Shown: positions 1 through 64,000 of the stretch, piece by piece
How positions within the stretch are numbered: position 1 is the first letter of the stretch
How the letters are laid out: each line of letters starts with the position of its first letter
Source: Berberis thunbergii
Taxonomy: Eukaryota > Streptophyta > Magnoliopsida > Ranunculales > Berberidaceae
Assembly (NCBI GenBank): GCA_003290165.1
Contig: QNQO01000645.1
Location: 372,001 to 436,000 of the forward strand
Reading direction: 5' to 3'
DNA: 64,000 bases
Notes under the pieces: generated by a model
Told to the model about the DNA's origin: nothing
The model's database searches: none
What the model saw: only the letters and a program-made list of their open reading frames with translations
Position numbers and translations under genes: made by a program

Positions 1-60
1 GAAATCTGGAGAGACAACAGATACTACTAACTATCAAAAGCCATATCATATCAATTTTAC

Positions 61-149
61 CCAATATTGATGGCAGTGCCCATCTTGTCTCCAGTCAAAA
101 CCCATATCTTTATCCCAGCTTGAGCAAGTTTGTCAATACAATTTGGAAC
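61..149 (-). pseudogene. P4-type ATPase (phospholipid flippase) exon fragment
   Basis: Read on the minus strand from 149 to 61, an open 89-bp exon encodes a peptide containing [16 protein letters not shown] followed by [13 protein letters not shown]. This is the phosphorylation/hinge segment of P4 ATPases (plant ALA family, lipid flippases of the endomembrane system); TGDK is the ATP-binding signature. The exon is flanked by a pyrimidine-rich acceptor (ttctttcag, ending at 150) and a GT donor at 60-59, the phase expected of a true exon. No neighbouring ALA exon could be recognised to its right (the 5' direction), so this is either the last exon of a remnant or an edge exon of a gene lying mostly left of the window. 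Family assignment is firm; gene integrity is unknown. Confidence 0.7.
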
Positions 150-1009
150 CTGAAAGAAAAACAAGAAAATCATATCATAAATTCCATACAATATTTACAA
201 TATCTTCTTCCATACAATATTTACTAGATCATAAATTCACTACTGATTAAGATAACTAGCTTATCTCATTACGGAATATGCTTAATAATAAGCTTTATGA
301 AATAAGCCCATTAAATTGGTTCAGTGGTATAAGTGTTCTTCAATAGACATTATATCATTCAATGAAAATATAAAGAAGAAATCACAAGGTGGCTTACCTC
401 ATTCAGCATCCTATGCAACTCATCCCTCGCTTCAACAACTCGAAAATATTAGATTAAACCATACCTCAATACCTGACTCCGACGCTGCATTTATACTAAA
501 ATTGAAGCATACCTCAATACCTGCCTCTGATCATTAGTTGATTCAGTCCCAAATTTCATACTCAATTTGAAGCTGAAGTAGAAAAGCTTCAACATACCCA
601 TGCAAACATATTCAGCTTCTACATAGCTACAAAATCCATATGTCCATTAACTATTTTACTAAATGCATAGTAGATATTGGATGAAGGACAAAGAACTTGT
701 ATAAGAAAGATACTAACCCATATGTACAAATTGGATGAAGTGATACCTGTAAGCTCCAATTGTAAGTACTTGAACAGCAGGGACTAATCAGTGGCAAATA
801 GACCAAATGCATTTAAAAGGGAAAAAATCTCAATAGGAAAAGTGGACATGTGATTCCAACTGCTGATTTTTCAGTCTCCAATCTTCAGATGGTGTCCTGA
901 ATTCCTTTTGCAATTTGTCTCTCTCATCATCCTTTGAAGTTAAGCGCTTAATAAAACACTCTAAATAGCTTGGAGAAATCTCATCTAAGTTTTTCCACCT
1001 GTGACCAAG
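150..1009. other. Spacer with unassigned exon-like scraps
   Basis: No gene can be called. On the minus strand short open stretches with splice-like borders appear near 370-450 and 745-780, and 860-1000 gives a charged, helix-forming reading, but none matches a family I recognise. These could be decayed exons of the same region that yielded the two ATPase fragments. Confidence 0.4.
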
Positions 1010-1143
1010 TGTGGTGTAATTTCTTCACTTTCTCAGCTTTCTCATCAGGCTTGGCTTCAGCAATAACAGTATCAATCCCAACTTCATTTGTAATGGAATT
1101 TGTTGTGCCCAATTATCACTAGTAACCATAATGATATTATTCC
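1010..1143 (-). pseudogene. P1B-type (heavy-metal/copper) ATPase fragment
   Basis: The minus strand reads MVTSDNW, then after a one-base deletion NEVGIDTVIAEAKPDEKAEK. This is the segment after the catalytic domain hinge of P1B ATPases (plant HMA5-like copper pumps), where the family has a TGDNW motif followed by an IAEAKP block. The frameshift directly after the tryptophan codon and the lack of neighbouring exons show it is a dead fragment. It belongs to a different P-type subfamily from the exon at 61-149, so the two are not parts of one gene. It lies just outside the recognised coding part of the CACTA transposon and on the same strand, so capture by a transposon is possible but unproven. 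Confidence 0.65.
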
Positions 1144-1284
1144 AACCAATCCCCTCATTGTTCTATCTCTCAAAACTCCCTAAAACCCTATTTAGATGAA
1201 TACAACTCTCTAAAATGCAAAATCAATTGACATTTGAAGCAGTTAAACATTTTATTATGCAATACATAAACTGACATTTAACAG

Positions 1285-1400
1285 TATTCTACAACATTAC
1301 AGCATTACGCAACAACAGCATTACAACATTACACAACAACATTACAACAGTAACAACAACATTACACGGTAACATTACAGCATTAACATTCCTATAACAT
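1285..1400. repeat. Imperfect ACATTACARCA tandem repeat
   Basis: Short units built from acattacaacaac and acagcattac are repeated about ten times without a strict period. It is a simple low-complexity tract with no coding potential. Confidence 0.6.
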
Positions 1401-1537
1401 ATGTACACATGCATGGATACAAGTGGATCTACAAAATTGGTAGCTCAAGCACATATTCAGGAATTCAAGACCAAGAGAGATATTCATTCAGGCATTCAAA
1501 TATATATTACAAGTCTCGATCAATGCTTACAGAAACT

Positions 1538-1810
1538 CTAAATCATAACAACTTTGTCTGCTGACCATGCTACTGTAGTACCAATGGCATCTTCAATAAA
1601 TTCCAGCTCAGATGTAGGCCTCCAAAGAGATGCAATAGAAACTTTTGGACTATCTACCCAAACTTTAATAGCATGAAAACCCAAGGGAATGTGATGAACA
1701 ACCTGATTTGGATCACTTGAAGACCAACATTTTCAGCAACTACTTGTTTCGAACCACTAACATCCAACAACTTGCACTTTTTCTTTGAATCGGTGTTCAC
1801 ACTCTAACAA
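1538..1810 (-). pseudogene. CACTA element accessory protein, C-terminal part
   Basis: The minus strand reads VVHHIPLGFHAIKVWVDS, then ELEFIEDAIGTTVAW and ends at a stop (1540-1538). This resembles the C-terminal domain of the second protein found in plant CACTA transposons (DUF8039-like; function unknown), which ends with a VAWP motif. A one-base frameshift near 1720 separates this from an upstream Lys-rich stretch. It lies downstream of the TNP2 transposase on the same strand, the usual CACTA order. Recognition is from memory of the family and is moderate. Confidence 0.5.
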
Positions 1811-1999
1811 CAAGTCAAACAAGAAAAATACATTAAACTGAATAATCACTTTACTAATAGATTCCTGAAGATATATATAGTTACTTCAATTATGCATTAG
1901 TGTATGCCAATCACATTTAACTTACCAAATGATATGATGCATTTTCGACATCCTAATTTTCAGGTACTTTTCCAGAACAACTTGTTTAGCTGGCCATGC

Positions 2000-4160
2000 G
2001 ATAGTATAATCAACGACATCTTCAACCGAAGTATTGCATTTCTAGGCTCTTTTGGAAGTAATCCTCGTAAAGCAACCGATCGCAACTATTGCATTAGAAC
2101 ATGATAATCATGGGAATTCAAGCCAATGACCTTGCATTCCTCACAAGATTCACACCTTCCAATGTTTGAACAATAGCCATCAACTCCCTTGAAGTCATAT
2201 AATCTCTTGCAAAATTTCTTCTTTTCAGACCTTGAAAATGTCCATGGAGCAGGTGGAAGGTATGTTCTGCTTCCATGAGGTTGTGGATGCAGGTTCTTTC
2301 GTATTTGCATATCATGTAAATCCTTACGAGCATTAACCCCATCTTTTGACTTTCCACAGTGCAACATTGTGCCTATAATACTTTCACAAACATTTTTTTC
2401 GACATGCATTACGTCTAAATTATGACATAATGGAAGTTCCTACAAAAACATGAACGTAACCATTAATACTTACTTTTTTAGACCATTACTGAATATAAAC
2501 AAAAAACAAAGCGATTAAAGACATAAAAACTAACCTCCCAATATGGTAAATCAAAAAAGATTGACCTTTTCTTCCACCTTGATAGTTCATCATGATCATC
2601 ATCATCGTCATTGCCATCAACATCGTCATCACTATTATCATCAGCATCATTAGCATTATCATTTCTTTTTCTTTTTTTGTTATGACATTTTCCAAAATCA
2701 TTTGAAAAATTCTTAAGAGCAATAGAAATGTTCCGACCAGACAAGATTCTAGACTTCCAACCTTCTTTTCTCGATATTCATGTGTAGGTGAAAGAAATTT
2801 CCTATGACCCATGTATGCAAATTTCTTACTGTGTGTTAACTATCTGTAATGCGTTGTTTTGCTATAAAGAGGACATGCATTTTTACCTTTTGTACATCAT
2901 CCAATAGGTTTCCATATGCTGGAAAATCACTTATGGTCCATAGCAAAATTGCTCTAAGATTAAAAATATTTCCACCAAACGCATCATAGGCCTCTGCTCC
3001 ATTGTGCCACAAATGTTGCAAGTCTTTTATAAGTGGCTGTAAGTAGACGTCTATGTCATTTGCAGGTTATTTTGGACCCGAAATCAGTAGCGTTAACATG
3101 ATATTATCTTTCTTCATGCACAACGCAGGAGGCAAATTGTAGTTAACTAGCATCACTGGCCAACAACTGTATTTAGAGCTTAGCATGGAAAAATGATTAA
3201 AACCATCAGTAAAAAGACCAAGTCCGAGCTTGCGTGGATCAGTTGCAAATGATTCCCATTTATCATTAACAAATTCCCATGTTACGGAATCAATAGGGTA
3301 CCGCATTTTTCCATCTTTGCTTTTATTATTGAAATGCCACCTTAAATCTGCAGCCATTTTTTCAGACCTAAACATCCTTTTGAATCTTGAAATTATAGGA
3401 AAGTACCTCAAAACTTTAACAGGAATACTTTTTCTAATCTCTTTGTTCCTCTTATTTTTCTACCATTCCAGAAGCACCACATTTAGGACAATTGTCCAAG
3501 TCCTTGTACTCTTTTCTAAATAGACAACAATCATTCTTACAAGCATGAATCTTTTCATAACCAATCTCAAATGACTTGAGAAAATTTTTAACCGAGTAAA
3601 ACGACTTCAAAAGTGCATTGTCCTGCATGTGGAAGCATGTCTGACAATGTCTCAAGAAGCTCACTAAAACTTTTATCAGACCATCCACTTTGAGTTTTAA
3701 GTCGATATAAAGCTACAATGGCTGATAGCTTGTTATAATTTGAACAGTTCAGGTACAAAGGGGTTTCTGCATCTTTTCTTTTTTCTATAAAATCATCAGC
3801 ATGTATGTATTTAGTAGGTTCAATGTAGTATTCATTAACCAACTAAGTAGGCTTCATATATTCTTCATCAAAAAAGTGGGCAGCTCTATATAAGTTATAT
3901 GTCTCGTCGTTCCACATTTTTTCAGGAAAGTTGTCATCAATAATTATCTGCTCTCCATGATCATACCAATTTTTAATTTGTTTGTACTTTGCATCCATTC
4001 CCCTTGTAACCAAATGTTCAACAACAATACTACCACACTGATGCTCTACATTGCGACAATCTATGCAAGGGCATAAGATCATTTTAGGATTTCCCAAGTT
4101 GTTTGTAACCATTTTCACAAAATTCCATGTTCCTTTCTCGTACTCAGGATCAGCTCTATA
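2000..4160 (-). pseudogene. TNP2-type transposase of a CACTA (En/Spm) transposon, decayed
   Basis: In order along the minus strand: a transposase-associated domain (about 4155-3850) with CPCIDCRN and an HG pair; a Cys-rich segment (about 3690-3455) with NCPKCG; the Transposase_21 (TNP2) core (about 3440-2840) with LRWHF, DPRKLGLGLFTDGFNHF, CWPVMLVNYNLPP and AYDAFGGNIFNLRAILLWTISDFPAYGN; then, after intron-like gaps, HVEKNVCESIIG and the DUF4218-like NSHDYHVLMQ followed by LRGLLPKEPRN. TNP2 catalyses cut-and-paste transposition. Nonsense changes (after the first domain, after SGPK, after HVLMQ) and at least one frameshift (near 3600) show it no longer encodes a working protein. Confidence 0.88.
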
Positions 4161-4617
4161 ACAAGAAAGACAAGAAAAACCTATTTCTCTAAGACCTCTG
4201 ACATTTCTAATTCTATATTAAATATCTAACTACGCACAACTAATTTTGTACCCGTGAAGACCAACCCAACCTTTATCCAGCATCATATATTCTTGTAGTA
4301 CTCAGCCCAACAAATTCTAAAATTCAAACAAATAACTACTTAAATCTTCATGGGGTAATTGAAAGTTTCATATATATATATGCAATACTTGAAGACAAAT
4401 CCAATTTCATACTAAATAGATATTCATATCCGTTCTGAAAGCATTACAAACTGGCAACATAAATGTTAAACACAAAGACAAAAATTAAATTCAGACAACG
4501 CTATAGCATCAATGTGATGAAGGGGTACAAATTGGACAAATTTTGGCCTTTTCATAGCACTAAGTGAAAAAATGTTATTGTCATATGCTATTAATGAGAA
4601 ATTGTTGTGTAGTAGTG

Positions 4618-6073
4618 AATGCCATCTTTTCAAAGAAATCGTAATTATAATACGTTCAGAATATATGTTAGAAACTTTTTAATGATACCCGTTACGACAT
4701 CATTTCCTTGCATACATGACAGTGACTTAAAAACTATAACTAGATCAACCAAGAAAATGAATCAAAACACCATCTTTCAAAAAATAAAAAATTGTATTAC
4801 TCAAATAACACAATTTACATAACTTTTGAATAGTATCCCCTCTACAATATCATTTCCATGCATATATAATTGACCTAAAAAATTTTACACCTATTGCCTA
4901 GTGATCACTTGTTGAGTGTGTGTGTGTGCATTTTTTTTCTTAAAGGATCACTTGCAGAGTGTTAATATGGTCATTTTCCTGTTCTGTTGTTTGTTTTGGA
5001 TTTAGAGTGTTAATATGGTATGTATGTTTGCCTAAATAAATTATTGAGGTACAAAAATTGGCTTCAGAGCTAATACAAAAATATAATAAAACATAAATCC
5101 TTATCTTTTATGAAGATAGAAATAGTAATTCAAGAAAGCAAATAAACTAAATGTTGTTTCAAGAAAGAAAGTGACAAACCTTTTAGTTTTCCTCCTAATA
5201 GAACTATTTTAATTTTCCCCCATTCAACCTCTGCATCACCTGGTTCATATTCAAACAGAGGTAAGTTGAAACAAACAAACAAATAAGACGGGGGGGAAGG
5301 CCTAAAATATTGATCTAAACAAAAAGATTTAAAAAAAAAAAAAAACCATTACATGGGAATCATTTAGTTCAACAATGAAATCACATCTTCTCGAATGGAG
5401 TATTTATTAAATATCCAAACCATAGGAGATTCTCCAATTGAAACAAATGTTATAGGTGAAATACTTGCATTTTCTTTATAAGAAGAACCAAAGAGGTTTG
5501 CATTTATTGAACAAAAAAATTTGTTTTCTATGGCAAATTTTGAACCACTAATTAGTTTAAGGGCAAAAGAAAATGCCTCCAAAAAAATAAATAACTAGCA
5601 TTGAACAAGAGAAAAAAGAATGTAGGGTATGATGAAACACTAATGTGGAGATTCAAAATGAGTCTGTACTAAATTACCTCTTTAGTTCAGAGTTCAACAG
5701 AGTCCTGGGCAGGCTTTTTTGATAGTCTCTACCTTCATTTTTCTATCTTTAAACTCTAATTTCATATACAACGCCGCAGTTGTACGTCCCTATTGAATTA
5801 AATGTCAGCGAATTAGGTAGCACTCCACTTTTCATCATTAGCAAATGGTTTAGTTAATTATCATTTAATGGTAGAGAAAATAGAGAAGAGAGTTCATTAA
5901 CAATATGAAAGAGACCAGTTCAATTAAATGCAAAAGGGAGGAACATTTTGGTTCTCATCCTCTGTAACTGTATATGAAAATTGATATATTTACATCATTG
6001 ATAATTCTAGATTTTACAAAATTGGAGACTACTCTTTGTGGATCAGTCCTAATTGTCGCTCTCACAAGCCCAT
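4618..6073. other. AT-rich spacer
   Basis: No gene recognised. It contains a diverged direct duplication (about 4680-4735 and 4830-4890, both around catcatttcc/atcatttcc), a short TG run at 4917-4927 and homopolymers near 5290 and 5330. The small ORF on the minus strand at 5364-5582 has no recognisable features. Confidence 0.5.
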
Positions 6074-6226
6074 CTAACAACATGTTAGGTCATTGAAGGT
6101 GTTTTCACTACAAGGAATTGTCAGACCTCCCATTGGATTATTGAACCCAAATTCTTCCTCAACTTTGCTTAGAAAAACTTGAAATGAAGGGTGGTTGTAA
6201 GGCATCCGAGGTAGACAAATAGCCAT
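6074..6226 (-). CDS. SAUR-like protein, internally shortened (50 aa)
   Basis: A single-exon ORF begins [10 protein letters not shown] and continues [32 protein letters not shown], the conserved second half of the SAUR (small auxin up RNA) domain. SAURs are small, intronless, auxin-induced proteins that promote cell expansion, many by inhibiting PP2C.D phosphatases at the plasma membrane. Typical members are about 90-100 residues; here the N-terminal MAI-LPR start is joined directly to the HPSFQ block, so the middle (the usual VPKGH and FVVP region) is missing, about 35-45 residues. The junction is in frame. A tatatatag TATA box lies 115-125 bases upstream. It may be a deletion allele or a pseudogene; auxin-binding activity is not implied. 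Confidence 0.7.
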
Positions 6227-6337
6227 GGATTATAAGATATAAGACAATAAAAAACTAGAACCAGCTATGAAAGTGTATGTTAAGAAAGAAAATTGAACAC
6301 TTGAAGTTGACTGATATTATCTTAGCTTGTTGTCAGG

Positions 6338-6349
6338 AGTATATATAGA
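6338..6349 (-). promoter_or_regulatory. TATA box of the SAUR-like gene
   Basis: The minus strand reads ctatatatactc about 115 bases upstream of the ATG at 6226, a normal position for a plant TATA box with a short 5' leader. It suggests the shortened gene kept its own promoter rather than being a processed copy. Confidence 0.55.
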
Positions 6350-6753
6350 AAGAAGAGTAAATGAAAATGGTAGATGAGATGTCCTCCTATGATCAATTGG
6401 ATTTGGTAGTACTCAAGCCATCTTCACGGTGATCACATGATATTGCCTTCCTATTCCTATGAACTCTCTACGGTAGTGGTCCTATCAATTGCTTGTTTGT
6501 TTCAAAAACAACATTCCCTACCATGTAAGAATAGTTCACGATGTCTAACCCTCCTTTGTACACCAGAAAAAAAAAAAACAAAACAAAAAAAATTAAAAAG
6601 CTATTTATGTATATAGGAAAGCTAGATAATATTTCCTACGAAGTATAGGAAATCTATTAGGTTTACATCCCTGTTAGGAAAAACAATAAGGTAGCACTGC
6701 AAACACATAGGCCCATAGATGTCGAAAGCATCTATCTACCACCATAAAATAGT
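6350..6753. other. Spacer
   Basis: No gene recognised; an A-rich run at 6568-6598. Part of it is presumably the SAUR promoter. Confidence 0.4.
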
Positions 6754-7248
6754 ATGACAACCCTTAATTTTATGGGGTATAGTGTAGCATGCTCTAATCC
6801 TCACATGGTGTCTTTTACAGATGTTTTAGGTCAGACATCTAAAATCTGGCCACTTTCACCAACAGTACCTAGGACTCACCAACACTTTCCCCCCCCCCCT
6901 GCAGCAATGTGCAAACCTTATCAGTCCGAGAATGATCCCATGTGGTTCTGCCACCGTTTTAAAGTTAAATGGTAGGAACAGTTTGACCACTCCCGAGTTA
7001 CAAAAGAATGAGTTCTCCATTTTTTCTCAGGCAAAGATCATTCTCCTGCTCCTCAGGTGAATCCAATTGAATCCCTTTCAGACGCTAAGCTTCTTCGCAA
7101 ACACATCAGGAAGCAGCTTCAAGGGAAACCTACAAGAGCTCAACTCCTAGAAACATTGTCCAAGATCTATTCAGATGAAGACAATGAACCTACAGTTCCA
7201 CTCAATGAAGACGATTGCTATGACGTCCTCTCCCCACTTGATTGATAG
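6754..7248 (+). pseudogene. Endogenous caulimovirid: 3' end of the polyprotein ORF
   Basis: Plus-strand fragments read NDPMWFCHRFKVKW, then after a stop and a frameshift a charged C-terminal tail ending DVLSPLD and a stop at about 7243-7245. The tail is directly followed by a non-coding region with a promoter, a tRNA-Met primer site and a movement-protein ORF, the arrangement of a circular caulimovirid genome (the end of one unit joined to the start of the next). The assignment of this piece is by position; I do not recognise its domain. A run of ten C near 6890 and stops at about 6973 and 7010 break it. Confidence 0.5.
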
Positions 7249-7249
7249 A

Positions 7250-7940
7250 CCCACCATTTGCACACCATCAGAGGCAGCATCTGCCAGCAGACACTATAAA
7301 ACAAGACACTACAAAGGCATCCATGTGAAGCCACTGTTCACCCACTACAAAAGCAACTACAATCGAAACATTTTCCACAATACCTACCGACAGTCAAAAG
7401 CAAATAATTTTGCATTATCACAAAGGACAAGTTGTCCACCTACCTTATCTTTCCAGCGAGGCTTATTTTCATTGGGATCCCCTCTATTTAAGCAAGTAGT
7501 TTTCTAAGTTGAGGGTAAGCGAGTTTTATCATGTAAGCTTCTATCTTTCTTTTCTTTGTACAAATTATATTTCAATAAAATCATAATTCAATAGACTATT
7601 TAGTTTGATCTTACAATTAATCCCCAAGTGTAAACCAAGAAATTGGCTTGAGGCTGTATCGATCTCTAATATAGTTTAGAGAATTTTTGTATTGTATTGT
7701 AAATTTGGTTTTGTAATTCATTTCTCTACTGATCTTTGCATAACATCTCTGTTTTATATCTATTTGTATCTATCTTACCTTTGTTAGCAAGTCCTGGGTA
7801 GAAATTGGTATCAGAGCCAAACCAATTTTTATCTATTTACCAACAACTAGAAATCTTTGCATAACATCTATGTTTTATATCTATTTGTATCTATCTTACC
7901 TCTGTTAGCAAGTCCTAGGTAGAAATTGGTATCAGAGCCA
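7250..7940 (+). promoter_or_regulatory. Caulimovirid intergenic region with TATA box and tRNA-Met primer sites
   Basis: The region resembles the large intergenic region of plant pararetroviruses. A TATA-like ctctatttaag lies at 7482-7492, followed by a leader. The minus-strand primer site tggtatcagagcca, complementary to the 3' end of initiator tRNA-Met, is present at 7806-7819 and again at 7927-7940. LTR retrotransposons use the same primer, but no LTR is seen here and the next ORF is a viral movement protein, which favours a caulimovirid. Confidence 0.6.
7732..7940 (+). repeat. 121-bp direct duplication spanning the primer-binding site
   Basis: Sequence beginning atctttgcataacatct at 7732 and running through the primer site to 7819 is repeated from 7853 to 7940, offset by exactly 121 bases with only a few substitutions. 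Between them lie 33 unique bases. The result is two tRNA-Met primer sites in tandem. Confidence 0.85.
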
Positions 7941-8166
7941 TGTCTCTTTTTCTTCGGGGGGAAAGTGTTGGTGAGTCCTAGGTACTGTTGGTCAACCGTT
8001 GATAGCGTTGGTAAGCCTGTACGTATGTTGGTTAGCCATTATGAGCCCTGACTAAGTCACCATGTTGAGCGCAGTGTTTACGGATTAGGTGGTCCCATAT
8101 TGGTGTTCCAGCTGTAGGTGATCCTAGTACAGTGTTCCCAATCCTCAACCTCAAAGATTTTGAAAA

Positions 8167-8983
8167 ATGTCTTTGCTTTCAAAATTTACCCGAGCTTCTA
8201 GCTCTAGGTCAAGACATATTCCATGTGTAAACCACATGGAATGTAGAATTTCAGAAGTAGAAAAGAATTTACAAAAATGCTCAATACCAGAAATTCCTTA
8301 CAAAAACATTTATAATGTTTCAAAATCCTTGTTTCCTCAAAAAACAGAAGATTTGATTGATATGGTTGAACAAACTATATCTTTTGATGGATCTATGGAT
8401 TCAAAACAGCTTTTTTTCAAATGAAACTTTGCCATATCTTCAAAGTAATGAATACAAATATATCCATATTGGATTGATTCAAATATTGATTAAACCCCTG
8501 ACAAGAACAGAACTTGACACATGTGTTTTGATCGCTTTTCGCGATTGTCGGCACAATAGGTTCGATGACTCGCTCTTAGGAATCGTAGAGTCAACTCTTG
8601 CAATGGGTCCAATCTATTTTGATTGTTACCCCAATTTCTCAGTATCTCTTACGGATCCACATATCCTCGAGACACTGACTCTCAATATCCAGACATTTGG
8701 ATATGACATGCTTCCTTGATCAAAACCATTGGCTTTGATCTACAAGATAACCTTCAAAGCCATGAAGACTCAGTTGAGTCCTAAAGCACTTATGGAGTCT
8801 ACAAAAGGATATACCATCCTTTTCCAGGCAAACAAAGAAAAAACAAGTGTTACTGTTCCCAAGACAATATACTGGAACCAAATCACCCTTCCAGTCCCAT
8901 GGCAGGTTCCCACTGAACCTAGAAGACATGTTCCCAGTCGATTGAATCAGATCTTAACTCTTGAAGACAAAACGGTTGAATGA
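8167..8983 (+). pseudogene. Endogenous caulimovirid movement protein (30K superfamily), broken
   Basis: Plus-strand reading in two frames: the N-terminal part (8167 to about 8418) and the core (about 8418 to 8983). The core contains PIYFDCYPNFSVSLTDPHI and ends in a tail before TGA at 8981-8983; this matches the viral movement-protein family that enlarges plasmodesmata for cell-to-cell spread. A frameshift at the T run near 8410 and an in-frame stop at 8717-8719 disable it. It begins about 230 bases after the second primer site, as in caulimovirids whose first domain is the movement protein (petuvirus- or florendovirus-like). No coat, protease or reverse transcriptase domain was recognised after it, so the copy is a fragment. 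Confidence 0.72.
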
Positions 8984-9983
8984 TAATCCTACATAGAGTT
9001 CACTTTGGATTCCTTATTAGCATCTCAAGCAAACCTTTCCAGGTTTTAGAATCACTTTCATATTTATCAAAGGACATAACATTTTCTTGAATTATCATAA
9101 ATAACTGACTGAGACATTTTCACTCCCATCTTATTCACTGATACTACCATATTCTTGCAAAGTTTCACCCAGAGGAGGCGAGGATTCATGGTCCAAGTTC
9201 ATCTGATTTCAGAGGATATACCTTAAAACTGTGCCTTTATTGTTTTACATTAGACCTATTAGAGTTGTTCAAGGAATGAAAAACCCCGACTTGGCAAGCT
9301 GATATCTAGTTATGTTTCATAGCAGAAACCATTGCAAACAAAGCTTGACCTCATTCAGTTTTATCCACAAATTTACACACCTTACAAGATAAAGTTAATG
9401 TTCATTATTGGTTTCAACTTGAACCGCAAACCGAATCAGATCAATGGGTTTGATAGAAATGCAAACCAAACTAGATCAAATTTGGAATGAAACCGAGCCG
9501 ATATGACATTCAATTCGTAAACTGAACCAACTGACAAAAACTTTGCTAAAATCGACTTAAATCGAACTTACCGACTGATTTGCTTAAAAAGAAACATAAC
9601 ATATTATATCTCAGCCTACCTGACTATTGGTTTGGTTCAATTTCCAAAGTGTTGCAAACCAAGATCAAAACCAAACCAAGTTGATCGATCTGGTTTGGTT
9701 CGAGCGGGTAACTCGGTTCGTTCAGTTATTTAACAGTATATTAATGTTAGATGAATGAAACACCTAATTTATTTATGTATTTATCTAAATATGAATGCTA
9801 GATGAAGTTTTCATATATTTCAGTAGTATGAATTAAGAAAAAAAAAAAAGAACGAAAACCCAAAATGTCATAAAATTGGGGAATGTTTGGAGGAAGTTCT
9901 CTTTTGATGAGCACAGAAACTTAGAATAATATAGAAATCTAATCCCAATATAAACTTTTGTTTTTGAAAACACTTCAATTTTT
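8984..9983. other. Decayed spacer
   Basis: No gene recognised. The first 400 bases may be further degenerate pararetrovirus sequence. From about 9415 to 9735 the text is rich in aaccaaac / ggtttggttcg words that can pair across the segment, suggesting a very old inverted-repeat element without definable ends. Confidence 0.35.
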
Positions 9984-10665
9984 ATGGTACAAGTAGATGA
10001 TGTTAAAAGGGGGTTTATTTTAGTTTATAAAATAAGGTTGCAGCAAAGTTTCGTCTTACAAAGTTGCAGCATGGATGATGATGCAAAGAAGATAGAGCAG
10101 TGGATCATGGCAAGAAATTGTCCCTTCAGAGTTGTTGGCATTGTTGGTATGGGAGGAATCGGCAAGAGCACACTTGCTAAAAAAATACACAATGGTCATA
10201 GGGTGCAGGAGTTTTTTATCGTGTATTGTTTGTGACAGTTTCTCGGAATTTCAAGTTTGAAGAGTCCCTTAAATATGTGTTGAGAAAACTAAATGCCAGA
10301 ACAGACTCAACACACATGAGTCCCCGTGATGTGTTATGGGAAATAAAAAACGAGTTATCCAAGAAAAGGTACTTGGTTATCTTAGATGATGTGTGGGGAA
10401 TTGATGAACAATCATAGTGGAATAGCTTCAAATCAACTTTGCGTCAACATGGACCTGGTGATTATGTAATTGTCACAACTAGGAATAAAGATGTGGCGTT
10501 AAAGATGGGAGCAAATGAGAAGCACATACATTATTCTAAATTTCTTCCTGATGAACATTGATGGTCTATATTTGCAAATGAGGCATTTGCAAATTTAGTG
10601 GGTTGGTATCAAGATTCAAATATTCAAGGAGATCGTGTCTAAATGTGGAGGGCTTCCTCTGACTC
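9984..10665 (+). pseudogene. NB-ARC (CC-type NLR) disease-resistance gene fragment
   Basis: Plus-strand motifs in order: P-loop GMGGIGKSTLAKK (about 10150-10185), RNBS-A-like VLFVTVSRNFKFEE after a frameshift near 10220, kinase-2 YLVILDDVWG (10370-10400), RNBS-B GDYVIVTTRN (10455-10485), RNBS-C-like SKFLPDEH, and GLPL as KCGGLPL near 10640. The Trp ending kinase-2 marks a non-TIR NLR, intracellular immune receptors that bind ADP/ATP. At least two frameshifts and three stops are present, and there is no N-terminal domain and no LRR region: the match stops about 25 bases after GLPL. Confidence 0.85.
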
Positions 10666-12475
10666 AATCAGACATATTGTGGACATTTTTTAGCACTTTT
10701 ACAATATTTATAGTCGTGGTACAAATAACTTATGTGCACCCCGTCCCTCCTATTTTTCCATTCAGTTTCTCCAATCCCTAACCATCTAACTGAGCTAAGA
10801 CTTGAGAGAAACCACAACAAACTATTTTGAAAAATGAAGGTTGGGCATGCTACAACATGGACTTTTCTTTTGATTTTTTGGGCATTGCTAGCATAAAATA
10901 CTATGTAACTGAAAGATTGAAGTATTTTGAAGGACAAACAAATGAATATTAATGCTAGTATAGTACAATTATCAATACGCAATACCCACATACATAACTC
11001 CATAGAATCGATGAAAATTAAAAGGAAAGGACCAACCCAATACCTTGACAATTTGGGCGCCCCAGACAGATTGAAAACGCAAACCTTTGGAAAGAATAGA
11101 TCGACCAAGTAAACCGGCATCGAGAAACAAGAGCTGCAAAGTGCAAAGAGAGGATAAGTGAGAAATAAAATCGGGCACAGAAGATGAAAACCACACACAA
11201 GAATATCCTTTGCTTTCCTCAAATGCAAAGCAAGGAATCAAGCGTCACAATAGATATCTTTTCATCATGTTTTAGGATTTCAATGATTTTAAACCCATCC
11301 ATTAACAAAAACAATACATGAAAAGTTGGTTAACAACAACACAGAAAATCGGATGTCAACCAATCATTTTTTATCAAATGTTCCATCAAATCAAATCTCC
11401 TCTAAAATGACCTTCAATTCGGCTAATGATCTCACCTTTCCATACTCAAACTACACAAACTCAAAACACGTGAAATGATGGAAGAAAAAAAACAATAAAA
11501 CAAATTTTGATATTCAAATATCCAATAGAAACACAAAATCAATACGATCTAACATAAATTGATCACTAGAACAGAGGAGATTGCTCGACTATCAATACGA
11601 TCTAACATAAGTAGGCTTCTTTAAGTTGGGTGTTTATTTTATCTACTTTTAATCAGCAACATAGGTTTTTAATGGATCAGAGATGCGCTTACTATTAAGT
11701 GCTTCACAGAAAAATGCTTAGTCAGTGTTTGTTCTGACTTCTGAGTGATGATCTAAAGCAAACTTAATTTTAAACATGGGTCATATGAAAGCGGACTATG
11801 TAAAGTGTCTTTTTTAGTAGTCAGAACGAAATGTCGTCAATTCTTCATCACATTTCGACAAGTACCCCCTATCATCAAGTGATTAAGGTCGGGGGAAAAA
11901 TAGTAACAATAAATTGAACATGTCAACCAATTGGTTATTTGAGATTATTCAGAGAAAAGATAAACTTACAATCTGAAGCAAAAAAACACAAAATTCAATA
12001 CAAGCCCAATTGAAAACTCAATCTCCCTTCTTCTGGTAAAATCACAAAGCACCCCTTACAATCTGAAAAAAAAAAAAAAACACACACACACACACACTCA
12101 CAAATTTAGAACTGGACTGAACGAGACCCAAATCAGAACTCCATCCTAACTACTCCTCCATCAACACCAATAAAAGGCATAAACTCATCATCAAAAGCAA
12201 AAATCCCTAAAAACAAAATCAGAAAAACCTAAAACACAAAAAATGATGTTCATCTAAACAAAAAAATAGATAAGGGACCAAAACAATCACATATCATAAC
12301 AAAGCAAACTAGATGGGAACCAAACAACCACCAACCTCACAGATTCAACAAACACAAATGACATCAAACACAAACAACCACCAATCTCATACTAAAAACC
12401 ATTAGAACAGAAGATGAAATCAACATTTGTACCTCAAAATTGCCTCTAGATGACTCGAAAACCACTGGAGAGAAA
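10666..12475. other. Unassigned AT-rich sequence
   Basis: No gene supported. A 186-codon minus ORF (10668-11228) has hydrophobic stretches but no recognisable domain. On the minus strand 11020-11140 reads LLFLDAGLLGRSILSKGLRF, which looks exon-like but is not assigned. A CA microsatellite lies at 12079-12098. Confidence 0.4.
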
Positions 12476-12545
12476 CTTGGTATTTCTTCGCCGATGGATA
12501 AACGCTAAATTTTGGTATTTCTTCGCCGATGGAAAGACGCTAAAA
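12476..12545. repeat. 35-bp tandem duplication
   Basis: The unit ttggtatttcttcgccgatg followed by ga-a-acgctaaa occurs at 12477 and again at 12512 with minor changes. No function evident. Confidence 0.7.
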
Positions 12546-13109
12546 TTTATTTGTTTTCTCTTTGTCTCTGAATATACAAACATTTTCTCAGTATTTAAAG
12601 AAACCCAAAAATCAACATCTCAATAAATTATTTAACAAACTCAAAAATGAAATGCAATGACAGAATCCAACTTACAGAGAGCTTCAATCTGGGATGGAAG
12701 TATACATAGATTCTTTAATCAGAAACCCTAATTTGTGCAAGATGAAGAAGAAAAAACAGTGAATAAGGAGTAGTGAGTAGCAGAGGCAGAGTCAAGTGGA
12801 GGCAAAGCGACGAAGTGACAGACATCGAGAGAGATCAGGTGATGCAACAGAGAGCGAGAGAAACCAGGTGACGGTGAGAGGAGAAGTGATGGCGAGAGAG
12901 ATCAGGCAAGGTGAAGTAACGGTGAAAGGAGAGGCGAGGTGCGAGAGTCGCATTTGTGAGGGAGAGTTGCGTTGTGTTTGTGAGGGAAAGTTGCGTTTGA
13001 GGGAGGAGATGAAAGCGTGGGTCAAAATCGCGCGGTATAATATTTTTGATCTCCCGCTCACTGTTTTCCTTAGGTGCATGTGCTATTAATAAGCACTTTT
13101 GTTGTAGTG
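12546..13109. mobile_element. Terminal part of a non-autonomous CACTA-type element
   Basis: The sequence ends tttgttgtagtg at 13109, i.e. CACTACAACAAAAG on the minus strand, a very common plant CACTA end. Just inside is ttaataagcac/gtgctattaa, also resembling the subterminal text of the CACTA end at 4617. Between 12780 and 13030 the sequence is GA-rich with overlapping ORFs on both strands but no domain. The other end was not found. Confidence 0.45.
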
Positions 13110-14330
13110 AGGAAAGCCAACACGCACACAGGGCACGCCACCTTACCGAGTTAGGCGTTGCATAACTCAACCACTTGCCAAGATTGAATCTTATATGACA
13201 GAGAGTGTTCCAAGTCTTGCATTGATTTCTCCCCCGTCTGTCTAGGATGTTGGGGTAGGGTTCCTATTAGATGGGCATGGGACAATGAACCTAAACTTAG
13301 ATCCAACCCTTGAGGACAAACATCCTCGAGCTTCTCGGCTTTGACGACCAAATTGGCCTTAGCTATGGCTGCTTTCCCAACTCACTTGAAATCGAACGTG
13401 TATCAGTGTTGCTTCGAGTAATGGCAGTAGTTTTGGAGGTTTCTAGCGAGGCTAGAGAAGATGAAGTGAGGAGAGTGGGGTGGGAAGGCGTTGGTGGCGG
13501 GAAAGGGTTTCTGTGGTCGGTAGTGATGGAGTGCAATCAAGGGGAGGCGGGGAGAAAAGGATGAGAATATGATGACAATTTCAAATTTTGGACTAGGGTA
13601 AAATGGGAAACATAAATTAGAGTCGATGACCCGAGTACTGTTCAGTCGTGCCTTCTGTAGTTGTAACTGTAAAGATGTCGATGAAGCTAGGGTTCTAGAT
13701 TAGGTAGTTTCTTTGTTGGTTTGTGGTTGGTGTCTATGCAAACCTTACAAATCACATGTGATTTCATTGACCCTCTTTTGAAAATGGTAGAATTAAGCAC
13801 TAAATTCCAAAATTCAAATTTTAAATAAATTTTGAAGCTTAAAAATACGAACATGTCTAGAGAGCCAGGCCCGCACCAAGGCATGCACAATACCCCCTAT
13901 TCAACACAATCACACATACAGGGCATTGCCCTGGCGCTAGGGGCCTGGCTCATTAGTTTTTTGGTAAAAATACACATTAAAATTTTGGGTCTGACCACAT
14001 AATGGGATAGGTATTGTCATCCAAAGACCTTAATCCTAAAAAGGAAGCAATGCAACTTATGAATCTTCACATGGTCTAGTTTTAAATCTTATTAAGTAAA
14101 ATAAATTTATTTCATGCTAGAGTGATTCAATAAATAAATAATCTATTACTTTAGTATCTAAAACATCACCAACGACCTTTTCATATAAAATGATAATTTC
14201 AACCTTACGTTTTTTTGTCTAGAAGATCAATATGGATGGCTTCATATCATACCTTAAGAAAGAAGATTTTTAATTATACAACCGCATTTTGCGCTGGTGA
14301 TTCATGAAAAACAAAACAATTACTTTTTAA
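13110..14330. other. Repeat-derived spacer
   Basis: No gene recognised. The text cccttgaggacaaa at 13308-13321 resembles the region before a Ty3/gypsy 3' LTR, so this may be an old LTR remnant. Inverted gagccaggccc (13862) and gggcctggctc (13951) could delimit a 90-bp element, but no target duplication is visible. Confidence 0.35.
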
Positions 14331-14627
14331 CACTATACCAAATTGGCATTTTTGTAACAATCTAAAAAACAGTAACACTTTTGAGCTATAACAATTTTAC
14401 ACATTTTCACAAACAAAGTGATTCAATAATTGTATCACCACAAATAGTATGGGCTTACAAGTGATGTTATTCATGGTGATCTAATTTATTGTATCATTTT
14501 TTTTTGTAGCTATTTTTCATTTTGTTGACTAAATTTAGTTTTGACTTTAAATTGTTTGGTGGATTGTAATAGCTCAAAAGTGTTACTATTTTTTAAGTTA
14601 TTACAAATATGCCAATTTGGTGTAGTG
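14331..14627. mobile_element. CACTA-type MITE, copy 1
   Basis: A 297-bp element starts CACTATACCAAATTGGCATT and ends gccaatttggtgtagtg, with a 3-bp target duplication TAA on both sides. The arms pair over most of their length (for example cacttttgagctataacaa against ttgtaatagctcaaaagtg). It has no coding capacity. It is clearly related, over its full length, to the element at 35826-36133. Confidence 0.88.
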
Positions 14628-15588
14628 TAATCAAGCATATATCTCCCATATTCAACTATTATATTGTTTGACACATTACATGATATAAACATTTTTTTTC
14701 AAATAAGACTTTTGCAACAATTTTCATGGCATTTCCTTTCCTTAAGAGTCACTTTTAATACATAGTTTATATCAAAATCAAATGTGATGAAGAAGGTAAC
14801 ACAAAGCAACATTTGATTCTACCTGAATACTAAAAGGATTTAGGAAAACTGAGTCAAGATATACCTCCACATACTAAATAACATTCACTTATATTATCGA
14901 GATACTTCATCAATATATGTTGAAATCTTGTCGACAAATTATCAGCCTATACCTACTATGTATATTGTAGTATTTGATAAAATGTCTGAATATACACATG
15001 TACTATACATACATACACCCTATCTAGACCTCTACTGAAGGGTTAACAAAAAACAAGTGGGCAATGGGGAATGGGGGATGGGATTGTGACATGCACCAAT
15101 GTCATTGTGTAGGACAAGAAGAATGTGAACATCTAAAATTCTGAGAGGCCAGGTGAAAGAGATATAAGCTAGCTAGCTGTTTGATGCTTGCATGTGCTGT
15201 AACTACAAAGAATGTGAGTATTACGAGGTATAAAACTGTGACCATTAAAGCTCAGCCAAAGAAACAAACTAAAACAAAACGCTATTACAAAACAGAAATT
15301 AAATGTTTGATAGTGAGGATTATCATATATAAGGAAAACTAGTTTGTCAGTCTATCTATTCTCGATTCGTCGTCGTCGAGATGGAATCAATTCACGGGTT
15401 GTTTTTTGTGTGTTTTTAGAAGAAGAAGAAGAAGACGACGGCCTTCTTGGATTCTTTATAAGGAGTACATGGAGGGATAAATGACCAGAAGACACCGACA
15501 ACTCATTGATCGTGATATTACCAGCCTGTACATATATTGCACACCAATACAGATTTGTTCATTAGTATTGTAATGTCATTCGTGACAT
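14628..15588. other. Spacer
   Basis: No gene recognised. A GAAGAAGAAGAAGAAGACGACG run lies at about 15420-15440, with a matching inverse tcgtcgtcg at 15369-15377. Confidence 0.4.
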
Positions 15589-15990
15589 TGATGCAGGAGA
15601 GTTTTTAAGGTTTTTAATTTGGATTTTTAGGGTTTCTAATTTGCTCTTAAAGTTATTTGCTAAATAACTTATTCGTAATCTTTCAATTTAATTAGGAGTC
15701 TTTTTAGTTTCCTTTTAGGATTAGGCTTTACTTTTTTTTAGGAATAGACTGCTTGTTCTTTTAGTATTTGATTCTACTTTTTCTTTTAGGAATATGCTAC
15801 TTATTATTCAAGTTATTTGAGTACTATAAATAGAGTTCTTCCTCAATATTTTAAGAGACTTTTGATTTTGATAATTTTGAATTGAACATTAGAATATTTC
15901 TCTGTGTTTTGGGCAATTCTCTTGTGTTCTTTCCTGTGAATTATCTGTTAGAACTAGCCTGCAAGATAATCAGTATTATGCCCGGTGTTA
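15589..15990 (+). repeat. 5' LTR of the coatomer-carrying retrotransposon
   Basis: 402 bp, ending just before the primer site at 15992-16004. A TATA-like ctataaatagagttctt lies at 15825-15841, so transcription would start about 130 bases before the LTR end. It differs from its partner by scattered substitutions and a short duplication of gggtttctaatttg in the right copy. Confidence 0.9.
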
Positions 15991-16041
15991 GTTGGTATCA
16001 GAACGTCAGCATCTTCTTAGGATGAGATTTCATCAGTTTCT

Positions 16042-16810
16042 ATGGCTGGTGGTCGTGGCCGTGGTCGTCGCGGGCAGGCTCTGAACGAGGAAGCCCCAAA
16101 TTGTGATCGTAACATTAAGGATGTGATGATTAAGGATTTACAGAGACAAGTTGTAGAGTTAACCCAGCGTCTAACAGCGCGGGATTTCAGTGATCGTGAG
16201 ATGGAAGATCACGATTCTGATTCCAGTTTCAAAAACCCGTATCACCATCGTGCTCGAATCTGGGAGCGCCGTGGTCGGGAGGATCGTCATGGAAATCTCG
16301 GTTTCGAAGTGGATCTACAAGCCGAAGGATTTGTGGATTGGTTGAATGAAGTAGAGCATATTTTTAGTATAAGGAAGTCCCAGATCATGTCAAGGTGAAA
16401 TTGGTTTCCAAAAAACTCAAAGGCAGAGCATCTGCATGGTGGGAACAGTTGAAGCGAGCACGAGACAGGCGAGGCAAGGCCAAGATCATTGATTGGGAGA
16501 AGATGAAGTGTCACTTTCTTCCTTTCGGCTACACTCAACCCTTATTTCAACGACTTCACTCGTTGAGGATCGTTTCTGAAGCCTACCACAGTGCACTTGC
16601 TGTAGTAAAACAGCAGAATTTGAGGCCAATGATCAGAAGTAATCAAAGACGTCAGGCAGTTCGCCCTCAAGAATTTTGTCCTTCCTAGCAGCCACCACAA
16701 GGTAATTCTAACTCAAATATTAGATGTTTTAGATGTGGTGAACAGAGACATAGAGCGACTGAGTGCAGGAAGCCTGCTATTCAGAAGGGTAACAATCTCC
16801 CGATTGAGGA
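16042..16810 (+). pseudogene. Ty3/gypsy gag, internally deleted
   Basis: Starts MAGGRGRGRRG; a coiled, charged region follows, then the retrotransposon gag core with EGFVDWLNEVEHIF and, after a frameshift near 16385, KLVSKKLKGRASAWWEQLKR and WEKMKCHFLP. The core is shortened: QRLHSLR is followed almost at once by SEAYHSALAVVKQQN, skipping about 50 residues of the usual domain. A stop lies at 16686-16688, and a CCHC zinc knuckle CFRCGEQRHRAAEC follows in frame (about 16728-16770). Gag forms the cytoplasmic virus-like particle and the knuckle binds RNA. Confidence 0.85.
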
Positions 16811-16869
16811 AGACATGGTAAACAAAACTGAAGAGCTTGGAGAGCCTATGTATGACACTGATGAAGAGT

Positions 16870-17579
16870 TGGATATTGTTGATGCAGATGGTTTGCAGAA
16901 TGGGGATGTTGGAGTTGCTATTGAAGACGGTGAAGTGCACGAAGAAACTGATGGAGAAGGAGGTTGGGACCTTGAGGACTTGGAGCTGCCACCAGAAGTT
17001 GATACACCAAGGGCTACTACGAATACCCGCTCTTTAGTATTTGTCACCCCGACTCAAGGCATGCCTGTAAGCTAGATCTGGATCCAAAAATCAGCTCTTG
17101 CTGCAGAGCATGTAGCAGCTGGTAATTTTGATATAGCGATGCGGCTGCTGAACCGACAACTGGGTTTAACGAACTTGGCACCTTTGAAGCCCATGCTTCT
17201 TGATCTGCACAATGGAAGTCATTCATACATTCGCGCGTTTTCCCCTTGTCCAATGATTTCATTTTCAGTGGAGAGCGGGTGGCGTGCGACGGCGAGCCCG
17301 AATGTGAGGGGGCCACTTGTACTTATGTACATCTTCTCCCAGCTGGAAGACAGACTGGAGGCTGGTTACAGAGCCACTACTAATGGATATTTCATGGAGG
17401 CTATACGCCTATTTCCAAGTATTTTGCACACTATACCACTTATTGTTGTTGAGACGAGGAGGGAGGTTGATGAAGTCAAGGAATTGATTATTATAGTAAA
17501 GGAGTATGTGCTAGGTTTACAGATGGAGCTCAAGAGAAGGGAAATGAAAGAAAATCTAGTACGCCCACAAGAGCTAGCA
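16870..17579 (+). pseudogene. Captured coatomer subunit alpha (alpha-COP) coding fragment
   Basis: About 237 codons in one frame match the end of the linker and the start of the C-terminal COPI domain of plant alpha-COP, the scaffold subunit of COPI vesicle coats (Golgi-to-ER transport). Recognisable blocks: GGWDLEDLELPPE, VFVTPTQGMPVS, AMRLLNRQLG, SPNVRG, ETRREVDEVKELIII, KEYVLGLQMELKRREMK. No intron interrupts it. One nonsense change (TAG at 17073-17075, where a Gln codon is expected) is the only break. The upstream junction lies near 16870, after gag-like acidic text; the downstream junction lies near 17579, where EFSDLVPQDLPSGLP, the pre-RT linker of gypsy pol, begins in the same frame. 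Both junctions are in frame, so a gag-coatomer-pol fusion was once possible. Confidence 0.9.
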
Positions 17580-17686
17580 GAGTTTTCTGACCTGGTGCCA
17601 CAGGATCTTCCTTCTGGGTTGCCGCAAGAGGATTCCGGTGAAGCTGTTGTGAAATCGATGACGAGTTCTTTCCAACCCGGGGCGAC
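17580..17686 (+). pseudogene. Remnant of gypsy pol linker
   Basis: Reads EFSDLVPQDLPSGLP in frame with the coatomer segment; this motif precedes reverse transcriptase in plant Ty3/gypsy polyproteins. It is followed by about 25 unassigned codons and then the 3' LTR, so the whole enzymatic region has been deleted. The ORF reads on into the LTR and stops near 17741. Confidence 0.65.
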
Positions 17687-18102
17687 TGATGCAGGAGGGT
17701 TTCTAATTTGGGTTTCTAGGGTTTGTAATTTGGGTTTCTAGGGTTCCTAATTTGCTTTCAAAGTTATTTACTAAATAACTTATTTGTAATCTTTCAATTT
17801 AATTAGGAGTCTTTTTAGTTTCCTTTTAGGATTAGGCTTTACTTTTTCTTTTAGAAATAGATTGTTTGTTATTTTAGTATTTGATTCAATTTTTTCTTTA
17901 AGGAATTGGCTACTTATTATTCAAGTTATTTGGGCACTATAAATAGAGTTCTTCCTCAATATTGTAAGAGATTTTTTATTTTGATAATTTGAATTGAACA
18001 TTAGAGTATTTTTCTGTGTTTTGGGCAATTTTCTTATGTTCTTCCCTGTGAATTATCTGTTAGAACTAGCCTGCAGGATAATCACTATTCTTCCCGGTGT
18101 CA
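17687..18102 (+). repeat. 3' LTR of the coatomer-carrying retrotransposon
   Basis: 416 bp, same start and end words as the left LTR, with TATA-like ctataaatagagttctt at 17937-17953. Flanked on the right by the target duplication GACAT. Confidence 0.9.
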
Positions 18103-18569
18103 GACATCTACTAGGCCAGCTTGATTACAAGTTTTTGTGGGATCCAAGCCCGGGGCAGCCTTGAGTACATGTGTTGAACCACTCGTATTTGAGCTCAACG
18201 AACACTATCCATCCCGGTGCTTCAAATTTTGGGTTCTTCGGATTATCAATTTTGTATGTTAGTTTTAAATTTTATTTTGATAATGAATGCTAGTTTAGTT
18301 GTGATGGCTCAATTCCTATCCCAAGCATTTTATCTTTACTTTCTTTTCTTCGCGGGTTTAGATCCACATATGAGCATCTTTGTTGCATTTACACCGTCTC
18401 CAAGACAATTTTTGTTTGCAATATAGACTCCACTTGGTACACTGTAAAATAATGCATTTTTTAAATTGATTCGGATGCATTAGTATGCATTGCATTAGTT
18501 TGCTTTGCATTACTTTACGGGCTCTTGGTAGTAACTAAGGAAAATCAATACAAAGTAGACAAGTGAGTG

Positions 18570-19215
18570 TGCATGGGTGGTGTTGATGATGGTAGTAGTT
18601 GTAATTGTGGCATGGTTATGGTGGCGGTGATTATGGTTGCGAATTTGGGCAATGATGGTGGTGGTGTGGCAATGGTAGTGGTTGTTAAAATGGTGGTGGT
18701 AGTGGTGGTGGTGGTGTTGGCAATGATCATGGTGGTTATGGTGGTGGTGATGGTGATTGTTTCAGTGGCTATGGTGGTTGCGGAGGTGATAGTAGTAAAG
18801 GTGGTAGCTACATATTGAAGAGTTATTGTCTTTTTGTGGTTATGTCATGATAGTTGTGGTGGTAGTAGCGGTGGTGGCAGCAACAACAGTTATGGTGGCA
18901 CTAGTGAAGTTGGTGGTGGTTGTGATTATCCTATGGTAATGGTGATCATGGAGGCGGCACTAATTGTGGCTATGGTGGCATGGTAGTAACATCGATAGTG
19001 GTGGTGGTGTGCGACAGCGATAGTTACAGTGGTAATAGTTAAGTGGTGTTGGTTGTTGGGATTATCTTATGGTGGTAGTGATGGTAAAGGTGGCGGCAAT
19101 GGTGGTAGTTGGAATGACGGCGGTGGTAGGGGCATGGTGGTGTTGGTGGTTGTGATGGTTTTAGCATGGTGATCATGGTGGTGGCGACGGTAGTAGTTGT
19201 GAAGGTGGTGGTGGT
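18570..19215 (+). repeat. GTG-rich (GGTGGT) low-complexity array
   Basis: About 650 bases dominated by GGTGGT, ATGGTG and GTAGTG triplets, strongly strand-asymmetric (G and T on the plus strand). In some frames it reads Gly/Ser/Tyr-rich (for example GGGSNNSYGG), so it could be the remains of a glycine-rich protein gene, but no frame stays open and no start or RNA-binding domain is seen. Simple-repeat expansion is the simpler view. Confidence 0.7.
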
Positions 19216-19399
19216 TAGGGTGTTTATGAAGGAGTTGGAAGTGCTCGAGGAGATGATGAGAGTATTGCAAAATAATGCGAAAGATTTTGTCCAGCAAAGT
19301 TTTGCACAGTTTTATAACTAGGGCATGTTGAGGTCTTGGATTCAAATTTCAATAATTGTTTTCCATAAAGTCAACCAAACACTCAAATTTATGTAACCG

Positions 19400-21646
19400 T
19401 CGCAACTGGCCAATTTTAATCATGGCTTGATATTTTCAAACAAAAGCCCATGTACTACTATAATATTGAAAGGCCCAACTGGCCAAAATCTATAAAAGAA
19501 CATGGTCACGGGTTTTCCGCAAATTTGAGTCCTTCTCAAAATTGTGAAGAATGTATTGTTGACAAACAACATCGAGTCATTTTCCTAAAGGAAATCATGG
19601 AAAGCAAGAAGGTGTTGGAGCGAGTTCATCTGATACATGCGGGCTTATCAATCCGGCATCGAATGGTCGTAAACGTTATTTTATAAAGTTCATTGATGAT
19701 TACAGTCGGAAAACTTGGGTTTCTTTTTTGTAGGGGAAGTTTGAAATATTTTTATCTTTCAAAAAATTCAAGATGTTGGTCGAAAAACAAACCGATAGGT
19801 TTATAAAGATTCTTCATAGTGATCGTGAAGAATACAACTCACAAGAATTTGTAAATTTTTGTGAGGAACATGGAATCGAAAAGCAACTTACAACAACTTA
19901 TACACCGCAATAGAATGGCGTTTCTGAGAGGAAGAACTGTACAATCATTAATATGGTGCGGACAATTTTGGCAAGAAGCGGCATCCCAAGAAGTTTTTGC
20001 CCTGAAGCAGTTAATTGGAACATTCATTTATTTAACAGAAGCTCCACACTTGATGTTCTAAACATGACGCTTGAAGAAGCTTGAAATGTACGTAGACCAA
20101 ATGTTGACCACTTCATAATCTTTGGTTGCATTTCTTATGCTCACATATCAAATCAAAAAAAGAAGAAAGCTTGATGACAAATGTGATAAATGCATTTTCT
20201 TAGTAATAGTGTGAAGTCAAAAGCATACAAATTGTACAATCCTATCACCAAGAAATTTTTTAGTAACTGTGATGTGATCTTTGACTAAGAAAGTTTCTGG
20301 ATATGGGATGAACACAATGCCTAACAACAAATAGAAGTTGGTTTTGATGGAGAAAATGAAGATAAAAGACAACAACCTTTGGAAAATGTCCAACCTATGG
20401 AGAATGAGCAACGACCAAACAATCAAAGCAATCTAACAGTTGAAGTTAATGACGAGCAACGAACTCGACGAGTTAGAAGAAGACCTGCATGGATAAAGGA
20501 TTATGAGGTACAAGATTTGACAACAACAAATAACCACTTACTCATTTTGCTATAATTTTAGACTATGATCTTGTAGCTTTCGAGGAAGTTGTAAAAGAAT
20601 CAAGGTGGCAAATGCCTAGGGATGTTGAAATTGATGCCACTGAAATAAACAAAATTTTGGAGTTGACGGAGATTCCAAAAGGCCAAAAGACCATAGGTGT
20701 AAAGTTGGTCTACAAGTTAAAAAGTAAAGGATAATGGTGATGTTGACAAATTCAAGGCGCGGTTAGTTGTTAAAGAATATAAACAAGGGTTCGACATCGA
20801 TTACAAAGAAGTTTTTGCTCCAGTTGCAAGGCATGATACAATCAGATTGGTGCTATACAAAACTTATGGCCTATCTTCCACTTCGACATGAAGTTGACAT
20901 TTTTACATGGCGACTTAGAAGAACATGTATTTATTGATCAACCTCTTGGTTATGTGAAGTTTGGAGATGAACATAAGGTGTATAAATTTAGAAAAAAAAA
21001 AAAGGCACTATATGGAGTAAAACAAGCTCCAATAGCTTGGCATAATCGTATAAATGCCTATTTTTCTAAGGAGGGTTTTTAAAAATGTCCATATGAGAAT
21101 CCACTTTTTACAAAAATTGGAGGAGGAAAGATGCTTATTGTCTGCTTGTATGTGGATGATTTGATTTATACTGGTAATGATAGTGCCATGTTTGAAAATT
21201 TTAAGCAGTCCATGATGCTTGAATTTGATATGTCTCATCTTGGAATGATGCAATATTTTATTGGCATAGAAGTGGTGCAAACTCCTGCTGGTATTTTTAT
21301 TTCTCAAAATAAATATGCTCGAGAAATTTTAGACAGGTTTCAGATGCATAATTGCAACTATGTTAGCACACCAAGTTTGGTTTGAAGTTAACAAAAGATG
21401 CTGACGAGAAAAAGATTGACAAGACTCTTTACAAGAAAATTGTGAAGTTTGATGTACTTGACTACAACAAGACGTGATATTATGCATGTTGTAAGCCTTA
21501 TTAGTAGGTATATGGAATGCCCAAGGGAGATACATCTTCTTGCTACCAAGAGGATCCTTCGATACTTGCAAGATACAATTGATAATGAGTTGTTCTACAA
21601 GAAGGGAGAAAATTTGGACTTGATGGGCTTCACTGTTAATGATTAT
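19400..21646 (+). pseudogene. Ty1/copia pol, left part (integrase and reverse transcriptase), decayed
   Basis: Plus-strand pieces in several frames: the pre-integrase Cys block NCEECIV (19540), the integrase core with FIDDYSRKTWVSFL, LHSDREEYNSQEF and NGVSERKN (19690-19930), the pre-RT text VRRRPAWIKDYE (20470), and RT with FKARLVVKEYKQGFDIDYKE (about 20750), the catalytic YVDDLIYTGND (21148-21180) and GIEVVQTPAGIFISQ. Integrase before RT is the copia order. Many stops and frameshifts. It halts in GFTVNDY at 21646, in the RNase H region, where a younger element is inserted; it resumes at 33793. Confidence 0.92.
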
Positions 21647-22026
21647 TGATGGAAATTTTATTAACCTAAATTAATAAGTTAATAAAGCCTACTTGTAATA
21701 TTTCAAGTGCACGACTGTCTAACTAGTAGACAGCAGCAAATACGGGTCGATCCCACGAGGATTGACGAGACAGTCTAATTCTAAGACTTATTTAAACTAA
21801 TTTAGAGTTGGGGGTTGCAACAAATGGAAATTACTAAATTAAGAAAACTAAATTGACAACTAAAATTAAACTGGTAAGATGATAAGTGAGTAGATCGAGA
21901 CATCGAATCCACCACGGGTTCTTCGAGATTCGTGTAAACTAAATTATTGTTTTCAAGAATCAACACGACTAATCTAAATATTATTCTACATTTGCAATTG
22001 ATTTCAGTAAAGGCCTAAACCCCTAG

Positions 22027-23877
22027 TGATAGGGGCATAATTATGCTATTTTTAGTACCATATTTCTATATGTATTATTAGCTATTATTTGTTAATTATG
22101 GTACTAATTGCTATTTTCATGTTTGTGTAGGGTTCCAATTACAATACTTTAAAATAGAAGCAAATTGGCAATTCATGAATACTAATTGCACAAGGACTTC
22201 ACACAAACAAGGAAACCACACCAACAAGGAAACCACAGACAGAAGAAAACAAGAATAAAAAGGGGACATACCTGGCTTTGAGAGACCACCCATCGAGCAA
22301 TAGCATTGATCCACTGCCTCCATCATCTCCTTTTCCTCCCTGATCATCCTCGCACAAACCCTAGCCGCCGTCCTCACCCATCATCAACCATCTTCACCGC
22401 CCTCATCTACAGCCGCAGACCACCGTCGGACCCCATTCATCTTCTCCTCCTTAAAACCACGGTCATTTCTTCCATCCTCTCGCCACAGTCTCTCTCGCTG
22501 TCCCTGATTGTCGCCACCCATCGCCACCTCGACAAACCCTAATCACCGTCTCAGTCCCTCGTCCTTTCCTCTTCGTCCCTTCTTCCCATTCTCAGCCTCG
22601 TCATCCCCTTCTCATTAGAGCTTATCGCGAAGAGAGGTGAAGCAGAGAAACTGAAGAAGCAGAGGAGGAAATTCGCGAGAGGAAGCAAGAAGGAACAGAG
22701 AGGTGAAGCAAATCGCGAAGTGAGGAAGGAAGGAAGATATTTCGCGCTATTCGCACCCTAGTTCCACTCAGTACCACCACGGATCAGTGTTTTTTTTTCG
22801 AGTAATTCTAGCTGGCCTGGGAAACCAGCGAGGCTGCTGCCTGGGAGGGGGTGAAATTACACTTTTGCCCCCTCCTTTTTAACACTTTTTCTAAAAGTTG
22901 TTAAAGAAGGGGGGGCAAAAGTGTAACTTCGCCCCTCCCAGGCAGTCAACCTCGCTGGATTTCCCAGGCCATTTAGAATTTTCCTTTTTTTTCATCTCTA
23001 AACATCTATTTCTCTTAATTTTAGTTTGATTATTGATTATGGATTACTGTTTAAACATAATTAATATGTCTAGCTAAACTCCTCTTAGTTAGGGGTGGAT
23101 TCGAAGCCCCGAACATGTGCTTTATAAATTAGTTGAATTTAATTTTCCTTGCTATTAGTGATTGTGTTTTGCTTAACTGCTTTATAGAGAACTTTTCCTT
23201 TTATGTTTGTTAAGGTGGCCAACTTAGTAAGCATGCTAGGATTTGGGGCTAGAGTATAGGAGAATTTCACCTAATTGTTATGATTCTGTATTCGCAAGTA
23301 GTAAATACCAAGGAACGTTGGTAAGGTTAAGTCAAAACCTAGGCAAGAACAAGATGCTGATCATACTTGTGATTGCCTAGTCAGTGTTCATATTTTCCAC
23401 AAAACTTAATGATCTTAGATTGCTATTTAACTTGCGATTCCTGTTTAGATAGCATGATAAGAATAGTTTGAAAGCGACGCTTAGTTTAATTCAACGAACT
23501 TGGGAAAATAATAAGATTAATGCAGTGCGGTCACGGTTAGTCTTGAGCATTGTCTCTCACGAGTTAGCAAGTGATTATTGAAGATTAATTTATAAGCATA
23601 TGTTTGGTGTGTGGAGATAAAACCCTTAGCTAATTTCTCATCTTTGTCATCTCTTTAGTTTATTATCTTTACATTAATTTTCGTAGTTATTTTCATAATT
23701 TAATTTAGAAAATCCAATCCCCTTTTATTTTATTAATTAGGTTTTTAGTTGTCTTTTAATTATTATTAGTGTAATTAACAAGCCCTCTAATCCCCGGTCT
23801 AGAACAATCCCTACTTATTCTATACTACAAATTACAAAGCAGGGTATTAAGTTGTGTGCTACTAAAATAGCGCATCA
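22027..23877 (+). mobile_element. Solo LTR of a second retrotransposon family
   Basis: Begins TGATAGGGGCATAATTATGC and ends agcgcatca, flanked by CCTAG on both sides (22022-22026 and 23878-23882). TG...CA ends with a 5-bp target duplication and no internal region are the marks of a solo LTR left by recombination. The host LTR's partner has the uninterrupted text cccctagcattgcatg at about 32149-32164. A further copy lies reversed at 57123-59010. It carries a hairpin MITE at 22800-22984; without it the LTR is about 1.66 kb. Short Pro/Ser-rich ORFs on both strands inside it are not considered genes. Confidence 0.88.
22800..22984. mobile_element. Mutator-like hairpin MITE, copy A
   Basis: 185 bp. 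Ends GAGTAATTCTAGCTGGCC and (reversed) GGAAAATTCTAAATGGCC; target duplication TTTTTTTTC at 22791-22799 and 22985-22993. The two arms (ggcctgggaa-ccagcgagg ... gcctgggagggg ... cacttttgcccccc) pair over about 80 bp around a loop of about 20 bases. Non-coding. Confidence 0.85.
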
Positions 23878-25436
23878 CCTAGCATTGCATGTCTTTCTAC
23901 GGCACATACAATCACAAGTTTATTTTAACCTATTCTAACCCCTAGCATTACATGTCTTCTTACGGCACACACAGTCACATATTCAAATTAATTGATTAAA
24001 GCAGGCTTTGAATAACAACAAAGGGAACTTCTAACTACCCATTAGTCTAGATAATTTTTTCGGATATAATTGGTGAAAACAAATTATTGAAATTAAGAAT
24101 TCAACTATGTTTAACGTTCAAGCGTATAGAAAACAATAAATTCAAATACGACAAACTCTAGGAAACCCTGTAGTTTCATTTTCGCCTCGACATGGGGTCT
24201 AGAAGATCATGGTGAATGATGTCACAGCACTGGTGTAGGTGGAATCCATTTCAGCATGAACACGCATCCCGAGAAAGAGTATCAGGTGGACTATGGGGGC
24301 TTAGACAGAAATTGGGGGTGCAAATAGCCAAACTGATTCAAAAATCAGTTTTCTCCAACCACAAGAGTTGCGCCTTCGTTTCCAATGAATTGATCCTCAT
24401 TTTTCTTCCTTCATACTCCTCGCGAGCTCCTTTTTATCCGGTGAAGATCACCTGCAAAAGAAAAGGAAATAGATAGGTGAGAGAGAAACGCAAAGAAGAA
24501 CAGAAAGAAGGAGAGAAACAGGGGCGGTGCTCCCTGTTGGCTGCTCCTGTCTCGGTGGTGGTGGTGTGTGTGGGTTGTTAGTCGGCTGTGAGAAAGGAAA
24601 ACAGGGATGCTCTCCCTGTTGCGTCCTTTGTTTTTTGCGCGAGGATGGTGATGGTGGTGGAGGTTCTGTTTTATGAAGTTGTGGTTGGCTCTGTTTTAGG
24701 ACGTTTTGGCTGAAGAAGAACAGACAGATAGAGAGATAAGAGGGAGGAAACGAAGGGAAGACAGGGAACTTGTCACTGTTTCGGTGGTGATGTGGTTGCA
24801 AGCCTGTTTCTTCAGTTGCAGTGCAAAAAATAGGAAGGGACAGGGGTGGTGATGGTGGTTGTTGTGCGTTGTTGTGTTGTTTGGCTGTTGGTTGAAGACG
24901 GGAGGAAGAAACAGAGATTGGCAGTAAAGATAAAGGGGCAGGGGATGTGAGATGGTGATGATGGCGTGGTTATGGTGGTTGGTTGGTGGCGAGAGACGAA
25001 TGTCTCTATGTCTCTGCTAAGAAGGAAATGAGATAAGGAGAAAGGGCCATTATGGTGGTTGGTTAGTGGCGAGAGACGAAGGTTTCTATGTCTCTGCCAA
25101 GGAGGAGAAGAGAGGCGTGGAAGGGATGAAAAGGAAATGAAAAGGAAACGTAGGAAAAAACATTTTCGAAGAAAATGGAGAGAGAAAACCTAAATAGGGT
25201 TCTCCTCTTTCCTTGTTAGGTTGGTTTTGGGTTTCTAACTCAACTTTTGGGCTTGGGCTTAGGTTAAATTAGGTGGACTTAGGTTTGTTTGGGTTAGGTT
25301 TAGACATGTGACCCGCTACTTTGTACAACTACTAGAATCAACCAATTGACCATTCCTCAAATTGTCGCTGTAATGCGATTTCATCGTTCACGCTCAAATT
25401 CCTACAAAAACATGAAAACAAAATAATTAGAATAAA

Positions 25437-25627
25437 GAGCTTTTCTATGTGTCGAGGGAAAGGGCGAGGAAACCAGCGAGGTTTTTGAGGTGGCGGGGGG
25501 TGAACCGTTCACCCCCCTCGAGATGCGCGCGCGGAATACATCTCGAGGGGGGTGAACGGTTCACCCCCCGCCACCTCAAAAACCTCGCTGGTTTCCTCGC
25601 TCTTTCCCTCGACATTTAGAATTTCGC
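25437..25627. mobile_element. Mutator-like hairpin MITE, copy B (near-perfect palindrome)
   Basis: 191 bp, target duplication TAGAATAAA at 25428-25436 and 25628-25636. Ends GAGCTTTTCTATGTGTCG and (reversed) GCGAAATTCTAAATGTCG. The arms, through tcgagggaaag, aaaccagcgagg, tgaggtggcggggggtgaac and cccctcgagatg, are almost identical for about 88 bases around the short core cgcgcgcggaata. The right LTR (near 33708-33722) retains the single target copy aattagaataaaatata, proving the insertion. Confidence 0.93.
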
Positions 25628-25703
25628 TAGAATAAAATATAATAATCGAAACACTACATATATAAATTAAGGGATATATTATGTAATAATTACATGAATA
25701 TCA

Positions 25704-27800
25704 AACATCCCCAAACCTATATTTTGCTAGTCCTTGAGCAAAACAATAAAAATAAAATTCTAACTCACTTTCGCATGAATCATCGGTTTTACTTACCTTA
25801 AACGTGCAACAAGGCTTTAAACCTCTAGATTACTTCTAGTGGACGAGTTATAGTCTCGTGGGGGTTTCCAAAAATGTTACACACAAACATTATGACTCAA
25901 TAAATTTTCAAAATATGGTACCTTGATCACTCTATCTATTATCCTCAGAGTAATCATCTGATTGCCAAAAATTCTAGAAAACAACTAACATTGTCAGAAT
26001 AATATATCAAAGAATCTAACAATGATTTAATAGTACCCAAATGTTAAATAAATTTCATCCATTATTCTCAACTCGAAGAGTGTGCGTGCATGGCCTTATC
26101 AACATAACTTTCTTTTTCGCAGTAAAGATACAACTAGATAACCTTTGGATAGTACGTTTCGACTACAAATCTCTCTTGTCACTCAGAAATGATCACTCGG
26201 AGATTGGTTAGTTATCACTCAATTTATATGTGAGAAAAAGAATAAATTATGAAAACACAAACATCTCACATATAATAGTCATGAAAAATCGACTTTTAAA
26301 AAAATGAAATGAATATGATCTCATAGACAGGAATATCAAATACTTTGAGAATGTTGAATCAAACTCTATAGTTCTTGTCTATTTAATTACCACATCTATG
26401 AATAGGACCTTTATTTAAGATCAATTAGGTCTTTATTAGGTTGTAATGAGGCTAAGATTTTGGCTAACAAGAATGGAAAAGGATACGAGAAAATTCTCTG
26501 AGAATGGATACACCCTTTAATAAACACGTGGGGCTCTGAAGACTAAACCAATGTTGTACACCATTACTTTTTCTTCCTTCGAAATTCTTTTTCAATTTTT
26601 TTTCAAATGACATGCTTTCCCCTTCTGTACAATGAAACATTTTAGTCCCGAGAATTCATGGAATATTTAGTTTCAACTCTTTTTTTATTTGCCCATTCAA
26701 ATACATCAACCATACATATTCTCAGAGACATTGGGCAAGGATAAAAATAATATGGGATATTACTCCATAACTGGAGTAGGTAATGGAGATGGGGTTAGCA
26801 AAGAAAAAGTCTATTTAAAGGCTCAAAGGGATGCAAACGAATATTTATTCTTAGGTAGGCTAAAGAACAGGTTCAAAGAAAAAAAATGCTTATATCACTT
26901 CTTAAGCTCTAATCAGTATTATTACATTTCAACTAAATAAACCAAGAAGTTATATTGTAATAATTCAATTTTAACGTCATTCTCAAAGCAATCAATAAAA
27001 GTAACAAGAATTATGAGATCATCAACGAAATAATGCGGACTCAAGAAAAGTCAGAGTTTAATTTAATAACCCTAAAGAAAAATAGAAGGTCTCGAAACTC
27101 ACAATGGTTAAGTCTCCACTATTATTCTAAGGTTTTCTAGTTAATATCTTATTGATTAACTTCAAATTATGCTAACTTGGCTTATAGTGCAAGAGTGGTC
27201 GAGTCAAAAAATATCATAAAATATATTTAACTTAAAGATAATATCAAACCATATGTTTTTCTATTGATATATAAAAGTCAAGTGAAAGCATGCATTCCTC
27301 AAATTTAAAAGCACACTTGAAAGCACATCCTCTTCATTGGAAAGGAACTTAGATTTTGAATGCATTTTCAAATCGAAATTTTTTCACGCAATCATAATTA
27401 ACTATGTATTCAATGGAGATTGAGTAGAATACAATAGTCAATTGTGAAATACATTTCAGTTCAAAATTTTTGAAGAATGTAGAAAAACTCATAAACCTCA
27501 CCCCAGCCCCAAACCAAACATTGTCCTCAATGTATAAAATGATGATCATGACAAATGCAGAAAAAATAAAAGATGAGAGTTAGAGTGATATTACCATGGG
27601 AAAGTTTTTACCAATCTCGACGAAATTGTCCACCAATGAACGCTAAAAAACATAAGAACTGTGGAATCATCATGATAAATTGATAAAAACATTACAGGAC
27701 AAAAAATATATATACAAATGAAAAAAAAATTACATGCATCAGTTGTAAGTCAAAATTGTTACGGAGCTAACAAGTATGAGTGAAATGCAACTAGAAATAA
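25704..27800 (-). other. Non-coding 3' internal region of the gag-protease element
   Basis: About 2.1 kb between the last coding text and the 3' LTR. No RT, RNase H or integrase motif found on either strand. Short ORFs (26689-26940 plus, 27349-27549 minus) show no domains. AT-rich. Confidence 0.6.
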
Positions 27801-28640
27801 CTCAAAAATCAATCCAAACTGACCATAATGACACAACTGAAGTTAGGCTGCCTCCTAGGAGCGCTTGGTTTAACGTCGTCAGCTCGACATATATTCTTCC
27901 TCATAAATGATGTACCATGAAATGACGAGGAAGAACATAGCGAACACTCCCTCAAACCTAAACACTTAGTCCACGATGTTGAATGGATCATATAGCAACA
28001 ACCGAAAAAGTTGAGGATCAATCCAACATATAGTAGCACCCACATGCAGCACAATAAAAACTAGCACATCCCTAAAACGATGAAGACGCCATGCAAAATC
28101 ATAGAGAAAATGCAAACGAACCTGTGGTCGTAAAGAAGTCATGAGGATCTTGAGCAGAAAGTTGTCATTAACATGGATATCCAGCAAATGACTTTTTCCT
28201 ACTCCTAAAAATGTACATCCTATGTCTGGTGTCAAATCAGAAGATTGAATCTGTTGCACAATAGGATGGTCAAAACTAAAATCATCCCTTAAAAACAAGG
28301 AATCCACATGGTAGCATCAGTCACTATTAAAGGGATGGAAAAAGGTATGTCTATAAATATATCAGGTGATACTGGCTCATCATAACAAAATGAATTGCAC
28401 AAAGATGATGAGGTAGACAACTCAACAACACCCCCAAACCTGTAATCAACACTATCAATGGGATGTATTCTCTCCAAAGAATACAAAAAATCAGACTTCA
28501 TGTAGGAGTCACTAGGAGGATATATGTCAAATGGGTCATCATGAAAAAGGCGAGAAAGGGAATGGGTCAGAAAGCCCAATAGTATCAGCAAAAGGGTTCA
28601 GTTTTGACTCACTGAGTGGAAGGAGTTCCACTTTAGGCTT
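27800..28640 (-). pseudogene. Downstream ORF tail of the gag-protease element
   Basis: Minus-strand ORFs (28591-28289, 28307-27966, 28054-27809) in different frames form a degenerate continuation of the protease ORF. The last reads RADDVKPSAPRRQPN, similar to the closing segment of many plant gypsy polyproteins. No catalytic domain is seen. Confidence 0.5.
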
Positions 28641-29315
28641 TCATGTGTAACCCGGATCCATAATAGGGGATGAATCAAGCAAAGCATTCAATTCCCTAAT
28701 GGAATAACCAATATCGAAGTCTAAACTGAAGTGAGTCAAACATGCTGCTAAGGTATCATCTGATGCAAACTGCAATAAGGAATTCTCCACCGAACTCTCA
28801 ATCATGTTAACTTCACAAACATCCTCGGACTCAGGAGGTGGTTGACTTACATTAAAAACATTGAGTTCGACGGTAATGTTGCCAAATGATAGTTTCATGA
28901 TTCCATTCCTACAGTTAATAATAGCATTAGATGTGGCCAAAAATGGATGACCCAAAATAATTGGAATGTGACTAGAGGGGTTGTGATCAGATTGTGTATC
29001 AAGAACTATAAAGTCCACTGGAAAATACAATTTTTCAACCTTAATGATCACATCCTCTAGAACACCGCGGGAAATTCTGATTGACCTATCTGCCAATTGC
29101 AGTGTTACTTTAGTCGGTTTTAGTCCGTCGAGACCTAATTGCTCATAAACAGAGTATGACAAAAAATTAACACTCGCCCCCAAATCCAACAATGCCTTAT
29201 CAATCATATGATCACCGATAACACAAGAAATAGTCGAGCACCAAGGATCTCTAGGCGGAGTTTTTTGTTGAATAATTGAGCTTACTTGCTCGGCAAGGAA
29301 GGTTCTCTTTTGCAC
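28641..29315 (-). CDS. Retroviral-type aspartic protease of the gag-protease element
   Basis: 224-codon open frame. The family active-site triplet region is seen as DKALLDLGASVNFLSY (about residues 38-54), where plant gypsy proteases usually have DLGAS or DSGAS, followed by ADRSIRISRGVLEDVIIKV, PVDFIVLD and PIILGHPFLATSNAIIN, the flap and second hydrophobic motif. It would cleave the gag polyprotein. The ORF is intact but gag upstream is broken, and no RT follows. The ATG used is arbitrary: in the element this is likely translated as part of gag-pro. Confidence 0.85.
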   Translation of the reverse strand: MQKRTFLAEQVSSIIQQKTPPRDPWCSTISCVIGDHMIDKALLDLGASVNFLSYSVYEQLGLDGLKPTKVTLQLADRSIRISRGVLEDVIIKVEKLYFPVDFIVLDTQSDHNPSSHIPIILGHPFLATSNAIINCRNGIMKLSFGNITVELNVFNVSQPPPESEDVCEVNMIESSVENSLLQFASDDTLAACLTHFSLDFDIGYSIRELNALLDSSPIMDPGYT

Positions 29316-29330
29316 ATGTAGCTTTCGCTT

Positions 29331-30890
29331 CTATGTGCAAAGATCCTTCAAAATTTTGGCATAGATAGGAACTTGCTTAATAGCATCGAACAATGGAATA
29401 TTAATGTGAACTTGTTTAAAATTTTCCATTACATCGTTAGCATTTGTTCCTTTATTTGCTGGAGCTAACCATGATGGAAACAATGCCCTAGGAAAATAAG
29501 ATGTCTGAGTGGGGGTCAGAGTCAATAGGCACATCTTTAGAATGTGAGGCTTTATCAACCTCCTTGTTAGATGGAGATGCAACCTGCTTTTACTTAGACG
29601 AAGATGCAACGACACTCGAATCGGGCACTTGTACCTGATTGTCAACATGTTTTCCACTCCTAAGGGTAGTAATAGATGGGACATTTTCATGGCATGACTC
29701 AGATGTACTACCAACTGCGAATTGACCCTTCGAGTTTGGAACAGGTTGACTAGGAAATCTCCCTGGCTCTCTCTCAGAAGAAAACTGAGTAATCTTACTC
29801 ACAGCTATCTCAAGTCTATTGAGGGGTTGAGATTAGTCTTGAGTCTTGGCTTTCAACTAAGATATGTCCTTAGAATTTTGCAAGTCACAATTAGCTATTG
29901 AATGACCAAGACTCGAACATGTAGCACAGAATTCAGATGAAGCATTTGCCGGAAGGGCAGGTTGAGTCAAATTCAAAAGTGCATCTATCTTTTGAGCCAT
30001 GGTCATAACAACTGTCTCTAACTTCGAGGCAGAAGGGGGGTAAACAGATGTATCTCTAACTTCATATAGACCACCCTTACGCCTATCAGACTCCTTTCTC
30101 AAATAATCCCATTGCTGAGAATTTTCGGAAAGCGTTTCAAAAAATTCTCATATCTCATTGACACTCATTTTCATTAATGACCCACCACTAGTGGCATAAA
30201 TCATACAACAGTTTTGAGGGGTTAAACCGTCTTGGAAGTATTGAACTAGCTGCCACTTCTCGAATTCATGATAGGGACACCTGATAATGAGCTCATTGAA
30301 CCTTTCCCAACATTTATTGAAATGTCCGCCCTCTTTTTGTTGAAAATTAGATAAATCTCGTCGGAGAGCATTCGTTTTATGAATGGGGAAATACTTAGTC
30401 AAGAACTTTCTTGACAACACATCGCACGTTGCGATGAATCTCGTCTCTAATGACTTTAACCACGATTTCGCCTTATCTTTCAGAGAAAAGGGAAATAACC
30501 TAAGAATGACCGAATCATCAGAAAAAATTTGGTACTTCAAGGTAGCGCAGATGTCAATAAGTTTTTTGACATGAAGATAAGGGTCCTCTTTCTCAAAACC
30601 ATAAAAAGAGGGTAAGAGATGAATAATAGATGGTTTGAGTTCGAAACTGTTTGCATTTGTCTCAGATAAGACATGCAAAACGGAACACTACTAGGAAAAG
30701 GGGCGAAGTAATCCTTAAAGACCTTCCCCTCAGCCATCTCAGTGGACAAGGATGATGAACCTAAATAGATAATGGGAACTTTAAAAAAACTCCTCGAACT
30801 CTTGTTGGACAAGCCTACTCTTAGAATCACGCACCCAGGTATGCATAAACTATTGGATATCGAAGGTTCAAAGTCAACACTCCTAAACAA
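29331..30890 (-). pseudogene. Gag polyprotein of the gag-protease element, broken
   Basis: In order on the minus strand: an N-terminal stretch in one frame (30890 to about 30680), the gag core (30678-30148) with FYGFEKEDPYLHVKKLIDIC, LRLFPFSLKDKAKSWLKSL, KYFPIHKTNALR and ECWERF-like CWERFNEL; a zinc knuckle CATCSSLGHSIANC (about 29900-29940); and ITTLRSGKHVDNQ (about 29640-29690), all typical of Athila/Tat-group gypsy gag. Frame changes and stops near 30660, 30148, 29857 and 29590 break it. Confidence 0.85.
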
Positions 30891-31754
30891 GCTTCAATTC
30901 TTATTTTTTTAATTAATTTTTTTAAAATGCAAGCCTAACCGCTATATGAAGATGACCTAACTCTAAAATATAAAAACAACGGAACCCTAAGTGACACCTA
31001 AATGATGCACAAACAAAATAAATGGCAGACAACCTTTAACGTTTTAATTTCTTTACTAATGCAGGGCTGAAATTCAATTCAATTTACCTAACCGAGGAAG
31101 AGGCACGGTAATTTTCTATCAATCCACCACTACATAGTTGCTCCTACCTCTTTTTCCACTCTCTAGCTCAAAGTGAAATGCCCGTTCAAGAACTGTTCTC
31201 AGCTGGGATATGTTCTTTCACTCGACCACTTTAAGCTATCAAATGTCCAAAGATGGTTCGTATGAGCATCACACATATCCTAGATAATTATCTTGCTACA
31301 AATTTTAAATAGTAAAGGCCTAGGTTCCTAACTCTAAAATAGATGGTGATTAACCTATCCGCAGGAGAAGACACGAAAGTTTCAACTCAATCTTGTCACT
31401 ATTCAAATTTGCATGCAATACTACCTAGAACAAGCTAAACACAAATGATCACACAGAAACCGCATGCAGATGCGGTGGATAAAAGTTACCTCCGGCGTGA
31501 ACCTCTTTCAGGTAACTTGTGATGCCGGGTAGAAGTCGATTTATGAGAGTTTCCTCGCGAATCGCAATATTTCACTTTGTTCTCACTTGAGCTCCTATGT
31601 GTGTGACCGCCTGAAAAATAAATGCAAAAATATTTCAAACTCGAGCAAATAAAACAAATAAGAAAGTGACTCATAACACTGTTCCTAAAGAGAAAATTAA
31701 ACCTAATTTATAAACTAGCAAAAACAACCCTAGATTTTGATTGTACTGTTAAAA

Positions 31755-31776
31755 TCCCCGGCAACGGCCAAAAACT
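31755..31776 (-). promoter_or_regulatory. Primer-binding region of the gag-protease element
   Basis: Immediately inside the 5' LTR (on the minus strand) the sequence is agtttttggccgttgccggg, the block found next to the 5' LTR of many Athila-type elements. It marks the 5' end and orientation of the element. Confidence 0.7.
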
Positions 31777-33787
31777 TGATGGAGATTTTATTAACCTAAA
31801 TTAATAAGTTAATAAACCTTACTTGTAATACTGCAAGTGCACGGTTGTCTAACTAGTGGACAGTGGCAAATACGGGTCCATCCTATAAGGACTGACGAGA
31901 CAGTCGAATTCTAAGACTTATTTAAACTAATTTAAAGTTTGGTGGTTGCAACAGATGGAAATTACTAAATTAAGAGAACTAAATTGACAACAAAAGTTAA
32001 ACTGGTAAGATGATAAAAGAGTAGAGCGAGACATCGAATCCACCACAGATTCTTCGAGATTCATGAATCTAAATTATTGTTTTCAAGAATCAACACAACT
32101 AATCTAAAGATTAATCTACATTTGCAATTGATTTCAGCAAAGCATAAACCCCTAGCATTGCATGTCTTTCTACGGCACGCACAATCACAAGTTTATTTTA
32201 ACTAATTCTAAACCCCTAGCATTGCATGTCTTCTTACAGCACACATAGTCACAGATTCAAATTAACTGATTAAAACAGGCTTCGAATATCAACAAAGGGA
32301 ACTTCTAACTACCGATTAGTCTAGATAATTTTTTAGGATATAGTTGGTGAAAGCAAATTATTGAAATTTAGAAATCAACTGTATTTAACGTTCAAGCATA
32401 TAGAAAACAATAAATTCAAATACGACAAACTCTAGGAAACCCTATGGTTTCATCTTCGCCTCTGCGCAGGGTATAGAATATCATGGTGGATGACATCACA
32501 GCACTGGTGTAGGTGGAATCCATTTCAGGATGAATACGCATCCCGAGAAAAGAGCTACTGGTGGATTGTGGTGGCTCAAATTGAAATCGGAGTGCAAATA
32601 GTCAAACTAATTCAAAGATCGGTTTTCACCTGCCACAGGAGCTGCGCCTTCATCTCCAGCGAACTGCTCCTCGTTGTTCTTCCTTCGTGCTCCTCGCGAG
32701 CTCATTCTTCTCTGGTGAAGATCACCTGCAAAAGAAATGGAAAGAGATAGGTGAGAGAAAAATGCAAAGGAGAACAGAAAAAGGGAGAGAAACATGGGCG
32801 GTGCTCCCTATTGGATGCTCTTGTCTCAGTGGTGGTGGTGTGTGTGGGATTGTTTGTCGGCTGCGAGAGAGGAAAATAGGGATTTGCTACCTGTTGCGTC
32901 CTCTGTTTTGTGCACGAGGATGGTGATGGTAGAGGTTGTGTTTTAGGATCTTGTGGTTGGCTCTATTTTAGGACATTGTGGCTGAAGAAGAACAGACAGA
33001 TAGAGAGAAAAGAGGGAGGAAACGAAGGGAATAAAGGGAACTCGTCCCTGTTCCGGTGGCTGGACGGTGGCGATGTGGTTGCGAGCCTGTATGTTCAGTT
33101 GCAGTGCGAAAGAGAGGAAGGAACAGGGGCGGTGATGGTGGTTGTTGTGCGTAGTTGTGTTGTTTGCCTATTGGTTGAAGACGAGAGGAAAAAACAGAGA
33201 TTGACAATAAAGAGAAAGGGGCAGGGGATGTGAGATGGTGATGATGGCGTGGTTATGGTGGTTGGTTAGTGGCGAGAGACAAAGGTCTCTAAGTCTCTAC
33301 CAATGAGGAAATGAGATAAGGAGAAATGGACGTTATGGTGGTTGGTTAGTGGTGAGAGACGAAGGTTTCTATGTCTCTGCCAAGGAGGAGGAGAGAGGCA
33401 TGGAAGAGATGAGAAGGAAAGGAAAAGGAAACGTAGGAAAAATAGATTTTCGAAAAGAAGGGAGAAAGGTAACCTAAATAGGGTTCTCCTTTTTCCTTGT
33501 TAGGCTGGGTTTGGGTTTCTAGGTCAACTTTTGGGCTTGGGCTTAGGTTAAATTAGGTGGACCTAGGTTTGTTTGGGTTAGGTTTAGACATGTGACCCGC
33601 TACTTTGTACCACCACTACAATCAACCAATTGATCATTCCTCAAATTGTCGCCTTAATGCGATTTCATTGTTCATGCTCAAATTCCTACAAAAACAAAAA
33701 ACAAAATAATTAGAATAAAATATAATAATCGAAATACTAACATATATAAATTAAGGGATATATTATTTAATAATTACGTGAATATCA
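31777..33787 (-). repeat. 5' LTR of the gag-protease element (2,011 bp, uninterrupted)
   Basis: TGATGG...ATATCA, aligned end to end with the left LTR. It preserves the empty sites of the solo LTR (cccctagcattgc near 32149) and hairpin MITE B (tagaataaaatata near 33712). ORFs in it (32490-33233) are GT/GA-rich and not considered coding. Confidence 0.92.
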
Positions 33788-33792
33788 ATTAT

Positions 33793-34215
33793 GCAAAGCT
33801 CTAGTCGATAGAAGAAGCACATCTGGATATGTTTTATGGTTAGGCTCAAGTGTTGTTTCATGGTCTTCAAAGAAGCAAACAATTGTTACATTATCAACAA
33901 CCGAATCAGAGTTTATGGTTGGCTAAGGAAAATTTTTGAACAACTGCACTTCAAGCAAGAGGGAGCCACTGCAATTTATTGTGACAACAGTTTAGCAACA
34001 AAGCTCTAAAAAATCTCATTCTACATGGAATAAGCAAGCATATAGATGTGAAGTTTCACTTCTTAAGGGATCTCACGATGGAAGGAGCTATTGATCTTGT
34101 CTATTGCAGAGGTGAAGATCAAGTTGCTGATAGTTTTACTAAACCCCTCAAGTTTTCAGCATTACAGAAGCTAAGAAAGTTGTTTGGCATTTGCACAATG
34201 AATAGTTATTATTAA
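33793..34215 (+). pseudogene. Ty1/copia pol, right part (RNase H C-terminus)
   Basis: Continues the left part after the ATTAT duplication: KALVDRRSTSGYV, WSSKKQTIVTLSTTESEF, then FLRDLTMEGAIDLVYC, DQVADSFTKPLKFSALQKLRKLFGI and a stop near 34213. These are the RNase H block and closing residues of plant copia pol. Together with 19400-21646 it is one gene split by a 12-kb insertion. Confidence 0.92.
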
Positions 34216-34239
34216 CTAAATGTTTGTAAATTTTGAATT

Positions 34240-34960
34240 TAAGGAAGGGATTGTTTAATAGTCAAAACTATATTTTATTGGGTTGATGTACCCGTTGTGT
34301 TATCCTAGTCTGTAGGGATCAGTCGAGTTTGCTTTTCATTATTGGAGCATGTAGCTTCTAGTTGTCTAGCATATAAGAACATTTCAAGTAGGGGTGGGCA
34401 CGAGACGGGATGAACCTCATCATCATGATTCAATCTCGTTGCTTTATTTTCAAAACGGGATTAGGAAGGGATAGACCTCATCCCAGCCCAAACGTATTCG
34501 GGACAGGACGAAACTATATGATACTAAAAACAATTCCTACAATAGGAAATTTATCTAAGTCTAAAATTCACACCAAACATGATTCAACAACATAATACTA
34601 CATGATTCAAGTCTTACACATCAACTACATCAATAATCAAGTATGAAATAGTTAATACTACAAGTACATGATCATCAACAATATCAAGAATCAAGTTAGA
34701 CTTAATTAAAATTAATAATAAATATTAAATGAATAAGTTCGGAACTAGATGGGATCGGCATCACTAGATCGAATGCCCACCCCTAATTTCAAGAGTAGTG
34801 GTCAAGAGTCTATTGGTCTAGCTATTTATTTGGTTATTCCCATTGATGTATTGCCTACATAAATGCCATTGGTACTATAGATTATTTTTCTCTTCCTTGT
34901 GTTTTTATTAGTTTATTATCATTTCCTCTGTGATATTGTAACACAAAGTTCCAAACACCA
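34240..34960 (+). repeat. Putative 3' LTR of the copia element
   Basis: The purine run aaggaaggga (34241-34250) directly precedes TGTTTAATAG at 34252, the usual polypurine tract/LTR-start arrangement, about 40 bases after the pol stop. The LTR is interrupted by an hAT MITE at 34389-34785. Its right end and the 5' LTR were not identified, so the end given is approximate. Confidence 0.5.
34389..34785. mobile_element. hAT-type MITE in the copia LTR
   Basis: 397 bp with terminal repeats TAGGGGTGGGCA / TGCCCACCCCTA and a perfect 8-bp target duplication ATTTCAAG (34381-34388 and 34786-34793), diagnostic of the hAT superfamily. Non-coding. Its ends match those of the transposase-bearing hAT element at 36143-40885. 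Confidence 0.9.
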
Positions 34961-35825
34961 TTTGAGATGTCGTTGCACAGTCTGACATGGCATGGTCCAT
35001 CTCAGATGGTGCCTTTATGCTTACATTTTCATTTTGTGAGTTATGAAAATTACATTCTTACCAAACAGCAATAATCTTAACAACAAAAATGGCTCGCTGC
35101 AGGTGGTTGTAGTTGTAAATTAGAACATCTAGACATTAATGGGCTTACTGTGGATGCTAACACTTGAGAAATGTAGGATACAGGACTTTCAGAATGTTAT
35201 GGCTTTCTTCCAACTTCGTTGAAGATATCTAAATTAATTATTCGTCATCCCAACACCCCCTTGATCTTTAGCCTCACAAACTTTTTTCCACTTGAACAAA
35301 TGAAATTTCTTATTATACTAAATTGAACACCACAATAAATCTCTAGATGTTTTCTCTAGTTCCTTTGTCATGGATATAGGATGGTGTTTAGTCATCAAAT
35401 AGAGTGGGATACTAACTAAGGTGCTATTGTGAGAGTCAGAACACTTGATATGCCTTTGTAGTTTGTTACCTTTTAGATCATCTAAGGAAATGTGGACGTA
35501 GGACCATAGAATATTAGATACTTTATGTGTTCTTGTATTTCTATACAACGGCCAAATAAACAGTTACTTGACATGTTCACATCAACTAATACAGTCATAG
35601 TTCTTGCAATCTTCACATAGGGTACCTAGAATTTCTTTGTTCACCATTGTGTTCCGAGTATAATTAATGTTATGTATATAATTAATATCATGAGAATTTA
35701 GGTAAATTGGTCACAGGGTCTTTAGGTAGTTATTAGGTTTGTTTGCACCTTGTTTTAGATTTTCATTATATGTGTCATGTAACTAGGTAGTGGGTGTAGG
35801 AGTGAGAATTGTGAGTGATAGTTAT
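34961..35825. other. Spacer
   Basis: No gene recognised. The stretch 35105-35260 has a faint leucine-rich-repeat-like reading but no intact frame. Confidence 0.35.
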
Positions 35826-36133
35826 CACTACACCAAATTGACATTTTTGTAACAACCCCAAAATAGTATCACTTTTGAAGTGTAACAATCCACCTAACAA
35901 TTTTACACATTTTCACAAACAAAATGATACAATAATTGTATCACCATGAAAAGTATGGTTATAAAAGTGATACTATTCATGATGATCCAACTTATTGTAT
36001 CATTTTTTTTTTTTACTGTTTTTCATTTTTTTGACTAAATTTAGTTTTGACTTGAAATTGTTTGGTGGATTGTAACATCTCAAAAGTGATACTGTTTTGA
36101 GAGTTGTTACAAAAGTGTCAATTTAGTGTAGTG
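35826..36133. mobile_element. CACTA-type MITE, copy 2
   Basis: 308 bp, starts CACTACACCAAATTGACATT and ends tgtcaatttagtgtagtg, flanked by TAT on both sides. The arms pair extensively (agtatcacttttgaa against ctcaaaagtgatact). Same family as 14331-14627 over the whole length. Confidence 0.9.
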
Positions 36134-36334
36134 TATTAGGAGTACGGGTGGGCACGGATTGGTTCGAAATTTTGAGGAACCTAACTTGGATTGTTTAAAT
36201 TTAACGAATTCGGTCCGGTTCGAATTTCCTCATTTTGAACATTGGGACCAAACCTAACTCGAACCGTTTGAAACGGTCTGAAACGTTTGTATGGCTAATG
36301 TTGATTTCCTACGTGTCCTAAATTTAGCCGAATT

Positions 36335-36625
36335 TCACTGTAACATACAATACTCATTATACTCACTGTAAGTTGCACTCACTGTAACAAATTATACTCA
36401 CTGTGAGTTACACTCACTGTAACAAATTTGTAAGTTGCACTCACTATAACAAACTATACTCACTAAGTCGCTATAGTCACTGTAAGTTGCACTCCCTCTA
36501 ACAAATTATAATTATAATTGTTACTAACAAATCAACCCTACACATAGAATTTCACTGTAACAAATTGTTACTAATAAAAACCCTAACAAATTGTTCACTG
36601 TAACAAACTGCAAGCAGCAGCAAGC
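36335..36625. repeat. ACTCACTGTAA minisatellite inside the hAT element
   Basis: About eight imperfect units built on cactcactgtaacaaattat and actcactgtaagttg. Subterminal short-repeat clusters are common in hAT elements, where the transposase binds, but this array is looser than those usually described. Confidence 0.6.
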
Positions 36626-37231
36626 TGCAAAAATTATTTATTTTCTGCATGCCTTGGTCCCTGTATCTATATGTTGTACGATTAGTAAATGTAAATCCAA
36701 ATCCAAATATCGTTCTTCAATAAAAACAAACAACATAATTGTATCCAAATCAACATCCAAGCTACAAATTCAAATTCAAGTATAACATACTCGCATACTT
36801 ATAAAATCCAATATCTATTACAAATTCAAATTATATCTAATATCTATTACATTGAAAACATAAAGAGCTAAGCTAGCCACTCAAATTAAGCTATCACCAA
36901 ACCTGTATTGACAATTTTTGCCTTTCCCTTTGATGTTGATTGAGAAATTTGAATACAACCACTTGAGTTTGCATCACTTTCTTTGCCCTTGACTATTGTG
37001 ATTTTCAACTTTGCAAAGTCTAAGAAAAACAAACAGGATAATTAATAGAAACACTATCAAATAATTAATATGTTCATAACCATAATAAAAACCAAATTAC
37101 AAAAAACACAAATATCATCATTTTCACACTCTGTATAGAACTCAATTTCTTCTGCATTTGCTTCGTACTCAAGGTTGTTGATGTCATCACTTTGATCCAA
37201 TTTTGGAAGTATATCAATGCCTCCATAGAGT

Positions 37232-39400
37232 TCAAAGTGAGAGATGATCTAAAGAATCAATCAATCGGCCTCCAGCGCTAAAAGCACTCTCACTAGCAAT
37301 TGTTGATACTTGAATAGACAATACATCTTTTGCTAGCAATGCAAGTGTGGGGTACTTGTTCCCATTCAGCTTCCACCATCTCAAAATTTCAAACATCTCA
37401 ATCTTGTTAGTTTTCTCTAATGGATCCATGAGATACATATCCACCTCATGTGAAAGCACAATATCCTTCGCATCTTCTAACTCCTTCTCCCAATCATCCA
37501 TCATCTCATCAAGTATAGACAGACTTTCGGTTGGTGCTCCTACACTTCCTTGTTTTTCATATGTAGAGTTATTGTCAACACTTGATTGAGAATGCTAAGA
37601 ACCAAAAGAAAGAGAAATTTTTTATTAAATTAAAGTGTGAATTAAAATAACCAATAAACTTTATAATAATGAAACAACGTTTGAAGAAAGTTTTGAACTT
37701 TTGATTACCTATTTTGAACCCTTATATTGTTTTTGGGAATCGACGACTTATTGAGCATATTCATCACACAAGTCCTTCATTAATGCCCTAATTTCCTTAC
37801 TTTTTTCTTCAATATCCTCTTCCCTATACCTCAATTTCTTTTTACACAAGTGTAAAAAGTGTCTCAATCTGAACCTTAGATCTAGGATAAGGGCAACAAC
37901 AAACATTTCGTTCAATGACCCAATTAAACCAAAATACTTATTATATTTTTTTCATGCTCTCTTCCATATCACGTAGCACATTTTCCACAGCACTTCCAAA
38001 TTGCATATACTCGGGCAAAAACAATTTATCAATCTCTGCTTCCATAGCAATCACATCATTGACAACTATTTGTGACGTCGGATGCTTGTTAGCACTCATC
38101 TTCACAGTCACTAGGTAGAAGACTTTCAAAAAAGTCACAAAAACTTCGGCACTTTCCCAATCTTTCTCACAGGGTGGCCCAACCCTTCCTTTAACCTTTC
38201 TTTTCAGATCTACTTCTTCATCATCATCTAACTCCTCATCTTTTACGAAATAACCTAAGTATGCATTGTCATCTTCTATACTCATCCTATCAAATACCTT
38301 TTTAAATTCCAAACTAGATTCTAGCATCAGATATGTACTATTCCACCTAGTAGGCACATCCATCACAATAAACCTTTTGTAAGTTAAAAACTCCTTCTCA
38401 ACAATTTCCTTGAAACAAGCAAACCTTTGAGGGCTTGATTTGACAAACTTTACAACATTTTTAATTGATGCCACATTTTTATCCAACTTTTTCAACCCCT
38501 CTTTCACTTTTAGGTTGATAATGTGAGCTAGACATCTCACATGCATATATTTACCCCCCAAAATAAGTGAACAATTTGACTTCATCCTCATTTTAGCAAG
38601 TACATACTGAAGTGCCACCTTATTAGCCGATGCATTGTCAACTGAAATACACATCACTTTTTCAATCTTCCACGCTACCAAACACTACTCTATCAACCTC
38701 CCTATTTGTTTGCCTTGATGACTAGGAATGATACAAAAGTTTAGGATTCTTTTGTGCATATTTTAGTCATCATCCGCAAAATGAGCTGTTAGCACCATGT
38801 AGTTCACATTTTGGATACTTGTCCATGTATCAGTAGTCAAGCTGACCCTATGCTTGCTCAATTGCCATTTTAAATCTTCTTTCATGTCATTTTAACTTTG
38901 TAACAACTCCCTCATAGCAGTTCTTCGAGATGGAACATGTAGTCTAGGTTGTATAACACTCATCATCTGCCTAAAACCTTCCTTCTCAACAGCATTAAAA
39001 GGTTGCTCATCAATCACTAGGAATTCAATAATAGCTTTCAAACTTTCTTCTTGGCTAAATCCCCTAGAAATTAGCATGTTGCTACCATCACTAGACCTAC
39101 CAAGAACCTTATGTTTTAAGTCCACGTTTGGTTTATACTTTTTGCATATATTGGTGATGTGTTTACCAGAAGTACTAGTGTCACCGTATCACATGCAAAC
39201 ACTTGAACACATTAATTGCACTTCACCTTGATTACATCTACCTCTACCATCATACTCTTTCCTTCAATTGCAATTTCACGTGTTTCTTTCACAATAAATT
39301 TAGTGATGTGATCCCAAACCCAAGATCTAGATTGTGTAGTTTTTTGAGCATTTGGTGTTTTTCTTTTTCTTGAGAGGACGGGCTTGGGAGAAGGCATGGA
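37232..39400 (-). pseudogene. hAT transposase (BED-finger, RICESLEEPER-like), broken
   Basis: On the minus strand: the N-terminal BED zinc-finger start SWVWDHITKFIVKE and KCN (39400-39212); a segment with FLVIDEQPFNAVEKEGFRQMM (39125-38892); the long core 38681-37941 with CISVDNASANKVAL, MHVRCLAHIINLKVKEGL, VPTRWNSTYLMLE and a following acidic region; and the C-terminal dimerisation domain KYPTLALLAKDVLSIQVSTIASESAFSAGGRLID (37504-37232). It matches the hAT family (Ac/Tag1, RICESLEEPER). Stops and frameshifts separate the blocks, so the protein is not made as one piece, though the core domain is still long and open. Confidence 0.92.
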
Positions 39401-40379
39401 TTCTTCTATTTGTACAGGACAAGGTGATGTAGCAGTAGAAGATGTTGCTACTTTAGTAATTTTGTTGGGGGTAGTACTTTGAGACGCCGTTACTTACTTT
39501 GCTCCTGCATTAAACAAAAATTTCCTACAAAACATAAGTATAAATAAACACCATGAAGGACATTCTAGATGCATGTATGGGCATTTAATGAAAGATCTTG
39601 GAAATGTCATATTGAACTAATGAAGGGCAAAAGATAGACTAGACAAGGATTGAAGTTTTAGTATGCTTTGTAAGGAATCCAAGGAGATTATTGTTTGATG
39701 AAATGATGATGGTAGCTAGCTATACTAAAGAGAGCATTAAAAAGACCAAATTAACATTACTAAATTGAAACTAAATTTGTTAATTTGTTGTGCGTTTAAT
39801 GGATTGACTTAATGAATCTTACCAAATCAAATCCAGTTCAGACCAATCAAAAGAAACCTACCTAACTAACGAGGAATGACTAAAACCAATTGTGGTGAAC
39901 AATTAGACTCAGACACAATTGAAGATGAAGAAGACCCCCATTTCCAGAAATCAGTGTAATGCCATACAATTCAACATAGCTCTATCTATTTCTACCAACA
40001 CTTGCAACACATTATTGAACTCATTCTCAAAGACTATTTATTGAATCTAATTATTGATTGCAAAACCCCATCTTTACAGTACAAAACCAAATGAACTACT
40101 ACTATTGTCAGAGTTTTGTAATCTCAAAGTTGAAGACACGAATATGTAAGAAAAAAGGAAAGAAATAGCGCACCTTTGGAAGAGAAGATGAGAAGAGACG
40201 ACCAAGAGTTTTGGTGTTTGGAGTACCCACTAATTTTTTTTTAGGGAAAGAAAATAATTATGTATATACAACATGAAAAAATTTATTCAAACAAAGAACC
40301 TTCATCACAAACAAAGAACATGAAACCTAATAATAATTTCTTTGAGAATGATATAAAAAAGTACCTTAGGAAAAAAATC

Positions 40380-40600
40380 CTTCGATCCAAACTGATGATC
40401 GATCGAGAGAGATCGTTCAATCTTCTTCTTCAACAGATCTTCTTCTTCGACCAAGGTAACAACTTCAGGCCAGGTCGTTCTTCTTCTTCTACAGATCAGT
40501 TCATGTTGATGAATGAAACAAAAGAGACAAATTGATGATCGAGAGAGAGAGATCCTTCTTCTTCTTCTTCAGATCAACAACTTTGTATCGATTGAGATAG
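40380..40600. repeat. CTTCTT / GAGA simple repeats
   Basis: Clusters of cttcttcttc and gatcgagagagagagatc near the 5' end of the transposase unit of the hAT element (upstream on the minus strand); possibly its promoter/leader. No other function visible. Confidence 0.4.
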
Positions 40601-40902
40601 GGAATCAAACAAGCAGAAAAGAGATAGAGAGAATACGACAACAGATAAGATAAGGGAAGAGAAGAGCAGTAGAACATGGTTTCTTCTGACTTCCTATTTT
40701 AAGTTTCTTTTTAAACGGGTCCAACCTGGACCGTTTCTTTTTAAATAATAGGAACCGAGCTCGGACCGTTTTATAACCGATTCGAACCATATCTAAAAAT
40801 ACAAACTTAAAATCCGGATCGTTTAGAGCAAAACGGTCTGGTTCGGTTTAAACCCACGGATCCTCGACCCGTTTGCCCACCCCTAATTTAGAATGTTTAT
40901 TA

Positions 40903-41214
40903 AGGCATCTCCAATTATAAAAGTTAAAATAGGGGATCAACCAAAAGCTAAATTTAAGGGTCACCCTATTTCTTCATCACTCCAATTACATTCCATATTT
41001 TAACTTTTTCATCATTATTTAAATATATATATCTTCAACTTTTTCATCATTGTTTTGGTTTTTAGTTTTGTTTTTAATTTTGAATATTAAAGAATTAAAA
41101 TATTTTATTGTTATTTCGGATTTAGGGGATGGTATGGTTGTCCCTAAATTTAGGAAAAAGTTGAAAGTTGAGTTAAAATAAGAAATGCTCTTAGGGGATC
41201 CGTTGGAGATGCTC
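40903..41214. mobile_element. Tourist-type (PIF/Harbinger) MITE upstream of the O-fucosyltransferase gene
   Basis: 312 bp between AGGCATCTCCAATTATA and gttggagatgctc, flanked by TTA on both sides (40900-40902 and 41215-41217). The ggcatctccaa/ttggagatgc ends and TTA duplication are typical of Tourist-like MITEs. It lies about 450 bases before the gene's presumed leader, so it may bring regulatory sequence into the promoter. Confidence 0.75.
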
Positions 41215-41639
41215 TTATGTGCCAACTCTATTTAAAGAGGGAAACTAAATAAAACGGGGGAAAATATTTTATGGGCACAAATGTGATTTTGAGAGGTTTG
41301 AGTTTTCTCAAATAACTCATTGGAGATTGTGATTCCCTTGGTAGAACCAATTTATCATTAATTTTTACTATTATTCAACTTTGTGGATATGATCGGTTTC
41401 ACCATCCCACCAAAATCTTGATGGGGTAGCATCATGGGTTTGGGCTTGGGCTTGGGCTTGAAACCCAAAACACAAATATGCCATCCTATATTAAACACAC
41501 TCAGACTCAACAGCTCCCTCACCTCATCCGTCACTTCAGTGAAGCCGCTGCTCACTTTCCTCCAATCTCACTTATTAGATGAGATCCACCGATCTCACTC
41601 ATTCACTCACTACAGCTCTTCCAATTTCCGACCATTTGT

Positions 41640-41839
41640 TCGTAAACATTCGCACAGAGTTTGAACGGTAACTTGGAAGTAGAGATCCTTGATCTCTCAC
41701 TATTTATTTACCCTACATTCTTCAGATCTTTGTGTTTCTTGAGCTCTATTGCAGTGTTAATCTGTGCTGTTTTGTAATGCAGATAAGTTCAATTTCTGTG
41801 CATTGTTCTTGAAAGTTGTTACTGTGACTGTGAGGTAGA
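41640..41839 (+). promoter_or_regulatory. Probable 5' leader of the O-fucosyltransferase-like gene
   Basis: The region before the ATG has a good GT donor at 41668 (aacggtaact) and an acceptor at 41781-41782 (gtaatgcag), suggesting an intron within the 5' UTR. No clear TATA box; the region upstream is CT-rich. This is inference from splice-site appearance only. Confidence 0.4.
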
Positions 41840-44800
41840 ATGATATTCAAATCTAAGATCAAATGGGCAGCACTAGCTGGTCTGGTCTTATCCTTGTTTT
41901 CGCTATTAGTGCATCTTCACCTCGCCAAGTATTCCAGCGCAGATTTAGTTCAATACAATGGTGTGCCTGAGGATTTTGCTTTCAAGATAGACAGACAGGT
42001 TTGATTTGGTTTTTTTTTTTTTCAAACTGTGATATCTGTTTGATTTTGTATGCATTGAGTTTGTTTTAAAAAACGTTGCAGAGTGCTAGGTATAGGAAAT
42101 TATATGGCAATGTGAAGGTTCTCGAGTCATTGCAACCATATGCCAATCCGAGAGTCAGATATCCTGGTAATTCTTGCCCCACCCATTAAAGCATTGATGG
42201 ATATGTAATGAAAACTAGTTATAAATAATCTGAAAACAATATGCGGTGGGAATAATTTTGGTATGAACTTACCCATGTAGATGGCTTTGTAGAATTATTT
42301 TTTTTAATTAGTGGATCCACTAGTTCATCTTGAATCCTGGCAACCAATCATCCTGCAGTTCTGTTTCCCTTGAATGTGGACTAAGCAAATGAGGAACATC
42401 GGTATACCAACACCTTCACTTGATACATTCTGCATTTTATTCTTTCTTGGGCTGAATACAGATTGACTTACCTCAAATATTAAGGACTTATTTTCAGTGT
42501 TTAAATGCTCATATATAATTATTATGCTCAGTGCATGAACATTCTCTTCAGCAGTATAGACCATGGTATAAATTGATTGCCTAGTTGCTCAGGCATGAGG
42601 AACTCAAGATATTTCCTTGAATTCCGTTGTTCTTTAGAACTTTCTACACACAGACATCCACCAATATATATATATATAAGCGCTGACTTCTTCCTTTTAT
42701 ATGCACAGATAAAGTTAAATAAATAAAGACTAAAGTGTCAGCTCGTTCTATTGAACCCTGTTACATTTGTTTTTAATAACCTATAACAATGGAATGTTTT
42801 GTTGAAAATGCACGTATTTATCTTCTTCCAAATTGAACCAGGATGCTTGCATCTAACCTTTTGTTGTACTGGACATTTGCAAGCTTCACTGTGCTTGTAG
42901 AACTCTTTGATGACTTGCTTTCTCTTTTTCACAGGTCCATATGACCAGAACAACGGTTTCATTTATGCAAAAATACATGGTGGATTTGAGAAAATAAAAT
43001 CTTCGGTATAATCCAATTTATATTTGAATTTTGTTTTGGTTGCTCATGCTATAGTTGGTAACATTTTATTTGAATTTGCTAGATTTGCGATCTTGTCACC
43101 ATATCCAGGCTTCTTAATGCTACACTTGTCCTTCCAGAAATTCAAGAAAGTACTCGTTCAAAAGGCATCAGGTTTCTCTTGATGGATTTTAGTCTATCCA
43201 ATAAATGTTAGTTTTTGGTTCTAAGACAGACATAAACTTGACTCCATGAAAACATATCGTTGCTAAACCTGCTTTTCTTTGCAGTACCAGATTCAATAGC
43301 TTTTCCTATCTATATAACGAGGAGCAGTTCAAAGCAGCTCTTACAAATGATGTACTCATTGTCCAGAGCCTGCCTAAAAGTTTGAAGGAGGCAAGGAAAA
43401 GAAATGAACTCCCTACCTTTAAGCCCAAGAGTTCAACTTCTCCAAATTTTTACTTAAAGGAAGTTCTACCCAAGTTAAAAAAAACTAAGGGCATTGGGTT
43501 GGTACTCACTGATGGAGGATGCTTACAGGTATATTATAACATTTATGGTGTGTTTGATTTTTCCATGAAAAACCATGAAAATAATTGAGATGAGAGACCA
43601 AGTGAGAAAAGTTTTCATCCAATGATGATGAAGATAGTCATGTTTCTTGAGTTTTTCATGGAAAACATTTCTTAGCCTCGTTAGAGTGTTTTTTTTTCAT
43701 GATTTTGGGAGAAGATAGGTGGTGGGAGGTCACAAATTTCACGCGCAATCCCCTCCAGTCTCTCCTCTTCCATGATCTCTTCTCCTGTTTAAGTTTTCCA
43801 TGAAAAACAAAAATTAAAACTCCCTCATTCTCAAACTGGTACAACTTCAAGTAATGTTTCCAAACTAATGAACCCTCTTTCTTTACGAAGATGTTTTCTT
43901 GTTTAAAACAAGAACATGGAAGACAATAGAATGATTTCAAGCCTTCACAATGTAATTTTATTTAATGGTGTGATTAACTCGGTTCCCAGTTTTCATAGTG
44001 ATGCGAACTGACCGGTTGGGGGGTAAGGTAGTGTAGAGCTCCCAATGTTGAACTTTCCCCCATAGTCATAAAGCCCAATAAAATTTTATCGCAGGCCCAT
44101 CACTCATTAATTTGAAAGAAAGATGATGATGATACTTGAGAAACCCCACTTAGAAAAAGCTAATATGTTCTTATTGCTCAATAATCCTCATCCTACTTCA
44201 TTTCTCTGAAACTACATGACAGATACTTCATGGTCATGATATGGCACACATACTTAAATCAAACACTGCATAAACACTTACTAACAAATATTACCTTAAC
44301 TTTCTATGACCATTATCTTTGTTTTTCAATACATATATTTAACTATATCAAACATATGCATGTGTCTAAAGTTTATCTCTGATATCCATGAGTTGTTTGT
44401 TGGATTTTTTTTTATATGTGATATATTGTTTAGGATACATGTACCCTTGTCCTTGATTTTCTAAAATTTCGTGTGATATTGTCGTAAAGTCCAAACCTAG
44501 ATCCGTATGTGTTGATCATAGATTGTGATGAATCCCAAGCAACTTGGTGGATTAGGCTTGAAATAAGATGACCGATGCCATTTTTGGCCAATGGTTATGG
44601 AGATATGTTGTAGAAGAGTAACTCTAGGCAGCCAGGGCTACCAGCCATTTTTTGGCCAGGGTTGGGCTCTTTTACACTTTTACCCCTTCTCTTTAAAACA
44701 CAATCACAAACATAATTTATAGATGGGGTAAAAGTGTAAAGAGCCCAAACCCTGGCCAAAAAATGGCCGGTAGCCCTGGCTGCCTAGAATTATTGGTTGA

Positions 44801-47800
44801 AGAATTAGGGAGTCTGGTTATGGAAGAAAAATATAGTAGAGGGTTTGCAGGTGCCTTCCCCCTATATCTTATAGGACTAGATTACGAGAAAATATTTCCA
44901 AGTTGTGATCCAAGTTTATGAAGCTTGGGAAGGAGGGCTAAATCAAATTTCAGCATTTGACATGGTATGGCACAACATAGTTGCTACATTTCAGAAGAAG
45001 AAGAAGAAATTAGAATCTACAATCTTGTGAGAGCTTTACACCGAGAGGTAACCAGTAGCCATGGTTATACTTTAAAAAAGAGGAGGATTGGAGTTGAGAA
45101 TGGTCTAAAACAGGGTTTTTTTTATTCAGTTGCTTCTCTATGTAGAAATATGGACCTAAGGCTTACTTCAGCTATTATGAGATATATCCCACTGAAGATG
45201 GTTTTATGAAAATGCATTCCCATAAAAGTGCCTTTCTTCCTTCGGTAATTGGTATCAATTTGCTTCCAACTTGTGATATTTTGTTAGGTAGGGGTGTGGA
45301 TATAGGTCGGGTATATTGGATAGAATGGGTGGGAGGATAAATCAACTAGTTTTGGGATGTTCTATTTCCATTGTGATGGAATTGGAGTTTGGCACATCCT
45401 AGCGTAAGGAGAGGTTGATGGAACAATAATCTCTTGTACTTGTTTGAATAGGAGTTATGTATTTTCTAAAGTTCTCCTTTGGTTGATATAACATCCGAAC
45501 CTTATTTGCGAATTAACAAATTAAAAAAATATAATATTAAACTGTTGCCCACCATAATGACCCCGAATGCAGAACACTAAACATGGACTTTCTGCATCCA
45601 TTGATAGGTAATATTTTTTCCAATTCTTGATATTCTTTATTTATGTATGAAGAAGTCGCCATGCATGGAGGTCCTTGGATCTTGAGGCCTGATATATAGT
45701 GGGAACGGTAACAGTAGTATGTGGTGTCCTGTGTCCAAGGCAACTAGATGTCAAGTCTTTAATTTACTGATAAAAATGAGTCCTTCACACATAGAATGAA
45801 TCTGGTAAATGTGTCAATGATGGACCAAATGACTGGTTTTGTACAAAAAATCTTGAATCATTTGTCTGCCTTGCAAAGTTTATCTTCTAATAAATTAATA
45901 TAAAACAGTTGTGTTTGGCTGCTTGCATGGCTAAGGCTAAGGCTAAGACTGAAAAATTATTCCTTTTTTAATTTGTGCTTGTCCATTTTCATATTTATAA
46001 ATAAAGGTGGCTGTTCGGCTGGTTTGATTGGGAAGTAGTAGTTCTGTGCTGAATTGGCGATCCTTTCCATTCTACACAGTGATCCACAGAGAAGAGAAAT
46101 TAATAGCTTTTGTTTACTTTCATCCTGAAATGGACTAGCCTCTGTTGTTTCTTTCTATGTTTATAGAATAAATGATCACAAAGAAGGTGCAGTGTTCTGT
46201 ACTTCTGTCTAATATTATGTTTTTCTTTACAGTCCATTCTGCCACCCAGCATGGCTGAGTATCAACGACTAAGATGCAGGGTAGCCTTTCATGCACTTCA
46301 TTTTCGCCCTGAAATTCAGGCACTTGGGCAGCGGATGGTGGCTAGGTACATATGAACTTGACTATATGTGACCCATTTTCTATCAAATACCTACAATTGT
46401 CACTTCTTGTACATAGTATAAGATGGTGCCTTGCCTTACCTGTCTCTAGTCCAGGACAACTGCTACCTTTCAGTTGATCAATGAAGGCTTTATTCTTTTC
46501 AACAGGTTGAGAGCTTCGGGTCAGCCTTACCTGGCTTTTCATCCTGGCCTCACAAGGGAAACCTTAGCATATCATGGTTGTGCTGAGCTTTTTCAGGTCA
46601 TTCACTTAAACTAGTAACTATGTGTCAAGTAGAAAGTAAGTTTTAATTAGTTGATGTTGTCGGGAGCATGTATGTAGTGGAAATTTTTGGCCTTTGTTGC
46701 TATCCTTTAACATTATCATTTTTTTTACTTCGCGAACTAATCCATGTAACAATGTCACTTCTTAGAAATGCAAACTATATGTTTCAAGACAGATTATTGT
46801 ATAATAAGACTTCAGTAACATGGACACAAATGAATATAATAGGACTCCATGTAAAGTATAAATCTTGGTTAAACGGCACCAAAAAGAAATGCAGCACATT
46901 GTAGGTATAACTGTATGGGATTTTTCTGATTGCACTAGCCCATTATGTCAAAAAAAGTAAATCTTAACTTGAAAAATAACTTAAGTTACAAAGTTATTAT
47001 AGCACTGTTGCCCTGACATGCTTGTCTAATGAACAACTTATTGTGATTCCGACTCTGAGCATACCTCGTGTTTGATTGTGCCAGTAAATCACTCAATTAG
47101 GGCTTACATAGTTATTGTAGTGCATTCAATAGTACTTTGGGCTGGTAGATTATTTTCATAGTAAAAAAGACTACTAAGTACAAGGTATAAGAATTATGAA
47201 ATGTGAGCCTTTGGGAAGTACATCTACTTGTATATTCTTCTATCTGATAACTTTCGACCTCTTTAAAAAAATAAGGTTTGAGGCACGAATGCTAATGTGT
47301 AAACGATGTTGTGACATTGAAGTAAATTACTCTCCAACATTTTGAAACTCAATATGATATGGCCATGCAGTACTCCATGCTTTTCTTTAAAGTATTTGAA
47401 TTTCATTTATATCATCGGAAAAAAGCCCAAACCCTAAGACGTATAGAACAAAGTGATGAATTAAAATATTTAAGAATTTTCCAAAATAGAAAATAAATCT
47501 AGAATAGAAAAATAAATAAATACCTATAAAAATAGAAGACGTGTGAAATACATGAATATGTCTTAGTTTTATTGATGCTTTATGATAATTGCGTAGGATG
47601 TCCATTATGAGCTTATACAATATCGAAGAGCGGAGATGATTAAACAAGGGATTATCAAGGAAGAACTAAGCATTGATTCACACCTGCGAAAGGAGAATGG
47701 CTCGTGCCCGCTCATGCCTGAGGAGGTATATTTAGTTTGCAGATTCACTTGTACTTGGTATTTGTATACATTGTTATTCTAGTAATTGTGATGACCAACC

Positions 47801-50800
47801 TCGTTGTATCCCTAGGTCCATAAAGTTTTGCCCCATACTGCATTGTTTGGTTTCTCATATTTATACCAAAAATGGGTTTGCTCCTTTTTATAATCACTAT
47901 TAGGCTGTGGTCCTTTTCCATGAGAAGACCATACATTTGACTGATATGTTGGTCATGTGTAAATCACATAAAATGTAAAATCATACTTATGCGCATAAAA
48001 AAAAAAAAGACAATTCCCTAAACCTGTATCTTGAGGCACAGATCAATGACCCTGATCGTAAAATTGAAAAATCGCAAATATTGCATTACCTATGAAAGTT
48101 TGCATCTCTTCTCTCTCACACTTTTTTCTTTGGTCATGCAATCAAATTTTCTGATAAAGTGCTAATGTTAAGCTCCATCTTTCTGTTTTCTAGTTAACAA
48201 ATTAGATCTTAATTGTAATTAAGAGACTGAAAGCTCCTACTTGTAATAAATAGCACTCCTATCTACCTAAAGTAGCAAGGGTTCATCATACTCTAAGAAA
48301 TGTGTTGGGCACTTGGGTTTTAAGCTATGCAGTTAAATCGGAAAGCAGTCACAACGCGGTTTAGGACCGAATTATGATTAAGCGGGATTAATAGATTTAA
48401 TCGGTCAATTTTTTCAAAGTATATATTTTTAAAATTTAACCATAGTCATAGATTACAAAAAGAAATAATTAATCAAAATTGTGTAAATTTGTAATTATAT
48501 AACTTCAATAATTATCAGCCAAGCTACTTGAAAAGAAACTAAAGAAAATTGTAGATTGTTTTAATAGCCAAGCTTCCAAGACAAACATTCAGAAGCAAAA
48601 TAGATGTCAGAGTTAACAGTAAGAACCAACCTACCTAGCCCTCTAACCCATGAAGGTAAACTGTATTAATTTGCACTAAAGATATTTCTAGAAGGGCTAC
48701 TTTGTACAAACAAAAATACTCCACATCCAAAGAATTATGCCAATATATTCTAGACCAAAGAATAACGAAAGTCAAAGAATAATGGAAGTCATGACTGGAG
48801 TGCGAGAAAATTATGTGGACTTGTCACTTATAATCACAAACTTCCAAAGAAATTGTGACGTTCAGTTATTAGTGCTCTTAATCAGAAGGCCAAAAATGTC
48901 AAATACACAGAAAGATGTGAGTTCAACAACAACAACAAGCTAAATCCAATTTGTTTGATAACAATCAATTATTTCCCCAAAATCATATCACTACAGACAA
49001 CCTCAATTAACAAGCTTCCCTAGTCCATATGAATTCTACATAGGAGGGAGGAGAAAATGAGAGGCCGAGTGGGATGGGGACTAGGAGGAGAGGGAAGAGG
49101 AAAAAGGGAAATTAGGGTTGAAGTGGTACATACCTTTCTGATTTGGTTTGAAGGAAGGGAGGAAAAGAGAGACTGAGACCGCCGTCACCTTTCAGAGCCA
49201 AAGATCTAGTTGTCGTCATCGTCGCCATTGTCGTCCAGAGATCTTCACCTTATCTCTTTTTCTTGAGTTTCATTTTTTTATACATAGTGATAAATCGGTG
49301 AGTCGGGTTGGGTCGATTAATCGATGACTCGCCAATTTTTTGCCGATTAATCGGTGTCCGCTAAAACCTAACCGTTTTGACCCAATTCGGTTCGGTTAAA
49401 CCTCGAATTGCGATTAATCGGAAATTTTTCGCCACATTAATAACTGAGGCTTTAAGTGCATACTTGCATATTCGATTCTGTTTTTGAAATATGATAGTCA
49501 CAAAGTTGATTTCTTCCTCAGTTATGTTTAGAAAAGAAGATCAAAATTACATCATAAAAAAGGTTGTATTTAGAATTTGTGACATGGATCCAAGTAGTAT
49601 CCACATGACTCCATTTGCAAAGAGATTGCATGAATGTTTTAAACACAAAAAAAAAAAATCATCAACCCTTAATTCGAGAACAACTAGGAAAACTTCCTAT
49701 AAGATGAGGTTCTACACCATCACTCAGGTGCTAAGAAGTAAAACCCATTCACACTTATAATCTTATAATCTCTTGAAAGAAAGAAATGGTATCACCCTCT
49801 TACTGGGTACAATTAAGGTTGTTACTAGCTTATAAGCTCAGATTTGGAGTTATTTATTACAGGGATTGGGAAGAGGAGGAAAACTGGTGGAGGGAGAATG
49901 GGAGATGGTATTATGGTGGTGCGGTACAGAGATGCTGGACATTTCGTATAGAGTTTCAATGAAACAGTTCTTTTACATTATTTGAGTTTTTTTATATTCA
50001 ACAGAAATAATAATAAAAGAAGTAGAAGACACAATCAAAGTTTTTCCAATCTGAAGGCTCTCTCCGACTCGGAGTCTACATCTTGACTCTCAATCCTCCA
50101 TACAATTCCAAGACTGTTTATTGGTATTTTCCTTGTCCTAATTGACAAATAAACTCATCCAAAACAGGAAATGTTCCTTTTCCTAATTGAGCAAGGAAAC
50201 TTCATCCGACAAGGAAACTTTCCTTATGATAATTTCCTAATTGATTAAGGAAACTTTCTTTGTCTTAATTGAACTAGAAAACACAATTCAAATAGGAAAC
50301 TTTCCTTGTCTTAATTGGTCAAGGAAACTCTTGTCTAACAAGGAAACTTCTTTGTTTGAATTTTCTATATCTGAATTGATCAAGGAAACTTACTAAAATA
50401 AGAAACTATCTTTGATGACTAAGCCACTAAAGGAAGATGCTCTTTGTATCATTTTTTCTCAGGATGTGACTTTGTCTTATGTTTTAAAATCCGTACTAAT
50501 TAGATTATCAAGATGTGTGCATAGCTTTTATTTAGCTAGAATTCACATAGGATCCATGTTGGAGAGTGCATTTCATGATAAGGGCAGGCAAGTCGTTTAC
50601 AAGTCATGTGATTTACACATAAGAGTCAACTGAACGGTCTTTGCACTGAAAAGGAGTACACCCTAAATAATGATTATAAAGGGGATCAAGCCCATTTATA
50701 GTATTAATAAGAGGATCCCAATTCAAATTCCTTGTTGCTAATCGGTTGGGTACATGTTCTCAAAGATTTCTTCACTACTTATTTTCTCATCTTCCTTGCA

Positions 50801-53800
50801 TCATTTTGTTTAGTTGTTAATTTCTAGATTTTACAACAGTTCCTGTAGGTGACATTGATTATGTTCTGTTATATTGAAAGGCAAGAAAATGCCCCCAAAA
50901 GTTTATAATTGAGTCCTCAGCCTCTGGGTTGTCGATGGACAAACATTATCAAAATGTGGAAATGAACCAGAGGCCTGTCAATGGACAAGCATTATCAAAA
51001 TATGTGGAGCTGAACCAGAACTGGATATGCTAGTTCTAGACCTTAAAACAAAGATTAATACTAATAAAACCCTTCAAACTCTAAAACTACTGGGTACTTG
51101 TCTCATAGATAAATCAAATATGTAACTTGCTTTTATTTTTTGTAATAATTGAAAATCAATTTCTGAGATGTAAGGACCACAACCAACTGCACCCATTCTC
51201 ACCCATCTTTTTTCTTTCTTTTCTAAAACCTTCTTTTCTCTTTATACCTCTATTTTGTTCATAACTTTTAAGATATATAAATAAAAATGTTTTGTGAGTA
51301 GTTTTTTTTCTTTTTCTTTCTGCGGGGAGGGGAATGGTTTCACTTCTAGAGAGGACACAAGTGCTTAGTTTTCAAGAAAAAAGTGCTTACTGTGAGCACA
51401 CACAAACAATATGAAATTGTTTTAAGAGAAGTGGGATATTTCAGTGGTTGGTGTTCTATGTATCTTCAGCATGTTCAGTGGAACCGCCATCAATACTTAA
51501 ATTGGATACACTTTTGACAGGTGGGGCTTCTCCTTCGTGCTATGGTTTATCCTTCTAAAACAACAATATACTTGGCTGGTTCTGAAATATTTGGAGGTCA
51601 GAGGGTTTTGACCCCTCTACGTGCCATGTATGCCAATTCAGTGGATCACACTTCTTTGTGCAGCAAGCAAGAGCTATCCATCCTAATTGGATCTGAAACT
51701 TCTCTTCCTACCGATCCTTTTCAGCCTCTTCAAGGCAAAAGTGACAAACACCTTGAAGAAGAATGGAAGAAAGCTGGTCCAAGGCCGAGGCCTCTTCCTC
51801 CTCCTCCAGATCGACCTTCTTATAGACATGAAAAGGAAGGATGGTATGGATGGATAACTGAAACAGACACGGAACCTGACCCTTCACCTGCAGTTCTTAG
51901 GAGGCATGCTCACAGGCTACTCTGGGATGCTATTGATTATATTGTCTCAGTAGAAGCAGATGCATTTTTTCCAGGATTTAACAATGATGGAAGTGGATGG
52001 CCAGACTTTTCGAGTTTGGTCATGGGACAAAGACTATATGAAATGGCATCTGCTAGAACCTATCGACCAGACAGGTAATATCTCAACGCTTAACTTTATG
52101 AATTCTAAGTTTGTGAAAACCTGCAATAGAGTAGTAAATTAACTACGTAATAAAGTTTCCAAATGACTACATGGTTCTTCATTACCCAATAGGATTTTTT
52201 TTTTCATAGGTAATTTAGTTCAAGTTTACTGGGATAGTCAAGGAATTTAATGACTTCCACTTCATTTTGGAATTGAGATAGTTTGTTTGCCTTATATAGA
52301 AGTTTGTGTAGTGTAATTTGAGAGTTTCTACCCCAAGGCTTCCATTCATACCCATGCCATGCAGTCTCTTCAGAATAGAGTTTTTCCATAATTTTGGGAC
52401 TATCAATTCCTCTGCAGTAGAAACCTCGATTTACATTACCTCAGACTCAGCTTCTGTGGATGGGATACTGTGATCTTTATTTGGAAGCAGTATGCTCTGC
52501 AAACATGACAGCAACAAAATTTTGACTTCATGGCTTTCTGCTCCAATGTAATGGATTTTTTTTTCTCACAATTTATATTTTATTTTATGTAATTCACAAC
52601 TCACAATAAAAGGAAAATAGATATTGGGCTAAGAGGCCCAATTTCTAGTTTGAATGCCCATTTAGGACCCTAGTAAATGAAAATTATTGTTTTTTAATTC
52701 GCTTGACCTCTGTTCAAGCTGAAAATTTGAGGAAAATTATAAATTCACATCAGAAACAATGCAGTAAAGTTTCATTCTATTTTGACGCGTGTGTCTCGAG
52801 ATATGCATTAAATGGGATAAAGGGCATTTCTCTATTAATATCACGAAGCGAGTGAGGGCCCACCTTGGGCATGACACAGGTCGTCCGATAGGCCAACCAA
52901 CACCTATCCAAGACCACACGAAAGGGTGGTCCTTAGACACCCACAAAAAACGTTTGTCAAGATATTTAATGGTGAGGACCTAAACAAATGAGGAACATTG
53001 TTGAAACGGGCTGAAATTTTAACAAACATTTCTAGTGTTACTCTGTAATTTTCTTGAAACTTTCGGCTCAAATGAATTATTAAACAATTTCTTCAATTTG
53101 AGTAGGGTCCATTTAGCTAAATGAAATTAATTGGATTCTAAACTCGCTGCAAAAGCCCAAATTAGTCATTCTAGGCCCAATGCCCTAAAGAAAAATTGTT
53201 TATTCTTAAATTAAAGTTAATTCATATGAGGCTGTTTCTGATTATGATGGGAACTGCCACCCAAGCCTTGATTGACAAGGCCTACCTACCCAACTTAATT
53301 CAAACCAACTCAACTCTCGTCTTCCCTCATCTTCCCATTACTCAAATGTCTTTAACTTGGAGAAAGAAAACTTGGCGGAAAAAGTATGTATGTCCATATA
53401 CAGTGGAGACTGATGCTACTAATCAATTGAAAAAAATGCGTTGAATGTGTTTATTTGAAATGTGTGCAGATCTCAGATTCCTATTGTTATTTAATTAAAT
53501 AATGTTTTCGATGATTAAGCTTGCTCTTGTTTAGCGTTAATTAGTTCAAGACATATCTTGGTTTGAAATTTAACTTTCTTAATATATTATTGTTTAATAT
53601 TCTCTTGAATATTGCTTCTATTTTCTTTGAAAGCAGAAAAATTATTGCAGAGCTTTTCAACATTACCCGTGAACATCTTTACCATCCAAAACGAAATTGG
53701 ACTTTGTTGGTGCAAGAACATCTTAACAAAAGCTTGGGTGAAGGCGGCCTTATAAGGGAAGCCCGTCTTTCAAAACCAACTTCATTCCTTACTCACCCAC

Positions 53801-54093
53801 TTCCAGAATGTTCTTGTAGAATATCGGAATCTACCAAAAAAGTGAATCCAGTAAAGGATGTTGATAATCGGTTGTTGTATGGAGGTGAGGATGAGTGTCC
53901 AACATGGATGCAACATGGTCTTGCAATGGCCTTGGTAAAAGATCTTGGAGCAAAAGAAGACGAACTAAGTGGGAATGATACCTCTGAAGATGAAGTGGAT
54001 TTTGATGAGCAGCATGACTCTGATGACAAAAATGGTGGAGTCGGCTCAAAACCATCATCAGAACAAGAAGCAGAAATGGATCCGGATGAATAA
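41840..54093 (+). CDS. O-fucosyltransferase-like protein (type II membrane glycosyltransferase), 10 coding exons
   Basis: Exons: 41840-41998, 42082-42166, 42935-43005, 43083-43171, 43285-43528, 46233-46345, 46506-46596, 47597-47725, 51521-52074, 53637-54093; all introns GT-AG, frame kept, 663 codons. Residues 9-28 form one membrane segment after a short basic N-terminus, so the catalytic part should face the Golgi lumen. Family blocks: CDLVTISRLLNATLVLPE (about 107-124), RVAFHALHFRPEIQALG, PYLAFHPG-TRE--AYHGC (261-277), YLAGSEIFGGQRVLTPLRAMY (344-364), DYIVSVEADAFFPGF (466-480), and an acidic tail (about 615-663). This is the plant O-fucosyltransferase/GT106-like family, implicated in wall and glycoprotein sugar transfer; the exact sugar and acceptor cannot be read. 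The canonical HxRxE-type motif is replaced (see finding). Introns 5 (2.7 kb) and 8 (3.8 kb) hold repeats. No defect is seen. Confidence 0.93.
44616..44795. mobile_element. Mutator-like hairpin MITE, copy C (in intron 5)
   Basis: 180 bp; ends GAGTAACTCTAGGCAGCC and (reversed) CAATAATTCTAGGCAGCC; target duplication GTTGTAGAA / GTTGAAGAA (44607-44615, 44796-44804; eight of nine bases equal). Arms with gccagggctacc, ttttttggccagggtt, gggctcttttacacttttacccc pair for about 75 bases. It is transcribed within the pre-mRNA of the O-fucosyltransferase gene, where it could fold into a long hairpin. Confidence 0.85.
50130..50410. repeat. Intronic minisatellite (AAGGAAACTTTCCTT units)
   Basis: In intron 8, about eight imperfect units of roughly 28-35 bases based on caaggaaactttccttgtc followed by ttaattg. 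The unit itself is partly palindromic (aaggaaactttcctt). No gene. Confidence 0.7.
50925..51020. repeat. Direct duplication in intron 8
   Basis: tgtcgatggacaaacattatcaaaatgtgg and a following cctgtcaatggacaagcattatcaaaatatgtgg are adjacent near-copies, spaced by about 53 bases and both followed by gaaccagag or gaaccagaa. A local tandem duplication of no evident function. Confidence 0.7.
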
Positions 54094-54900
54094 AAGAATG
54101 ATGGTGCTAGCCAAATTCTTTCAAGTTAACACACATCCCGTTTTCTGCCATGCCACATGTTCTTAGACAAAACTCTTTCGTGTGCAGAAGAACTAAGGAA
54201 GGTACATTTCGTGCTCCATATTTTCAATTAAGCGCAAGAGGCAACGTAATTATTTGTTGAGATCAATCAAAATTTCTAGAAATGGCAGATGTCCCATGTT
54301 GTTCTTTTCTATCCAGTTTGTTTAGTGGGAAATTCCATCTGGTTTGTTTGGTGGATGTTGGTGCCAGAGGGAAGAAACCATCAAGATAAATGAGCTGATT
54401 CCAATACTGATTGCTGGTCCTCTTCTGTGCGGGTGATGCTGTGAAGTAAAGATAGGGGAACTGCAATCGTCTCTTTCTGGGCATATCTGTTGTATAAAGC
54501 TTTTATTCTTCTTACTAATACATTGACTTCACTTGTAAAACTAATTTGTTAGGCACACTTTCTACCACCAAGAAAATTGATGACTAACCATCATGTTTTG
54601 AAATTGCAATTTCTTTTTTCCAGCAATGTTGCATTCTTAATGTAGCTTTTAGTCTTGGGATATTTCCCTTTTATTATCAATATGTTAATATAATTGTATC
54701 TTCTGTTTTCAATAATTATGTAAACAATGTTGATATCTGGTTTATGACAAGCAATGTGAACAGTTTTAGTACAACTGTTAAATATGGTAATAGAAGCAGC
54801 CCTAAAGATGTGAATTGCCATGAATAAGGTTACATGAGGGTGTTGTATTCTATGTTAAATTGTTTTCGCATGTCCCCTGTGGTTCAGTATGTCAATGGTA
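54094..54900 (+). other. 3' UTR and downstream flank of the O-fucosyltransferase-like gene
   Basis: No other gene. The 3' UTR probably ends in the first several hundred bases, where T-rich text with ataaagc, aataattatgt and similar polyadenylation-like words occurs, but a site cannot be fixed from sequence. Confidence 0.4.
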
Positions 54901-54924
54901 AATACGTCTAGATAAGTATGGAAA

Positions 54925-56260
54925 ATTCTAATTGTGATCACAAATGGGGTAAGGCTAATAACTTGACATTATGTAACAAATCTTCTACAGGGGTAGATAG
55001 AATTACTTTCCTTTTTTCGTTAAAGTAGATGGAATTACTTTGTGGGGGGTGGGGGGTTACTCCAAACAAACCAACTAAACTCCAAAGCAACCCGGATGAG
55101 CCTCTCTGGGTGCGTTGATCTCTGGCTCCGTTGATTATGATGCATCCAAAAGTAATGGAAAATTATAATGGTGATCATAAATGGGATAAGGCTCATATAA
55201 CACTTCATAACTACAACCAGTGTTTTAAAAAGCACTTGGCGGGCGGTGAGCATGTGCCTAGTGGCTTAGGCGGTTTTAGGTTTTGTATTATAACTTTAAT
55301 AATTTGCAAAAGTTAAGCATAATATCTTATCAATTACATCCAATTTAATGCCAAGATATATATGCAAAATTTATAAACATGAAAAATTAACAATCATGAA
55401 CAAGATTTATTAAAACTTAAATAACTAAAGTTGGTCATGATGGGTACTTTATACAAAGTTGAATTTGTGGACAAATATTCAAACCTACTCTTTTATTTTT
55501 CTTCAAATTGCATGAATGACCTCAGTCATGTTTGATAAAATCTACATTACTAAAATTGGTACCGACAGATCCTTTGAGAATTTCATTAAGTAATCATCCT
55601 TTGTTACATTCAGACATATACTGAATAAAAAATAATTAAATTTTTTCTTTCCAAAAAGGGGTAAAGAAAAATAAAATATGAACACAATCAACCTTATTAA
55701 AAATAAAATAAAAAAACCGCCCAGAACTTGCCTAGGCGCTTATATCGATTTTTCACCCCGCCCAGCCATTAATCTGGGCGTTTCTCTAATACCTAGAGCC
55801 TAGACGGTGCCTAGGCCGTTTTTTAGAACACTGACTACAACAACTTGACTTTATGTAACAAATCTTCTAGAGAAGGGTAGATAGAATTACTTTGTGGGGG
55901 GGCATACATATATACACTCCAAACAAACCAACTAAACTCCAAAGTAACCCAGATTAGCCTCTTTGGGTGCGTTGATCTCTGGCTCCATTGATTATGAATG
56001 CATCCAAAAGTACTAGAAAAATTCTAATGGTGATCATAAATTGGGCAAGGCTCATATGACACTTCATAACTAGAATGACTTGACTTTATTTAACAAATCT
56101 TCAATAGGGGTAGATAGAATTACATTTTTTTTAAGTAGATAGAATTACTTTGTGGGGGCATACATATATATACTCCAAACGAACCAACTAAACTCCGAAG
56201 TAACCTTGATGAGCCTCACTGGATGCATTGATCTCTGGCTCCGTGGATTATGAATGAGTC
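54925..56260. repeat. Three tandem copies of a ~225-bp unit
   Basis: Each unit runs through acttgac-ttat-taacaaatcttc, tagatagaattactttgtgg, ctccaaacaaaccaactaaactcc, gttgatctctggctccgt and ttgattatga-tgcatccaaaag to aaggctcatat. Copies lie at about 54925-55217, 55840-56072 and 56073-56260; an hAT MITE separates the first from the second. The first is longer because of an internal duplication of the tagatagaattac block, also seen in the third. No coding capacity. Confidence 0.8.
55218..55833. mobile_element. hAT-type MITE between tandem repeat copies
   Basis: 616 bp with terminal repeats CAGTGTTTTAAAAAGC / (reversed) CAGTGTTCTAAAAAAC and a perfect 8-bp target duplication ACTACAAC (55210-55217 and 55834-55841). 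Subterminal ggcgggcgg and cgcccag words pair across the element. No transposase. Its ends differ from the TAGGGGTGGGCA hAT family at 34-41 kb. Confidence 0.92.
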
Positions 56261-57122
56261 CAAATTTTGTACGAGAACACAGTTTGGGCCTGTATAATTA
56301 TATTGGTGTGAACAACTCACAATATCATGAAAATACACATCATAATACTCAAATCACAACAATAGTAATGTCAAATAAACATTTCTCTTAATCACTTTTC
56401 CTTACGGAAGATATGCACTTCTAACTCAATAATTATATATGCAGAATTGCAGATCTCACTCTTGATTTCTAGAACAACATATCATGCACCAATAAAATTG
56501 GCTTGAACGATGCGAATAAGTCGTCAACCAATTGAGGAATGGGTATAATGACCACGATGATGAATATAGGCATAATCCACCATCATCAGAATTACATGCA
56601 TGAACCTTAAAGTAATGGCTTTGAATGTTGTCACATACCTACTCTTGAGCATCAACATCGTATGACAATGGAAGGGTCCGTGTGACATCCTAGCCTACAA
56701 CAATGCTAGTGCAAGCCTTAAAGGGCTTAGAGTAATTTGTATACTCAATATGAATCCATCATACAAGATAAATGAGCCATGATATTGAGGCTCCCCAAGG
56801 CCTCAGTCCAATCATCATGATATTCGAACGAGATGATACCGATTCAAGGAACTTGGCCATGGTTTGCCAAGAACTAAACTAGACACATTAAACCCAATGA
56901 GGATATGACATAATCGAATACATCAGGCGAAAGCTAAGCTTTGGAATACGCAAGTCGAATAGCAACTCGCCTAGTGACACCATAACATGGACCTTGCTCA
57001 TCATATCCTCCTATTCCATGTCCCACTATGGGAATACCCTTTAAGCATTCCCAATGCATCGAAGGACCCACGGCTTTTTCCTTCAAACAAGTCATGAATG
57101 ACCCAAAGTTGTGCCCACAGAC
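56261..57122. other. Unassigned, probably retrotransposon-derived sequence
   Basis: Relatively GC-balanced, non-repetitive text ending in a sharp border with the LTR-like block at 57123. Its composition looks like decayed coding or LTR sequence, but no frame gives a recognisable domain. Confidence 0.35.
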
Positions 57123-59010
57123 TGATGCACTATTTTACTAGCACACAACTTAATACCCTGCTTTGTAGTCGTAGTAAAAAATAAGTAGGGATCATTCTAA
57201 ATCGGGGGTTAGAGGGCTCACTAACTAACACTACGGGTAACTAAAAGAAAACTAACAAACTAAATAAGAAAATGTTGGGGAATTGGTTTTCCTAATTTTA
57301 AACTAAGAAAATTACTGTAAAACTAATAAAAACTTTAGAAAAGTAAACGATGAGAACTTAGCTAAGGATTTTATCTCCACACACCAAACATATGCTCATG
57401 AACTAAATTCCAAAAATCTCTTACTAACTCGTGAAGGACAATGTTCAAGATTAACCGTAATCGCACTGCATTAACCTTATTATTTTCCCAAATTCCTTGA
57501 ATTACACTAAGGGTGTGTTTGGTTGCATGGAATCCTATGTCATGGAAATTCATGAGAGAGCCACTACATTTTAGGCTAAATTGACATATCACTCCACATC
57601 TACCATTTGATTTTGTAATCAATGGTGAGAATGGAAGTCTCATGAACATGAGAATCCTACTCCTTGGTCCCCCAAGACATGTGATTTTCATATTCATGAA
57701 ACTTTCATTCCCACTATTGATCACAAAGCCAAATGGTGGATGTGGAGTGATATGTCAATTTAGCCTAAAATGTAGTGGCCCCCTCATGAATTCTCATACC
57801 ATAGGATTCCATGCAACCAAACACACCCTAAGCGTAGCTTTCAAACTATTATTTTCATGTTACCTAATCAGGAATTGCAATTTGATAAACAATTCAAGAC
57901 CATTAAGTTCTATAGAGAATATGAACACTGATTAGACAATTACAAGTATAATCACCATCTTATTCTTAACCTGGGTTTTTACTTAACCTTACCAACGTTC
58001 CTTAGTATTTACTACTTGTGTAAAGGATTGTAACAATTAGGTGAAAATCTCCTATACTCCAACATCAAATCCTAGCATGCTTACTAAGTTGCTCACCTTA
58101 ACAAACATACAAAGACAAGTTCTCTATAAATCAGTTAAGCAAAACACAATCACTAATTAATAAGGAAAAATTAAATTCAATTAAATTATAAAGCACATGT
58201 TCAAGACTTCGAATTTACCCCTAGCTAAGAAGGACTTAGCTAGACATATTAATCACATTTGAACACCAATCCGTAACTTACTATCAAACTAAAAGTAAGA
58301 GAGATGGCAAATAGCGAATCAAAGAGAATAAATCTGTTCTTTTCACGATTTGTTCTTTATTCTTGCTGTGTTCTGGTTGTTTGCGCTTGAGAATGGATCG
58401 ACTGAAGGAAGAGAGACTCTTCGAGAATGGGAGAGAGGGCGACAATGGCGATTTGGTTGAGGGCGATAGAGGAGAGGTATGTGTGTCTGATTGAGGTGAA
58501 GAGGGAGATGATGATGCTGCTACGATTTGGGTGTGATGAGATAAGGGGGTTGTGGTTAGGCGATGGTAATTGATGATTACTTGGGATGAAAGTGTGATCT
58601 GGCTGTGAGAGAGATGGATTGTGAGATGATAGGTTACTGGCAAGAAGGAGACAATTGGAATGTTAGTGACTAGCTGGAACAATAGTTTGTTCGAAGGTTG
58701 CGAGAGAGGGGTGAGAGTGATGGCGATGGTCTGTGGCGAGAAGTATTTGTGTGTGACTGACTGTGGATGGAAGCTGAGAAGGGATTGCGAGTTGGGTGAT
58801 TGTTGTTGCAAGGAGGAGGTGATGGTGATAGCGAGGGAGGGATGATCTCGAGAGGAGTTATTGTCCCTTTTGTACACGTTCTTTGTAGATTTCCTATTTC
58901 TTGTAATTTTCTTTTACCACAAGTATTTTTAAATTGCCAATTTGTATTTTTTAGCTCCTTTATGAAATTTTAGTATTGGCAACCTACAAAAACACGAAAA
59001 TAGTATTACT
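57123..59010 (-). mobile_element. Partial second copy of the solo-LTR family, reversed
   Basis: Starting tgatgcactattttactagc, the minus strand follows the order of the solo LTR at 22027-23877: the agccctctaa/aatcccc block, the ctccacacaccaaacatatgc block, the gcactgcattaaccttatta block, and the ctagcatgcttac block, then the GA-rich part and, near 58985, ctacaaaaacacgaaaatag. After about 59010 the match ends, so the outer LTR end is missing or too diverged. No hairpin MITE is present at the place corresponding to copy A. It contains a Tourist-type MITE. Confidence 0.78.
57511..57828. mobile_element. Tourist-type (PIF/Harbinger) MITE
   Basis: 318 bp with ends GGGTGTGTTTGGTTGCATGG and (reversed) the same word, target duplication TAA (57508-57510, 57829-57831). 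Long arms (catttgaattt-like and ttaggctaaattgacatatc) pair for more than 100 bases. Inserted in the LTR copy; the interrupted LTR text rejoins across it (attacac|gcgtagctttc). Confidence 0.9.
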
Positions 59011-61528
59011 ACCACTTCTTCACAAAATAGATCATTTAGATATTGTAATTTATATAATGATTAATTTGTGTCTATTTTTATACTTTTATTACTGACAATG
59101 ACTATTTTATTAACTCAGATTAACTCATAAACTTACAGGACATATTTACCCTTCATAAACAAATAAAAAATCTAATTATATATTTTTATCACAAACAAAG
59201 ACTTATTTTATTAATGAATCTATTTTTTTTGTTTTTATATTTTTAACCTTTAACCCCTCCCACCCCATGCCGCTCGTGGATATCGTTATTAATTATTCTA
59301 ATTATAAACAACAAATTATAAGTTTTTTAAAGTTTCATTGACTGACAACTTAATCAAATTATTATACTAAGATTTGGTAAACTTTTCATAATGTAGTTAA
59401 TGATGATCAGAAATTTTGTTTTAAAATAAAATCAATTTCATTAACTTGTCATAAATTTTTACATTCCAATGGAATTATAATCAAGGATTGTGATTTTGTT
59501 TTTTGTGTTAATTTTGATCCTTTGATTTTAAGAAATATTTTGGTGTGTAAAGAAAAAAGGTAAAAATATCAAGAAGAAATGAAAAATATATATATATATA
59601 TAAGATGCAAGTAATTAAACATATTACATGAAAATAAAATACTTATAATTCGAAAATTAGAGTTGGTTAGAAAAATCAATACATGAGTAGAAGAAATATT
59701 AATTCAAAAATTAGGGGGTGATTTAAAAAACCAATAAATAATTAAAAAAAAAACTCAAAATTTACAAAAAAAAATCACGAAATGTTTCGAAAAATGTAGT
59801 TTTTAGTAGTTGTTTTTTGTACTTTTACGAAAAAAGAAATTTATGAAAAAACCCTCTGAGAGTAATTTTTTTTTCATCTTTTTTCTTTTCAAAATTTCAA
59901 AAAAATGAAACTTACGTGTAATTTCGCAAAATCACAATCCTTTCCGTTGCCACACTTACTTCTCTGTTGATTTTTTTTTTTTTTTTAACATCAATGGTCC
60001 AAGTATTGAAGGAAAAAAAACAAAAACAAAAAAAACTTTGTTATACAGAGTATCTAAAAGAATTTTTTTAAATAAATTATTAATAAAATAATCATTGTTG
60101 GTCATAAAAGTATAAAATTAAGTTTTCTATTGTTTTTAGGAAAGATAAATATGTGACAACTTTATGACTTCACCTGAGTTGATGAAATAATCATTGTTGG
60201 TAATAAAAGTAGATACAAATTAGTCATTACGTCAACTATGCTATCTAAATTATTTATTTTGTGAAAAAATTGACCTCAAGAGTGTGTTTGATTGCATGGA
60301 TTCCTAAGGTGAAAATTGGAATCTCATGTCATGGCATCCCATGCCATGGACTTGACCAATTTTGATATTTGGTTGTCCATGAAAATTGGATTTCAGTTCC
60401 TATTGTGAGTATTTGATTGCCCAAAACTAACCGTGGGAATCTTTTTTTTTTCATTTTTTTTTTTAATTATGAAGATTTCACAATTCTACTTTTATATATA
60501 AACTAGAATATGGTTTGATTTTGCTTTCTGCGAAACATCCTTACCGTATAATTTTAAACCCGACTTTTGCTTAAATCTTTCAATGTTCAATACTGGTATT
60601 CAGAATTCTAATAAAAAAACTTGGCAATGTATATTTTAAATAAAATTTTACTGCATAAACATAACAAGTCGGACTTTTGTTGTCAATTAAACAATAAAAA
60701 TGGTTAAAGACAAAGACTAATTACTAAACCACATACTCCCAAATACCAATTAAACAAAATCCAAACTTTCTATCTACTTGATTACTAATCAAAACACATA
60801 AAAAAGGTTAAAGACATAGAAGCCAATTATTTTTGCTCCAAACTAATTCTCCTCTAACTCTGCAAGAACCCAAACCCACTTTGCTTGTGAACTTCTTGGA
60901 CTGCCAAATATTACTTTTTGAAAGTCTTCAACCTCGACCGGACATGATCATGGGTAATTACCATATTGTGAGATTTCTTAATTTCTTCCACCACGCGCTC
61001 TAGTGCGCTTGACTTCCACCAATTATCTAGTTTTTTTCCTCTGGTATTACTCTCATCCACCAACGTTACAATCAAAACCTAATCCATCGAATCACTCCAT
61101 TGTAATTTGGATGCCATACCTACAAAATAAAATTGCTAATCAGTCCCTAAGGACTCATTCAATTCCTAATGAAATGGATGAAGCAATGGCTTGCTGAAAC
61201 CCAGAGTCTGAATCCAAACCCACAGTTCTCTAACCCAATATAAAGCTCTGAAAGTCATTGGACTAACACGTACAACATCATTTGCTTACATAGTTACATG
61301 TATTCTAATGGTTTCCTACCTATCATCTCACAACAACAGTCGGTTCTAATTCAAAATATCAAAGAAAAGAAAAATCTGTATATCATAAAATGGGTTTATT
61401 GCAGGAAAGAGTTGCTTCTATTGACCTGTTTTGTTGAGCAAAAAGATAAATTAACAAAAGAAACCTATGTATATATGACAGCAAAAGTTACTTCAGACTG
61501 TGTAAGGAGCTAGAATTCAGTGAATAAT
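59011..61528. other. AT-rich spacer with a Tourist-like half-element
   Basis: No gene recognised. 60283-60425 starts gtgtgtttgattgcatgg, like the Tourist-type end at 57511, but lacks the opposite end. A short direct repeat ataatcattgttggt-ataaaagt occurs at about 60089 and 60188. The minus strand at 60860-60930 reads DFQKVIFGSPRSSQAKWVW, exon-like but unassigned. Confidence 0.4.
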
Positions 61529-61715
61529 GAAAAATTCTAAATGTCGAGGGATTGAGCGAGGAAATGAGCGAGGGAAATGAGGTGGTGAGGTGTAAGCCAC
61601 TCATTTTCCTTGAAATGCGTGTATTGACTTTTTCACACGCATCTCAAGGAAAATGAGTGGCTTACACCTCACCACGTCATTTCCTCGCTCAATCCCTCGA
61701 CATTTAGAATCGCTC
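61529..61715. mobile_element. Mutator-like hairpin MITE, copy D
   Basis: 187 bp; ends GAAAAATTCTAAATGTCGAG and (reversed) GAGCGATTCTAAATGTCGAG; perfect 9-bp target duplication GTGAATAAT (61520-61528, 61716-61724). Arms with ggattgagcgaggaaatga and gaggtgtaagccactcattt pair for about 80 bases around tattgactttttcaca. Non-coding. Shares the ATTCTAAATGTCGAGGGA start with copy B. Confidence 0.92.
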
Positions 61716-62574
61716 GTGAATAATTACATATGTAGAATGAATCCAACAAAAAAGCTAAAAAGTTACTCTAATTGTTGATTTTGCAGACACAGTAAAAGAA
61801 CTTGCACAGTACAAGCAATGCACATGCAGGCAGCAATATCATCCACAACAGTGCAACTGGTATGAGAAGTGCATACACCAGCCACCCACAGGAGTCAAAC
61901 CAAAAGGAAGTTTCCATTTATAACCTAGTGCTCAAAACCAAAACAACAACTAGCTCAAACAAAACACCACTCATCAAATTAGATTAAATTGAATAGAGAA
62001 ATAGAAAAACCCATTTTCTACAATATATCATTGTTGAAAACATGTATGAAAGCTTAAAACTGCATAAACATAGTAGAAACAGAACCACATCATGTGCTTT
62101 ATACTAAAAACCTTCCCACATAGCTCCAGGTCAAATAAATATCCACACCCTGGCTCCAAAAAATCAGGTTGGACCTGTATAAGCATACTGCATCCAAAAA
62201 TAATAGCTCGATGTGGATTAGTAATACTAAAATTGGAACACAACCATGTCCACGTGAAAACAAATATTTGCCAAAACTTCACTTACAAGAGAGAAAGGAA
62301 ATTTGATTTAAATATACTTATAAATTCAACTGAAGAAAAAAAAGAGTGATTTAAATATACTAATCAAGAACAAATACAAATGTAATCTTAAGGTTCATCT
62401 TGCCTAACATCCCACATCCTCAGCCATTTGATTCATATTGTTTGTCCACTCAGGTGTCCTAGCAATGACAATAGATTTTTCATCTTCATCCTCTTATTCA
62501 CTCTCTTCAGATTCGTCTACCAATGGTACTAACTTTGTCGATGAAAGAAATGAGAAATGCACTAAGAAAATGCG
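61716..62574. other. Spacer
   Basis: No gene recognised. Overlapping ORFs near 62030-62350 on both strands have no domain. The minus strand 62440-62540 is Glu/Asp/Ser-rich and might be further decayed NPF-neighbour sequence. Confidence 0.35.
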
Positions 62575-63030
62575 CTATGCCAAAGATATTCCAAAACAAC
62601 GCAATGCCAAGAGTTTTAATCCATTTGGGATTTGGTCATAGAAAAATTCTTGCAAACCAATAATCCTTGTGAAAACATCAGCTACTCCTATCAAGCAATA
62701 TTGTGGAAGCAACCAGCAAATACTCATTGGTGACCATAGATAGGATAATACCAAAACCAACTCTTTGAAGCATTGTAATACCAGGGGGCTTGTTTGTGAA
62801 AACTCTGGCAATGGGGACAATGACAAGATCATAAATTGGAATCAAGAGAATGATTGTTAATCTAGTAACACTAAGAAGTGTGGCAGGTGGGACTTGGAAG
62901 TTTGGGCCTAATGATCTATTCATGGTGCTACCTTGCTTGGTAAAAAATGTGCCTATCTGAGCAACCAAAATGGCATACATCAGACACAATGAAACAAATT
63001 GAATTAGTGAGTAAATCACTGGTTGTCGAC
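62575..63030 (-). pseudogene. NPF (NRT1/PTR family) transporter fragment
   Basis: The minus strand reads LCLMYAILVAQIGTFFTKQG, STMNRSLGPNFQVPPATLLS, IPIYDLVIVPIAR, GITMLQRVGFGIILSMV, then in a second frame WLLPQYCLIGVADVF and GLQEFFYDQIPN. These are the late membrane helices and loops of plant NPF proteins, proton-coupled carriers of nitrate, peptides, hormones or glucosinolates (about 550-600 residues, 12 helices). After ILSMV about 50 residues are missing and the frame changes near 62735; the remaining C-terminal helices are not found. No N-terminal exons are recognised to the right. Substrate cannot be inferred. Confidence 0.85.
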
Positions 63031-64000
63031 CAAACCCACTAACATAACCCAGAAAACAGTATTCATATAAAAAATTTCATAGGGCATTGAACTGCTGATC
63101 TGGTAATCAATGAAATGGAGGCCAAGATAATCCAAATTAGAGATCTGCTGCAAAAAATTAGACAACTTAACTTTCTAAACTTTTTATTAATCCAACTAGT
63201 CAATTCTTCCAATCTTAACTTTTTCTTCATCAAGTATTCATCAATTAACTCCAAATCCACATCAATAGGAGCTAATTCTAACAACTCTAAGCAACGGGGC
63301 AGTCATACAAGAATTAAAAAGAAGATGAAAATCAAATTTTGCATCCTATTTACATCAAGGCCAATACTTCAGATCAACCAAAATATCACCAAAAACTTAG
63401 CTTTTAAAAACCAACCATACCCAAATGCATGCTAGATTCATAAAAGAGTAAACTTTATGCAAAATGGGGATTTGGGTACTAACCTGATGTGAAGAAGTTG
63501 GTGCTGGAAAGCAAAACCACTAGCAAAATTGTGAGCTGGGATGAAATGGATCTAAAGGAAAAACCAATTTTTTTTCTCCTCGTCTATAGAGATTGAGATA
63601 TGCAAACGGAGGACACTAAAGAAGAAGAATAAGAGAGAAAGTATTGGGTTTTGGCTTTTCTCTCACACGAACATGGCAGCTCACAGTAGTAAAGTCTTTA
63701 AGCACTCGTAGAAGACCATTGACTGACTTGCTGTAACTTTCGTTCTGGGATTCTAATCCCAGATCTGGTTTCGAAGACGAAATTGAAGGCGAAAACTATG
63801 ATGGGCAAATTTGAACCAAGAGATCTTCATGAGTCTTCACAGAGATGAGAGGAAGTCTTCCATGGAGATCTGATGCTGGAGAGAGACGACGAGATGAGAG
63901 GTGTGTGGTTTGGTTTGGCAATGAAAAGCACAGCGAGAGAGAGAAGCGACCCGTGAATCGTATTCCCAGTATGAGGGAGGCGTCGGATTCCCATCAAAGG
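63031..64000 (-). other. Unassigned; possible leader of a minus-strand gene
   Basis: No domain recognised. From about 63580 the sequence is GA-rich on the plus strand (CT-rich on the minus), with agagagagaag words, as is common in plant promoters and 5' leaders; it might be the 5' region belonging to the NPF remnant or to a gene right of the window. Not supported further. Confidence 0.3.

Follow-up and report, generated by a model that had tools for sequence, protein, structure and literature searches.

The window, i.e. the whole 64-kb stretch of DNA analysed, contains a confirmed non-autonomous Ty3/gypsy LTR retrotransposon of Berberis thunbergii, 2.5 kb in size, that carries a piece of the coatomer alpha-subunit (alpha-COP) gene. 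We assign a probability of roughly 0.8 to the following history. A gypsy element, probably already without reverse transcriptase (RT) and integrase, captured 0.7 kb of alpha-COP sequence once in place of its protease region, was mobilised in trans in a burst, and has since been subject to neutral decay.

The element spans positions 15589 to 18102 and its parts are given in Table 1. Paired direct LTRs and a short target duplication are present, as in LTR retrotransposons, and the two 0.4-kb LTRs within a perfect GACAT duplication of the original prediction were thereby confirmed. 367 of the 401 aligned bases are identical between the two LTRs, and the gaps consist of one of 13 bases and two small ones. 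The 3' LTR has the termini TG..CA and the 5' LTR the termini TG..TA. The sequence TGGTATCAGAAC appears to resemble the tRNA-Met type primer binding site of plant elements.

Table 1. Parts of the alpha-COP-carrying element and its target site duplication (window positions).
Feature	Position	Strand	Basis
Target site duplication GACAT, left	15584..15588	.	flank identical in other-haplotype copy L009
5' LTR, 402 bp	15589..15990	+	alignment with 3' LTR
Putative primer binding site TGGTATCAGAAC	15993..16004	+	sequence
Gypsy gag remnant, internally deleted and interrupted by a frameshift and a stop	16042..16862	+	
Captured alpha-COP coding segment, COPI_C domain, 718 bp with joint overlaps included	16863..17580	+	
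Pre-RT stub of gypsy pol and 3' untranslated part	17581..17686	+	
3' LTR, 416 bp	17687..18102	+	alignment with 5' LTR
Target site duplication GACAT, right	18103..18107	.	sequence

The gypsy-type assignment of gag rests on P0092, an Aristolochia gypsy protein without coatomer sequence having the Pfam entries PF03732 (gag) and PF19259 (Ty3-capsid), because both Pfam matches of the window gag fall below the curated cut-offs. Retrotrans_gag is matched with 22.5 bits (E=1.4e-4), slightly below the cut-off of 24.1, and the CCHC motif (CX2CX4HX4C, positions 16725-16766) matches zf-CCHC_5 with 18.2 bits, the cut-off being 27. The gag, the CCHC motif and the pre-RT stub all align with P0092. The coatomer part matches COPI_C on either side of one stop codon with 49.6 and 203.5 bits (cut-off 25; E=6e-60), and solved alpha-COP chains match the block with E-values down to 5.7e-26. 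The predicted order of a truncated gypsy gag with CCHC motif, alpha-COP and a pre-RT linker was thus borne out, while the limits of the alpha-COP block had to be corrected from 16870-17579 to those of Table 1.

A gag-coatomer fusion had been proposed as well, and both joints are indeed in frame in the window copy. This copy is nevertheless unable to make the fusion, because a frameshift and a stop interrupt gag ahead of the CCHC motif, and a further stop codon at 17073-17075 interrupts the coatomer part. No RT, RNase H or integrase was found in the window element by reading frames and Pfam search, and the element is termed non-autonomous because RT and integrase are absent. A TRIM is a very short element without coding parts such as gag; this class was ruled out for the window element, which has 2.5 kb with gag and pol remnants.

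Elsewhere in the window, an Rfam match to snoR71 (30263-30369, +; 44.7 bits, cut-off 40) lies antisense within a gypsy gag frame at 30148-30687 (-) that matches Retrotrans_gag with 62 bits. A direct repeat of 1.57 kb with 88% identity occupies 23878-25436 and 32151-33719; pieces of 23008-23877, beside its first copy, recur on the opposite strand at 57123-58305. Exons of a probable O-fucosyltransferase gene were found at 51518-54093 (+), the first reading frame matching O-FucT with 45 bits. The 247-codon reading frame at 37941-38684 (-) gave no Pfam match at E 0.001; we presume a resemblance to hAT transposase.

Further copies were searched for in the 2.24-Gb assembly, which comprises 11732 contigs and both haplotypes, with a 486-bp query taken from the block. 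The 378 first-look candidates yielded 40 scored matches (E<=1.3e-169, 87-100% identity), i.e. 4 host alpha-COP genes and 36 others including the window. Rows were read for 20 and a further 10 of the 39 matches besides the window, so that 27 of the 36 matches outside the host genes, the window included, were covered. A search of the host genome for related elements had been suggested with the original prediction; the one made with the block recovered the same joints in further copies. L010, L011, L014 and L015 have the block and none of the element parts; L010/L011 and L014/L015 are the alpha-COP genes, two paralogs in two haplotypes each. The haplotypes are 99.1 and 99.2% identical in the longest stretch, the paralogs 92.5% over 4.9 kb, and the open frames around the block comprise 651 and 996 codons in the two paralogs. 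Among the best 120 listed matches of alpha-COP, Stephania japonica ranks first with 86%, pointing perhaps to an early-diverging eudicot. As the source genes sit elsewhere, disruption of a gene by the element was rejected.

The 27 element rows fall into 19 clusters at 97% identity, which we regard as independent insertions, each haplotype pair being counted once. Block identity is 88.4-93.0% between clusters (median 90.8), 90.8-93.9% to the host gene A and 90.2-92.9% to the host gene B. Perfect 5-bp duplications flank the window element, its allele L009 and L022. In L027 the duplication is imperfect, with 4 of 5 bases matching, and L012 gave none on comparison of both element ends. This result covers five of nine rows, the 3' position used being off the LTR end in L016, L017, L024 and L025. 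In five clusters, L016, L018, L020, L022 and L025, about 90 bp of the LTR (positions 118-209) are present in an additional copy that is absent from the window LTRs. In L025 (2702-3150, +) and L026, a second family LTR of opposite orientation adjoins the minus-strand element.

All 25 read rows with a preserved left joint, from gag ...GATGAAGAG to TTGGATATT... of alpha-COP, agree in it; in L027 and L028 the left part of the block is missing. The position of the right joint, GAGCTAGCAG AGTTTTCTGAC, does not vary among the 27 read rows, and a small deletion immediately precedes it in L032 and L034. Identical joints across 19 clusters point to one capture followed by amplification, and the prediction that the host segment had moved with the element holds. 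Independent insertion of coatomer sequence into one element was rejected, since the joints are identical across the copies read and the block shows no signature of a separate insertion.

In L012 and in L013, its counterpart on the other haplotype, the coatomer part is accompanied by a non-coatomer stretch that leads from the end of gag across the protease region to the pre-RT stub. Because protease is kept there, the coatomer piece stands in for the protease region, and the segment does not represent the standard gag/pol sequence of the relatives. The non-coatomer stretch runs straight into the 3' end without RT or integrase. Since the loss of both is common to the non-coatomer relative, it is probably older than the capture. 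L012, like L013, is a three-LTR chimeric element (minus strand, 5464-1563) with outer LTRs of 94.2% identity; its inner LTR has lost the 3' end and is joined directly to the non-coatomer protease region. Such joins can be produced by template switching in LTR elements (PMC1950507).

Template switching during reverse transcription had been proposed for the capture itself and is favoured, short of proof, by short host matches at both joints. The overlap is GAAGA at the left joint (window 16863-16867) and GCTAGCAG at the right joint (window 17573-17580). Between the host gene and the L012 relative, GAAGA is common at the left joint and 7 of the 8 bases of GCTAGCAG at the right, where L012 serves as a proxy from one relative for the parental joint sequence and the true parent may differ. 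The ancestor would have been a non-autonomous Ty3/gypsy element, RT and integrase probably being gone to judge from the non-coatomer relative. A single capture would have exchanged its protease region for 0.7 kb of alpha-COP coding sequence, in sense orientation and in frame. Two template switches with an mRNA source would be the likely route, one from the element RNA to a co-packaged alpha-COP mRNA at the match GCTAGC, and one from this mRNA back into gag at the match GAAGA.

Alternatively, break repair or ectopic recombination might have copied genomic alpha-COP DNA into an integrated element that was amplified afterwards. The alignment to host alpha-COP, suggested earlier as a check for removed introns, places the block within a single exon of both paralogs. 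mRNA and genomic DNA therefore look alike here, which is compatible with entry at the DNA level, and intron loss is uninformative for the source. The sense orientation, the two in-frame joints and the exchange of the sequence between gag and the pre-RT stub, with short matches, argue against DNA-level entry, as does the template-switch type join that L012 displays within the family. We consider it unlikely and favour template switching between RNAs.

The chimeric element would then have been mobilised in trans by an autonomous element, since it encodes neither RT nor integrase. Of the 24 rows that include the site, 22 have a gag deletion whose ends fall within two copies of an 11-bp repeat; the exceptions, L025/L026, are one haplotype pair and keep the segment. 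Therefore, the capture probably preceded the gag deletion, unless the segment was regained by recombination in L025/L026. Loss of the gag segment between the two repeats would have been followed by the burst, with the coatomer part as a passenger in neutral decay.

A tree of the first 21 rows is star-like, and its supported inner branches are haplotype pairs and host genes, the host paralogs forming a clade (99/97). Among sites discriminating the paralogs, the 19 copies agree with A at 18 and with B at 9 (19 and 11 in the first set). These numbers are roughly what would be expected of a family that branched off close to the separation of the paralogs or earlier. The block differs between copies by a median of 9.2%, similar in size to the LTR divergence of 5.8-14.4% with gaps counted (seven elements with LTR pairs aligned over at least 360 bp). 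The most divergent pair, L022 (14.4% with gaps), was left out of the conversion to ages. At a substitution rate of 7e-9 per site and year, the LTR ages of the remaining six elements are 4.3-8.4 My. They are 2.3-4.5 My at 1.3e-8 per site and year, the rate used in PMC5664825.

Singleton changes in the coatomer part of 19 copies amount to 158 (112 nonsynonymous, 43 synonymous and 3 stops). The synonymous share of 27% compares with 28.5% expected (p=0.79), where the expectation was computed from the observed mutation spectrum. In an earlier set of 10 copies, a change was counted if at most one of the other copies disagreed, and 62 of 238 changes were synonymous (28.2% expected, p=0.47). C-to-T or G-to-A changes make up 83 of the 158 and 158 of the 238, respectively, the latter as expected for methylated DNA. 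The host paralogs by contrast have a dN of 0.028 and a dS of 0.140.

At least one stop is found in the block of 13 of the 19 clusters (host frame, insertions dropped), and the six stop-free clusters, L012, L017, L037, L030, L031 and L027, all have gaps. Stops recur at codons 94 and 178 (three clusters each) and at codons 156 and 216 (two each), which may reflect later ancestry shared by a few copies or mutation hot spots.

These figures bear on the idea that selection has kept the coatomer part as a gag-coatomer fusion protein, e.g. as a COPI decoy. The in-frame joints agree with it, and so does a pairwise dN/dS below 1 between copies (median 0.72, 45 pairs), a measure obtained with a method that ignores the C-to-T mutation bias. 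Mild constraint on that basis was rejected, as the spectrum-aware tests show neutrality. The stops in 13 clusters also speak against selection. Furthermore, every site fixed in the family against both hosts alters an amino acid (6 of 6 for 10 copies and 4 of 4 for 19 copies), although the numbers are small; there is thus no sign of conservation before the burst. Functional conservation was rejected on the singleton changes and these fixed sites together, and maintenance as a fusion protein appears extremely improbable. The singleton changes fit neutral decay and no function of the coatomer part is therefore supported; in the present data it is a passenger.

Another possibility concerns the living alpha-COP genes. 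There may be hundreds of decaying copies, and if silenced copies give rise to small RNAs, these could affect alpha-COP in trans, with the host tolerating or escaping the effect. The decaying copies still have long exact stretches in common with the living genes: of the 683 24-mers in the block of host A, 369 are found in one or more of the 27 element rows, and no 24-mers from the rest of the host A exon occur in them. CpG observed/expected is 0.50 and 0.40 in the host blocks and 0.37 and 0.34 in the rest of the exon. A methylation footprint on the host block, in the form of a reduced CpG ratio relative to the rest of the exon, was not found. This leaves no trace of lasting trans-silencing and argues against small RNA action, which we regard as doubtful.

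The capture of genes by plant LTR elements is well known, and the few cases mentioned in the original prediction were an understatement. For maize, 425 such elements are given, which derive from at least 189 captures (PMC2774510), and for rice and sorghum 672 and 1343 LTR-captured genes, respectively (PMC3726574). Among the open-access literature matches listed for coatomer and LTR capture, none concerns alpha-COP capture by an LTR element, and the word coatomer is absent from the main texts of PMC3726574 and PMC13317346. Likewise, none of 94 listed proteins, eligible sizes being 0.55-1.75 times 350 aa, combines gag/CCHC with COPI_C.

The maize LTR element Bs1 has transduced H+-ATPase and other gene pieces (PMC13317346) and is termed a low-copy element (PMC2774510). 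Both elements have host coding pieces inside an LTR element and a chimeric gene, and the host segment between the LTRs transposed with the element in 19 clusters, as in transduction of the Bs1 kind. The differences are that one host gene is involved here, that the protease region was replaced, and that the copies form 19 clusters. TRIMs with gene fragments measure 1172-1449 bp; the fragments consist of exon sequence only, the elements have 5-bp duplications, and most occur in at least two copies (PMC4717578). The alpha-COP element resembles them as a small non-autonomous LTR element with an exon-only fragment and 5-bp duplications, and differs by its 2.5 kb with gag and a pol stub. In pepper, LTR elements contain 86-123 NLR genes per genome, and non-autonomous elements account for about 72% of these genes (PMC5664825). 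There, many genes of one family with reported purifying selection are concerned, whereas the alpha-COP fragment is single and in neutral decay.

Transduced frames are described to occur in one or a few copies (PMC7264820), to which the alpha-COP family would be an exception in copy number. The maize captures average at most about 2.2 elements each, whereas here many derive from one. The family may serve as a clean case for following a capture, with one event, constant joints, two living source genes and a relative retaining the replaced region, and it would put the steps in order: loss of RT and integrase, capture at the protease site, shortening of gag, burst and decay. Compared with the known systems, what is new is the captured gene, alpha-COP, and the copy number reached from one capture.
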